Part shown: in pieces, positions 1 to 64,000 of the stretch
Layout of the letters: every line of letters starts with the position of its first letter
Position numbering within the stretch: position 1 is the stretch's first letter
From: Tolypeutes matacus
Lineage: Eukaryota; Chordata; Mammalia; Cingulata; Chlamyphoridae
Length of the DNA: 64,000 nucleotides
NCBI GenBank assembly: GCA_026826555.1
Contig: JAKSZT010053881.1
Location: forward strand, 12,205,092-12,269,091
Direction of reading: 5' to 3'
The notes under the pieces: model-generated
Told to the model about the DNA's origin: nothing
What the model saw: only the letters and a program-made list of their open reading frames with translations
Databases searched by the model: none
Translations under genes and position numbers: made by a program

Positions 1-265
1 TAAGAGTGTTCTCTCATTAACTGTAACAAATGTAAAATGCTAATAATAGTGTTAATAATAGAGGAGTGTATGGAAAAAAATATCCCAAATGTATGCTATG
101 AACCATCGCTAGTAGTAATATTTTAATGATGTTCTTTCATAACCTGTAGCAAATGTTCTACAACAATGCACAATATTGGTGGAGTGGTGATGTATGGTAA
201 TTCTGCACATTATGCATGATTGTTTTGTAAGCTCATAATTTCTCTAATGAAAAAATATATATATA
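1..265 (+). repeat. LINE-type 3' tail
   Basis: AT-rich tail ending in an A/AT run near 250-270. A closely related tail lies at 58,900-59,130 (shared words around caaatgttctacaacaatgca and gatgtatgg). I read both as 3' ends of an L1-like element. The body upstream is outside the window, so the family is not certain. Confidence 0.45.
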
Positions 266-420
266 TAAATTATTGGTAGGAATATTAATTGGTACCATTA
301 CTCAAGCAACAAAATGTTTCAAAGTAGAGACTTTTTGTACCTGGAGTTCATCCACATAGTATGGGTTCTAAGATTTGGTTAAAATTTGTACCCTCTAATC
401 TTGCTTGTTTAGTGAACTTT

Positions 421-866
421 TTTTTTTTAATCCATTTTATACCCCTCCCCCTCATTTTTGCTGTTTTTTGTGACCGTTCATTGGGCAATTCTCTGTGTCT
501 GTTTCCTGCCCTTTCCTCTCATCCTTTTCCTCCTATCTTCACCAGGATTTGATCCTGGGAACCTCTGATGTGGGAGAGAGGTATTCTGCCACCTGTGCCA
601 CCTCATTTCCTGGTTTTTCGGCACATCTCGTCCTGGCTCTCCACTGTATCTCTCTCCTGTTTCATCATCATCTTGCTGCGTGGTTCAGCAGGGCCATACA
701 GTTCACCTGCTGGCAGAGCCTGGGGGCACACCCACTCACGGGACCTGACGGCTGACCCATGCACCTTCTATATTTTTCTTTATTTTACCGGGAGGTCCCG
801 GGGATCGAACCCACTTCTCTCCGTATGGGAAACAGATGCCCAACCATTTGAGCCACATCCACTCCC
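421..866 (-). repeat. Dimeric DAS-type SINE
   Basis: Read on the minus strand, a tRNA-like head (B-box-like gggttcgatcc near 805-815) is followed by a linker rich in gcagcaagatgatg-like words, a second tRNA-like unit and an A-rich tail at 419-430. The flanks repeat tgaacttt at 413-420 and 867-874, a plausible target duplication. The same long form occurs on the plus strand at 63,229-63,657. It is Pol III derived and non-coding. Confidence 0.8.
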
Positions 867-1164
867 TGAACTTTCTTTAATAATAATTTAAAACAACTTT
901 ATCTTGAGTCGATCTTAAACAATGAGGTTTTGTTTTATCAATAAAATACTTCCCATGTATTACATTTTTCAGAATGAGAATTAAACAATTAGATTTATGT
1001 AAATAGTTTCTATTTCTGGAAAGCTGATTCTTTTGTTATAATAATTTTCATACTGGCTTTACAAGACTATAAATGCATATTTAATTTAAAATAAATTTAT
1101 TTTAGTTTATCAAATTTTAGGTCTGCATAAACTTACACAAAATATTTCTTTTTCCATGTTTCAG

Positions 1165-1269
1165 ATGGCAAGATTATTTTATCACAAGCCCCAGTTTGCC
1201 ATTTTGGATGAATGCACAAGCGCAGTTAGTGTGGACGTGGAAGGCTACATTTATAGTCATTGTCGAAAG
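1165..1269 (+). CDS. ABCD3: ABCD3 exon, ATPase Walker B part (third from last coding exon)
   Basis: ABCD3 (PMP70) is a peroxisomal-membrane ABC half-transporter that imports long- and branched-chain acyl-CoAs and bile-acid intermediates. This 105-bp exon encodes 35 residues of the nucleotide-binding domain, starting [10 protein letters not shown] and containing the Walker B/D-loop region ([11 protein letters not shown]). It is bounded by an acceptor (ttccatgtttcag, ending 1164) and a donor (gtaagtg from 1270). The exon is in phase 0 at both ends and has no lesion. The internal ATG is not a start codon; the gene begins off the left edge. The next exon lies 5 kb downstream. Identity rests on the close match to the mammalian ABCD3 C-terminus; ABCD1, ABCD2 and ABCD4 differ at the tail encoded by the last exon. 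Confidence 0.95.
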
Positions 1270-1984
1270 GTAAGTGTGACAGGTTCTCAGTTTGAGGGTT
1301 CACATCACCCCTCCCATTTGACTCTGTGTCCATCCATGTACCTAGCCAAAGAAAAAATTCCAAAGAGTTTAATCAACAAATTTACTCCCAAAGGAAGATA
1401 TATTCCTTAAATTAAGATTTTAAACTGAAAATAAATATGAGCAATTGAAAAACAATTATAAATGAAATCTCTATATAGTTCTTTTTAGCTGCTTCTTACA
1501 GATGGAAAAAAATAATTTATTTAAATCTATTTCCCTTTTACTTCATTACCTATACTGAGAGTTAATATACTGGTCTTGTTTTAATTTGTTCCAATAATTT
1601 TACCTAAACATCACTTGGTTTTTATCAAATGACAATAATCATTTGACAATTTGTATAATTTTATCCATTTTTCTTTCTGGCCTGGTCAATATTTACCAAA
1701 GCTGCTTCTCTTAGTAGCCTAGTCTAAGGCTGTCTACAGTGATTCCAGTTCTTAAATAATTATGCCTAGTCTCAGTTTTCTTTCTGTGAGGAATTATCAC
1801 CAATACCAACACCTATACTCTCTAAGATTTTGAGAATGAGAACAGTATACTTTAACTGGTTTACAGTGTCTATATAAGTAAACGATATACAGCAACAGTT
1901 TAACATTTTGTAATGGTCTTTGGGAACTTGGCAATAAATATAAAAATTCTTGTTGCATATATATAGTATAAATTATTACTACTC

Positions 1985-2123
1985 AAAAGTGTGGTCAAAG
2001 ATCAACATCATATGGAAGCTGGTTAGAAATGCAGAATTTGAGGCCCTACTGAATCAGAATCTGCATTTTAACTAAATTCCCAGATGATTCAAATGCACAT
2101 TAAAGTTTGCAAATCATTGGTAT
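1985..2123 (+). mobile_element. MER20-like hAT-Charlie DNA transposon fragment
   Basis: Contains words typical of the MER20 consensus (ggttagaaatgcag, ctactgaatcagaatctgc, cacattaaagttt). It is a non-autonomous relic with no transposase and is an old mammalian insertion. Family recalled from knowledge, not searched. Confidence 0.65.
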
Positions 2124-2189
2124 AATGATGAAAGAGTATATTTGCTACATTCACCTTTGTAGGAAGGGTTTAACTACTGATTTTATTTC

Positions 2190-2457
2190 TTTAATGGTTT
2201 TCTATTATTTTATTTTATTTTTATTTTTTTATTTTTTTATTTTTATTTTTTTTTGAGTTACTGAGGACCAAATCCAGGACCTCATATGTGGGAAGCCAGC
2301 ACTCAACCACTGAGCCACATCAGTTTTCCTGAGTTGGCTTTTTCATTTGTTTTGCTTGTTTGTTGTTTTTGATTTTTCAGGAGGCCCTGGGAACTGAACC
2401 TGGGACCTCCTATGTGGGAGGCAGGCACTTAACTGCTTAAGCCACATCTGTTCCCTG
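2190..2457 (-). repeat. Two tandem minus-strand DAS-type SINEs
   Basis: Two tRNA-like heads in reverse orientation end at about 2331 (gagccacatcagttttcc) and 2457 (agccacatctgttccc). Each is preceded by a T-rich tail, at 2200-2262 and about 2337-2370. They are diverged, so older than the copies at 4354 and 6860. Confidence 0.75.
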
Positions 2458-3219
2458 TTTTCTATTCTTGAATTGGTTTGAGTAATATATAATTTTTTAT
2501 GCATTTGTCCATATTTTTTTCACATTTATAGGTATTAGGGGTGTTGGTGGTATTCTTTTTTTGCTGCATATTGGTTACCATTTCTAATTTTCATTTCTAG
2601 ACCAGTGTTTCACATACATAGAGTACCTTTGTATAAAACAAGCATATAGTGCCAGGCATTCAATTACTTGCACTATTAAATAAAAGACAGAAAAAAATAA
2701 TAATGCAAATGATGCATTACTCTAATTGAGCATGGTTCATGAATAGTACATATAATCAAGCCTGAAAACAGTCGATACAAGGCTATGGATAATATTGACT
2801 TTTTTTTTTCCTTGAATTGATGAAACTAAAGACATAAATCAAAGTAACTGGCTAATTGAGTGATATTGGCTTTGTCAGTACTCTTGAGGAAGAAATTAGA
2901 AACTATTTGAGGAGTACTTAGGAATACTAACAAGGAAGAATAGAAAAAATAGAAAAAAATGGACTGTATATATAAAAGTGATGAAAAGAATAAACATGAA
3001 AGGCCAGCAATTTGGAATTTTCCTAAGTTTCCTTAAGTATTCCAAACTGGAAAACCCTTGAATTCTTTAATTTCTGAATCCTCTATCTATATAGAATTAT
3101 ATTCTACTATACTCATTTTCTACTCATACATTTACTCTAAGTCTGTAGTTCCCAAACTGTGTGTCAGGGCAGCACAGTAAACTCAGAGAGGTGCTGGCTG
3201 CAAGAAAATTTACCTTTTT

Positions 3220-3750
3220 TTTTTTTTTAGAACATTTTGTAAGTTTTCAGAAATATCATGCAGAAAGCACAGAGTTCCCATTTAATGCCCCCTCTTCACA
3301 TACAGTTTTCTCTATTAAATTTTTATATTAGTTTGGTACCTTAATTAAATTTGATGAAACAATATTATTACATTAACTATAGTCCATAGTTTGCATTTCA
3401 CTGTATGTGTCATATAGTTCTATGGGTTTGTTTTTTGTTTTTTATTCTGGTAATATATACACAACCAATATTTTCCATTTTAACTACTTTCAAGTATATA
3501 ATTCAGTGGTGTTAATTACGTTTACAATATTTTACAACCCTTACCACCAACCATTACCAAAACTTTTCCATCACCCCAAACAGACACTCTGTACCAATTA
3601 AGCACTAACATTCTGTTCCCCACCCCCTCTCCTGCCTCTGGTAACCTTTATTCTAATTTCTTGCTCTGACTTTGCATATTCTAATTATTTCATATCAGTG
3701 AGATCATAATATTTGTCCTTTAATATCTAGTGTATTTCACTCAAGAATAG
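3220..3750 (-). mobile_element. Antisense L1 3' end fragment
   Basis: T12 at 3217-3228 is followed by words typical of reverse-complemented mammalian L1 3' ends (atataattcagtggtgttaa, ccatcacccc, ctggtaacctttattc). Non-coding. A related fragment lies at about 19,000-19,710. Confidence 0.6.
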
Positions 3751-4353
3751 TTTACAGTTTTGAGGTCTGATACCGCCTGAATTACCACTGTTACATTGTT
3801 TGGATCTAACTACTGAATAAACGGAACTGTTAAGTGATTGTTTTGGCTTAGGCTTATCATTTTTAAAAATTACTGATAGACTGAGAGCATTGTGAACCAA
3901 GGAAGTTTAGAAACATCGAGTTCAAGGATTGTATGTGTAAAACCATGTAGTCTGTATTTGATCAGTGATTTAGAGAATGTTCACTGGCAATTTTGAACAT
4001 GCAGTGTTCTATTAATGCTCTAGCTAACGACTATAAATGCCCACATAAAATACAATTCTCCCGAAAAGTATACATTCCATTTAAAGGAAGAAAATTCGTG
4101 TGGGACTCCCACTTAAATCTGTACAAGCCTAAATGAGGTATAAACTCCTTAAGCATAGAGCTCATTTACAACTACACAGCCAATATATAAATTTACAAAG
4201 TAAATGCAGACAAAATTTAAACACAAAGTTTCAAATTTGCAGCACTGAAGAGATTTTTGATACTGTTTTGCTAAAACTAAACCACCTGTTAAGGTTTAAT
4301 TATGGAAAGATATAGTGTGAGGTCCAGATGTTATATTTAGAATTTTGCTTTTG

Positions 4354-4540
4354 GGAAGCGGCTGTGGCTCAATCAGTAGGGCTCCCGTTTACCATATGGA
4401 AGGCCCCGGGTTCGGTTCCCAGGGCCTCCTGGTGAAGGCAAGCCCGCCCGCACGGCGTGGTTAGCTGACCCAGCGAGCGCAAGCAGCAAGGGGGGGATAA
4501 ATGAATAAATAAATAAAATCTTTAAAAAAAAAAAAAAAAA
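4354..4540 (+). repeat. Young DAS-type SINE with perfect target duplication
   Basis: tRNA-like head with an A-box-like segment (tggctcaatcagtagg) and B box (gggttcggttccc), a linker (gcccgcccgcacggcgtgg), then an aataaataaa and A18 tail. A perfect 15-bp duplication, agaattttgcttttg, flanks it at 4339-4353 and 4541-4555, the mark of L1-mediated insertion. I count about three substitutions over roughly 155 bases against the copy at 6860-7056. Confidence 0.92.
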
Positions 4541-4964
4541 AGAATTTTGCTTTTGCATTATGACTTAAGTAATGCTAATATAAAGAGTGACTGCATTAAA
4601 TAGAGATCTAATCCAATTATTGTTAGCATCATGAACAGAGATATAATATCTGAAGTGAGCTTTCTCTTTTTGTACATGTCAGGAAAAAATTCTAAACTTA
4701 GCAAAACATTTTGCTGTCAGACTTCTGAAAGGAACTAGTAAATAATACTAAAAATTACTCAGTCACACCATTTTGAAAGTGTCTTGATCATTATTTCTAC
4801 CTTTGTATGATTGCTTCTACTTTGTCTTCAACTTGGAATATGTTAACATCTATTCCTTGTAGATTGAATCAAAACATTTAAGTTTTTAAAAGCAGAAGCT
4901 AAATATACTCTCAACATTAAGCCTTTGAAAATCAGATAAATGTGGTTGAAATGTATGTTTTATT

Positions 4965-5090
4965 TTTTTTATTTTATTATTTTTTTATTTTTTTATTTTT
5001 TATTTTTTTACCGGGAGGTCCCGGGGATCGAACCTGGGTCCCTCCATATGGGAGACAGACGCCCAACCATTTGAGCCACATCCGTCCCCC
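4965..5090 (-). repeat. DAS-type SINE, perfect target duplication
   Basis: Reverse-orientation tRNA-like head (ccgggaggtcccggggatcg at 5011-5030) with a (tttta)n tail at 4965-5010. A perfect 17-bp duplication, gaaatgtatgttttatt, lies at 4948-4964 and 5091-5107. Confidence 0.92.
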
Positions 5091-5404
5091 GAAATGTATG
5101 TTTTATTAATACTGATAATATAATCATTTTGTCATACAATTCCTAATCAACTTGAGAACCATTTCACAAGGCAACCAAACTTAAGACACATTAAACATTT
5201 TACATGATACCACTTTGTCATCACTTGGTGTCAGTAGAAGTGTACTTAAATTTCATGGCAGAATGATAGAATATACTTAGGCTAATTTTAAAAGATTATC
5301 ATCAATATGAAAATACAATTTAGAAATCACAATGGAAATTTCCTAGTTACTCTAGCATGTATCTGTCAGTCCCAAGGGATCTGTTTTGAGAAGTAGTGAT
5401 TTAG

Positions 5405-5660
5405 ACTAAGAGTTTCTCAACTTAGGTGCAGTTGACATTTTGGACTGGGTAATTCTTTTTTGTGAGGGGCTGTCCTGGGCATTGTAGGATGTTGAGCAAC
5501 CCCTCTAGCCTCTATCCATTAGATGCCAGTAGTACACTGGCTTATGACAACTGAAAATGCCTCCAGATATTGCCACATGACCCCTGAGGGGCAAAATCAC
5601 CCCCACCCCCCTAGCCTAAGCCTCCCCTCCCTGCCCCCCAGGTGGAGAGCTGTTGATCCC
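5405..5660 (+). mobile_element. hAT-Charlie-like non-autonomous DNA transposon relic
   Basis: The left end gtttctcaacttaggtgcag resembles the Charlie-type inverted repeat, and the right end near 5640-5655 (gtggagagctgttgatccc) resembles its decayed partner. The core (gtcctgggcattgtaggatg, ttagatgccagtag) is a widespread mammalian repeat. Exact family not assigned. Confidence 0.5.
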
Positions 5661-6352
5661 AAGTTCCTACCCCTGCATTTGTATCTATTAGTGCTTTTCT
5701 GAAAATCTTAAGAACAGATCTATAAACCCTTATTCCCAATCCAAAATCCAGAAAACTCTAATAAAAGATTTTTCATGATTTTATAGCTCACTGGGTGGCA
5801 AAGCCTGGCCTGAACTAACAAAAGATATTTAAATTATTTATCTCACTTAATGTGAATGAACATGTGTTGCTGCAGAAACTTGTGTTTGATTACAAGATTC
5901 TTCCCTGGAACCCTCTGGGGGTATTCAATAATACATTTCCAAAACAAGGGTTTGTAATAAAGGATTATGACCCTGTGTTTGAAAAGCAAATTGACTGTAG
6001 AGAGTGCTACACTGAATTAATTTTTACCAGTTTGGGACCTTTTGATAATTTTATCATCCTCATACTCTTATCACATATTTGTCATAATAAAATAGAAAGT
6101 GTGCTAGGATATATTTTTTCTGCCCAAAAACAAAATAATACACTTAATGCCAGCACCTATTAGCTTTTATTATGGGATTAAAGGCCCAGTTGTACTTTGC
6201 ATTACCTTGAGCGTTTGGTATCAAATGTAATTTTTTCTCTTTTGACCTTGATTTTTATCTATAGCCACTGAAGACAATGTAAAATATGTAGACTAGTTTA
6301 ATTCGTGGATTCTGTTATTGATCTAAACCTAACTTGTTTTTTTTTGTTTTAG

Positions 6353-6409
6353 GTTGGAATCACCCTTTTCACTGTGTCACATAGAAAGTCTCTTTGGAAA
6401 CACCATGAG
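6353..6409 (+). CDS. ABCD3: ABCD3 exon, H-loop part (penultimate coding exon)
   Basis: A 57-bp, phase-0 exon encoding 19 residues. It carries the ATPase switch histidine region (TVSHRKSLW), which contacts the ATP gamma-phosphate in ABC transporters. The acceptor (ttttttttgttttag) ends at 6352 and the donor (gtttgt) starts at 6410; the donor is weaker than consensus. No lesion. Young direct-repeat SINEs lie on both sides, at 4354-4540 and 6860-7056. Confidence 0.95.
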
Positions 6410-6859
6410 GTTTGTATTTCTTACATTGAATGGTGCAATGGAGGTTTGTTTTATTTAAATATGTGAATTCAGGTGAATATGGTTTTTGATTTATAGGTAT
6501 ATATTCCCTTATAAACACATACTTTAAGGAAGAAAAGTGATTTTATTAATATTTCAGTTTTATAAGGTACCATATGATTTTCTTAAGTATTATAGTTTTC
6601 AGTTTTTAAAGCTACAACACAATCATAGAGTACATAAAAAATCCCTGGTTATATAGGAAGGAAAGATATTCCTTTAATGATTAATGGTTAATGGTTCTCC
6701 AGTTTTACAAATGCTTATTGTATAGTAACTGACTAAAATTTTAAAATTTGTATAATCTTATCACAAATGTAGCTAAGTAAGCTCCCTCCCCGCTTTTCTT
6801 TTTCTTTTTCCAGTGCAATATTGACAGAAAGGGAGAGGGTTTTTAAAAGGATTAGATGA

Positions 6860-7056
6860 GGGAAGCGGCTGTGGCTCAATCAGTAGGGCTCCCGTTTACC
6901 ATATGGGAGGCCCCGGGTTCGGTTCCCGGGGCCTCCTGGTGAAGGCAAGCCCGCCCGCACGGCGTGGTTAGCTGACCCAGCGAGCACAAGCAGCAAGGGG
7001 GGGATAAATGAATAAATAAATTTTAAAAATCTTTAAAAAATAAAAATAAAAAAAAT
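6860..7056 (+). repeat. Young DAS-type SINE, perfect target duplication
   Basis: Near-identical to the copy at 4354 and in the same orientation. The tail is a mixed aataaataaatttt and A-rich run. A perfect 15-bp duplication, aaaaggattagatga, lies at 6845-6859 and 7057-7071. Confidence 0.92.
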
Positions 7057-7339
7057 AAAAGGATTAGATGACCAAAAATTTAGGGGTATTTTTATTAGAG
7101 GTCTGGATACAAGGGGGGAAATGAACATTGTCAGGTATGTTTATCATTGCTTTGTAATAAAATAGGAGCCCTTCGGTAGTTCCTGTAATTTACAAAGGTG
7201 ATATGATAGAGAGGTTTACATAAGTAACAATATCTGACTTATTCTGAGACTTCAATAGTGCCATTCTCAGTATTGCATTTCTTTTCAGTTCTATTGTATA
7301 AATGTTCAAATGCTGAAAATAAATCCAGTTTAGTTCACT

Positions 7340-7450
7340 TTTTCTTTCTTCCTTTCCATTTTTCTATCTTTCTATCTTTGATCCTTTCCTTCTTTCCTCC
7401 TTTCCTCCTCCCTTCCCCGCCCCCCCTTCCCTCCATCCTTCCTTCCTTAA
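7340..7450. repeat. Pyrimidine-rich low-complexity tract
   Basis: Almost pure C/T on the plus strand, a decayed (ctttc)n and (ttcc)n mixture with a C7 run. The apparent minus-strand reading frame over it is compositional. Confidence 0.85.
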
Positions 7451-8862
7451 TGACAGCAATTTTAGGTAAATGAAAGGGTTTGTGAAAAAAATAAAACAAT
7501 GGTAAGGGTATCTTGTTCCATGAAATATAGACATGATTGAGCACCTTTTTGCTAAGTATTGTGCTAAGTGTCAGATACAGAGTACCGTCTTTATCCTTAA
7601 GAACCTTACAGTTTAGATGATAGTCTAGAAGTGATAAAATGAAGAGAATGTCATTTGAAGTCAGAAAACCTGACTTCAAATACCACTTCAAGTACCACTG
7701 TTTTTAACTTTACTTCCTTTGTATAATAAAATTATTCGTTCATCTTTGCTTAACTACCTCATAAATTATGAGATCAAAAGATGTAGCCTGTATGAAATAA
7801 CTTAATAAAATGTAACAAAGTTCTGTATAGCTGTCACAGAGAAATCTTGTTTATACATGGAAGTTAAATCCAACAGTATTTGTATTTAAAGACATTCTGT
7901 TCAACCATCTTCCTGATTGACCCTAAGCTCAAAAACTCAAGAGAAAAGGGAAAGTTTTTTCATTGAAGTTGTTCATTTTGAATCTTTAGGCATAATGATT
8001 CAGTGACTTTTAAAGATAGTTCTAATTTTTATTATTTTATGGCATATTATAATTTGTCCATTTTTCATTAACTGAATGAGAGATTAAATAACTAGAAATA
8101 AAAGCATTTTTAAAATTTAGCCAAGCCTTTGTGTTTTTTTAGAAGTTTATAAACTTGAAGGTATAGACAAGTACTAAAATAACCACTAAATGAAGGGGGG
8201 ACGACACGAAGAACTGGAATATTGGGGGGCAAATAACTAAGAAATTTCAGTACAAAAAAATAGAAAAACAGAAGTCTTTTCTGTAAATAAGAAGCCACTA
8301 AATATAAAACAGAAGGCTTTGTAACTGTTTTGCTAAGTGTCTTTAGAGGAGGGGTTATACAGACACTGTGTATAGCTTTTTCCCCCTCTGCCATATCATA
8401 AAACAAACAAAAAAACCTTGAAGTAGAGGTTTTGAGCTGATCTAGGAAATCAGCTAAAGGAAGTAATGAAGCCTGCTTTATTGAACAGTGTACCACTTGG
8501 CACAGTCGAACCCACTGGTATCATATGTCCTTGGTCTTGAAACTATGGAAACATTCTAATTTATGGGTTGCTTATGGATTCAGTTCCTTTAAAATAATGA
8601 GGAAGGCTGTATTTTAGTTTTCATAAAGGAAAGTATTATATCTGTTCCAAGCAGAGTTATATTGTTGGTATTTTTAAAAAGAGCAGACTATCTTCATTTA
8701 GCCTTACCTTGGAGAGTTGTATGCATTAGAGTATAAGCTATTGAAGGTTTTAGTGGCTTAAATAATCATTTCTAATCATTTTCTTGTACAATAACCTCTA
8801 CATAAATACCAGACAGAAAAGAAATTCTCTTAGTTACTGATTTTTTTTCTTCTTTTCCATAG

Positions 8863-8940
8863 TACTACCTGCATATAGATGGCAGAGGCAATTATGAATT
8901 CAAACAGATAACTGAAGATACCGTTGAATTTGGCTCTTAG
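8863..8940 (+). CDS. ABCD3: ABCD3 terminal coding exon
   Basis: Begins after the acceptor ctttccatag and encodes the last 25 residues, ending EDTVEFGS and the TAG stop at 8938-8940. This C-terminal tail is diagnostic for ABCD3 within subfamily D. With the two preceding exons it gives the final 79 residues of a protein of about 659. Frame is continuous across all three exons with no frameshift or stop, so the locus looks functional. Confidence 0.95.
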   Translation, partial: YYLHIDGRGNYEFKQITEDTVEFGS

Positions 8941-10350
8941 AATCCAGAGAACTGTACCTGCTTCCATGAAATAATTTCAGAATATACTTAGAAATTCAAA
9001 ATACATTGTAAAATAAAGTTGAGCTTGTTTTTTTTAAAAAAAGCAACAAATTAACAAAATATAGAATAATCCAGAACAAGTTGTTAAAACATTAATATTA
9101 TATAGGATATTGCTAATTGTGTATATGTTGCTTTAATTATTAATATGTACTAAGAATGTCCTTATTCTTGTGGTTAAAAACCTGCCTAAATTAATTTGGG
9201 CTTAAATCAGTGTAACCTGATTCATCCTGGGATGTAAAGCATTTGAAGTCAGCTACTTTGACTTTTATGGCTCTATATTTTCCTTCAATGAAGAACCCTA
9301 TTTAAAACTGGGGTCATCTCTTCTCCTGTTCTCACAAGATACTCTTGGGTTTCATTTTTCTTGTGCCCCATGGTACTGGGGGAAAAAAAAACAAATCATA
9401 ATGTATTATTAAAATGTATAACATCATTGCATAATGGCATTTATTATACAGTGGCAAATTTCTTTAGCTGCTACAGTTATACTCATTCCTTATGTCTTGA
9501 AGTCTTGGAGTGCATTTGACGCCAGAAAGCCACTCCGATTTGGCTAAATAATAAATGTGCCTCTCTCAATCTGCAGTATTGGGTTGTCTTGAGGGTTCTT
9601 TGTGGTAATGTCTATGTGCAGTCTTGCTTATAGGGGAGGTTACTACATATCACACCTAATTTTCCCATTGTTAGGAATCCTAAAACACAGTTTTTTACGT
9701 GTCAATCTCAAGGTCTTAGGAGACTTTTAGATTTTTAAAAGAATTGGATAACTGATTTGTGTATGTTAGGTGCTCATTTACTAGCAGCATGGTGGTGATG
9801 TGGTGTTAAACTCCAGAGGAGCTATAGGAATGCACTACATGAAGTAATGCACTGAGTATGCAATGTCATCATTGTCTTTGTGATTTTGTTTTAAAAATGT
9901 TATAAAATTATTATGCACATGGGAGAATTATCTGTTTCTTAGGCACTGGTTTATCTCTGTGAATCTTGAATACCTTTCAATATTTGGGTTATGATGTTCA
10001 ACTATCCTAAGAGAAGTCGATTTCAGCTTGCCACACCACCATTAATGATTACATGTATTATTTGCACAGGGAGAAGTGAATCTGAGTATAATCAATAAGC
10101 TAAATATAAAATCACTTTTACCAAACTGGGGTTTAGAAAGGGGCATTTTATATTCTTGTTTCTGTACAACTGGGGTTTTTTTGTTTTGTTTTGTTTTTTG
10201 TTTTTATTTTGCAGAATTAATTGTAAGAATCACCGACTACCAAAGTAAAACACATGCTGATTCTGTAATACATTCAGTTTTTACCACTTCTCTTTAGCAA
10301 ATTTGTATACTTACTTATTTTTTGTTTGGATTAAAAAATATCAGATATCC
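8941..10350 (+). other. ABCD3: ABCD3 3' UTR (extent inferred)
   Basis: Follows the stop codon directly. AATAAA polyadenylation signals are visible at 9012-9017 and 9550-9555, with an ATTAAA near 10,331. Known mammalian ABCD3 3' UTRs are about 1.4 kb, which favours a distal end near 10.3-10.4 kb. No transposon interrupts this stretch although repeats crowd both sides, consistent with selection on the UTR. The end is not proven. Confidence 0.6.
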
Positions 10351-10828
10351 TATACAACTTTTGTTTGTTCTTTTTTATTCTGGTAGTTAAATACTGAGTG
10401 ATTCATATAGTCTTGACTTGAAAAACATGCAAAAAAAAATTAACGTTCAGAAAGTATTTTTAATACCCAATTTGTCTTTAAAAAAAAAAAAGTTTCCTTA
10501 AATGTGGTTTTTAATTGAATGAATTTCTCTTCTAGAAAAGCAAGATAAAACTTCACTACACCTCAGAAATGCTAACAAATAAGCAGGAGAGCTTAAAAAG
10601 TTTTCTGATAGAAGTATCCTGACAGCTGCCTCCTAACTTTCCTTAAAACTTCTTTTGACATTGATGTCATCAAAAAACCATTTCAGTTTTTTTTCTTTTT
10701 TTCTCTAACAAATACTAAAGTGCCCCACCATTTCAGGCATAGAGGAAGACCCATCATTTCCTGCAAACTCACAATGCACATTAACATAATGAAGGTTCTA
10801 AGAAGACCTACAGTAAAGATTTCCAGTC

Positions 10829-11169
10829 TGTGATGGTTAGGTCATGTGTCAACGTGGCCAGGTAATGGTGCCCACTTGTTTGGTTAAGCAAGTACTGCCC
10901 AATTTTTACTGTGAGGACATTTTGTGGACTTAACCCATCAGTAAGTTGATGGCATCTGTGGCTGATTACATCCACAATCAACTGAGGAGATTGCCATGAA
11001 AGGAGAAGTGATGATTTCAGCAGTCAGAAGAGAGAATTTCCATCTCTACTTTAGCCTGCCCTATGGAATTTGAATTTGTGCATCCCACAGTTGCATGAAA
11101 CAATTTTATAAAATCTCATATTTACAGATATCTCCTGTCCTGTTTCCCTAGAGAACACTCATTAGTACA
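10829..11169 (+). repeat. 5' LTR of an ERV-L type provirus (MLT2-like)
   Basis: Starts TGTGATGGTTAGGTC and ends CATTAGTACA, both typical of the MLT2/ERV-L LTR family. Directly followed by a Leu-tRNA-like primer site. The inverse of this LTR type stands alone at 59,164-59,617. No matching 3' LTR is seen near 14.3 kb. Confidence 0.75.
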
Positions 11170-11173
11170 GCTT

Positions 11174-11191
11174 TGGTACTAGGAGTGGTTC
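11174..11191 (+). promoter_or_regulatory. Leu-tRNA-like primer binding site
   Basis: TGGTACTAGGAGTGG sits 4 bases after the LTR. It resembles the complement of a tRNA-Leu 3' end with one or two changes, as expected for ERV-L. Confidence 0.65.
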
Positions 11192-13070
11192 TTGAGAAAC
11201 AGAATCTTAAAACTGGGTTGTCTGAATTGGCCCTGGGGTTTTTGCAATTGGCTCTTTACTCTGGTTAGCTTCAAACGCTCTAATTCAAGTAATCAAGATG
11301 ACACTGATAATTCATGGTGTGAGTTGGCAATAAAAATATGAAAAATATCATTACTGGATATGGCTATTCAAATGCTTATAAGATACAAGTCTCTGGGCAA
11401 AGAAGATGTTTTTGACAGCTTAACAGAGTTTTGTGGAGTTAAAAGGTATAATGGTGTTGGCTGGTTGTTCCTAAATGCTGGATACAGTTATAAAAGAAAG
11501 GGATGAGCAGAAGGCTTCAAATTTGCAACTTAAGTGCCACGTGAAGGATGTGAAAGTTCCTATGTGTGCCCTGAAAGAAAATCATTTTCACACACATTTC
11601 ATGTAATCTCAAACTTGAGATCTCTGAAAAGCAGACCCATAGTCTCATTCTCCAAGTAGCAGAATTAAAATGGAAACTAAATTACCAACCTTACAGGCTG
11701 TGTGTTATTAAAGTGAGGGCATTGATTGGAAAGGAATGGGATGATGAAAGTTGGACTGGGTTAATAATAATAGCAATAAGGGCACTGAAACTCTAGATTC
11801 TGCTGAGTCTTTGCCAGATAAACCTACAGCGTATGCCCTGAGAAAACAGCCACCCTATCTCCAGTCTGCCTTGAGGAAACAGCTTTCCAACCTCTACCTA
11901 AAGGATTAACCCTACTGTGCCTGATAAACCTGTTACCACCCATCCTAAGAAAAGAGAGCTCACTCCTCTGAAGAGAATAATCCTATTTCACCAGATGAAA
12001 CTGCAATAGAATGCCCTGAGGTAACTGGCTTGCTAGACACTTATAGTTCTCCTGACCCACCCCTACCACCCCTCTTTTCTTCCAGACTTATAACTAGTCT
12101 GAAGTCCCAATAGGCCCCAAAAGGTGAGGTACAAAGTGTGACCCATGAAGAGGTATGCTATACTCCAAAAGGACTGCATGAATTTTCCAACTTACATAGA
12201 TAAAAATCGGGGGAATATGTGTGGGAATGGATATTAAGGTTGTGGAATAATGGTGGAAAGAATATAATGCTGGTTCAGGCTGAATTTATTGATGTGGGCC
12301 CACTAAGAGATTCTGGATTCAGTGTTACAGCTTGAGGGGTGAGAAAGGGCTCTGCCAGTTTGGGTGGTTGTCTCAAACATGGACCAAACAATGACTGACA
12401 TTATACCTGAGGTTGTAATACCAGAACTGCCATGGTATAATGTGGTTGAGGAAATCCAAAGGCTAAGAGAAATTGGAATGCTAGAGTGGATTTGTCATGT
12501 AAGACCTGTTCACCCACCCCAGGAATGTCCAGGGCTGTGAGGAATAAATTTGTGAGACTAACTCCATCTTCTCTGGAAAGTTCTGTGGTTACTGTTCTCT
12601 GTAGGATATTACTGTGGAAACTGCTGTCACAGAACTAGGATCATTAAATATAATGGGGATGATTGGATCTCGGTTTGGCAGAAACCAAATGGCAGTACTT
12701 AATTGCTGAAGACAAGGTGGGCATGGCTACCACAATGAACAGCAGACTCAAAGCAATCAAAAGTCTTGACTCACAGAGACCTATGACGTTGGCTAGTAGA
12801 TCATGGGGTACCTAGAAGTAAAATAGATGGGCAGTCTACTAAATTCCTTGATCTGTATAAGCAAGAGTTCTAGGTCGAGTGAACAAAAACTTGAATGTCA
12901 GGGCCCCTTAGTCAATTCCCAGACTTGAGACAGTTTACAGACCCAGAGTCCCTTGAATGAGGGGAAGGCTGGGTCCTCTTGGAGAAGGATCTTGTTATAC
13001 TTCCAAAACTTTATACTGTTAATCTTTCCCCCAGCCTTCCCCAAAGAGGCCTATGACCTTTAACCAGGGT
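11192..13070 (+). pseudogene. Decayed leader/gag region of the ERV-L provirus
   Basis: Sequence between the primer site and the protease relic. No reading frame survives; many stops occur in all frames. Position and flanks identify it as the gag region of a class III element, where gag is poorly conserved. No zinc knuckle is visible, as usual for ERV-L. Confidence 0.5.
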
Positions 13071-13074
13071 AACT

Positions 13075-13341
13075 GTGCTTTGGGGAAAAGGAAATGACCA
13101 GACATTTCAGGGCTTATTAAACACTGGCTCAGAAGTGACATTTCCAGGAGACCCAAAATGTCACTGTGATCCACCAGTAGTGGCATATGGATGTCAGGTG
13201 ATCAATGGAGTTTTAACTCAGGTTCATCTCACAGTGAGTCCAATGGGTCTCCAGACCCATTTTGGGGTTATTTCCCCTGTTTCAGAATGCATAATTGGAA
13301 TAGACACAGCAACTGGCAGAATCCTCACATTGGTTCCCTGA
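13075..13341 (+). pseudogene. pro: ERV-L retroviral protease relic
   Basis: An 88-codon frame in which the aspartic protease motif reads NTGSE instead of DTGSE, so the catalytic Asp has become Asn. Downstream VISPV and CIIGID-like words match the flap and C-terminal part of class III proteases. The frame ends at a TGA just before the RT region. Old, inactive copy. Confidence 0.7.
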
Positions 13342-13379
13342 CTTGCGGAGTGAGGACTATTATGGTATGAAAGGCCCAG

Positions 13380-14340
13380 TGGAAGCCACTAGAATTGCCC
13401 CTACCTAGTAAAATAGTAAATCAAAAGCAATACTGGATTCCTGGAGGGATTTCAGAGATCAGTGCTACTATCAAGGACTTGAAGGATGCAGGAGTGGTGA
13501 TTCCCACCACATCCCCATTCAACTCTCCTATTTGACCTGTGCAGAAAATAGATGGATCTTGGAGGATGACTGGATTATCATAAACTTAACCAGATGGTGA
13601 CAGCAATTGCAGCTGCTGTTCCAGATGTGGTTTCATTGTTTGAGCAAATCAACACATGCCCTGGTACCTGATGTGCAGCTATTGATCTGGCCAATGCTTT
13701 TTTCTCAATTGCCTTTAGTAAGGACCACCAGAAACAGTTTGCTTTCATCTGGCCGTTTGCCTTCACTGCTCTACCTCAGGGATATGTCATAAGCTTGTCT
13801 CCAGGGACCATGATCAACTCTCCCTCCCATCAGACATCACACTGGTCCATTATATTGATGGCATCATGTTGATTGGACCTAGTGAGCAAGAAGTAGCAAC
13901 AACTACTCTAGACTTATTGGTAAGGCATTTGCATGTTAGAGGATGGGAGATAAATCTTAACAGAAGTACAGAGGCCTTCCATCTCAGTGAAATTTCTAGG
14001 TATCCAGTGATATGGGGCATGTTGAGACATTCCTTCTAATGTGAAGGATAAACTGCTGCTTCTGGCCCCTCCTACAATCAAAAAAGAGGCACAATGCCTA
14101 GATGACCTAGATGGCTTTTGGAAACAATGTATCCTCATTTGGGTGTGCTACTGGGGCCCATTTACCGAGTAAACAGTAAAGCTGCTACTTTTCTGAGTGG
14201 GGACTGAAACAAGAGGTTTGTGTGGTGTGAAGCATGTTGAGATATCCCTTCTAAGGCGAAGGATAAGCTCTTGCATCTGGCCCCTCCTACAACCAAAAAA
14301 GACAACCAATACAATATACGGAGGCCTTGCCCATTTCTTC
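13380..14340 (+). pseudogene. pol: ERV-L reverse transcriptase relic
   Basis: Fragments in several frames show the RT order: [12 protein letters not shown] linker, [10 protein letters not shown], the palm region, and the catalytic box read as HYIDGIM near 13,848-13,870 where YIDD is expected. Frameshifts and stops are frequent. From about 14,012 to 14,302 an 85-bp segment occurs twice in direct orientation. RNase H, integrase and the 3' LTR are missing. Confidence 0.7.
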
Positions 14341-14780
14341 CCACCCCCCTTAATGATTAACATTTGATTTAAAACTATGGTAATAACAGTGTTTATTATT
14401 TCCTTTTATGACTTTCAAACTTTTAAACCATAATTTGTGCTTAAAGGCAGAGTGACTTTTCTATCAGATAGGCTTTAGCACTGTTAGTTGTGGGAAGCAG
14501 TTTACTTTTTTACCTACCTCACTCATTTTTCCTTTGTGAAGAATTGAAACGTCTGAACTCTTCCATAAACATATAATATGCATATCACTTAAAACACAAT
14601 CTAGCACCAAAATACTGAAAAACAGTCCCCTTTCCATTCCTCTAATACCACCACCTTGAGGCAACCATTTTTAGCTCTTCTAATTGTTTTGTGGTCTCAT
14701 TTTAAAAATGCTATTCCTGTCATATCATCCCAATATAGTTATATCATTTTTTAAATTTGTAAAGTAAATATTATATATAT
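14341..14780. other. Spacer, no recognised element
   Basis: AT-rich sequence between the ERV-L relic and an L1 fragment. Nothing recognised. Confidence 0.5.
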
Positions 14781-16030
14781 AGAAGGCAATGACCAAATTC
14801 ATTTGGAAGGGTAAGTGCACCAGAATAGCCAAAAACATTCTAAAAAAGAAGAGGGACATGGGAGGAATATCACTGCCTGATCTTGAAACATTACAAAGCT
14901 ACAGTGGTCAAAACAGCATGGTACTGGCATAAAGATAGACACATTGATCAGTGCAATAGAATCGAGAACCCAGAAATAAACCCTCACCTATACAGTCAAC
15001 TGGTTTTTGACAAACCTACCAAGTCTATGTTAACGGCACAAAAGTCTCTTCAACAAATGGTGTTGAGAGAACTGGATATCTATAACCAAAAGAATGAAAG
15101 AGGACTCCTATCTCACCCCCTATACAAGAATCAACTCAAAATGGATCAGAGATCTAAATATAAAAGCCAGGACCATAAAACTACTAGAAGAAAATGTAGG
15201 GAAACATCTTCAAGACCTTGTAGTAAGTGGTGGTTTCTTGGACCTTATACCCAAAGCACATGCAACAAAAGAAAAAATAGATAAATGGGACCTCCTCAAA
15301 ATTCAACATTTTTGCACCTCACAGGACTTTGTCAAAAGGGTGAAAAGGCAGCCAACTCAATGGGAAAAAATATTTGGAAATCACATATCCGATAAGGGTT
15401 TAATATCCAGAATATATAAAGAGATGTTACAACTCAACAGTAAAAAGACAAATGACCCAATTAAAAAATGGGCAAAAAACTTGAATAGACATTTGTCCAA
15501 AGAAGAAATGCAAATGGCAAAAAACACATGAAGAAATGCTCAATGTCACTAATGGTTGGAGAAATGCAAATCAAAACTACAATGAGATATCATTTCACAC
15601 CTATCAGAATGGCCACTATTAAAAAGAGAGGATGTGGAGAGATAGGAACACTTCTTCACTGTTGGTGGGAATGCAGAATGGTACAGCCACTATGGAGGAC
15701 TGTTTGGCAGTTCCTAAAGTAGTTGAATATAGACTTGCCATGTGACTCAGCAATACCACTACTAGGTATATACCCAGAAGAACTGAGAGCAGTGACACGA
15801 ACAGACATCTGCACACCGATGTTCATAACAACATTATTCACCATTGCCAAAAGGTGGAAACAACCCAGGTGTCCATCAACAGATGAATGGATAAACAAAC
15901 TGTGGTCTATTCACACGGTGGAATATTATGCAGCTATAAGAAGAAATGAAGTTGTAAAGCATATGGCAACATGGATGAACCTGGAGGACATTATGTTGAG
16001 CGAATACTGCATGATTGTGTTACTATGACC
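14781..16030 (+). pseudogene. L1 ORF2 C-terminal fragment
   Basis: Plus-strand L1 ORF2 3' third, broken into several frames (14,883-15,284; 15,094-15,531; 15,528-15,722; 15,723-16,028). Recognisable L1 words include [20 protein letters not shown], the Cys-rich C-terminal [11 protein letters not shown] and SIHTVEYYAAIRRNE. 5' truncated, without ORF1 or RT core. Confidence 0.85.
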
Positions 16031-16079
16031 TAAATATATTGTGTAACATATTGTTTGATTCAAAAAAAAATTTATATGT

Positions 16080-17030
16080 ATCCAGTACATTTAATTGAGA
16101 AATGTATTTATTCATCTGTTTACTTTTTAGTTTTTAAGTGTTTATATTTTCAATTATTAATTGTACAAAATAAAGTTAAAAATAAATAAAAATAAAAAAT
16201 ATATATATGTATTTTTTCATATATGTGGAAAGGCACTGGGTCAAATTTTTGTAAAGTGTACGTATTCATTATCATCTTCCAAATCAAGAAAAACAACATT
16301 GCCATGCCCCAGAAGCCTCTTTCATGTCTTCTTTCTCTTATTAGCCCCTAAAAGCCACTATTCTGACTTCTATCACATAGATTAATTTTGCCTGCTTTTT
16401 AACTTCATATACATTAGATACCCTTTTGTATGTGGCTTCTTTCCCTCAATGTTGTGATACTGACCTTGTAAATGTGGCAGTGATTCCTTTACTTTTATTG
16501 CTGTATAGTATTTAATCATGTGAATAGACCATAATTTATTCATTTTTCAGTTGATGGCATTGGGTTATTTTCAGTTTGGGGCTGTTGTGAATAGTCCTAT
16601 AAACATTCTTATGCAGTTCTTTTGATGCACATATGTATGCATTTTTGGAATGAAACATGTTCAGCTTTGTTTTGTATTGCCAACCTGTTTTCCAAAGTTG
16701 TATCATTTTCACACTCCCACCATATATTTATAAGAGTTCCATTTTTCCTGGTCCTTGCCAATGGTTGGTACTCTCAGTGTTGATATATTTTATTTTATTA
16801 TTTTAGTTTTTTTTTCAGCCATAATGATAAATCACTGTGATTTCATTTTGCATTTTCCTAATGTAACTAATGAAGTTGAACTTATTTCATGTTTATTTGC
16901 CAGTTGTATATCCTCTTTTTTGAAGAGCCCATTTAAGACTGTCCCCCCTTTTTAAAAAATTGCCCCATTGAGTTTGTATGTATTCTTTATATAATTCTGG
17001 ATATGAGCTTTTTGTTAGATAAATGTTCTA
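16080..17030 (-). mobile_element. Antisense L1 3' end
   Basis: Reverse-complement L1 ORF2 end and 3' UTR (ttgatggcattgggttatttt, gctgttgtgaatagtcctat, tgatttcattttgcattttc). Old and heavily diverged. Confidence 0.7.
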
Positions 17031-17291
17031 ATATCAGACAAAGTAGATTTTAGTACAATAAGCATTTCCAGAGATAAAAAGGGACATTTTATAAGTTAAA
17101 AGGGCCAAACAGTAATATGTACCATTTCTTAATTTATATGTACCCAATATCATAGCCTCTGGGTACATAAAGCAAAAAGTGACAGAACTAAGAGGAAAAA
17201 TAGAAAAATCCACAATTCTAGAGTAAGATTTTAATATATTTCATGATAACTGACAGAACAAACAGAAAAATCAGAGGTAACAAACATTTGA

Positions 17292-17390
17292 GGGGAGCAG
17301 ATGTAGCTCATGTGGTTGAGTGCCTGTTACCCACCTATGAGGTCCCGGGTTTGACTTTCAGTACCTCCTAAAAACAAACAAATTAAAAAA
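17292..17390 (+). repeat. DAS-type SINE, first of a tandem pair
   Basis: Head ggggagcagatgtagctcatg, B box gggtttgactttc, short A-rich tail. Diverged. Confidence 0.8.
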
Positions 17391-17402
17391 GCAGCTCTCA
17401 CT

Positions 17403-17493
17403 GGGGAGCAGATGTAGCTTAGTGGTTGAGCACCTGCTTCCCAGGTATGAGGTACTGGGTTCAATCTCTGGTACCTCTTTAAAAATTTTTTTT
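17403..17493 (+). repeat. DAS-type SINE, second of a tandem pair
   Basis: Head ggggagcagatgtagcttag, B box gggttcaatctc, tail taaaaattttt. Same orientation as the copy just upstream, probably inserted in its A-rich tail. Confidence 0.8.
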
Positions 17494-17560
17494 GAACAAC
17501 ACTAATAACTTGACCTATTTGACATAAGCATCCAACAACTGCAGATTTCTTCTAATCCCT

Positions 17561-18093
17561 GAATGTGGCAGATCCTTCCATTTATTTGTCTTCTTTAATT
17601 TTTGTAATGTCTTCTAGTTTTCTCTGTAAAGGTCTGCACATCTTCATTAGCTTGATTCCTAAATATTTCATGTTTGTTGATTCTATTTACAAATGGTTTT
17701 TTATAACATTTCCTTTTCTGATTGTTGCTACTATATAGAAATGCAATTGTTTTTTGTATATTCATCTTTGTTGCAGGTTGTATTTTACAAAGATGATTGC
17801 ATGAATATATATTCCATCATGCATGCTCTCTTATAGTGTGGTGTTGACATACTCCATGGATTCCCTTGAATTTACAGAACTTTGTAACCTTTGCAACCAA
17901 TAGAATACCGTGGATGTACTTCAATCGTTTTAATTTAATGACCATTTACAGAACTTACTTTGCATTCAAATAAATATGTATCATGTGAATATTGTTAACT
18001 GCCAATTAGAGAACTGTATTCCTTTTTTTAAATTAGGGAAATTGTAGGTTTATAGAAAAATATACAAAAAATACATAGTTCCCATATACCCCC
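17561..18093 (-). mobile_element. Antisense L1 ORF2 fragment
   Basis: Reverse-complement L1 ORF2 words such as gattcctaaatatttcatg and aatgcaattgttttttgtat. Strongly decayed. Confidence 0.55.
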
Positions 18094-18174
18094 TTTTTTT
18101 TTTTTTTTAAGATTTATTTTATTTATTTCTCCCCCTACATTGTTTGTGCTGTCTGCTCTCTGTGTCTGTTCACC
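18094..18174 (-). repeat. 3' tail fragment of a dimeric DAS SINE
   Basis: T17 followed by gatttattttatttatttct and gctgtctgctctctgtgtctg, the reverse complement of the tail of the dimeric copy at 63,570-63,657. The tRNA-like head is absent (5' truncated). Confidence 0.7.
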
Positions 18175-18249
18175 TTGCATTAGTGTGATACATTTGTTAC
18201 AATTGATGAAAGAACATTTTTATAATTGTACTAATAACTATAGACTATG

Positions 18250-18989
18250 TGTCCTGGTTTGAGTCTTTTGTGGACCCCAGAAAATTATGTCCTTAAGCTA
18301 AGCGATTCTTGTGCCTGCAAAACTATTGTATGTAGTGGGACTTTTCAGTTACATTCAGTATGAGTGCCTTTTAATTAGATCACTTTTGACTAGATCGCTT
18401 CAGTTAAGGGTCTTTGATTAAATTGTGGGATCCATGGTGGGGCCTAATCCTTTGGCTTGAGTCTTATATAAATGGAAACAGAGAAAGCTGCAATTTTTAC
18501 CCTGCCGTGTGAGAAAGGACTTCAGGATTGCCTACAGCTGCAGAAAGACAGCCCAAGAGGCTAAGAGACAGGCGGGAGGCTGGAATCATGTTGCAGCTCT
18601 AAGCTGAAAAGACTCAAACCCAGAGGAGAGGGGGGAGGGAGGAGGAGGTAGGGGGAAAGGGGAGGAGAAGAGGAGAGGGGCCGGGAGGCAGGGGAGAGGG
18701 GAGAGGAGCAGTTCTGCCCGATTGCCCACAGCTGAGCTCAGGGAGAAAGCAGAATGAGCCTGGGAAGAGAAAGCAGAGAGAGACAGCAGACCCACCCTTG
18801 TGCCTTGCCATGTGGCAGGAGCCCAGGATACAGCACCCGACCCTTGGTAAGACAGCATCTCCGATGATGCCTTGATTTGGACATTATCACAGCTTCAGAA
18901 TTGTAAGATTTTACCCTAATAAATTCCCATTATATAACTCAACCCATTTATGATATTTTTGCATTGGCAGCCTTTGGCAAACTAAAACA
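18250..18989 (+). repeat. Solo LTR (ERV-L/MaLR-like) with internal polypurine tract
   Basis: Begins TGTCCTGGTTTGAG and ends GGCAAACTAAAACA. The flanks ctatg (18,245-18,249) and ccatg (18,990-18,994) fit a 5-bp target duplication with one change. A TATA-like tatataaatgg lies near 18,465 and an AATAAA near 18,919. A G/A-rich tract at about 18,617-18,715 is unusual for such LTRs. No internal retroviral sequence, hence a solo LTR. Family call is from overall form, not from a search. Confidence 0.6.
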
Positions 18990-18994
18990 CCATG

Positions 18995-19711
18995 GATTTC
19001 CTTTAGGGTTCACTGTCTGTGTTGTACAGTCTATGTTTCTTTTTAAAGTTTTGTTCTAGCAACACACACCTAAAATTTCCCCTTATAAAGCCCATTCAAA
19101 TATGCAAATTGGTACTATATTCACAGTGTTGTGCTATCCCTTATCAAAAATATTTCCATCACCCCAAATAGAAACTCAGTACAATTTAAGCATTATCTCC
19201 CCATTTCCTACCCCCACCTCAGCCCCTAACCTATAGTCTAGTTTCTTACTCTATGAATTTGCATATTCTAGTTATTTCAATTCAGTGAGATTATACCAAT
19301 TTGTCCTTTCGTGTCCGGCTTATTTCACTCAAAATGATGTCTTCAAGGTTATTCATACTGTCACATGAATCAGAACTTCATTCCTTTTTATAGCAGAATA
19401 CAATTCCATTTTATGTATATACTACATTTTATTTATCCATTCATTGGTTGATGTACACTTATGTTGCTTCCTTGTTTTGAAAATTGTGCATAATGCTATG
19501 AACATTTGTGAGCAAATATCTGTTCAAGTCCCTGCTTTCAATTCCTCGAAGTAGGATTAGTGGGACATATGGTAATTCTATGATTAACTTTTTGAGGAAC
19601 CACTAAATTATCTTCCACAGTGGTTGCACCATTTTACATTCCTGCCAACAATGAATGAGTGTTCCTATTTCTCCACATCCTCTCTAACACTTGTAATTTT
19701 TAGGTTTTTAA
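18995..19711 (-). mobile_element. Antisense L1 3' part, left of the retrocopy
   Basis: Reverse-complement L1 3' end (ttatttatccattcattggttg, ttttgaggaaccactaaatt, ctccacatcctctctaacac). It continues without a gap at 20,668 after the inserted retrocopy, so it is the pre-existing target. Confidence 0.75.
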
Positions 19712-19726
19712 AATAGTAGCCATTCT
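19712..19726. repeat. Target site duplication of the spliced ERV retrocopy (left)
   Basis: aatagtagccattct, repeated perfectly at 20,653-20,667. Joining the two flanks recreates uninterrupted L1 sequence. Confidence 0.95.
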
Positions 19727-20652
19727 TTTTTTTTTTTTTTTGGTTTCTTTCAATTCATTTGATACATGCTCAATGCCTTCTTTTGCAATTCTAAAAGATT
19801 TATAGAAACATTATGCTTATATCCAATCAAATGATTTTTCACTTCCTCCCAATCATGTTCACTATTATTATAAGCCAAAAGAATAATACAAATAGAACTT
19901 TCATTCCAATCACATTCAAGAGCTCTTAACAAGTTTAAATTATAAATTTGATTACCCAAATGTATAATAGTTGTTTCAAGATCATTCACATGATTATTCA
20001 GTTCCATATCAATGTGAGACTGGCTATGCCACATCTCACTTGCATTTTTATGCCAGTCCTTAACATATTATTGATTCTGGACTCCTTGATGCAGGGCTGT
20101 GCCAGTGACAGCTGCAGCGGTTATGATGCCAATCAGTCCCAAAATTCCTGCTATTAAAAGTCCAATCAGTCTTTTAGTTCTTTTTAAATAATGATCGAGG
20201 AAATGCCACAGCAACTGGGATTCTGGAGACTGCTGTCAATATCCGGTCATCTGAACTGGTAATCATAGTCCTTTTCTTCTTCTTGCTATAAAAAGAGTTT
20301 GATTTTCCTTAACCTAATACTTTACCTATAATTAATTCAATGAGAAACCACAATGTCTATAGTTTAAGTTTCGGTAGCATTTTCAATTCTAGGCTTGATT
20401 TTTCTAGAGCGGGTACACTGCTGTTTTCCTGTTTCTTTTCTGTTTCTTTTTCTTTTAAAACCGCTCTCAGGAGCTCCTTGGTCCGCACACTGACTGAAAG
20501 AAAAGTTTCATTTTCAGAGCCCCACGTTGGGCGCCATATGTTGCCCATCAGGAACTGGGTCTGTGAAAACGGTGCCACGGATGAGAAAGAATAAGACAAA
20601 GAAAGAAGAACTGGGATCAGGGGACTCTCTGTCCGGAATGGAGAGAAGAGCC
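19727..20652 (-). pseudogene. Processed retrocopy of a doubly spliced class II ERV env-region mRNA
   Basis: On the minus strand this locus begins at 20,652 with R/U5 sequence, runs through a Lys-tRNA primer site (20,519-20,536), then a leader. It is then joined to an env signal-peptide exon (20,434-20,308) and directly to a TM exon (20,307-19,742), ending in a poly(A) tail (T run 19,727-19,741). The 42,660-43,516 segment of the second provirus, which starts with gtaaga and ends with ttgcag, is missing exactly at 20,307/20,308. The gag-pro-pol region up to 42,532 is missing at 20,434/20,435, next to a tattacag acceptor. A 15-bp target duplication and A tail show that L1 machinery copied a spliced RNA. 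Stops are present in the env exon and the TM frame, so it is not expected to be active. I am confident of the spliced structure; whether the RNA encoded a Rec/Rem-like product is open. Confidence 0.93.
20519..20536 (-). promoter_or_regulatory. Lys-tRNA primer binding site in the retrocopy
   Basis: Minus-strand TGGCGCCCAACGTGGGGC, identical to the site of the provirus at 21,982-21,999. It lies just after the U5 end gggcaaca. Confidence 0.95.
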
Positions 20653-20667
20653 AATAGTAGCCATTCT

Positions 20668-21588
20668 AATGAGTGTGAAATAACCCATCTCATTGTGGCT
20701 TTGATTTGCATTTCCCTAATAGCTAATGAAGTTGAGCATCTTTTTCATGTGCTTTTTGGCCATTTATATATCTTCTTTGGAGAAATATCTATTCAAGTCT
20801 TCTGTCCATATTTTAATAGGGTTATTTGTCTTTTTATTGTTGAGTTGTAGGATTTCTGTACATAATCTGGATATTGAACTTTTATTGGATATGTAGTTTC
20901 AATTATTTTCTCCCACCATGCAGTTTGTATTTTTACTTTCATGATAAAGTCCTTTGATGAACAAAATTTTTAATTTTGATGAGGTCCCATTTATCTTTTT
21001 TTTCTTTTGTTGCTTATGCTTTGAATGTAAAGTCTAAGAAATCATTGCCTAAAACAAGGTACTAAAGATGTTTCCCTATGTTTTCCTCCTAGAAGGTTTA
21101 TACTTCTGGTTCTTATATTAAGTTCTTTGATCCATTTTGAGTTGATTTTAATATATGATGTAAGTTGGGGCCCACCTTCATTCTCTTGCATATGAACATC
21201 CAGTTTTCCCAGCACCATTTGTTGAGGAGACTATTATTATTTTTTATTAAGCAGTTTTATTGAGATATATTCACATACCATATGATCTATCCAAAGTGTA
21301 TAATCAATGGCTTTTAGTATAATCATAATGTTGTGCATCCATCACCACAAAAATTTTTAGAATCATTTCATTACTCCAAAAACAAAAACCCCACACTCCT
21401 TAGCAGTCACCTCTCAATCCCTCTATCTCCAGCCTTACATAACCACTAATCTAATTTCAACTTTATAAATTGATTTATATTTATATTTACATTTTATATA
21501 AATGGAATCATGCAATGTATAGTACTTTGTGTCTGGTTTCCTTAGCATAATTTTTTGTCTGGTAATAACAACTTGTAGTATTAACATT
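20668..21588 (-). mobile_element. Antisense L1 sequence, target of provirus 1
   Basis: Continues the L1 from 19,711 (tcattgtggctttgatttgc) to about 21,230. It is followed by another antisense L1 3' tail (tttattgagatatattcaca, catccatcaccacaaaaatt) that abuts the 5' LTR of provirus 1. Confidence 0.7.
21583..21588. repeat. 6-bp target duplication of provirus 1 (left)
   Basis: aacatt, repeated at 29,240-29,245. Six bases is the usual size for betaretrovirus-like integration. Confidence 0.9.
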
Positions 21589-21979
21589 TGTTGGAAAAGA
21601 TGCTGAGAGTCAGAGCATAAAGGGTTAAGCATTTAAAAAGCATGCTTGCTGGCAGAGAAACATTAGTAAATGTCTACAAGAACACTGCATACTGCAGACA
21701 TCAGTAGGAGGAGGCAGAGCAGAATGAACTCACCACTAAGATGGTATTGTCTGAATTCCTAAGAAAGATTGTCTAGGAACACAGAAACAGACAACGCTCT
21801 TACGTGCCAAGCTGAGGAACTAGCGAAGGATGCCCTACTTTTGTTATCAGCTTTGTAGTATAAAAAGCAGCTTCAGCCTAAATAAACTTGCCTGCATTCC
21901 ACATGGAGTGAGGTCCCCTGATCCCAATCTTTCTTTGGAACATTCCCGGCATCGTCTACCTCCACCTTGAATTACAACA
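21589..21979 (+). repeat. 5' LTR of provirus 1
   Basis: TGTTGGAAAAG to ATTACAACA, 391 bp. TATAAAA at 21,859-21,865 and AATAAA at 21,881-21,886 define the promoter and poly(A) signal. The U5 half shares ggtcccctgatccca with the LTR of provirus 2, but the U3 is unrelated. Confidence 0.95.
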
Positions 21980-21981
21980 GA

Positions 21982-21999
21982 TGGCGCCCAACGTGGGGC
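21982..21999 (+). promoter_or_regulatory. Lys-tRNA primer binding site
   Basis: TGGCGCCCAACGTGGGGC, two bases after the LTR. Defines this as an ERV-K (lysine) type element. Confidence 0.97.
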
Positions 22000-22124
22000 T
22001 CGACTAGTCTTTTCCCATCGTCTTTTTCTCTGGATCAGTGCCGTGGAAACAAGGACTGTTGTTGCTGGGTCGGACGGTCCTTGCATTCTATGTGGTGAGT
22101 CAAATAATCTTGATCGTCAGGGTA

Positions 22125-23850
22125 ATGGGTAATCAGTCGACTTGATTAGAGGAATATTCCAAAAATTTGAAGACCCTGTTAAAGAATACAGGGGTATCTG
22201 TGACGACCCACGAGTCACTAGAACTCTTTTCCCTTGTACAAAAACATTGTTATTGGTTTCAGCCGCAAGGGCGGAAAGTGTTAAATTTGAAACAATGAAA
22301 ACTAGTAATGAAATCATTGCAGCGAGCTTATCAAAAAGGGGAAACAGTTCCTCTTCAAGTAGGGTCTTTGTATAGTCTTATTTCTGTTGCTCTTGAACCA
22401 TTACAGTCAGATGAAAATAAAGATAATTAAAATGGATACTGCTATTGTTAAAACTGTAGCAGAACAAGCTAATGATGATTTTAATGTAAATATATATGAA
22501 AAAATTAATGAACAGGCAAAAACAGATAAACTCATGTCTAATAAAAAGGAAAAAAAGAAAAAGGGAGTTTATGGAACTTTTCCAGCGGTCGTTAAGCCGT
22601 CTGCTCCAAAAGATGATTTATTGTCTTTTGAACCAGCATCTGCGCCTCCTAAGGTATCTACTGATCCATTCTTTACAACATTTGATGACCCTCCAAAAGT
22701 TTCTGTTTTTGTGCCAGCACCATCCTCTTCAATTATGAAAAGTATAGCACAGGGAAATAGAGAAGGAAATTCAGAGGCTATGCAATATTTTTTTACTTTT
22801 CCATTAACAGTAACTCAAATTCCAGTAGATGCTAACAATCCCCAAGGGGGTGTACAATATGAGCATGCTTCTATTCCTTTTAAAACTATCAAAAAATTAA
22901 AACAAGCATGCACTCAATATGGCGTAAATTCTCCTTATACTCAAGAATTGGTGCAAGAAATGGCACAAGCAAACAGATTAATACCCTGGGACTGGGATTT
23001 GTTAGCTCAAGCTGTTCTTAATTCAGCAGAATTTTTACAATTTAAAACTTGGTGGGCTGATGAAGCTAATATTGTAGCACGACGAAATCAACAGCAAAAT
23101 CCACCAGTGCCTATTACTGCTGAACAAATATTAGGAACAGGTCAATGGGCTGGGATTTCTTGCCAAGCTCAATATGATGATATTGCCATTGTACAAGTGC
23201 GATTGTGCTGCCTAGCTGCCTGGCCATGAATCTCCACCCCTGGACAGGCTGTACAAACATTTTCAAAAATTGTTCAAGGAAATACTAAACCCTATGATGA
23301 ATTTGTAGTAAGGTTGGCAGATGTAGTCAACAAAACAGTAACTCAATCTGATCTTAAAGAAATGCTTATTCTAATGTTAGCTTTTGATAATGCTAACAGT
23401 GAGTGTAAAAAAGCTTTATGTCTGATAAAGGCAAATGGAAGTACTTTACAGGATTATATAAAAACATGCCAAAATATTGGGCCTAATACCTATAACATGA
23501 ACCTTCTTGCAGCTGCTCTAAAGGAACATAGTCCTAAGATTAATAATTTAAATTGCTTTAAATGTGGGAAACCAGGTCATATGAAAAAAGATTGCCAAGC
23601 CAAAACTAGTGTAAAAGCGCCATCTAACAGCAATAATAAATCAATACCAACTCGTATGTGTCCGAAATGCCAAAAAGGGTTACGCTGGGCCAAAGAATGC
23701 CATTCTAAGTATCATAAAAATGGTAGTCTTATTAATAAGTTGGAAAACTTCCAAGCGGGCCTTGCTCAAGGCCCTGAGACAAACAATATTAGCACATTTC
23801 CCAGCCTAGCTCAAATCTACCCAGTCAGCAATGGAGCAGTTCACTCTGGC
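22125..23850 (+). pseudogene. gag: Provirus 1 gag (matrix, capsid, nucleocapsid), broken
   Basis: Gag precursor of a betaretrovirus-like element. A start at 22,125 gives a myristoylation-type MGNQS beginning but meets TGA at 22,143. The frame changes near 22,385, then runs 22,387-23,229 and, after a TGA at 23,227 and further stops, 23,314-23,856. A capsid-type segment lies at about 22,760-23,190. The nucleocapsid has one intact CCHC knuckle (about 23,554-23,594) and a second at about 23,659-23,700 whose His position reads Arg. A proline-rich stretch (PSAPKDD) precedes the capsid. The end is split by a SINE at 23,865-23,964. Confidence 0.92.
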
Positions 23851-23864
23851 CTGTAACAGAACTT

Positions 23865-23964
23865 TTTTTTTTTTTTTTTTTTTACCGGGAGGTCCCAGGG
23901 ATCGAACCCGGGTCCCTCCATGTGGGAGATGGACGCCCAACCAGTTGAGCCACATCCGACCCCT
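23865..23964 (-). repeat. DAS-type SINE inserted at the gag/pro border
   Basis: T-run then ccgggaggtcccagggatcg and the reverse tRNA-like head. Flanked by a perfect 14-bp duplication, ctgtaacagaactt, at 23,851-23,864 and 23,965-23,978. Provirus 2 has the uninterrupted empty site near 39,330-39,345. Confidence 0.95.
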
Positions 23965-24093
23965 CTGTAACAGAACTTAAGGCAGTTACCAAAAGCAGTA
24001 CAGCTGTCGATCCTTCCTCAGCTGAAACTAAGTTTATTACTCCTTCACTGAGTATACCCAAAATAAGAACAAGAATTAAATGGCCTACCCCAG
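23965..24093 (+). pseudogene. pro: Provirus 1 dUTPase/pro stub
   Basis: About 130 bases collinear with provirus 2 (39,331-39,458), including aagtttattactccttcactg. Similarity stops abruptly after cctaccccag at 24,093, where the foreign segment begins. Confidence 0.85.
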
Positions 24094-26805
24094 AAATCTG
24101 AACTTCGAGCCTAAGTGTACTCCTAAAGAGTAGTAATCCAAAATATACATGTTAAATATCTGTATAAACTGCTAAATTAAAGCTTAACTGTATTTATGCT
24201 ATTTAAGTTGTCCTAGCTGGTTGCTAATTATGAACAAAAGTGTTTCAGAAAACAAGCTTATATATTACAGGTAACACAGATTCCAGAAAAAATCTTAAAA
24301 ACAGTAAAATCAAAGATGTGAAATGATGGAGGGCTTGAAGACAGCCATACCAAAGGAGTAAAAATTATGGGTAAAATTAGTAAGCTTTATGTTTCTGTTA
24401 GTGTGTCATAATTCTTTTTGTATTTGTCTGTTTGTTCAGTGTCAGTGTATATTTTAATACCTCCGGATGGTAATATTAAATTAATAAATGAAAATTATAA
24501 TAAGAGCTCTATTCAAATGGCCAAAAACTCTAAAAGCACTTATATTAGTAAATAAATATGGATATTAGTTTAAAATAATAAAAATAATTATACTCAAATT
24601 AAACCATTATTCTTACAAGTTTGTTTAATGTTGATGGTAATTATATGTTGTCAGAAGTTTGCTTGGAAATAGTTTCCAAAATCATTGTGGTAACAAGTAT
24701 GGAAGATCTATAAAAATGTTCTTTTATTATTAAAGAAAAAAAAGTAATTTTATCCTAAGATAAAATAACTAGTTATTAAAGCAAAGTAAAATGTGGGACA
24801 AAACCTGAATAAATATAAAAGTGCAAAAGGCTTGTAAAAAAAAGGAATTTTTGTGGTCAAAGCTAAGTAAAATTTAAGCAGTCTATCTATAAAAATTTAA
24901 AAGCTTTAATGTCAAACAATATAATAATATAAAGTTAAAGTTTTATTCTTTCTCAAAGTTTCTCAAGTTAGTAGTCTGTTTTATCAACATTGCTTCTTGA
25001 ACTTTAACCTTATCGTTTCCATGGAGAAACAGGTCTTATCACTTTTAAAAAGAACACAATGTTCGAACCTGCTTTCTCAAAGTCAAATCCTAAAAGATTG
25101 CTTTTATTTCAAACTGTCCCATATAAGATGGTCTTTTACCTAAAAAAAAGGTAAAATACTAAAAATAGTTAAGTTCATGTGATATAAGTTGAATGAAGTA
25201 TTTAAAACTGTTGTATGATTAAAAGAAATTTTCTAATTTTATAACAACTAAAGTTATATAAATAAAAGGTTCTTATGAATACTTTAAAGTGTATAAAATT
25301 CCTGAAAATTTAATAATGTTTCAATATAATAGTAAATAAAATATAATGTTATTAATCATAATTTTTAGTTATAGCTACAAAAAGAAAGCAGCCATTAAAG
25401 ACTGCCGGAGTAGTGTATAACAGTAAAATATAGTAAAATAAAATAACAGCCCTGCAACATGCAGTGGTCCCAAATATTGCTAGTTTGTTGCAAAAAATTA
25501 ATATCCAATTATGTCACTATCACTTTGTTTTAAAACTTGCTAAAGCTTTCTTTAATATTTTCTCAAACAAGTCAAGCCAGCCCACATTCCCCTTCCTGTA
25601 AAATAGCCAACAATAAATCAAGTTTATATTCAACACTGTCAGCAACAGCCCCAATTCTAATTATAATGTTAACAACAAAACCAATACAAGTATTAAAATT
25701 ACAAGTTAATGTATTACCCCACAGCCCAAATAGAAAATACTAATTTGTTTTTACCTATGCCTCAAACTATACAAAATAAAGAAATTGAGGTCATTCTAAT
25801 CATACTACTAAGAATCTTAAATGCTTAAAAAATAAAAGTTTATTCATTGGATGTCTGTTGTTGTATAATCTACTGTAGTTATGTATTATATATAATATAC
25901 TTAAATACTAATCAAAACTTCAGTACCATACATTGCATATATAAATAATTTAATAACTTGTATGTTACACATAAAAGTATTTTATTAAGTATATATATAA
26001 ATCTCTTGTTTTGAATTTGAACAGTCCTGAAACTGAATATATTTTTTAAAAACTCTGGCAAGTATTGTTCAAGCCTAAAAGTAAAACATCATACAGAAAA
26101 CTTTGTTAATCAACAAACCAATGCCTTGCTAGTTAACACTTTCACATTTCAGGAAAAATATTGGAAATTAAAATAATAAGCACATCAAGGATGTTTTGTA
26201 ACAAATTAAAAAAAAATAAAGTGCATTTCAACAGGTGTTGCATTCCTCCCTGGGGGAGCTGGCCACTCTCCCAGGAATTGATGCATAAACCTTAAAATGT
26301 ACTGTCCATGGAGTGTTGTGTTCCTTCCTAAGGAGGCTGGCCCCTTCCTCAGGAATTAGCAAAATACTCACAAGTTGGCATCTATAGTATCAAATTCATT
26401 AATCCTAAATACAGTCAACCCAAACTCTAGTATCAGTTGCTACTTCAACAATTCAACACTTCCTGGCTAAAAGCTAAATATCGGTAAGTATATATATATA
26501 TATATATGACTGCTCTATTTATCTGTCATTCTGTAACTTTGTTCAATATTAACTTATCTTTTAATTAGTTATATTATTTATGTTTCTCACCCTAATTGTC
26601 AGTATAAGCTTATCAAACTAAATATACATATCAACATTTATCTTGTATCTATCCAGAACTCTAGCCAAAAATAAGCCAAGTATATCAGTGTATCCCCTGA
26701 TTTAGTAAGCCTGTGAATGTATGTATACTTATCATAAAAAATTAACAGTTAAACCTCTATTTATAAATACTACAAAAACATAAAAGGGGGAAATAGTGAG
26801 GTGTG
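24094..26805 (+). other. Unidentified AT-rich segment replacing pol
   Basis: About 2.7 kb with no similarity that I can see to provirus 2 pol (39,459-42,350) or to any domain; stops in all frames, and the longest frame (25,537-25,743) has no motif. Composition is strongly AT. It contains (ta)n near 26,490-26,507, two related hairpin-like units at 26,235-26,365, and ends in aaaagggggaaat (26,784-26,796), which matches the polypurine tract of provirus 2. Similarity to provirus 2 returns near 26,815. It may be the 3' region of another retroelement, or captured host DNA. Confidence 0.8.
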
Positions 26806-27020
26806 AGAACAATTATATCAAGCATTATTTACAATAAATTTTTTAAGCCAAAGGGCAGAATCATATACATCAGCAGCAAAGCATTTCTGGCAAAAATCAG
26901 GCAAAAATACAGAAACAAATATTAGACAACTAGTTTATTGAAAGCATAAAAATAATAATCAATGGGAAAAGGCAGAAGTTAAGTTAGGATATAGGGTCGA
27001 GGTCTTGCTCTTATCATTAC

Positions 27021-27022
27021 AG
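27021..27022 (+). promoter_or_regulatory. env splice acceptor, provirus 1
   Basis: cttgctcttatcattacag, collinear with the acceptor in provirus 2 (42,531-42,532) that was used in the retrocopy. Confidence 0.75.
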
Positions 27023-27109
27023 ATAAAGGAGACCAGCTTTGGGTCCCGTCCAGATGTCTGAAACCTAGACATAAACAAGCCGAAGAAGCTAACACAAGAA
27101 GCAGAAAAG

Positions 27110-27337
27110 ATGGTAACTTCTAAAAGTCAGAATGTCACTCTAACACAGTTATTCTTTGCTATGCTTACCTTGACAACCACAGCAGTAAGTAGTGCACCTT
27201 CACATAATTATACATATTGGGCTTATATTACTAATTCACCTCTTTTAGAATTGTTCACTTGGGGGGACAAATCCTACCCATTTATATTAATTAGTCTTTT
27301 CATTTTCCTGGGTCTGTTGATTCTCGCCTTCCTCTAA
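27110..27337 (+). pseudogene. env: Provirus 1 env 5' part (signal peptide and SU start)
   Basis: A 75-codon frame with a hydrophobic signal-like segment (LFFAMLTLTTTAVSSA, residues about 12-27), an N-glycosylation site NYTYW and a second hydrophobic stretch at its end. It stops with TAA at 27,335-27,337. The following SU sequence (27,338-27,833) has stops and indels relative to provirus 2. An internal splice donor, gca|gtaagt, lies at 27,184/27,185, just after the signal segment and in phase 0. Confidence 0.85.
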
Positions 27338-27938
27338 AACATGAGGAGGAAGGGAAATTTATTGAAAATTTAGCCTTGCCTTTTCTTGAATGACCTATCT
27401 GCATAGAATCCATCGATCCATGTATACAGCCCCAAAATCATAGTACAAAGTGATAAATGGCATACATTCCATGTTTCATCTGAGGTTGTGCTCTTTAATA
27501 ATTCCTATAGAATTGTAAAGATTCGGACCCTTATAGGGATACCAAAACCTAATGTAAACACAGCCATAAATTGAAAAATTAATAATTCAACAAAAACAAC
27601 TAATGAAAGCTCTCGTTATTTTTGGAATTTTGGGAACATCATAAGTATAAATACATCACTAAATTGGACTCATCAGGGAAGATTTATCCCACAACTATGG
27701 GACACTAAACTTAACAAAACTAAAAATTATTTGTGGAAATTATTTTTGGGAACTAGCCCAATTTTTGGATGGCAAGGCAGTAAAACTAATATTACCAGTT
27801 TAAAAAGAAAATCCACTTAATTTCCTAAAGTATGTGTACGAGATTGTTTTTATAGTAGGAACAGTGAACATTAATCAAACATGGTTTTTCTGCAGCAATT
27901 GCTCCCTTTACACTTGTGTATCAGAATCTGTTTTACAG
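27185..27938 (+). other. Predicted internal env intron, provirus 1
   Basis: Donor GTAAGT at 27,185 and acceptor tctgttttacag ending 27,938. Both are at positions equivalent to the intron removed in the retrocopy (provirus 2: 42,660-43,516). Both exon ends are in phase 0. Confidence 0.7.
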
Positions 27939-28781
27939 GAGAGTTCTGCTGCAGTTCTAATGGGGCGATGGCGTCATGGAATATGGCTTCCGGTTCGCCT
28001 GAATCGCTGCTGGCAGTCTTCCCCTGAGAGCCAAATCCTTTGGCACTTTCTAAATCATTATTTGAAAAGAACCAAATGTTTGATTAGATTAATTATAGCT
28101 GCTGTATTAGGGCTTATAGGTATTATTACAGCTGCTGCTGTGGCAGAAACTACCCTACATGAGAATGTACAAACACAACAATATGTTAGAAATTGGCATC
28201 ATAATGCCAGTGAGCTATGGCATAGTCAAGCATATATAGATGAGCAAATTAATAATAGGCTTAATGACTTAGAGATGGCTGTTACACAAATGGGAGATCA
28301 GGTATATAATCTAAATTTAAAACAAGGTTTGAAGTGTGATTGGAATGAAAGTGCTTTTTGTATCACTTCTCTCCCATACAATGACTCCCATTGTGAATGG
28401 GAAAAAATTCAAAATCATTTAATAGGTCATCACACAAATTTATCTATAGAAATTACAGATTTGCAAAAGAAGATTTTGAGCATATCTCAGAATCAACTTA
28501 CTACGCTTCCAGGTAGCGAATTTTGGCAATCAGTGACAGATCAATTGAATAAAATAAACCCCTTACATTGGTGGAAATTGACCTCTGTATTTGCTAACTT
28601 CGGTATGGTGATCATTGGTGCTCTGCTACTCTTAACTGTATTAGGAGGCATTCGCAAAGCCCTGCTGTCCTGCATTAATAGGGCTGAAAAGGGCAGCCAT
28701 GCCAATAATTTGATTCTGCTTAAAACCCTTAACTCTCAAACCCCTGTCCATGGAGCTTGGCTGGTGGCCAGTGACAGGTAA
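27834..28781 (+). CDS. env: Provirus 1 env TM region, open frame
   Basis: A 315-codon frame covering the SU C-terminus and transmembrane subunit of a class II Env. Visible parts: the former SU/TM cleavage site read as KRTKC (the last basic residue is lost; provirus 2 keeps RRTKR), a hydrophobic fusion-peptide-like segment at residues 84-104, a polar heptad-like region, a CDWNESAFC disulfide-loop motif (168-176), several N-X-S/T sites, and a membrane span at about 253-271 followed by a basic cytoplasmic tail. The first 35 codons precede the predicted splice acceptor. The open length contrasts with the broken gag and SU. As a full Env it cannot be made, because SU is interrupted. Whether the frame is translated from a spliced RNA is not known. 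Confidence 0.85.
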   Translation: MYEIVFIVGTVNINQTWFFCSNCSLYTCVSESVLQESSAAVLMGRWRHGIWLPVRLNRCWQSSPESQILWHFLNHYLKRTKCLIRLIIAAVLGLIGIITAAAVAETTLHENVQTQQYVRNWHHNASELWHSQAYIDEQINNRLNDLEMAVTQMGDQVYNLNLKQGLKCDWNESAFCITSLPYNDSHCEWEKIQNHLIGHHTNLSIEITDLQKKILSISQNQLTTLPGSEFWQSVTDQLNKINPLHWWKLTSVFANFGMVIIGALLLLTVLGGIRKALLSCINRAEKGSHANNLILLKTLNSQTPVHGAWLVASDR

Positions 28782-28834
28782 GACCTTCAGAGGAGGGCAA
28801 CCTAAGACAGGCACAATCACCCTGGACAAAAAAC

Positions 28835-28847
28835 AAAAAAGGGAGAA
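28835..28847 (+). promoter_or_regulatory. Polypurine tract, provirus 1
   Basis: aaaaaagggagaa immediately before the 3' LTR; plus-strand DNA primer site. Confidence 0.9.
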
Positions 28848-28848
28848 T

Positions 28849-29239
28849 TGTTGGAAAAGATGCTGAGAGTCAGAGCATAAAGGGTTAAGCATTTAAAAAG
28901 CATGCTTGCTGGCAGAGAAACATTAGTAAATGTCTCCAAGAACACTGCATACTGCAGACATCAGTAGGAGGAGGCAAGGCAGAATGAACTCACCACTAAG
29001 ATGGTATTGTCTGAATTCCTAAGAAAGATTGTCTAGGAACACAGAAACAGACAACGCTCTTACGTGCCAAGCTGAGGAACTAGCGAAGGACGCCCTACTT
29101 TTGTTATCAGCTTTGTAGTATAAAAAGCAGCTTCAGCCTAAATAAACTTGTCTGCATTCCACATGGAGTGAGGTCCCCTGATCCCAATCTTTCTTTGGAT
29201 CATTCCCGGCATCGTCTACCTCCACGTTGAATTACAACA
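28849..29239 (+). repeat. 3' LTR of provirus 1
   Basis: 391 bp, same ends and length as the 5' LTR, with about seven substitutions. Followed by the duplicated target aacatt at 29,240-29,245. Confidence 0.95.
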
Positions 29240-29245
29240 AACATT

Positions 29246-30063
29246 TATTAGTTCAGCTTCAAGAAAAACAGTCTTATATATGCAATTTTACCCATATTCA
29301 TATTTCACATGCAGTTTGCTTATGCTATAATTTCCCATGTAACATTTCCTTTTACATGACCTTAGACTTTCCCTTTAAACCATTGTCATACCCATATAAT
29401 AGCACTGCTAGTTACAAACATCATGTTGTGCTTTCACCTTTTCTTTTCATTTCCAACGGTTAACACACATCTTTTTAACCAATTCTGCACAAGTTAACCC
29501 TCAGCTTTCTATTCTCTAACCACATTCTATTTTTCTGGTGACCCATATTCAAGTTATTAACTCTTTGAGATTACACAATATATTTAGTTCATAGTAGTGC
29601 AATCATACAGTATTTGTCCTTTTGTGTCTGGCTTGCTTCAGTCAACATAATGTGCTCCAGGTTAATCCATTTGTTATATGCTTCACGACTTCATTTCTTC
29701 TTACAGCTGCATAATATTCCATCATGTATGTACACCACAGTTTGTTTATCCATTCATTGATTGATGGACACCTGGGTTTTTTCCAGCTTTTGGCAATTGT
29801 GAATAACGCTGCTATGAACCTCAGTGTGCAGATGTCTGTTTGTGTCACTGCTCTCAGTTCTTCTGAGTAGTGGTATTGCCGGGTCAAGTGGCAAATCTAT
29901 ATTGACCTTCTTTAGGAACTACCAAATAGTCCTTCTACATTCCCACTACAGTGAGTAAGTGTTTCTATCTCTCCACAGCCTTTCCAACACTTGTAGTTCT
30001 CTGTCTTTTTCATAGTGGCCATTCTAATAGATGTGACATGATATCTCATTGTAGTTTTGATTT
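29246..30063 (-). mobile_element. Antisense L1, left flank of provirus 2
   Basis: Reverse-complement L1 3' region (gcataatattccatcatgta, ttatccattcattgattgatgg, ttttcatagtggccattctaat). It resumes at 44,995 after provirus 2. The first 300 bases (29,246-29,560) are an L1-like 3' UTR or unknown AT-rich sequence. Confidence 0.7.
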
Positions 30064-30069
30064 GCATTT
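30064..30069. repeat. 6-bp target duplication of provirus 2 (left)
   Basis: gcattt, repeated at 44,989-44,994. Confidence 0.85.
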
Positions 30070-30286
30070 TGATGGAGTTTCAATTAAAGGCCATGACTAC
30101 TGACAGAAAGCAGGTCACCTTGGAATATAATAAACAAGCTCTCCAGTCTCATGCTCTAGGAGCTGGGTGGGGAAACATCCTGAGACAATGCCTGTAAATT
30201 GCAGAAATGTAAAAGGACTGAGTCATTGACCTTTAAGACTTGTTGATTTCAGCTCATATGTAACTGTTAAGTATCTATTACCCTTG
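30070..30286 (+). repeat. 5' LTR of provirus 2, truncated
   Basis: tgatggagtttcaattaaagg through gtatctattaccctt; matches the first half of the 3' LTR at 44,591-44,810. Cut by the L1 5' end at 30,287. Confidence 0.93.
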
Positions 30287-32081
30287 GGGGGGGCCAAGAT
30301 GGCATTAGTGTAGGAGGGCACACACTGCAAGCTCCCAGAGCAAGGCGGATTGTGGACGGGTTTCTGCCCGGGGGTCTGTGCTGTGCACGCGTGGAGTGAG
30401 AAGCTTGGGATATTTATCTGCGCGGATCAAAGGCATGGACGGAACAGTAGAGATTCATGAGTTTTAAGTCTGCCGGTGGTGGTTGGCACAGACGGCTGAG
30501 CTCCGCGGTTAGGGAGAAAAACAAAACAAACAAACAAAAAAAAAACGGCCACTTGGAGCTGCAAGTGAGGCGAGAAAGTTTTATTTTCTGGGGATCTGGC
30601 TGCCAGGCGCCCCTTGGACCTTGTGTGAACAGAACAGCTGGAGCTAAGTGGCACCCGGTGAACGGGAGGGGGGATTCTGGTCGGGGGACAGAGCTGATTT
30701 GCCTAGCTGCCCAGGGATAAGACCTGGGCTGCCGCGGAGTCAGGAAGAAGGGACACTCCCCAAAAGAGGAAGGGTTCTGTTGGAAGACAGGGAAGGGTAT
30801 TTTTTATTTTTATTTTTCGACATCGATCTGGCTGCCTGCACCACCCCATAGCTTTGGGGAGCAGATAAGCTGACCTAAAGCAGCATCAGGCTGAGAGCAG
30901 TCGCGAATCTGCAGTCAAACTGATTTACATAACAACCTGGTGACACTGGTGCTCAGCTCCAGAAGGGGCGGAATCGGCCGTCTTTAGCACTCTGCACTGA
31001 CTAACATCAGAGCTACAGCTACCCTGGGGAGTCCAGGAAGTGGGATGTACTTGATTAATTTCCACAGGCCCAGCTAGGGTCCCTTCCATAAGGGGATTGG
31101 TCTAGAAGAGGAATTATTTTGGGTCCTGTATTTTGCTAAAAAAAAAAAAGTGAGAAGGCCACTTCAATAAATGAAAAATAAATTCTTTTTAATTTAGTTT
31201 AATAGCTAAAAGCTGCTTCAGGACCTGCATATAGAACCCTGTGGGGAAATTGGTTGATAAACACTAGTAGGCAGAGAGGATCCACGTGGACCCTATGGGA
31301 ATCATTGACCCTCCTTAACTCTGTTTGATTGCTTGCCTGTGTGGATCTTTGGTTTCTCTGTTTCTTTCTGGTCTCTTGCTTTTCTTTCCTCTCTCCTCCC
31401 CCCTTTCTTTTTTCTTTCATTTTTTAAAAAAATTAGGTGCTGCTAGCTTGTCGCTTCTTTCCTGTGCTTCTTCTTCAGTAATTTCCCACTCACTGTCTAT
31501 ATTGATTCTGTATTACAAACTATCGCTTATCCTGCCTTCCTCTTTCTGCCTTCTGTTTTCTGCTGTGGCTCTTAGATACTACATTTTTTCATAGGCCCAC
31601 AAGTTAAGGGTGTCAATTTCTATTCCATCTATTTTGTTTTCTTCCTTTTTTTTTTTTATTAGTATTAACTTTTTCCTTTCAGCCCTTTCTTTACTATTTC
31701 TCTCCCCCCTCACAATTCTAGCCTTCTAAATCACTATATATATATTCCTCCATTTGTTTTCCCAGTCCATTGTAGGAACTCCACTTTTTTTCCTATTACT
31801 CTACACTGCCTACACAAGTTAAATATTCATCTCATTAAGTCTCATTTTGCCCCTCTTCTAACTTTTATCAATATTAATATTATCCTTCTGCCTTCCTTAC
31901 ATCTTTTGATTCCTCTGGCCCTAACCTTTTGCCTTCAAGGAAACATAGAAAGAAATAAGGAAATAAAATAAGAAGAAAAACTGCCAAAGAGAAAACTTAA
32001 CTCACACGCAGAACCACCAGCTAAATAAAACTCTAGAGCATAGAGAAAATCTAATCAACTGAATAAACCCATCAAGATAAT
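30287..32081 (+). promoter_or_regulatory. L1 5' UTR / internal promoter
   Basis: GC-richer leader with a YY1-type site (CCAAGATGGC, 30,295-30,304) at the very 5' end, where YY1 positions L1 transcription starts. The presence of this end indicates a full-length 5' terminus. Confidence 0.8.
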
Positions 32082-33062
32082 ATGATAACCAGAGGGCAAC
32101 AAAAAAATACAAATGACTCTGAGAAACAGGAAAAAATGGATCAGTCCAATGAACAAAATAAAAATCAGGAAGCGATGCAGAACATAGAACAACTAATCAA
32201 AGCTATCCAAACAAATATCATGGACCAACTTAAAGAACTGAAGGAAGTGATTAAGGATATAAAGAAGATACTGGGAGAACATACTGAAGAAATAGCAAAC
32301 ATGCCTAAAAAGGTAATGGATATGATGGTGAACAATGGCATAAGCCAAGAAATGAAAAAGATGCTGGATTCATATAACAGCAGATTTGAACAGGCAGAGG
32401 AAAGAATTAGCGATATGGAAGACAACACAGCTGAAATCAAAGAGATAGCAGAACAGATAGACAAAAAGATAGAAAAAATCCAGCATGGACTCAGGGAATT
32501 AACCGATAATATAAAATGCACAAACATACGCATTATGGCCATCCCAGAAGGAGAAGAAAAGGGAAAGGGAACAGAAGGAATGTTGAAGGAAATAATGGCT
32601 GAAAACTTCCCAACTCTATTGAGAGAGATGGATGTGCAGATCCAGGAAGCACAGCGCACCCCAAATAGTATAAATCCCAACAGGCCAACTCCAAGACATA
32701 TACTTGTCAAGCTGTCCAATGCTCAAGACAAAGAGAAAATACTCAAGGCAGCAAGAGAAAAGAGAACCATCACATACAAGGGAAGCACAATAAGATTAAG
32801 TGCTGATTTCACAGCTGAAACCATGGAGGCAAGAAGACAGTGGTATGACATATTCAAAATACTAAAAGAAAAAAGCTTCCAGCTGCGAATTCTCTATCCA
32901 GCAAAACTGGCATTTAAAAATGATGGAGAGTTCAAAATATTCACAGACAAACAGCAATTAAGAGAGTATGTCAAGAAGAAACCAGCACTTCAAGAAATAC
33001 TAAAGGAATCTCTACAAGTTGAAAGGAAAAAACAAGGGAGAGAGAGTTGGAGGAGAGTTTAA
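32082..33062 (+). CDS. L1 ORF1 protein (RNA chaperone), open
   Basis: 326 codons with no lesion. The N-terminal half is a Lys/Glu-rich coiled coil (about residues 20-150) that trimerises L1 ORF1p. It is followed by an RRM-like domain (NIRIMAIPEGEE at about 149-160) and a C-terminal domain (TPRHILVKLSNAQDKE through KGSTIRLSADFT). ORF1p binds L1 RNA in cytoplasmic ribonucleoprotein particles. The length is close to that of human ORF1p. The ORF2 start lies 64 bases downstream, as in other L1s. The open frame suggests a young insertion. Confidence 0.93.
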   Translation: MITRGQQKNTNDSEKQEKMDQSNEQNKNQEAMQNIEQLIKAIQTNIMDQLKELKEVIKDIKKILGEHTEEIANMPKKVMDMMVNNGISQEMKKMLDSYNSRFEQAEERISDMEDNTAEIKEIAEQIDKKIEKIQHGLRELTDNIKCTNIRIMAIPEGEEKGKGTEGMLKEIMAENFPTLLREMDVQIQEAQRTPNSINPNRPTPRHILVKLSNAQDKEKILKAAREKRTITYKGSTIRLSADFTAETMEARRQWYDIFKILKEKSFQLRILYPAKLAFKNDGEFKIFTDKQQLREYVKKKPALQEILKESLQVERKKQGRESWRRV

Positions 33063-33126
33063 AAACAACTGAAAAGACAAAAAGAGAAACAAAACAACAT
33101 ATGACATACATTAACCCAAAGAAAAA

Positions 33127-36100
33127 ATGGCTGAAGTAAGAAATTCGTTACGAGTAATAACACTGAATGTTAATGGATTAAATTCACCAATCAAAAGACA
33201 CAGATTGGCAGAATGGATAAGAAAATATGATCCATCTATATGCTGTCTACAAGAAACCCACCTTCAACCTAGGGATTCAAGGAGGCTGAAAGTGAATGGC
33301 TGGAAAACCATTTTACAAGCTAACAATAGCCAAAAAAGGGCAGGAGTAGCTATTCTAATATCAGACAAAATAGACTTTAAATGCAAAACTATTGTAAGAG
33401 ACAAAGATGGACACTACATATTAGTAAAAGGAGTAATCTCTCAAGAAGAGAGAACAATCATCAACATTTATGCACCTAATCGGGGTGCCTCAAAATATGT
33501 GCAGCAAACTCTGGAAAAACTAAGAGGAGAAATAAATGCCTCTACAATTATAGCAGGGGACTTCAACACACCACTATCATCATTAGACAGAACATCTAGA
33601 CAGAGAATCAATAAAGAAACTAAGGCACTCAACAATACATTAGAAGACCTGGACTTAATAGACATATACAGAACACTACACCCAAATACAGTGGGATTTA
33701 CATTCTTCTCAAGTGCACATGGAACATACTCCAAAATAGACCACATGCTAGGCCACAGAACAACTCTCAATGAATTCAGAAAGATTGAGATTATACAAAG
33801 TAATTTCTCTGACCACAACGGAATGAAGTTGGAAATCAACAAGGGCCAGAGAAACAGGTTAGGCACAAGGATATGGAAGTTAAACAACACACTCTTAGAC
33901 AAACAGTGGGTCAAAGAGGAAATCTCAAAAGAAATCAGTAACTACCTTGAAACTAATGAAAACGACAGCACAACATATCAAAACCTATGGGATGCAGCGA
34001 AAGCAGTCCTGAGAGGGAAGTTCATAGCCATAAATTCATATATTAAAAAAGAAGAAAGAGCTAAAATTGAAGACCTAACTGCACACTTGGAGGAATTGGA
34101 AAAACAACAACAAACTAAACCAAAAGGAAGTAGAAAGAAGGAAATAACAAAGATTAGAGCAGAACTAAATGAAATAGAGAATAAGAAAGCACTGGAAACA
34201 ATAAACAAAACCAAAAGTTGGTTCTTTGAGAATATCAATAAAATTGACAAACCCTTAGCCAGACTAACAAAGAAAAAGAGAGAACAGATGCAAATACATA
34301 AAATAAGGAATAAGCAAGGGGATATCACTACTGACCCCACAGAAATAAAGAGTATCATAAGAGGATACTTTGAAAAATTATATGCCAACAAGAATGATAA
34401 TTTAGAGGAAAGGGACAAGTTTCTAGAAACCCACAAACAGCCTACATTGATGAAAGAAGAAATAGATGAACTCAATAGTCCAATTACAAGTAAAGAGATA
34501 GACTCAGTCATCAAAAACCTCCCAACTAAGTAGAGTCCAGTACCAGATGGCTTCACAGCTGAATTCTACCAAACATTCCGGAAAGAGCTAACACCAATTC
34601 TACTTAAGATCTTCCAAAAAATAGAAGTAGAAGGAATATTGCCTAACTCATTCTATGATGCGAACATTACCCTAATACCAAAACCAAATAAAGATACCAC
34701 AAGAAAGGAAAATTACAGACCAGTTTCTCTAATGAACCTAGATGCTAAAATCCTCAACAAAATACTTGCTAATCGCATTCAACAACATATCAAAAGGATT
34801 ATACACCATGACCAAGTGGGTTTCATCCCGGGTATGCAAGGATGGTTCAATATAAGAAAATCAATCAATGTAATACACCACATAAACAGATTGAAAGAAA
34901 AAAATCACATGATCATCTCTATAGATGCAGAAAAAGCATTGGACAAAATACAGCACTCTTTCCTCATAAAAACACTACAAAAGTTAGGAATAGACGGAAA
35001 CTTTCTGAATATGATAAAGGGTATATATGAAAAACCCAAAGCTAACATCATTTTCAATGGTGAAATCCTAAAAGCCTTCCCTCTGAGATCGGGAACTAGA
35101 CAAGGATGCACTATCACCACTCCTATTTAACATTGTCTTAGAAGTACTTGCACGAGCGCTGAGACAAGAAAAGGACATAAAAGGCATCCAGATTGGAAAA
35201 GAAGAAGTAAAAATTTCATTATTTGCAGATGACATGATCCTATACATATAAAGCCCTGAGAAATCTACAACAAGGCTTCTAGAACTTATAAAGGAGTTCA
35301 GTAATGTTGCAGGCTATAAGATCAATGCTCAAAAATCTGTAGCATTTCTGTACACCAATAGCGAGCAAACTGAGGAGGAAATCAGGAAAAAAATACCATT
35401 TACAATAGTAACTAAAAGAATCAAATACCTAGGAATAAATTTAACTAAAGATGTAAAGGACTTATATACAGAAAACTACACAACACTGTTAAAGGAAATC
35501 AAAGAAGACTTAAATAAATGGAAAAATATTCCCTGTTCATGGATAGGAAGACTAAACATCATCAAGATGTCTATCCTACCCAAACTAATCTACAGATTTA
35601 ATGCAATTCCAATAAAAGTCAACACTGTATTTTTTAAGGAACTGGAAAAACTAACCACAAAATATATTTGGAGAGGCAAGAGGACCTGAATTGCCAAAGA
35701 CATATTGAAAAAGAAAAATGAAGTTGGAGGTATCACACTACCTGACTTTAAAACATACTACAAAGCTACAGTGATCAAAACTATGTGGTATTGGCACAAG
35801 GATAGACCTACTGACCAATGGAACCAAATTGAGAGTTCTGATATAGATCCTCGCATATACAGTTATCTGATTTTTGACAAGGTCATGAAGCCCACTCAGT
35901 TGGGAGAGAATGGCCTCTTTAACAAGTGGTGCTTGGAGGACTGGATATCCATATCCAAAAGAATGAGAGAAGAATACCATCTCACACCTTATACAAAAAT
36001 CAACTCAAGATGGATCAAAGATCTAAATATAAGAGCCAAAACCATAAAGACCTTGGAAGATAATGTAGGGAAGCATCTACAGGCCTTGTAATAGGAAATG

Positions 36101-36950
36101 GTTTCATGAACTTCACAGCCAAAGCACGAGCAGCAAGAGAAAAAATTGATAAATGGGATCTCATCAAAATTAAAAACTTCTGCACCTCAAAGGATGTTAT
36201 TAAGAAAATAAAAAGGCAGCCTACCCAATGGGAAAAAATATTTAGCAACCATATATCTGATAGGAGCCTAATATCCTGCATATATAAAGAAACCCTACAC
36301 CTTGACAATAAAAGGACAAAGAACCCATTTAAAAAAGGGGCAAGTGACCTGAAAAGACACTTCTCCAAGGAAGAAATATAAATGGCTAAAAAGCACATGA
36401 AAAAATGCTCAACATCGCTTGCTATCAGGGAAATGCAAATCAAAACTACAATGAGATACCATCTTACACCCATCAGAATGGCAGCTATTAAAAAAATAGG
36501 AGACCCTAAATGTTGGAGAGGATGTGGAGGAATAGGAACCCTCATCCACTGCTGGTGGGACTGCGGTATGTTCTAGCCACTGTGGAGGACAGTTTGGCGG
36601 TTCCTCAGAAAACTAATAATAGATCTTCTGTATGATCCAGCAATTCCATTGCTGGGTATATACCCAGAAGAACTGAAAGCAAAGATATATGCACACCAAT
36701 GTTCATAGCGGCATTGTTCACCATTGCCAAAAGTTGGAATCAGCCCCGGTGCCCATCAACAGATGAATGGATAAGCAAAATGTGGTACATACATACAATG
36801 GAATATTACTCAGCTGTAAGAAGGAATAAAGTGCTAACACATGGAATAATGTGGATGAATCTTGAAGACTTATGTTGAGTGAAGCAAGCCAAGCACTGAA
36901 GGATGAACAGCATATGACCTCACTGATCTGAACTGAGGAAAGTGAGCAGT
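33127..36950 (+). pseudogene. L1 ORF2 (endonuclease-reverse transcriptase), broken
   Basis: The endonuclease domain is whole (33,127-34,530): [22 protein letters not shown] and SDHNG motifs are all present. A TAG at 34,531 interrupts the linker. RT continues in frame at 34,639-35,127 ([16 protein letters not shown]), then a small deletion near 35,107 shifts the frame. The catalytic FADDMILYI lies at about 35,222-35,248 in the shifted frame and is followed by TAA. Further stops and shifts lie at about 35,687, 36,091 and 36,379. The Cys-rich C-terminus is at about 36,520-36,580. The expected full length of about 1,275 codons fits the span. Inactive. Confidence 0.92.
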
Positions 36951-37720
36951 CTCTGAGAACCATTGTCTGAAAGATAGGTTAACAAGGGAGAGTAAGAGAA
37001 GAGCAGGCTTTGAGCCATCACCCATATGGACATAATCTATGGTAAAGGGATAGAATGTGGTTGCATGTTGGGGGATGGGGCAGATGGGTGGTGGTGTTCC
37101 TGGGTTTGGTGGTACAGTGCTGGCGGGTGGGTGGATTAGGAAGGGCAGGTTCAAATTCCCAGGGCATGTAACTGTGAATCTTGACATTCCATGGGTCAGG
37201 ATAGGGTGGTTTCATGTGCCCTGGGGGCTGGGGGGAAGGGAACAGTCAAGATCTAATGGGGTGTTTGGTGGTCATGGGAAAGGTTTTTCATTACCTTACA
37301 GTAATGGACACAGGACATGGTAAATATCATCAAAATTATTAAACTGTATCATCTAAATTGTAAACTATACTGTAAATCATTGACAATGTTTAGTTGCTAT
37401 ATTTTGCTATCTGTATAACAGTTATAACAATGCTAACATCCAAAAATGAAAAGGGGGGTGGTTTAATATGGGGTGGGGAAGTGGGGAGTGGTTTGGTATC
37501 TGGGAGTCTCTGGTACTCCGTGTGTGACTTTGCTGTGACCTAAAACTTCTTTGAAAATTAAATGAAAATTTGGGAGACAATGGGGATTGAGAGGGGGAAG
37601 GTGTCATAGCACACTGGACATCCGATAACACAATGATAAAAGGAAAAAAAAAGAATAAATATATATATATATATATGTATCTATATATATACATATACAT
37701 ATATATATATATTTTAAAGG
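36951..37720 (+). other. L1 3' UTR with A-rich and (at)n tail
   Basis: G-rich blocks near 37,060-37,260 (gttgggggatggggcagatg), typical of L1 3' UTRs, then aaaggaaaaaaaaagaataa and a variable (at)n microsatellite at 37,655-37,716. Confidence 0.75.
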
Positions 37721-39167
37721 CATTTCTTTTGCTTTTTTCCCCATTTTTTTGAATGTCCCAATCCGCTAATTACATTTTGTTTTGTTTTTTGTTTGATTAT
37801 TTGTTTTTTTTCCCCTGAGTTTCCTTATGTTTGTCTCTTGCATGTAAGCTTATCATTGTTGTTTCTTTTTCCTATTAAGTGTATTTGATTATTTTATGGA
37901 CTACATGTTCATGGAGGATTTAGATCACAGAAGGGTTACAATGGGTACTGCAGGGGATTATTGGTGAGGGGTGTCTGGGAGGGGGGATTCATGGGAGTTA
38001 GTTCATCCGAATATACATGAAAGATATACAAAATTGTTCAAAAGATCAAAAGATGGGGCATGGTCACGATGGGTGGACAAACACACAATAAATGAAGGAA
38101 TCTGAATTCCTAGCCTGGAGAGCTCTGCCAAAGTCTCCAAGGGAGCAGCAATAGTCCTCTGAGTGCAGGGACAGTGTCTGTCAAAAGAGGATGACCCACT
38201 GATGAGTTCTTTTTATTGATGACTACCCTTGTGAGTCTTTGCTCTTGTAACTGAGACTTAGCTTGCTGTTGTGGGGTGCCTAAGGGTTGCCACCTGAGAG
38301 CCTCCTTGTTGTTCAAATGTGGCCTCTCTCTAAGCCAAACTCAGCATATGAATGCATTACCTTCCCCCCAACGTGGGACATGACTCCCGGGGATGAGCCT
38401 CCCTGGCAACGAGGGATTAATACCAAGTGCCAACTGGCAACACAACTGGAAAAAGACCTTGAATAAAAGGGGGAAAAGGTAAAGACAAATGAGTTCAAGT
38501 GGCTAAGAGACTTCAAAGAGAGTCGGGAGGTCATCCCAGAGGTAACTCTTACGCACACCTCAGTAGGAGCTCATAGAACATCAAAGTGCCTATCACCCCA
38601 CACAGAGGGGCTCCTGGGAGCTCTGGAGACACCCAGGTCCTATATAAGGGGGGATAGCCCCGGAGACTGACGCCTTATCAGTGGGCTCTCTTTTGGAGTC
38701 TGTGCTCCTGAGAGTGACAGAATTGGACTCAAATGGGTCCTCCCTGCACATGGTTCATCAGTCCCTCTATTCAAACCTATATGTGATGTGGGAGTTTTTA
38801 GGTATACTTCCAGAGACTGGAGCCTCTGGCCTACCTATGTGCCAGGTGTGCGTGGAATCTCGGTGGAGCTGCAACTCCTACCCTACAGCTCAATGGACTC
38901 ATCCAAGTCACCTGGCGAGGAGACAATGATGGGCAACGGACAGCCCAGGGAATGGAGAGGGCCTGCATCTGCAGGCAGGATCATCCCACCCACCATATCC
39001 ATGGGATACAAGCCCTCTTTCACTTGGAGGTGGAGTGGACATCACCATCCCAATCCCCTCAGGATTGGGGGAAGAACTATGGACTAGAGTGGACTTGATG
39101 GTATTCTGTTGTTCACATATGGTGATTCTGGCAATGGAAGAAATTATAACAATGAGGTGGAGCCAGT
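37721..39167 (+). other. Unclassified 1.4-kb segment between L1 and provirus 2
   Basis: Not collinear with provirus 1 gag and not L1 ORF sequence. It has ordinary base composition and no long frame of its own; the frame at 39,035-40,129 only begins here. Words such as ccctggcaacgagggattaa and ggaggtggagtggacatcac remind me of an interspersed xenarthran repeat, but I cannot name it. It is either the left-over of an older repeat, a sequence carried by the L1, or filler from a deletion. Confidence 0.5.
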
Positions 39168-40129
39168 GGCCAAGGAATGTCATTCTAAATACCATAAAAA
39201 TGGCAGTCTCATTAATAAGTCGGGAACCTTCAAGCGGACCTTGCTCAAGGCCCTCAGACAAACAATATGAGCACATTTCCCAACCTAGCTCAAATCTACC
39301 CAGTCAGCAATGGAGCAGCTTACTCCGGCCTATAACAGAACTTAAGGCAGTTACTAAAGGCAGTGCAGCTGTCGATCTTCCCTCAGCTGAAACTAAGTTT
39401 ATTACGCCTTCACTGGGTATACAAAAAATAAGAACAGGAATTAAAGGGCCTATCCCAGTAAACAATGTAGGTTTCATTATTGGCCGTAGCAGTCTTACGA
39501 CCCAAGGTGTTTTAGTACAAACCAGTATCATTGACTCAGATTTTGATAGAGAAATTTGTTTATTGGTACAAACTTTAACTCCCTATCAAATTGAATCAGG
39601 AGATAGCCTAGCTCAACTTCTTTTGTTACCGTATCGTAAACCTCCTTTAAAACGTGCAGAGGAATTTGATTCCATCGGGCGTAAAATTTTTTGGCAAACA
39701 GCAGTTGGAGATGAAAGGCCTGAAATTACCATAAAAATAAACGGAAAGATATTTTTAGGATTGGTGGATACCAGGGCTGATATCTCTATTATTGCTAAAC
39801 GATATTGGCCACAAGCTTGGACTTTGCAAAAGGTACCTACAGTTTTCACTGGTGTTGGAACAATGACAGATGCTTACCAGAGTGCTCAGATATTTAAGGT
39901 AGAAGGTCCGGAAGGACAAGAGGCTGCTCTGCAACCTTATGTTGCAGATTTAAGACTTAATTTATGGGGAAGAAATTTATTATACCAATGGGGAGCTTAT
40001 TTGAATATTCCCCACGTTTCTGATACAGCTAAACATCTTATTACTCACATGCAATATGCTCCCCCTTCCCGACCTGAAACGCGACTTACTGGAGACTACC
40101 GTGGCCTAGGATATTCAAATTTAGAGTAG
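39168..40129 (+). pseudogene. pro: Provirus 2 nucleocapsid end, dUTPase and protease
   Basis: Collinear with provirus 1 from the second zinc-knuckle region. A dUTPase-like domain follows (GRSSLTTQGV and GDSLAQLLLLP motifs at about 39,480-39,630), as in betaretroviral Pro. The protease domain has its active site read as VDTRAD (about 39,764-39,781), with Gly replaced by Arg, so activity is not expected. The frame is open to 40,129 but its start belongs to the unrelated upstream segment. Fusion of dUTPase to protease supports class II. Confidence 0.88.
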
Positions 40130-40179
40130 GGGCTACTGTTACAAAGGGCTTCGCATTGCCTTAAAAATGGCTAACAAAC

Positions 40180-41160
40180 AAACCTATCTGGATAGAACAG
40201 TGGCTCCTTCCAAAAGAAAAATTGGAAGCTCTGAAAGAATTAGTGCAGGAACAGGTAATAGTGGGGCATACTGAGCCCTCTACTAGTCCGTGGAATTCTC
40301 CAGTTTTTGTAATTAAAAAGAAATCTGGCAAATGGCACATGTTAACTGATTTGCATGAAATTAACAAAGTTATTCAACCTATGGGGTCTTTACAGCCTGG
40401 TTTGCCATCCCCAACTATGATCCCACAAATAATTATTATTATTATAATTATTATTGACTTAAAAGATTGTTTCTTTACTATTCCTCTTAATTCAGCTCCT
40501 ACTGAACGATATCAGTGGAAAGTTTTACCTCAGGGAATGATGAACAGTCCTACATTATGTCAATCCTTTGTTCACATTCCATTACAAATTTTACAAAAAC
40601 AATTTCCTAAGGCTATAATTATTCATTATATGGATGATATTCTTTTTGCCACCAAGCAATCTTCTGAGCTGAAACAACTATTTCAGCTGGCTAAAGAAAT
40701 TCTTCCTCAACATGGGTTTCAAATAGCAGAAGAAAAAATTCAAAAACAGGTTCTTTTTCAGTATTTAGGTCATACTATTAATAGAAGTATTATAACTCCA
40801 CAAAAGGTCCAGTTTTGAATGGATAATTTACGTACTTTAAATGATTTTCAGAAATTACTGGGTGTTATTAATTGGGTATGGCCTACTTTAGGAATTCCAA
40901 CTTATACTTTAATCTTTTCAATACTCTAACAGGAGACCCTAACTTAAATAGCCCTCGCATTTTAAGCCCAGAAGCAAAAGAGGAGTTAAAATGGCTAGAA
41001 AAATGAGTACAAAATAGCCAGCTAACAAGGATAAATATAAATCTTCCAATTTCTCTTTTAATATTTCCATCTTGCCATTCCCCTACTGGGATACTTTGGC
41101 AAGAGGAGGGCATAATAGAATGGATATTCCTACCCAACAAAGATACAAAAAAACTTCATA
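40180..41160 (+). pseudogene. pol: Provirus 2 reverse transcriptase
   Basis: An open stretch 40,222-40,818 holds TSPWNSPVFVIKKKSGKW, the DLKDCFF catalytic Asp, LPQGM and the YMDD box (40,627-40,638). Just before DLKDCFF a run of nine Ile codons (att repeat, about 40,429-40,455) has expanded. TGA at 40,816 ends the frame; thumb/connection fragments follow to about 41,160 with further stops. RT copies the viral RNA to DNA in the virion core. Confidence 0.9.
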
Positions 41161-41219
41161 CTTATCCTGAAAAAATCTCAGCAATAATATCAAAAGGCTG
41201 TATTCACCTGAGACAGCTT

Positions 41220-41640
41220 ATGGCTAGAGATCCTGATAAAATCATACTAGACCTTACAAAGCAGGAGCTTTCTCACCTCTGGCAATTCAGTAACTCTTGG
41301 CAAGTGGCCTTAGCAGATTTTATTGGAACAATTGACAATCACTTCCCAAATTCAAAATTTCTACAGTTTTTAAAACAGACTTCATGGATTCTTCCTAAGG
41401 TTGTCAAACAACAACCTCTCTCTGCTGCGCCAACTTACTACACTGATGGCAGCAGTAATGGAAATGCAGGCTATTTAGGCCCAACTACAAAATCTTGGAA
41501 AACACCTTATTTATCTGCCCAAAAGGTGGAACTTATGGCTGTTATTCAATTGCTAACTGATGTTTCTGAGCCTTAAATATCTGATTCTGCTTATGTTTGT
41601 CATGTTGTTTGTCATATAGAAACAGCTCAAATAACTCCAG
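41220..41640 (+). pseudogene. pol: Provirus 2 RNase H
   Basis: YYTDGSS (first catalytic Asp), KVELMAV (Glu) and, past the TAA at 41,574, SDSAYV (third Asp). All catalytic positions are visible but the frame is stopped between the second and third. Confidence 0.85.
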
Positions 41641-41739
41641 CTTCTGAATTAGAAGTTCTTTTCCTACAATTACAAAAAACTGTTCATGAACAATCTAATC
41701 CAATCTACATTACTCATATTCGTTCCCATTCTCAACTTC

Positions 41740-42420
41740 CTGGCCCTATGGCTTCACAAAATGATTTAGTAGATAAACTTATTGCTCATACAGAATCTGC
41801 TGCTGATTATCATAAACTTACACATACTAATGCTTCTGGCTTACATCATAAATATCCCCACTTAACAGTAAAAGAAAGTAAGAGGATTGTTAGACAATGT
41901 CCTACTTGTGGACCCATAAATGCCCCTACTTTCTCTCCAGGAACTAATCCCCGTGGAGAACATCCTAATGAAATTTGGCAGATGGATGTTACACATGTGC
42001 CCTCTTTTGGCCGCCTTCAGTATGTGCATGTGACAGTGGACACATATTCTAATTTTATTTAGGCAACTTCTCAAACTGGTGAAAAGGCCTCACATGTACG
42101 TTCTCATTTATTACGTTGTTTTGCTGTAATGGGCCTGCCAGTACAGCTAAAAACTGATAATGGGCCTGCCTATCTTAGTCAATCTTTCAAAAAATTTGCA
42201 GTAACTGGAATATTAAACATGTTACAGGAATTCCATAAAACCCCCAAGGACAAGCGATAGTAGAAAAAAGTATTAAAATTAATGTTGCAAAAACAAAAGG
42301 GGAGATGGAGGAGAATCTGCTAAAGACAAACTATCTAGGGCATTGCTTGCCTTAAATTTTCTTAATAGACAACAAATTTCTAATGCCACAGCAGCAGAAA
42401 GACATTGGGAGGTTAAAAAA
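41740..42420 (+). pseudogene. pol: Provirus 2 integrase
   Basis: The N-terminal zinc-binding HHCC region ends in CPTC (about 41,899). The core Asp lies in WQMDVTH (about 41,970) and the second Asp in KTDNGPAY (about 42,150); a Glu follows near 42,262 after a frameshift. TAG at 42,060 and at least one indel break it. Confidence 0.85.
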
Positions 42421-42530
42421 AGGAATGAAAATGAAAAATGTGGACAACCAATATATTAGAAAAATGAAGCAACCAATAAATGGGAAAAAGGAGAGGTAAA
42501 ATTTTGGAGCCGAGGTTTTGCTCTTATTAC

Positions 42531-42532
42531 AG
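42531..42532 (+). promoter_or_regulatory. env splice acceptor, provirus 2
   Basis: gttttgctcttattacag. The retrocopy joins leader sequence to the exon that starts here at 42,533, so use is evidenced by the cDNA copy. Confidence 0.85.
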
Positions 42533-43516
42533 AGGCAGGAGAGGAGCAGTGGATCCCCTCCAGAAGAATCAAGCCTAGAGTTGAAGATGCTGCCAAGACT
42601 TAAACTATGGACATGGTTGTTTTACATTGGATTAATTATAGGTAAAGTATTAGGTCAAGGTAAGATACCACATCATAATTACACTTATTGGGCATACATA
42701 ACCAAGCCACCTCTTCTAGAGATTTTAACTTGGAGCGATGAGTCTTACCCAATTTATCTTAATCAATCTCACCATTTTCCAGGACCTATAAATATATGAC
42801 TACCCTTAAAGCCAAAAGAAGGAGGGAAACTTATAGAAAATTTAACTTTACTTTTTATAGACTGCCTTATTTGTGTTGGATATGGTTCTGTATGCATGCA
42901 ACCTGGGAATCGCAGTATAGTTTTAACAGAGAAAAATCAAACTCAAATTTATGTTCTCATTTTCCCTTCTTTGCCATATAAACCAGAAAATATGGTAAAT
43001 CTTACATGTCCCTCTCATAACAGACTACTTAATGACAAATGGCATATATGTCATGGGCTTACAGAGGTTGTGTTGTTTAATGATTCCTATGGAATTGTAA
43101 AGGATTGGGCCCTTATAGGGATACTGAAACCTATTAAAAACACAACCATATTTTGGTTCATTAATAATTCAACCATAATCACAAATGACAGTAATCCTTA
43201 TTTCTGGAATTTTGGTAATACAGCATTTACTAACAGCTCAATAATTTGGAAAAATCAAGGAAGATATATCCCACAACCATGGGACACTAAACTTAACAAA
43301 CATTGAAGTTATTTGTGGAAATTATTTTTGGGAACTGGTCCAATTTTTAAATGGCAAAGCAGCAAAACTAATATTACTATTTTAAAAAGAAAATCAACTC
43401 AATTTCTTACAGTATGTGTATGAAATCCTATAGTTTTATCATTGGAAAAGTAACTTTTGGTGAAAGGAACACTAATTGCACCTTATTTTACATGTCTTAA
43501 GAATTCATACTTGCAG
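42533..43516 (+). pseudogene. env: Provirus 2 env: signal peptide and SU
   Basis: The signal-peptide region starts at the Met codon near 42,587 (MLPRLKLWTWLFYIG, hydrophobic core). SU pieces at 42,680-42,799 and 42,896-43,306 carry many N-glycosylation sites but are broken by TGA at 42,797 and TGA at 43,304. The internal donor aag|gtaaga is at 42,659/42,660. Confidence 0.85.
42660..43516 (+). other. Internal env intron, provirus 2 (removed in retrocopy)
   Basis: 857 bp from gtaagatacc to catacttgcag. The locus at 20,307/20,308 lacks exactly this interval. Canonical GT-AG ends. Confidence 0.9.
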
Positions 43517-44276
43517 GAAAATCAAACTTTTTAGAGCAAGAAGAAGAAAAGGACTATGGTTGCCGGTTTGGATGACCAGACATTGGCAGCAGTCTCCAGA
43601 ATCCCAGTTGCTGTGGCATTTCCTCAACCATTATTTAAGAAGAACTAAAAGATTGGCTGGACTTTTAATAGCAGGAATTTTGGGACTGATTGGCATCATG
43701 ACTGCTGCAGCTATCACTGGCACAGCCCTGCATCAAGGAGTCCAGAATCAACAATATGTTAAGGACTGGCATAAAAATGCAAGTGAGATGTGGCATAGCC
43801 AGTCTCACATTGATATGGAACTGAATAATCATATGAATGATCTTGAAACAGCTATTATACATTTGGGTAATCAAAGTTATAATTTAAACTAGTTAAGAGC
43901 TCTTAAATGTAATTGGAATGAAAGTTTTTTTTGTATTACTCCTTTGGCTTATAATAATAGTGAACATGATTGGGAGGAAGTGAAAAATCATTTGATTGGA
44001 TATAAGCATAATGTTTCTATAGATATTTTAGAATTGCAAAAGAAGGCATTGAGCATGTATCAAAATGAATTGAAAGAAACCACTGGTGCAGCCGTTTCAC
44101 TGGTGGAAACAAAAAACAGTTCAAATATCATTTTGGATTGGATTAGGAATTATTGTTATATGCATTTCAGTTGTTTGTATTGTCAAGGGTAGAATAATAA
44201 AATATATTCATAGAAAAAATGAAGAATTAGACCAGATAAATGCATTTATGTTAAGAAACTTGGCCATGAAAAACTA
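43517..44276 (+). pseudogene. env: Provirus 2 env TM
   Basis: An Arg-rich ARRRKG segment, the RRTKR furin-type site, a fusion-peptide-like hydrophobic run (GILGLIGIMTAAA) and a polar region, to TAG at 43,890-43,892. Then 43,944-44,192 and, after a frameshift, the membrane span (IIVICISVVCIV) and basic tail in 44,086-44,277. It corresponds to the open TM frame of provirus 1 and to the last exon of the retrocopy, which ends at the equivalent of about 44,082. Confidence 0.88.
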
Positions 44277-44576
44277 ATTTTGCATTATTTAGTAGAAAGA
44301 TTCTACTAATAACCCCTTAATCTTAATACTAATTACCTGCACAAAAAATATCCATTTAAGGAACCTGAAGAAGCATAAATATTAATGAAATTGCCTTCCA
44401 TGTAAGAGCTCAAAAGCTTGACTGGTAGTCAATGACGGGTAAGATTCTCAGAGGAGAACAACCTAAGAGGCACAGTCACAAGAGCCTATGGAAGAAGACA
44501 AGCGTGACAGGAGGTCACCTTGTATCAGCTTATATAATGGTTCCTATGATAGTCACTGAAAAAAAATTTAACTAAT

Positions 44577-44590
44577 AAAAAAGGGGGAAA
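44577..44590 (+). promoter_or_regulatory. Polypurine tract, provirus 2
   Basis: aaaaaagggggaaa directly before the 3' LTR. Confidence 0.9.
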
Positions 44591-44988
44591 TGATGGTGTT
44601 TCAATTAAAGGCCATGATTACTGACAGAAAGCAGGTCACCTTGGAATATAATAAACAAGCTCTCCAGTCTCATGCTCTAGGAGCTGGGTGGGGAAACATC
44701 CTGAGACAATGCCTGTAAATTGCAGAAATGTAGAAGAGCTGAGTCATTGACCTTTAAGACTAGTTTATTTCAGCTCATGTGTAACTGTTATCTATTACCC
44801 CTGCATATGCACACATGTATTTTTGATTGGTCAAAAACCAAATAAAAGCCACGCTCTATGAGGTGGCTGGGCTCTTCTCTCCATATCAGATGGAGAGTCC
44901 CCTGATCCCAGTTTTTCTTCTCTTTGTCTTATTCTTTCTTTCTCATCCGCAGCACCATTTTCACGAACCCAGTTCCTGAACTCCAATA
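44591..44988 (+). repeat. 3' LTR of provirus 2
   Basis: 398 bp from TGATGGTGTTTC to CTCCAATA (the terminal CA looks mutated to TA). AATAAAAG at 44,841 sits 29 bases before 44,870, the base that matches the 5' end of the spliced retrocopy, so it acts as a TATA-type element. U5 shares gtcccctgatcccag with the LTR of provirus 1. Confidence 0.92.
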
Positions 44989-44994
44989 GCATTT

Positions 44995-47486
44995 CCCTAA
45001 TTGCTAGTGATGTTGAACACTTTTTTCATGTGTTTTTTCACCATTTATATTTCTTCCTTGGACAAATGTCTATTCAAGTCTTTCATCCATTTTTTAATTG
45101 GGTCACTTATTATTGTTGAGTTATAGCATCTCTTTATATATTCTGGGTATTAAACCCTTATCAGATATGTGATTTCCAAATATTTTCTCCCATTAAGTCA
45201 GCTGCCTTTTCACCCTTTTGACAAAGTCTTTTGAGGGACAAAAGTGTTTAATTTTGAGGAGGTCTCATTTATCTATTTTTTCTTTTGTTGCACGTGCTTT
45301 GGGTGTAAGGTCCGAGAAACCACCGCCTATCACAAGATCTTGAAGATGTTTCCCTATATTTTCTTCTAGTAGTTTTATGGTCCTGGCTTTTATATTTAGG
45401 TCTTTGATCCATTTTAAGTTGATTCTTGTATAGGGATTGAGATATGTGTCCTCTTTCATTCCTTTGTTGTTGGATATCCAGTTCTCCCAGCACCATTTGT
45501 TGAAGAGACTGTTTTGTCCCAGTAATGTGGACTTGGTAAGTTTGTCAAAAACCAGTTTGCCATAGAGGTGAGGATTTATTTCTCGACTCTCAATTCTATT
45601 CCACTGATTGATGTGTCTATTTTCATGCCAATAAATGCTGTTTTTTAAAAGTATACTTTTTTTATTAGAGAAGTTGACAACTTATACAACAGTCATGCAC
45701 ATGTGTGGAATTCCCACACAACACCCAATATGAAGCTGTTTTGACCACTGTAGCTTTGTAGTATGTTTCAAGTATGTGAAAGTTGTCCCACATCACTCTT
45801 CTTCTTTTTTTTAGATGCTAAAACCACTGGGCTACACCTGTTCCCCTTCACTCTTCTTTTTAAGAATGCTTTTGTATGTAACATTTATGTAATCTAAAGC
45901 TTCTTTAAAAAGAAAAATAACAAAATTAATTTTAAAAAAGGATGCTTTTGATTATTCTGGTGCACTTTCCTTTCCAAATAAATTTGGCAATTGCCTTTTC
46001 TATTTCTGTAAAGTAGTCTGTTGGAATTTTGATTGGTATTGCACTGAATCTATAAATTAGTTTGGATAGGATTGACATCTTCACAATATTTAGTCTTCCA
46101 ATCCATGAACACAGAATTATTTCCATTTGTTTAGGTCTTCTTTGATTTCTTTTAGCATTATTTTGTAGTTTACTGAATCTAGGTCCTGTACTTCTTTGGT
46201 TAATTGACTCCTAATTTGATTCTCTTTGTTGCTATTGTAAACGGAATCTTTTCCTGATTTCTTCCTCAGGTTATTCAATACTAGTGTACAGAAACATTAG
46301 TGATTTTTTCTTGTTAATCTTGTATTCTGTCACTTTGCTGAACTCATTTATTAGCTCAAGTAGCTTTGTCGTGGACATTTCAGAATTTTCTAAATATAGG
46401 ATCATATCATTTGAGAATAGTGAGAGGTTTACTTCCTCTTTTCCTATTTGGATGCCTTTTACTTTTTCTTCTTTTTTTCTTGTCTAATTACTTTAGCTGG
46501 AACTTCTAGCACAATGTTGAATAACAGTGGTGACCATGGGCATCCTTGTCTTATTCCTGATCTTAGAGGGAAAGCTTTCAACCTTTCCCCATTATGATGT
46601 TGGCTGTGGATTTTTCATATATGTCCTTTATCATATTGAGGATTGTTCCTTATATTCCTATCTTTTGAAGTGCTTTTATCAAGAAAGGATGCTGGATTTT
46701 GTCAAATGCATTTTCTGCATCAATTGAGATGATCATGTGATTTTTTTCTTCAATTTGTTAATGTGGTATATTACATTAATTGGTTTTCATATGCTGAACC
46801 ACTGTTGCATACCAGGAATAAATCCCACGTGGTCATGGTGTATAATTCTTTTGATATGGTGTTGGATTCTATTTACAAGTATTTTGTTGAGAATTTTTGC
46901 ATCTATGTTCTTTAGAGAGCTTGGTCTGTAATTTTCTTTTAGTATCTTTATCTGACTTTGGTATTAGGGTGATGTTGGCTTCATAAAATGTGCTGGGTGA
47001 TTTTTCCCTCCTCTTCAATTTATTGGAAGAGTTTAAACAGGACTGGTGTTAATTCTTCTCAAAATGCATGGTAGAATTCTTCCGTGAAGCCATCTGTCCT
47101 GGACTTTTCTTTGTTGGGAGATTTTTTTTTTTAAGATGTTACCAGGGATTGAACCCAGGACCTCATACACAGGAAGGAGGCACTCAATCACTGACTTCAC
47201 ATCTGCTCCCTGGGAGATTTTTAATGACTGATTCAATCTCTTAAATGTAATTGGTTTGTTAAATTCTTGTATTTCTTGTAGAATCAATGTAGGTTGCTTG
47301 TGTTTCTAGGAATTTTTCTAGTTAATCTAGGTCAGGTGTTCTTAATGAAGAGACTATTATTTCCCAATTGAGTAGACTTGGCACCCTTGTCAAAAATCAG
47401 TTGATCATAAGGGTAAGGATTGATTTCTAAATTCTCGATGCTATTCCATGGTTGTATATATCTGCTCCTGTATCAGTACCATGCTA
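44995..47486 (-). mobile_element. Antisense L1 ORF2 sequence, right flank of provirus 2
   Basis: Continues the L1 from 30,063 (ccctaattgctagtgatgttg) through the ORF2 C-terminus and back into the RT region (tttggtattagggtgatgttgg near 46,960). A second antisense L1 piece starts at about 47,337. Interruptions: an AT-rich insert at about 45,640-45,730, a possible SINE scrap at 45,810-45,850, and a SINE at 47,127-47,210. Confidence 0.8.
47127..47210 (-). repeat. DAS-type SINE in antisense L1
   Basis: Reverse head accagggattgaacccaggac. Flanked by tgggagattttt at 47,115-47,126 and 47,211-47,222. Confidence 0.85.
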
Positions 47487-47489
47487 TGT

Positions 47490-49800
47490 TTTTTTAATGC
47501 AAAATATTTATTCTAAGTAGTAAATTTCCCCTCATAACAGACTTGTGATAACCACATCTTTTATATCTGTAAATAATGTTATCAAAATAATCTCAATCTT
47601 TGAAATCTCACAAAAATTTATATTACACAACCACCCTGAATATCAAGGCTACAAGAATAACATAACATTTCCTAGAAATCCAAATATTTTACAGCTGTAC
47701 CCAAAAAGGAAAAAAAAAAAAAAAGAAGAAAGCCACATAGTCTTGGTTAAGGGCTAAAGTTACCCAAACAGTCAAAAATAAAATAAAATATTCAAATTAT
47801 TAATATTAATTTAATACAATTATAATTTGAATTGTCACTTTGTCACTGACAATGATTGCTTGATCACAAGGGTGACTGCCCCAAGGGCTGATAGTAGAAG
47901 CTGTTGCTGCAGACCAGTGTCTCCTCTGCACTCCCAGCTCCCACCTGTGCATCGCCTCATAGAGTCTGTGTGTGTGCATATATATGTATATAAAATCTTT
48001 CCCACCATACAAACTTCTGCTTCTTAAGCAGATAACAAGGAACAACAACAACAACAACAAAAGCTAAACAGGCCAATTGCTCTCTCTTTGGGGTATAATT
48101 ATTTCCCTTGTGCATGAAATATTCAGCAACAACATAAGAAAAAGAAAAGGAAAAGAATGATTTCTTTTGTATACTCCCTAAACACACAAGCTGAGTTTAC
48201 TGGCTCCGATTTAACTGTAAGCATTTATATGCCTATTTCCAGGCCTTGTCATCTGCTGCTTTGCTGCTACTGGTTTCCGTGTCTGAGTCCTCAAACTCCA
48301 CTTTACAGGGATGATGGGCTGCAACTACGGCTCTGTAAGAGCCCATTCTTCCGAAAACCATTTCTTCTCAGCTGCTCTGTCTTTGTGCAGAACTCTTTGA
48401 ACTAATCTTATGTGAGGTGAAGGCAATTCTCATCATATTTAGGATATTCCTGCCATCCTATTGCTTTCAATAACCTGTACTCTGCTTCCAGAGGGTCTGA
48501 AAGATGTTCCCTTCCTCCACAGCAGGAAAAGCAAGGCCATTCCAATGACAGTCTTCCTCTCCTTTTTCCTTTGGCTCAGGTGGGTTCTCCAAACCCTCTA
48601 GCTTGTCACAGTCTCTATTTCTGAGCAGTTTCCCTTCCGATCATCTTTCAGAGTCTTTAGGAATCTCACTCTTCCTGTCAGTAGGTGGTTCAGTGGGTCA
48701 GCTTGGTCAGAGGAGAGGAGGTGATCGCAATTAAAACTGCACCACCAACCAATACCACTGGTTTGGTAAGCGATCGGGCTGGAAAAGCAGACTCCCGGCT
48801 AGAAGAAAGGGACACTGATTTGTGTTCCATTCTGTTAGCTTTCCATGCACTGGGCTTTGAAGGTAGTAGTGGTGCAGGCTTAGGAACCAGATTCTCATAG
48901 ACACTTGGGACCATTGTTGATTTGTTCCCATCTGCATAGTGATATGAATGCAGCAGAGAAGGCAGCAGCAGAGAAGGCAGCAGCAGGATCCTCTATGGAA
49001 ACTTTTTAAATGTCTAACATCTTGGAGGGTTGCTTGGCACTAGGTGGATTTTCCCACACTCCAGAAAGTATCTGATACGTTTGCATGGCTGATTCTGTTT
49101 GCTGGCTTCTGGATTCAAAGAAGGAAAGTCTTCAAGCTGTAACTTTTCCACTTTGTCTTCTTTATTTTCTTCCCTAATCTCTGTAGGTGGCTTTTCCTGA
49201 GAGGCAGAGCCTTTCCAGGAGTGGAAGCTGCCATTCCAGTGGTGATGGTTCCCTGTACCACCCCCTGCTACACTGGCTTATGCCATCAAGACCCCAGAAG
49301 AACCAAGGCAGCCAGACAGGTTCCATGTGATTCCAGCATATGCTCCCTTAGAGACACCAGAGTCCATAGAATCATGATTGAATAGGGAGGGCTGATGCCA
49401 GGAATCTCTTGTAGTTCTTAGGGGTCCATTGTTTAAAAAAAAAAAGTCATCAAAGGAATTATGTCAATGGCAGCTCATTACAAATCTACCTTCTCTCAGG
49501 GTAGGTGCTTTCTGTTTGTCAAAGATGGCTGAGGTGACTTAACTATGTGGTAAGAAATTTAGCCAAGCAGGAACAATGCTACTCCATTTAGTTCCAGTGT
49601 CTCTTTTCAGCAAGGTGAGGCATCCATCCTCATGGCCAGGATCCCAGAGTGTAACCTCCATGGTCCTGTTTCTCCAACTCCCTGAATCTGCCGGTTGGAT
49701 CTCCCACATGGTTCTCTTGTTAAAAGGGTGCTTAAGTAGCCTGGCCAGCAGCATGCCTTGTGATGAAACACAAAGGAGCCAGGCTCTGTGTGGATCACTC
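47490..49800 (-). pseudogene. GPBP1L1: Processed pseudogene of vasculin-like GPBP1L1
   Basis: Vasculins are GC-rich promoter-binding nuclear proteins. Read on the minus strand, sequence matching the protein from its N-terminal region (VPAWLNF near 49,570) to its C-terminal region (LLKAIGWQEYP near 48,450, ETSS-like acidic end near 48,270) lies in order with no introns. It is followed by 3' UTR to about 47,490, where an AATAAA and short A-run close it. A middle piece is open at 48,690-48,914 (VYENLVPKPAPLLPSKPSAW). Stops and frameshifts are frequent. It lies within antisense L1 DNA. Paralogue choice (GPBP1L1 over GPBP1) is from remembered C-terminal sequence. The 5' limit is uncertain. Confidence 0.72.
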
Positions 49801-50420
49801 TTTCAGTCCCCTCAATTGCTCATCTTAAATTATCAGGTTCCTGACACTTTCCCAAAAGGGGAAGGGGAGGAATGGAAGGGGAGCATAAAAAAGATATTTG
49901 TTACATTTTTTTTGAAAGAGGGGAAGGGGAAAGAGCTATGCCGACATTCACCTCATTCAACTTCCTTGAGTGATAGATAGCACTGTGATGTTGCTTAAAT
50001 GAATAATACATGGACATTTGCACAGTGAGTGCAAACATTGTCATAACAAAGTCATAGCTAGAAATACAAGTGGGCTCATTTATGGACAAGTGATGTCATC
50101 TAGGTACTGGACCAAAAATATAATTTTACAGTGCTACAAAAGATCAATTCCAGTGACAAAACAGTCATATGACAAAGCCCTTAAATATAATCTCATTATA
50201 CACAGTTGCTTTAAAAATAGTGTGTAAATATGTATTTATATTTGTTTTATCCTTAAAAGTCTTAGGACATAAGAAATCTTATTTTTTTTAAAAATCAGAC
50301 AGGAACTTCATATACATTCCCCTCCATGAATAGCATCTTTCAAGGCAAATTTCTTGGTAAAAGCTTCCACATGTATCTTATATTTCTTTGATCTTCACTA
50401 TTTACGAATTCAGAGCAAAA
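49801..50420. other. Possible pseudogene 5' UTR and spacer
   Basis: No L1 or SINE words. The part next to 49,800 may be 5' UTR of the vasculin retrocopy; the remainder is unassigned AT-rich sequence. Confidence 0.35.
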
Positions 50421-51933
50421 TTAAAACAAATAGAAATGCATTCCTTTGTTTTGTTAATGTGGGGTATTACATTAGTTGGTTTCCTTAAGATGAACCACCC
50501 TGGCATACCTGCAATAAATTCCATTTTATCATGGTATATAATTCTTTTAATGTGCTGTTGGATTTGGTTCAGTAGTATTTTTGTTGAGGATTTTTGCAAG
50601 TATATTCATAAGCGATATTGGTCTGTAATTTTCTTTTCTTGTAGTAACTTTATCTGGCTTTAATCTGAGGGTAATGTTGGCCTCATAGAATGAGTAAGGG
50701 AATGTTCCCTCCTTTTCATGTTTTTGGAATAGTTTGAGCAAAATTGGTGTTAATTCTTCAATTGCATGCAGATACACTGTTCCTGTACCCCTCAAACCCC
50801 CCCCTTTTATTATTTGTTACAAATTATTTCTTTGTATATTGTATATCTAAAGCCACAGATTTATCACTACTTTTTATGCATTTGCATTTTTGCATTTGTA
50901 AGAAGTAAGAAGTGGATTTACATACCAAAAGATAGAATTCCATCATGGTGGCATTTTATAATTACCCACATGGTTATCTTTACTAGAGGACTTTATTTCT
51001 TTATGCTGCTTTGATCTACTATCCAGTGTCCTTTCCTTTCAATCTGAAGAACTCCCTTTAGCATTGCTTATAGAACAGGTCTCGTGATAATGAGCTCCCT
51101 CAGCTTTTGTTTATCTTGGAATGTCTTAATCTCTCCCTCATTTTTGAAAGAATGTCTTCCTGGATATAAAATTCTCGGTCAGCAATTGTTTTCTTTCAGC
51201 ACTTTAAATATTTTATACCACTACTATCTTGTCTCCATGGTTTCTGATTAGAAATCAGCACTTTATCTTATTGGGATTCCCCTGTTCATTACTCATTGCT
51301 TTTTTTCTTGCAGCTTTTTCACAACTTTTTCCTTGTTTTTTTTTTTTTTTTTTGCATTGGACAATTTGATAGCTATGTGTCTGGGCTTGGTTCTCTTTGA
51401 GTTTATCCTGTTTGAAGATCATCAGGATTCTCATATGTGTACATTCCTTGCTTTCATTAACTTTGGGAGTTTTTCTACCTTTTTTTTTTTTTTTGAATTT
51501 TCCTTCTGCTTCTTTCTCTCTTTCTTCTCCTTCTAGGACTCCTATAAAGCATATATTGGTATGCTTGATGGTGCACTACAAGTCTCTTGGTCTCTATTTG
51601 TTCTTTTATATTCTTTTTCCTTTCTGCTCCTCTGCCCAAATAATTTCAGTTGCCTTATTTTTGAGATCAGTCATTCTTTCTTTCTTCTGCCACCTCCAAT
51701 CTGCTATCGAAACCATCTATGGAATTTTTCATTTCAGTTATTATTGTCTTCAACTCCAGAAATTCTGTTTGGTTCCTATTGATAATCTCAAAGAGATTCC
51801 CATATTTTTCATTCATTGTTTTCCTCATATCCTTTAGTTCTTTCTCCATGTTTTCCTTTATCTCCTTGCACATACTGAGAATCATTTTTTTAAAAAGCTC
51901 TACCTGGTAAGTTGGTCCTCTTCATTGATGGTT

Positions 51934-52416
51934 TGAAGGGGGGCCAGGGGGTCCTCAGCTGGGTTCCTTCGCTCAGCGCAGCATAATAGACAGACACACC
52001 CAACTAGGCTAGGAAGGAAAAGAGGGTTTATTTGCCCGTGGGAGACAAGAGATGTACAATCTCAATTCAGTCTCTTCGAACTACAGAAATTCTAATAATT
52101 TATACCATTGAGATGCTAATGAATAATTGGTGTGGATCTGGTCACAGGTTCCTTCATTAAAAAACACTGAGGGGTTGAACATGGTGGGGTGGGTGCCAAA
52201 CTGTTTCCGGGTTTCCTCTAGGTTCTTGGCTATGTTACATAAAAGAATTTAAGAACATGCTGGTTTAGTTAGGCCAGTAGCTTTTTAAAGAAATGAGAGA
52301 AGAGAATAGAAATGGGAGAAAATAACAGATTACGGGTTCCCAGGTACACTTACTTGCAGTCTGGTCCAGAGAAGGATAAGAAGGGATAATTTAGCCTCTA
52401 TGCTTGCTTTTAAACC
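51934..52416 (-). repeat. LTR of a class I-like ERV, minus strand
   Basis: On the minus strand it starts TGGTTTAAAAGC and ends GGCCCCCCTTCA. AATAAA lies at 52,032-52,027 followed by about 80 bases of R/U5-like pyrimidine-rich sequence. A G7 polypurine tract (aacaagggggggaat) precedes it. Family not known. Confidence 0.5.
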
Positions 52417-53165
52417 ATTAATTATTCCCCCCCTTGTTAATGTTTGGGGGAGGGGTCCCAGCTGTTTGCTGTTTTGATTGATTACCATACCCATCAATTC
52501 CCCCAAGGGGTGCCCAATGATAAAGACCCTTGAGAATAGCCGGGGCTTTTCCTTGACCCCAGACAAAATCTCGTTCCAAATGGAGGATTCTTGCACAGTT
52601 CTTCTAGCAGCTTTCTGGTGGGGATCTTTCTTTCAGAGTATTTCCATGGTCATGTGTTTCACAGCATGTTTTTCTGCCAGTCATCTTCCCATTCCCTAAA
52701 CTAGCCTGCCTCAAAACCAAGGTGATAATCATTATTAGAGATCAAGATTCTGGCAAAGGAAAGTACAAGTCAGTCACGATGTGTTCTGTATGGATATCAA
52801 ACAGGCGGGTAGAGGGGTTATACACAAGGGAGAGGCTAAGTTTTGTGTAACCATAAGCAGGGATGAGACCTGTTTAGAATGACCATCATAATAGCAGATC
52901 TAGGCTAAATCCAGCCAGTTTCAGCAATTTCAGATATTAAGCTTTGCTATTTTTTTATATTATAAAGGCAGCTATATAATTTTTTTTCATCAATTTTTTT
53001 TTTTTTTTTAACCGGGAGGTCCCGGGGATTGAACCCGGGTCCCTCAATATGGGAGACGGACGCCCAACCAGTTGAGCTACATCCGACCCCAGCTATATAA
53101 TTTTTTAACCCTTGGTTACAAAAGTTCAGTACAATGCCTCAATATTTAAGCTATATTGGGTTTTT
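52417..53165 (-). pseudogene. Internal 3' part of the class I-like ERV
   Basis: Sequence upstream of the polypurine tract on the minus strand. One 88-codon frame (52,330-52,596) crosses it but shows no domain that I recognise. The 5' LTR and gag-pol are absent. The boundary with L1 near 53,165 is approximate. Confidence 0.4.
52986..53090 (-). repeat. DAS-type SINE, perfect target duplication
   Basis: Reverse head ccgggaggtcccggggattg, T-rich tail. The 16-bp duplication agctatataatttttt is at 52,970-52,985 and 53,091-53,106. Confidence 0.92.
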
Positions 53166-54759
53166 CTATTACTACACATTTTTATCTTGTTGTTTTGGAT
53201 GGGCCATCATTTTTCATTTCTTTGTTTGTCTTGTAATCTTTTGTTACACACTGTGCATTTTAAAGTGTTAACTCTGGGATTTATTCCCTGAGCTGCCTGC
53301 TCCTTAAATTCCTAGTGATGTGATAGAGATTTTCTTGAATGCCAGGAGCTAATAAAAATAAACAAACCAAAGCTAAAAGTACCTTTCACTGTCTTTGCAA
53401 ATTGGCTCAGCTTTGATTGGTCATCTTCGGAGTTTAGTCTGCCTTTCAAGAAGATCAGCGTGAGGGAAATGCAAACTGCAGGGTCTTCTTTCTTATTTGA
53501 TCCTGCTTGGAACCAGGAAGGCTGCTTCTTTTCCTGTGCTGTGCATGCTAGAGTCCTTAGGCATTCCCCCGTTGACAATTACAGGAGTTCTAATGAACAC
53601 CCCCCTCTACTCCCTTTGAAATAGACTTTCACCCCCTTCTTGGTGCCCTCTTGGGTAACTTAATGCAGGTAGTCCTTAACCCCCAGGCCATTTCAACTTA
53701 ATTATTTCTAACACTGTCCCAGCTGTCTGCAAGCTGCTTCTCTGCCTTCAGGACACATTTGGAGTGGGGGAGGTGAGCCTAAGCAAGTTCCCTGGCTCAG
53801 TCTATCAGACTCCTACCCAGTAGATGGGCACTGACATAAATGCACCTGAGTAAACACACAGTGGTCATTCTGCTCCCTCTGGAATGGGACCAGGGCTCCC
53901 CAATGGGAGCACAAGCTCCTCTGCTGCACACTGTGGAGGAGATGGGAGAGAGGCCAACAAGGGCAGCAGAAGCTTCTCCAATGGCTTTTGAAGCTGCGTT
54001 TTCTAGATTCAGCACTTGCCCAGTTAATGCTGCCCTTTAACTATTTTCCCTAGTCTTGAGGAAGGTTACTGCCTGTAAGATTCCTCTGCTGCCTTTGCCG
54101 GAAGGAGGTTGGAACAATGGCCACCCTCAGAGCTGGGCCCCAGCAATCTGAAGTACTGATCAAAAGCAGTGTTCTGCAATGAGACCACACACCTCCAAGT
54201 TTGGAGGACGACATCTTTATGTCCCATTCCGGCACCCACAAGCTGTGCTGAGTGCCCAAGCCCCAGTCCCCACTGCTGCCTGCCACAAGGCTGGGGGAAG
54301 GGGGATTGTAGCTGCTGCTGGAGGGTGAAACTCACCAGTCTTTAGTACAATTTACCATCCTCTTCCTCCTACTGCCTGAATGCTGCATAGTGTTCCACTA
54401 GATTCTGGAATTTTAAAATCATTGATTCAGACAGTTCCTTCCAGTTCAATAGTCGTTTTGGTGGAGGGATTGATTCTTGGAGCTTCCTATTCTGCCATCT
54501 TCCCACAATCATGTATTCCTCTTGCTGTCACTTCCCTTTTAGAGTTTTTGATGGCCTTCCTTTATTATTTTTTTCCTTGCCTTATTGGCCATCATCAGAA
54601 CAGATAATAACCCTTAATTATTTCCAGCTGTGCCACCACATCATCATACTATCATTTTCCAAAGATGTTCTTCTCAGGTCCTTTTGTCCTCCTTACTCTG
54701 AGTTGGTTGTTCTCTAGGTCAACTGAGCTGTCAACTGGGCTGTCAACTTGGTTCTCTGA

Positions 54760-55565
54760 AAATTTCTTTTTTAAAAATTAACAATCATGAAAATAAAATC
54801 AGAAATGAGAAAGGGGCATTACCACTGATCCCACAAAAATGAGAGATCATAAGAGGATTTAATGAACAACTGACTCCTGCAGCAACTGGGAAGGGTACCC
54901 ATCCCCTACCCTCAAGACGTGCAGCCTGGATAAAACCCCTGGCTCTCTGCAGCTGACTGGGAGGGGAGCAGACATTTTCTTCCCTGGGAAGAGGGAGGGT
55001 GCATCAAAGGGCAGAGTGGTTTATTTTCAGTGAGTTTAGCCATCAGAGCCCACTTTGAATCTCAGTTCTGGCCAGACCAGAAACACCGACAGCAGAGGCT
55101 GAAAGAAACACCTCCATGGAAGGGTTCACCAATGAGTGCCACCTGCTGGCCGGCTAGGAAAGTGCAAGGAGAAAAACTGCTTTTAGGTCTCAGTCCCAAA
55201 TCCTAGGAGAAAATCTGCGCCCCCAATAGTGAGTCCCTGGCCTGATTTTGATAATGTAAGCTGGACAATTTTAAAGACTCAGAATAAGTTGAACCAAAAA
55301 TCAAAGAAAAAAACACACACACAAAACCCCACTAGGCAAGAGAGAGAAATTGACCACCAGAGTAAATTCACATATTCAGATGCTTAGACATCAGCAAAAA
55401 ATTACAAGCCATACTAGGAAATAGGAAGAGTTGGCCCAGCCAAAGGAACAAACCAAATATCCTGATGAGATACAGGATTTAAGACAACTAATCAATGATA
55501 ATCACACAAATCTCCAATATCAATTCAAAGAATTGAAGGAAAATTAGCTAAAGAGAAGATGAGCA
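54760..55565 (+). mobile_element. L1 5' UTR / ORF1 start, plus strand
   Basis: Old L1 leader (ggagaaaaactgcttttagg) running into ORF1-like Lys/Glu-rich sequence at about 55,490-55,560. Interrupted at about 55,566 by an inserted 3' tail. Confidence 0.55.
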
Positions 55566-56218
55566 GTTGAAATACAGGGGCTTCTTTGGGATTTGGAGGT
55601 TGTCCTGAGTACCTTTGTGGCAACGGATGTAGGCCATTTTAAAACGGCACATACCACTCAGAACTGTGTGGGAGAGAGTTTTGTCTATGGTGTGAACTGT
55701 GGTCTATGGTTGGTGGCAAGGCCCCAGGATGTGTAAGTCCATTGAGGGTGGTGGGCCACACTTGTGGGAGATGTTTGTGTGGGATGTGGTGGGAGGTGTG
55801 GGAGGTGGGCAACATGGGAATCCCAGTGAGTTCCGTGTAATATTTTGGGTATCTAAGCACCTCTTAAAATATATTTATATATATACATAAATAACATTTT
55901 TGTAAGCAAATGCACATATATGCATATACATTTATATATCATTTTGCAAATGTTGGTATGTATTGTGAAAATTTTGATTTTTACCCACAATAAAAAAAAA
56001 AAAAAAAAAAAGACAACTATGAAAGTATGTCTGAAAACAGAAATTTCTTTATTTTGAAACAATGAAATAAATTACAATGGGAAAATTGACTAATTGGATT
56101 GTATAGATACGAGAATCCCCTATATTTTTAATCAATTTTATTGATACACATTAATAAAGCATACAATTTGTCCAAAGTGTACAATAAATGGCATTTGGTA
56201 TTATCAAAAAAAAAAAAA
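55566..56218. mobile_element. Nested L1-type 3' tails with two poly(A) runs
   Basis: A G/T-rich 3' UTR-like block (55,580-55,860), an AT-rich stretch and A21 (55,990-56,011), then a short second piece ending in A17 near 56,218. L1 ORF1 resumes at 56,219, so both are later insertions. Confidence 0.5.
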
Positions 56219-56494
56219 AAAGGATATTAAGAAGACACTGGGTGAGAATAAAGAAGAATTTGAAAACATGCAAAGAAAAGTAGCAGAGCTTATGGGAATG
56301 AAAGACACAATGGATGAGATTAAAAATACATTAAAGGGAGCCAATGTAGTTCAGTGGTTGAGCGCCACTTCCCACATATGAGATCACGGGTTCAATCCCT
56401 GGCCCCAGAACCTCAAAAATAAAAAAATAAAAAAGGAATGATCTCACCTACTGGATACTACCATTATATAAGGGAGAGTTGGCATGGTATAAAG

Positions 56495-56525
<31 letters not shown>

Positions 56526-57075
56526 ACATTGGAGGCACATAACAGCAGATTTGAATTGCTTGAAGACAGAATTTGTGATATCAATGTCAGAACATCTGAA
56601 CTGGAAAAGACAAGGGAACAAAAAGAGAAAATAGTGGAAAAAATGGAGCAGGGTCTCAGGGACTTGAATGATAATGTGAAATGCATGGACATAAATATTT
56701 TTGGTGTCCCAGAAGGAGTAGAGAACAGAAAAGGGGCAGAAAAAATATTTGAGGAAATAATGACCAAAAACTTCCCAACCCTTATGAAAGACATAAATAT
56801 CAATATCCAAGAATGATAACATACCCCAAACAGAATAAATCTAAATAGACCTACCCTGAGACACCTACTCTTCAGAATGACAAATATCAGAGGTAAAGAG
56901 AGGAGTCTGAAAGCAGCAAGAGAGAAGGAAAGCATCACATACAAGGGAACCTCAGTAAGATTAATTGCCGACGCCTCATTAGAAACCATGGCGGTGAGAA
57001 GAAAGTGGTATCCTACATTTAAGGTACTGAAAGAGAAAACTGCCAATCAAAATGTAAGGGCACAACCAGGTTGAA
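56219..57075 (+). pseudogene. L1 ORF1 relic, split by a SINE
   Basis: Coiled-coil and RRM parts in 56,219-56,335, 56,529-56,816 (NIFGVPEGVEN) and 56,877-57,074 (SITYKGTSVRL). A TGA at 56,814 and indels break it. Confidence 0.8.
56336..56437 (+). repeat. DAS-type SINE in L1 ORF1
   Basis: gggagccaatgtagttcagtg head, B box gggttcaatccc, A-rich tail. Confidence 0.8.
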
Positions 57076-57079
57076 AGTA

Positions 57080-57600
57080 AAAGGCTGAAAAAAGATATTC
57101 CATGCAAATAGTAACCAAAAAAGATCTGGAGTAGCAACACTAATATTGGACAAAATAGATTTTAAATGCAAAACTGTTATAAGGGATGAAGAAGGTCATT
57201 ATATATTAATAAAAGGGGCAATTAACCAAGAAGAAATAACTATAATAAATATTTATGCACCTAACCTGAGGGCCCCAAGATACATGAGGCACACACTGGC
57301 AAAAGTGAAGGGAGAAATAGATATCTCTACAATAAAAGTTGGAGAATTCAATATACCACTCTCAGCATTGGATAGAACATTTGGACAGAGGATAAATAAA
57401 GAAACAAAGCTTGAATAACACAACATTTATAGAGCATTACACCCCCAAACAGCAGTGTTCTTTTCAAGCACCCATGGATCCTTCTCCAGGATAGACCATC
57501 ATCTGTTCGGTCAGAAGACAGATCTCAATAAAATTAAAAGACTGAAATTATGCAGAACACTCTGATCATAATGGAATGAAGCTGGAAATCAATAATGGCC
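57080..57600 (+). pseudogene. L1 ORF2 endonuclease relic
   Basis: Open part 57,146-57,418 ([39 protein letters not shown] with the catalytic Asp changed to Glu), then a broken SDHNG region to 57,597. Confidence 0.8.
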
Positions 57601-57695
57601 TGAGAATTTGCATTTCTAACTAGCTCTCAAATGTTGCTCAAGCTACAGTCCCCAGTCCACACTTTGAGTAGCAGAATCTGGGGTGGGAGCTCTAG
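57601..57695 (-). mobile_element. MER20-like fragment
   Basis: gaatttgcatttctaactagctc and ccacactttgagtagcagaat. The latter resembles the terminal inverted repeat. Confidence 0.5.
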
Positions 57696-58630
57696 CTATG
57701 GACTAAAGCGACCTCCCAGGTTGAGTTGCAACAACCTAGCAAACTGGAGAGGCACTCTCTGGTTCTGCAATTCAGTGATTTCCAGCCCCCACCCATCCAT
57801 CCTCCCGGTTCCTTCATGCTTATACATTTACAGGTGTTTGGGGTTATATTTATGATTCCTTTAGTCTATGGACATCCTGGTCAAGTTGTCTAGCCTCCTC
57901 TAGAACTGAAGATGGCGCCACAATATTAGTCATAAAGGATCCTTTAGTCCCAAAATTCTGTTCATCTTTGCAAAGGAAAAAGCATTTCCTACACCCTCTG
58001 AATGTTACATCTCAGTTCTCTGGCTTGAAATATACCCAGAGATGACAGGTTACTTTTCATATGAAGCATATTTTTTGGTGATTTTTTAAAATCAGGCTGG
58101 ATAAAAACTGTCAATAACTTTTTTCTTCAAGCTTTTTTAGCTCTCTGTTTTGAAAGTTTGAGTTTTGTATATTTGAAACGAATTTCAATTTCACAGTTTC
58201 ACAATTCTTGGATTTGTTTTTTTAGTATTTTCATGTTCTCCCAGAAGAATGTTGGTTTTAAATTGTTAATTATTGACACTCTAATAAAATATAATCATAG
58301 AATTTATGCTAGAAAGAACTGGCTAACTCTAGGCCAATTAGCTCGCTTGACAAAAGAGTAAACAGGCTTACTACTTTTGCATAAGCTCTCTTGAAGTGGG
58401 TTCTGCTCTTTGTAATTGAAGAATCCTAACATACCTACACACGACAAACCTCTGAGGGGCTGTGCAGTTTACAGATGGAGGGTCTCGTCTGTGCTTTATG
58501 TATTCTTATTTGTATTATTTTGGCTTCAGAGCAGACCCAAGGGCTGGGAATGCCCCATTTGGGTCTACAGCTACTCTAAGCCTCTCATTGCAGTAAATAG
58601 TATCCACCTGTTGCTGATTGGTGTCGTTAG
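57696..58630. other. Unique intergenic sequence
   Basis: No element recognised; small frames lack motifs. Confidence 0.5.
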
Positions 58631-58634
58631 TAGA

Positions 58635-58795
58635 TTAAGCCTGTGGTTCTCAAACTTTAGCAGGCATAGTAATTGCTTGAAGGGCTCTTTGCTACCATAT
58701 TTATTGCTAGTTCAATAAGTCCAAGGTGAGGACCTAACTAGTTCTCAGATGAGGCCAGTGCTGCGGGGCTTGTGACCCACTGGATTAAGCTAATG
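58635..58795 (-). mobile_element. MER20-like fragment
   Basis: Starts gtggttctcaaactttagcagg, the Charlie/MER20 terminal repeat. Confidence 0.55.
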
Positions 58796-58899
58796 GAACA
58801 AATCAGTGTGTTGGAAGCATCCATGAAAACAAAGATTTTTCAAGGAATCAGATATGTATATGAAGATTAAATGTTAGCCATCATGCAGACAACTTTCCT

Positions 58900-59130
58900 T
58901 TAAAAGGAAATAGAGTTAGTAGTAATACTTTGAGAATGCTGTTTCGGAATTTGTTACAAATATTTCACAACAATGCAAGGGATTGGTGGTGGGGTGATGT
59001 ATGGGAGCCCTGTACCATGTTATGAATGTTTGTTTTGTAAATTCTCACATACTATACACTTATTGTTTATGTATGTTCATGTGTGAATGATATACTTCAA
59101 CAAATTGTTTTTAGAACAACAACAAAAAAA
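58900..59130 (+). repeat. LINE-type 3' tail
   Basis: Related to 1-265 (gttacaaatatttcacaacaatgca, ggggtgatgtatggg). Confidence 0.45.
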
Positions 59131-59163
59131 GGAAATATTATGGCTTAGCTGTTCATAGGAGGG

Positions 59164-59617
59164 TGTATTAGTCAGGGTTCTCTAGGGAAACAGAACTGAC
59201 AGTAGATATCTGCAAATAGTATGGAGATTTTTATACAAATTGTCTCACACAACTGTGGGGATGCACAAATCCAAATCCCATAGGCAGACTGAAAGCTGGG
59301 AACTCTGATGAAGGCTCTCGATGAAATCCCCAGGAGAAGCTGGCTGGCTGAAGTAGAGATTGAAATTCTCCCTTCTGCTTGCTGAAACAATCACTTCTCC
59401 TTCTGAAGCCTTCAACTAATTGAATGAGACTTCACTCATTGTTGAAGGCAGTCTTCTTTGTTGATTGTAGAGATAATCAGCCACAGATTCAATCAACTTC
59501 CTGGTGATTTAAGTCCATGAAATGTCCTCACAGTAACAATCAGGCCAGGGCTTGCTTGACCAAACGACTGGACACCATTACCTTGTCAAGTTGATACATG
59601 AACTTAACCATCACCAT
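59164..59617 (-). repeat. Solo MLT2-like ERV-L LTR
   Basis: tgtattagtcagggttctct at the left and gaacttaaccatcacc at the right are the two ends of the MLT2-type LTR read in reverse. Same family type as 10,829-11,169, opposite orientation, with no internal sequence. Confidence 0.8.
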
Positions 59618-59651
59618 CAGGGGAGAAAGGAGGATATTAAAAAAAAGGAGA

Positions 59652-59760
59652 CGGGGAGCAGGTATAGCTCATTTGGTTCAGTGCCTCCTTCCCATGTACG
59701 AGATCTTGGGTTGAATCCCTGGTACCTCATTTAAAAAAAGAAAAGAAAAGAAAAGAAAAA
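59652..59760 (+). repeat. DAS-type SINE
   Basis: acggggagcaggtatagctc head, B box gggttgaatccc, (aaaag)n tail. Confidence 0.85.
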
Positions 59761-61270
59761 ACGTAGACAATGTGGGAATAGAAGCAAAGAGGAAAGTGTA
59801 GCAGGATGAGGTGGAGGATGTCAGAGGGGCACAGAGACTTCCTGACAGAATGGCAAACCAGCACATGGCTGCATTTAAGAAAGAGAAAGCCCCTCTTCCA
59901 CCTTTCCACCAAACACCCCTCACTGCAGCTGACAAGTGAAATTCCTCTGTTATTCTCATCCTTTTTATTTTAAAGCTATGACTCCCAGTAAATATTATAT
60001 TGACACTTTAATGTGAATGACTTTTAAGCTCTTTCTTTAGTTGGAATGTAGAATGATGTCTTTTGAAAAATCAGTATATGTTTTTTCTCCTGATATGTCC
60101 TTTAACCCTTGACCCTTCTCCCTATTCAGGCAGCTTGGCAGTTTCTGGGAGGGAGGGATATGGAAGCTGAAAGCAGAGAAAAAAAGAGTCTCCTCTGGTC
60201 TGAACAGACAAGACTAGGGCATAGACAAAAGATTTAGAGGAAAATGTGACAACCAAGTAAGAGCGGGGCGTCACCAGCCCAGCCCACCAACCCCAGAATA
60301 GGAAAGGATTTCCCAGGCTGGAGAGAGGAGGATAGTCAGAGTGACGGGACCTAGAAGGTGATGACAGTGGTGGTGGGGGCCGGGTAGGGGACATAGACAC
60401 AACTCAGAGAACAGGAGGATGTTCAGGGAGACTCACTAAATTGCTCAGGGTGGTTTCTACCATCTGGTGGAAAGGAACCTGGATTAAACAGGAAATCAAA
60501 TGTTACAACAACTATTTGACTATATGGGCTATGTAATTTTATTTGTACCTCGGTGGAGGCCTTGTGCAGGGGAAGTCACGAAGAACCGAGTATCTGGAGT
60601 AGAGAGTGGGACGGTGAAAGGAAAGGAGCCTGTGCAGGGCAGGTTGAGGAGGAGGTGCCTGGTGCATGGACTGGTCTGTGCTGAGCAACTAGGGCAGCCA
60701 CCAAGGAACCGAGTGCTTTGTTCTGAAAGCTGAGGAGGCCACAGCAGGAAGGACCAGTGTGGGTTCACACCCACCTCTTCCTCCTTGGGGTCCTGAGAGC
60801 TGGTGGGGAAGAGGCTGTGAAGGGGAGCTGATGGAGAAGCCTCTGGTGGAGGGCCTGGGGCCACTACTGGTCAGCCGGGATAGAAGCCAGGAAGGAAAAG
60901 CTAGTCACAGAGTAGGGGAGAGCGAGGGCAAGCCGTTATCTGTCGGCACCTCTGCATCTGAAGACCCTCAGAGTGATGGCTGCTGCCTCGCTTCTCCTGT
61001 TCAAATCTTGTGCAAACTTCTCTTTTGGTTAACTCTAATTTGAAAAAAATACAAGGGGGAAGAGTCTGGGAAATGTAGTTCCAGATAAGCCAGGTTGGCA
61101 CAGTACAACCTCCCAGCCCCCATAGAACCATGTAGTGTTGAAAATAGTACTCATAGAAACATAGTTTCAACATTTAGAAGTTGAAAGGACATGAAAATTG
61201 CATGTTATTTTGCATGTTAAGCTTTTTACATTATAAGTTTACATCATAGGCAACTTCTTCCTCTGTATTT
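59761..61270. other. Unique intergenic sequence, GC-richer
   Basis: Contains several short frames without domains, splice context or known homology. Nothing recognised. Confidence 0.5.
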
Positions 61271-61279
61271 GTCCTCCAT

Positions 61280-61600
61280 GTTCAGTGCTTATACAGTGTC
61301 AATAGTATGGATTTGACTGCAAGTAAGAGAAAACCTGACTCAAATGGCTTAAAGAGTTCATTGGATTGTGTCCAGTGAAAAGTCTATGGGTAGAGATAAC
61401 TTCAACAAGCCTTGATCCAGCAGCTTGGCAACGTCATAGATTCTTCCATTGCTTGATATCACTTTCCAATATGTCAGCCGCATTGAAGGATGCCCCCTTT
61501 GTGGTCTTGTAATGATTCCCAGTAGCTCTTGGAGCTACATGCTTCTTCCTTGTGTTCAGCAAGAAAGAGAGCATCCAGTATATCCAAAAAAAAAAAAAAG
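61280..61600. repeat. Possible ancient mammalian interspersed repeat
   Basis: gactgcaagtaagagaaaacctgactcaaatggctt resembles a widespread mammalian repeat that I cannot name. Ends near A13 at 61,588. Confidence 0.35.
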
Positions 61601-63215
61601 ATTCATTCCTCTTAGACTACGTTAGTGGTGTGCCTCCCCCTAAACCAGATTGAGCAGCCAAGAAGACGGAACAGCTGGCAAAGGCAGAGCCACCTGGCTC
61701 CCATTTGGAAGCTTTTCCTAGACTATGCCAGCACAGCAGAAAGCAAAAGTGGCAAGGGGTCCAGCTAAGAGCCAGGAACCTCCTTTTCACCTCTAGTTAT
61801 GACGTTCCCTCGATACAGTAGACAGAACAAGATTGTTCTGCTGAATCTTATTTGCAGGAAATCAAAGCAGGGTCTATGAGCGAGGGGAGCAAGTGTCCAC
61901 TTTTAGCATCTGACTAAATGTCATATGTTGCTACAACAGGGATAAACCTTCTCAGGAAACCATTGGAGAAAAATCATCCACATTAAACACACATTTCCTA
62001 GAACAGGTGAAAAGAACATTTGAGGATGCGTTATTTACTTTTTGATGGCTAGAGATAATTCTTTATGTAAAAGGTAGGTACTTAGATGATAGGCCATCAG
62101 CTGTAACTAAGGTAAAAGGTCTGGATTTCACAAATATTCGTTACTTATTTGTAAACCAAACTCAGATGGTAAAATCTCTCTTCAAAGCATGAAGTTTAGT
62201 ATTCTAACGATGAGCTTTGTGGGCTGCCTTGAGAACCAGAATAAATAATGAAATATAATTTGGCCCACTGGAGGGCAGTAGTTTCTAATATGATTTATAG
62301 TATGATTTTCTGTCCCATTGCCAAATACGGTGTTGATTTCAGCAGCAGCTGTTTAGTCTCAGCGATAAGGAGAGGGCAGCAACCTAGAGAGTGGTTAAAA
62401 TTTGCAGCACCTTTCGGATCTTTGCAGTTCCGCCTCATTCGGGTCTATAGTGAATTTCTTCCCTGTGGACAGCTAGACACCTCATTTGTACCCAGGCCTG
62501 CTTTCAATCTGCCAGTATTTTCTTTAGTGGGATAATTCAAATTTCTTAGATTATGAGGCTACAGAATTACATAACACTGTAATTATTCCTGGCAGGGAAA
62601 GCAGTGGCCTTATTGAAATAAATGGCCAGTAAGATGCTCTCCTGGAGTTCCTTCTGCACCGCCATGTGACTCACTCAGCTCTTTGTCCTGGTAGCCTCCA
62701 GTGAGCACGGATCCAAGATAATGGCCAAAGACACTTCTCTCAGGAGATCCTCCCATGCCAAATCTTGCTTTATCAGTTCCATTGCCAACGCTTTCCCTCT
62801 TTCTCTGATACAAGAGTGTTAAAAGATCCAGTCTTCCCAGCATTGACACAGATTATGACAAGCAAACCAAACCAACCAAGCAACCACTTATCTGTTTCCC
62901 TTAATTTCTTTAAACTTGCTACTATTTTTCTTTCAGGCTACCATTTCAATGGAGATATTATAGATTTGTTTTGTCCATTCTTCCCTAGAATGTGGTGTTA
63001 TATCAAACATTTCATGTTTAGAATTTTATTGGCAATACTTAGAGTTCTTTGGTGCCAAGGATCAAATTGGATTTAAAATTTATTAACAGCTGGACAGTGA
63101 ATTGGGTCCCCACTCATTTTGACGCTTGCTCAGTGTCTCCTCTTTGGAACCACTTCCAGATGGGAATGCCATCTGGATGTTTTTCTTTAGCCCAGCTTTC
63201 CATGGTGGGAAACAA
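61601..63215. other. Unique intergenic sequence
   Basis: No gene or element that I can support. Confidence 0.5.
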
Positions 63216-63228
63216 AAGTGATTGAGTG

Positions 63229-63657
63229 TGGGAAACGGATGTGGCCCAAGCGATTGGGCTGCTGTCTACCATATAGGAGGTCCAGGGTTCGATTTCTGGG
63301 ATCCTGGTGAAAGGCAAGCTGGCTCACGCGGCGAGCTGGCCCGAGCAGAGAGCTGGCTCACACGGAATGCTGGCCCGTGCAGTAGTGCTGGCCGGTGCAG
63401 AAAGCTGGTGCAGCAAGATGATGCAACAAAAAGAGACACAGAGGAGAGACAATAAGAGATGCAGCAGACCAGGGAGCTGAGGTGGTGCAAGAGATTGAGC
63501 ACCTCTCTCTCACTCCGGAAGGTCCCAGAATCAGTTCCTGGTACCTCCAAAGGAGAAGACAAGCAGACACAGAAGAACACACATAGAGCAGACAGCAGCA
63601 CAAAACAACGGGGGTGGGGGGAGAGAGATAAATAAATAAATAAATCTTTTAAATAAT
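63229..63657 (+). repeat. Dimeric DAS-type SINE, perfect target duplication
   Basis: tRNA-like head (tgggaaacggatgtggcc, B box gggttcgatttc), a linker with repeated ctggc words, a second tRNA-like unit (gaggtggtgcaagagattgag), a tail with gcagacacagaag and (aaat)n. The 13-bp duplication aagtgattgagtg is at 63,216-63,228 and 63,658-63,670. Confidence 0.9.
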
Positions 63658-63670
63658 AAGTGATTGAGTG

Positions 63671-64000
63671 GCCCAGCTACGTACTAGGAACCTCATTTTC
63701 ACCTGTAGTTAGAATCCTTTCAATACAGTTGACAGAACAGTGCTGTTCTGATGTATTTTATTTGCAAAAGTCTATTCAACTCAAGCTGTGACTAAGAATC
63801 CACTGTGTATGGTGACCTTAAAGGAACTATAAACATGAGCTAGACCCAGTCCCTGCAAATAACTCAATCTAGTTTACACTTTTACTAAACTCTAGAGACC
63901 TAATTCTACTTATATCTCTCCTTAGGATTTATATTATATTGCCCTTTCGTCTAATTTTCTTTCAAGACAATAATCCAAAGGATTTTTTTTGGGGGGGCAA
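63671..64000. other. Unique sequence at window end
   Basis: Nothing recognised; T/G runs at the edge. Confidence 0.4.

Follow-up and report, generated by a model that had tools for sequence, protein, structure and literature searches.

The window, i.e. the whole stretch of 64,000 nt of Tolypeutes matacus DNA that was analysed, carries proviruses 1 and 2 and, on the minus strand at 19727-20652, a short retroviral element. This element consists of an R-U5-primer-binding site (PBS)-leader segment, a 127-nt 5' exon of env, a TM exon and an A15 tail. Its three joined stretches, namely, a leader part of 218 nt, an env start of 127 nt, and the end of SU plus TM of 566 nt, lie apart in the unspliced endogenous retrovirus (ERV). 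The earlier note on this DNA had described R/U5, primer site, leader, env signal-peptide exon and TM exon as joined in this order, and each of these parts was found by alignment. Re-inspection of the poly(A) tail and 15-bp duplication that it had reported revealed A15 and a 15-nt target-site duplication (TSD), AGAATGGCTACTATT, on both flanks with 15/15 nt alike. The features of the element are the following:

20653..20667, minus strand: 5' TSD, AGAATGGCTACTATT in sense
20613..20652, minus strand: R, starting at the cap nucleotide (GGCTCT) common to other full-length copies
20435..20652, minus strand: exon 1, R-U5-PBS-leader, ending at leader donor SD1 (proviral AAACAGAAAAG/GTAAGC)
20519..20536, minus strand: PBS, by match to provirus 1
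20308..20434, minus strand: exon 2, the env signal-peptide exon, 127 nt
19742..20307, minus strand: exon 3, the last part of SU followed by TM, starting at acceptor A2a and stopping at the premature 3' end
19754..19759, minus strand: AATGAA, 18 nt upstream of the tail, a candidate signal for premature polyadenylation
19727..19741, minus strand: A15 tail
19712..19726, minus strand: 3' TSD

The R/U5 part shares 85% identity with the 3' long terminal repeat (LTR) of provirus 2 (44870-44979), exon 2 is 84% identical to provirus 2 (42536-42663 aligned) and exon 3 94% (43515-44082), whereas a 27-nt stretch at the primer site, presumably of the tRNA-Lys type, matches provirus 1 in 26/27 positions. 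The nearest relative of exon 3 among 27 sampled intron-bearing copies is L003, at 97.4%. Judged by these identities, provirus 2 is a relative of the window copy and not its source. Pfam matches above the cutoff were RVT_1, Integrase_Zn and rve; GP41 scored above the cutoff in provirus 1 and below it in the provirus 2 piece. With reverse transcriptase and integrase domains, a GP41-type TM and a Lys-type PBS, the family is one that we take to be a class II, betaretrovirus-like ERV.

According to the earlier note, the two junctions of the window copy coincide with splice signals of provirus 2, and all of these were located there: the first acceptor SA1 (ATTACAG/42533), the donor GTAAGA at 42660 and the second acceptor CTTGCAG/43517. 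The corresponding features of provirus 2 are these:

42533..42659, plus strand: equivalent of exon 2, with the AG of SA1 at 42531-42532
42642..42647, plus strand: alternative donor D2b, GTAAAG
42660..42665, plus strand: donor D2a, GTAAGA
42660..43516, plus strand: env-internal intron (intron 2), 857 nt in provirus 2
43500..43501, plus strand: AG of acceptor A2c, whose exon would begin at 43502
43515..43516, plus strand: AG of acceptor A2a (CTTGCAG, window isoform), exon beginning at 43517
43535..43536, plus strand: AG of acceptor A2b, which keeps the Env frame, exon would begin at 43537
43517..44082, plus strand: equivalent of window exon 3
43638-43652, plus strand: RRTKR cleavage-type site
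44870..44909, plus strand: R of the 3' LTR, its limits set by the 5' starts and poly(A) ends of the copies

From acceptor A2a to the SU/TM cleavage-type site the distance is about 45 codons, and a purine-rich GAAGAAGAA tract, which may act as an exon enhancer, follows the acceptor cluster before TM. The GTAAG of D2a and the GCAG of A2a are kept in 27/27 intron-bearing copies examined, which comprise 26 of the 38 other genomic exon-3 matches plus provirus 2 (C3331, apparently a second contig of C3447, was left out); their intron measures 594-620 nt in 14/27 copies and 825-866 nt otherwise. A pattern spanning the D2a exon-intron boundary, with up to 3 mismatches, occurs at 944 sites in the 3.63-Gb assembly, some of them singly spliced copies such as L035 and L038, and its control at none. 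The leader donor SD1 was taken from other loci and reads AAACAGAAAAG/GTAAGC in 15/19 leaders; the four others are two with an altered donor, one with a repeated leader, and L016, which runs into L1-like sequence. At L016 (C4970:1467248-1467381, minus strand), ERV U5-leader up to SD1 is followed by sequence resembling the L1 5'UTR and ORF1, and the locus may represent an L1 RNA carrying a leader exon of ERV origin. No Rfam family matched the provirus 2 region 42400-45000. The 3' LTR of provirus 2 is devoid of the last U5 bases and adjoins L1 sequence (window 44980 onward).

Provirus 1 (21588-29239) has LTRs that are 98.2% alike over 392 nt. By eye, it possesses a similar donor (27185, GTAAGT) and an acceptor with an exon from 27939, in matching phase. 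A genome search with the joined provirus 1 junction gave 0 matches, a weak result.

Insertion and 3' end of the window copy

The host sequence at the insertion is itself L1, which made an empty-site comparison possible within the window: the flanks, joined with one copy of the duplication, align across the insertion point to two other L1 copies, 15310-15913 and 36187-36795, with 72.5% identity and 8-10 gaps in each case. L1 endonuclease has the consensus TTTT/AA, and the presumed nick on the opposite strand, read by eye as 5'-TTCT/AATG, is one base off it. The window copy thus unites what marks a processed retrocopy, namely, a target duplication, an A tail, introns gone at splice signals and an L1-endonuclease-type site. 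The A15 stands where provirus 2 and 6/7 other loci (L002-L008) continue.

The window copy stops inside TM, at the equivalent of 44082, and its poly(A) is therefore not at the LTR site. Its RNA may have been cleaved early, within TM, after the AATGAA signal 18 nt upstream. L004, however, carries an internal A-run close to this end point, so that internal priming on an A-rich source RNA is also possible. Early ends are likewise found in L053 and L059, each shortly after an AATAAA; the end of L044 falls within U3, and that of L051 a short way downstream of the LTR AATAAA. Palmarini reportedly described spliced and prematurely polyadenylated RNAs of JSRV in 2002. Normal 3' ends lie 37-41 nt into R (L035-L037, L039-L042, L046 and L050). 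In provirus 2 (44841-44909), about 60 nt separate AATAAA from the poly(A) site where R ends, and the RNA of this segment is predicted to fold into hairpins that could bring the two together.

Spliced copies across the assembly

In the whole assembly, 19 loci were found from which the env-internal intron is gone at donor and acceptor sites, in addition to one locus, L060, in which the leader is spliced straight to A2a. The pattern for junction 1 (leader to env exon) had 25 matches, as compared to 1 for the reversed-pattern control. Nineteen of the 25 are cDNAs in which the leader is joined to the env exon: 12 without intron 2, 6 that keep it (L035, L038, L040, L045, L047 and L051, with an internal gap in L047 and L051) and 1 joined to foreign sequence. 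The matches set aside were L052, for its unclear 5' part, the unspliced L054, L055 and L058 with an altered SA1, and L056 and L057, which are chance matches. The junction-2 patterns matched 3 times for D2a+A2a, 7 times for D2a+A2b, 5 times for D2b+A2b and once for D2a+A2c, with 0 matches for the controls. The leader-to-A2a pattern matched 5 times (control 1), exactly in L060 and with 2 mismatches in the other four. The 19 loci without intron 2 represent six combinations of two donors and three acceptors, and the frame-keeping acceptor A2b is used in 12/19:

D2a+A2a: L036, L043 (the window copy), L059, L013
D2a+A2b: L037, L039, L044, L053, L102, L103, L104
D2b+A2b: L042, L050, L105, L106, L107
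D2a+A2c: L048
D2b+A2c: L041 (one locus)
D2b+A2a: L046 (one locus)

Other genomic copies with the junctions of the window copy, which the earlier note had suggested looking for, exist as L002/L036 and L059, and L013 shares the second junction. L002/L036 (C951) has both junctions at a different site, where 10 bp of target are duplicated, and its 3' part comprises U3 and 40 nt of R before the tail. Of the cDNAs joining leader and env exon, 16/19 end in a tail and are flanked by a duplication of L1 type, several of these being imperfect or read by eye: L039, L042 and L048 have TSDs with a mismatch or indel, and the TSDs of L035 and L050 are rich in A. L051 has no TSD. The ends of L040, L041, L059 and L060 were read by eye, and their tails are short or interrupted. 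As for the 5' starts of the 19 cDNAs, nine are at the same R nucleotide (GGCTCT), L042 is one base off and five are 5'-truncated; L047 starts in an assembly gap, L044 and L046 inside U3 upstream of the usual cap site, and L045 with a whole LTR. L046 is devoid of most of TM. For L102-L107, 601 bases each were read, and the sequence upstream of L103 and L104 is unusual. By eye, R/U5 is inverted in L105, as twin priming would give, a mechanism by which L1 yields inverted 5' parts.

Three loci point to a different route. Betaretrovirus integrases duplicate 6 bp of target, and L045 has complete LTRs and a 6-bp duplication, GATTTA, as expected of retroviral integrase. L013 and L106 keep pol upstream of a gap that corresponds to the window interval and ends at splice sites, and therefore look like proviruses of RNA spliced only at intron 2. 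The L013 copy continues past R into U5 without a tail; the stretch upstream of it (L014) gave no LTR or gag match, so that no 5' LTR was found for this locus.

Two further loci are chimeric L1 insertions with a TSD. In L049 (C4980:4077086), a spliced ERV 5' part is joined at D2a to about 1.6 kb of unrelated sequence, and in L048 (C4814:4442770) TM is joined to coding-like sequence that ends in AATAAA and a tail; no PDB relative of this coding-like part was found at E<=1.

At a probability of about 0.93, the window element is in our view a processed cDNA that L1 inserted by target-primed reverse transcription, its template being a doubly spliced env mRNA from a large family of betaretrovirus-like ERVs. 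The leader-to-env intron and the second intron are absent from the element, it starts at the cap site, and it has an A tail, a target duplication and an empty site; splicing is inferred from such DNA copies, which would be its traces. An L1-made cDNA of this kind had been proposed in the earlier note, and the junctions, tail, TSD and empty site bear this out, as do L002/L036 and L059 with the same donor and acceptor. It is very improbable that the interval was instead lost from a provirus at the DNA level and that a leader-spliced transcript of that provirus was then copied by L1. The pol-bearing L013 and L106 lack exactly this interval, which is what a deletion would leave. However, the best reading of these two is that they are proviruses derived from spliced RNA, and six combinations of donor and acceptor are seen among the gaps, every one with GT/AG signals. 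The TM tree also speaks against a deletion: the window copy (L043) groups with L007, a young unspliced copy (support 96/72), and L013 lies across a 97/93 branch. In this tree of 46 rows, the 13 rows without intron 2 (L060 and L013 included) do not form one group with respect to the 6 cDNAs that keep it; six changes are needed, at least four of them forced on well-supported branches, and label shuffles gave no clustering (the count excludes the 27 unspliced rows, and L046 and L102-L107 are outside the tree). Proviruses with the same gap and no splice signals at its ends would have spoken against the earlier note, and the gaps of L013 and L106 end at splice sites.

There is hardly any probability that reverse transcriptase formed the junction by switching templates at a short direct repeat. 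The window copy shows the customary AG/G ambiguity at its junction, and the sequence TTATAG terminates D2b as well as A2b (ATTATAGGTAAA in 27/27 copies, TTATAGCAAG in 25/27), so that the five D2b+A2b loci could be jumps at a 6-nt repeat and alone would not prove splicing. Yet the letters shared in the D2a+A2a form are only those of any splice site, and the same endpoints recur in different insertions, which carry different TSDs. In the reading as a processed cDNA, env mRNAs would have undergone further splicing to a cluster of loosely defined acceptors a little upstream of TM, and the exported, capped and polyadenylated products would have become L1 templates like other mRNAs.

Reading frames and possible products

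The env ATG is located 55 nt into exon 2 and begins a stretch of 24 codons (MLPRLKLW...) before D2a, a frame that is open in 20/27 copies. Both donors are in phase 1, leaving one base; A2a and A2c leave the Env frame, whereas A2b restores it. The A2b exon begins downstream of a T-run in which variation between 5 and 6 T shifts the frame of full Env: a script counted 5 T in 12/27 copies and the frame-shifting 6 T in 12/27, and L083 has 7 T. A stop follows 176-178 codons after A2b in 8/27 copies. Two young natural copies have open A2b frames, L053 of 202 and L050 of 196 aa, and are closest to L083 (98.9 and 99.1%). The frame of L048 is open for 167 aa and that of L013 for 177 aa, but the latter has lost its ATG. 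In 14/19 loci without intron 2, frames from the env ATG are at most 47 aa long (L106 is not among the scored loci). Many young copies (L003-L008, L082-L101) show Env damage, namely, the T-run frameshift, the 594-620-nt intron within SU in 14/27 and the nearly common TM stop in 8/27, as if amplified without Env, and with Env damaged in the amplified family, a product may not have mattered for amplification.

Upstream of the env ATG, the Env frame of 16 cDNA loci checked is open to the element start in 8 and has a stop 25-56 codons up in 8. Over the 216 nt upstream of SD1 in 17 unspliced leaders (L017-L033), it is stop-free in 14, as compared to 0 and 1 for the other two frames, and contains no Met in 16/17. 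The chance of a 72-codon open frame is, by our arithmetic, about 3% for even base use, and since the leader copies share ancestry, the open frame counts as about one event. The upstream frame encodes a lysine/glutamate-rich stretch and, by eye, no arginine-rich motif. As it is open without an AUG, a non-AUG start with a longer lysine/glutamate-rich N-terminus would be possible.

The earlier note implied that the doubly spliced RNA serves for an RNA export factor of the Rec, Rem or Rev type, and we regard a Rec/Rem/Rej-type product as unlikely. The donor lies at the end of the signal-peptide exon, a position that Rec and Rem share, the first residues of exon 3 form a basic stretch (ARRRK in the Env frame or SKKKK in the other), and the upstream Env frame is stop-free, lysine/glutamate-rich, in 14/17 leaders. 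That frame, however, lacks an AUG in 16/17 leaders, and a large part of the amplified family has a broken Env. Counted from the first AUG, about 24 codons make up the signal peptide, which shows no arginine-rich motif by eye. Its open reading frame (42518-42799) matched no family at E<=1 in Pfam, which we take to contain a Rec model, and the window isoform departs from the Env frame. The evidence therefore does not support a Rec-like export factor.

Most likely, the spliced RNAs are alternative env mRNAs, of which the main coding form, A2b, encodes Env without most of SU. In this form, the signal peptide continues in frame into the end of SU and into TM, and an SU-less Env may have been its product. 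The A2a form of the window, a signal peptide with an off-frame tail, is best interpreted as a by-product of loose choice among acceptors, not as an RNA export factor, and it probably yielded nothing useful. That the A2b RNA gave a real accessory protein, i.e. an SU-less, Rem-CT-like Env kept readable where the T-run, skipped by the splice, frameshifts full Env, and perhaps extended N-terminally into the leader by a non-AUG start to give a long, lysine-rich signal peptide, is rather doubtful.

Relation to known retroviral systems

L1 copies of doubly spliced ERV mRNA are already known from HERV-K rec. The HML-2 rec mRNA retrocopies ERVK-30 (2q32.1) and ERVK-31 (5q15) were likewise made by L1 from a doubly spliced mRNA of a betaretrovirus-like ERV and show a TSD, poly(A) and precise intron boundaries, and the available text of PMC4351823 describes two loci with one junction set, in contrast to about 20 loci, several isoforms and acceptors upstream of TM here. 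New here are the multi-isoform record and the TM-proximal acceptors. The earlier note had set a TM exon apart from the Rec layout. This is correct for Rec, whose second coding exon is near the C-terminus of Env and in another frame, whereas the acceptor described here precedes the SU/TM site by about 45 codons; Rec and this family have in common only the change of frame, which A2a and A2c bring about. MMTV Rem and JSRV, however, also have env-internal second splices. Rem joins a signal peptide in the Env frame to the C-terminal part of Env, as do the A2b isoforms (12/19 loci) and unlike the out-of-frame window isoform; its signal peptide has 98 aa with a nuclear localization signal (NLS) and arginine-rich motif, as far as the text of PMC13120120 goes, as compared to about 24 codons from the AUG without such a motif here. 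JSRV uses alternative env-internal donors and acceptors, and its Rej has NLS-type, arginine-rich and export motifs; the accessible part of PMC3185594 mentions no retrocopies.

Another example of L1 activity at the scale of a family is that of the HERV-W processed pseudogenes, which start at R-U5, end at U3-R and carry poly(A) and 5-15-nt TSDs. In the available text of PMC5537654, HERV-W is termed the sole HERV group specifically so mobilised, and spliced forms, as found in the present family, are not mentioned. Packaging of spliced retroviral RNA has been described for MLV SDARE (PMC10496198) and HIV-1 (PMC1868081), where, according to the portions available, spliced RNA is taken up or copied by the virus, as we infer for L045, L013 and L106; those are infections, whereas the armadillo loci are germline fossils. 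A search of titles and beginnings of abstracts, mostly outside subscription journals, returned nothing on spliced copies of this ERV family.

In this context, processed-mRNA insertions provide a splicing map of a retrovirus family without an RNA sample, including the cap site, the end of R, two introns, alternative sites and premature polyadenylation. Double splicing inside env, known in MMTV, JSRV and HML-2, would according to them also have occurred in a family with a short AUG-started signal peptide, and the origin of Rec/Rem-type layouts becomes testable, as splicing may precede the export function. Furthermore, two routes of spliced RNA into the germline are suggested, namely, L1 and retroviral integrase, the latter by L045 and, by inference, L013 and L106. 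Should the A2b accessory protein be real, the genome would hold a fossil cDNA library of it.
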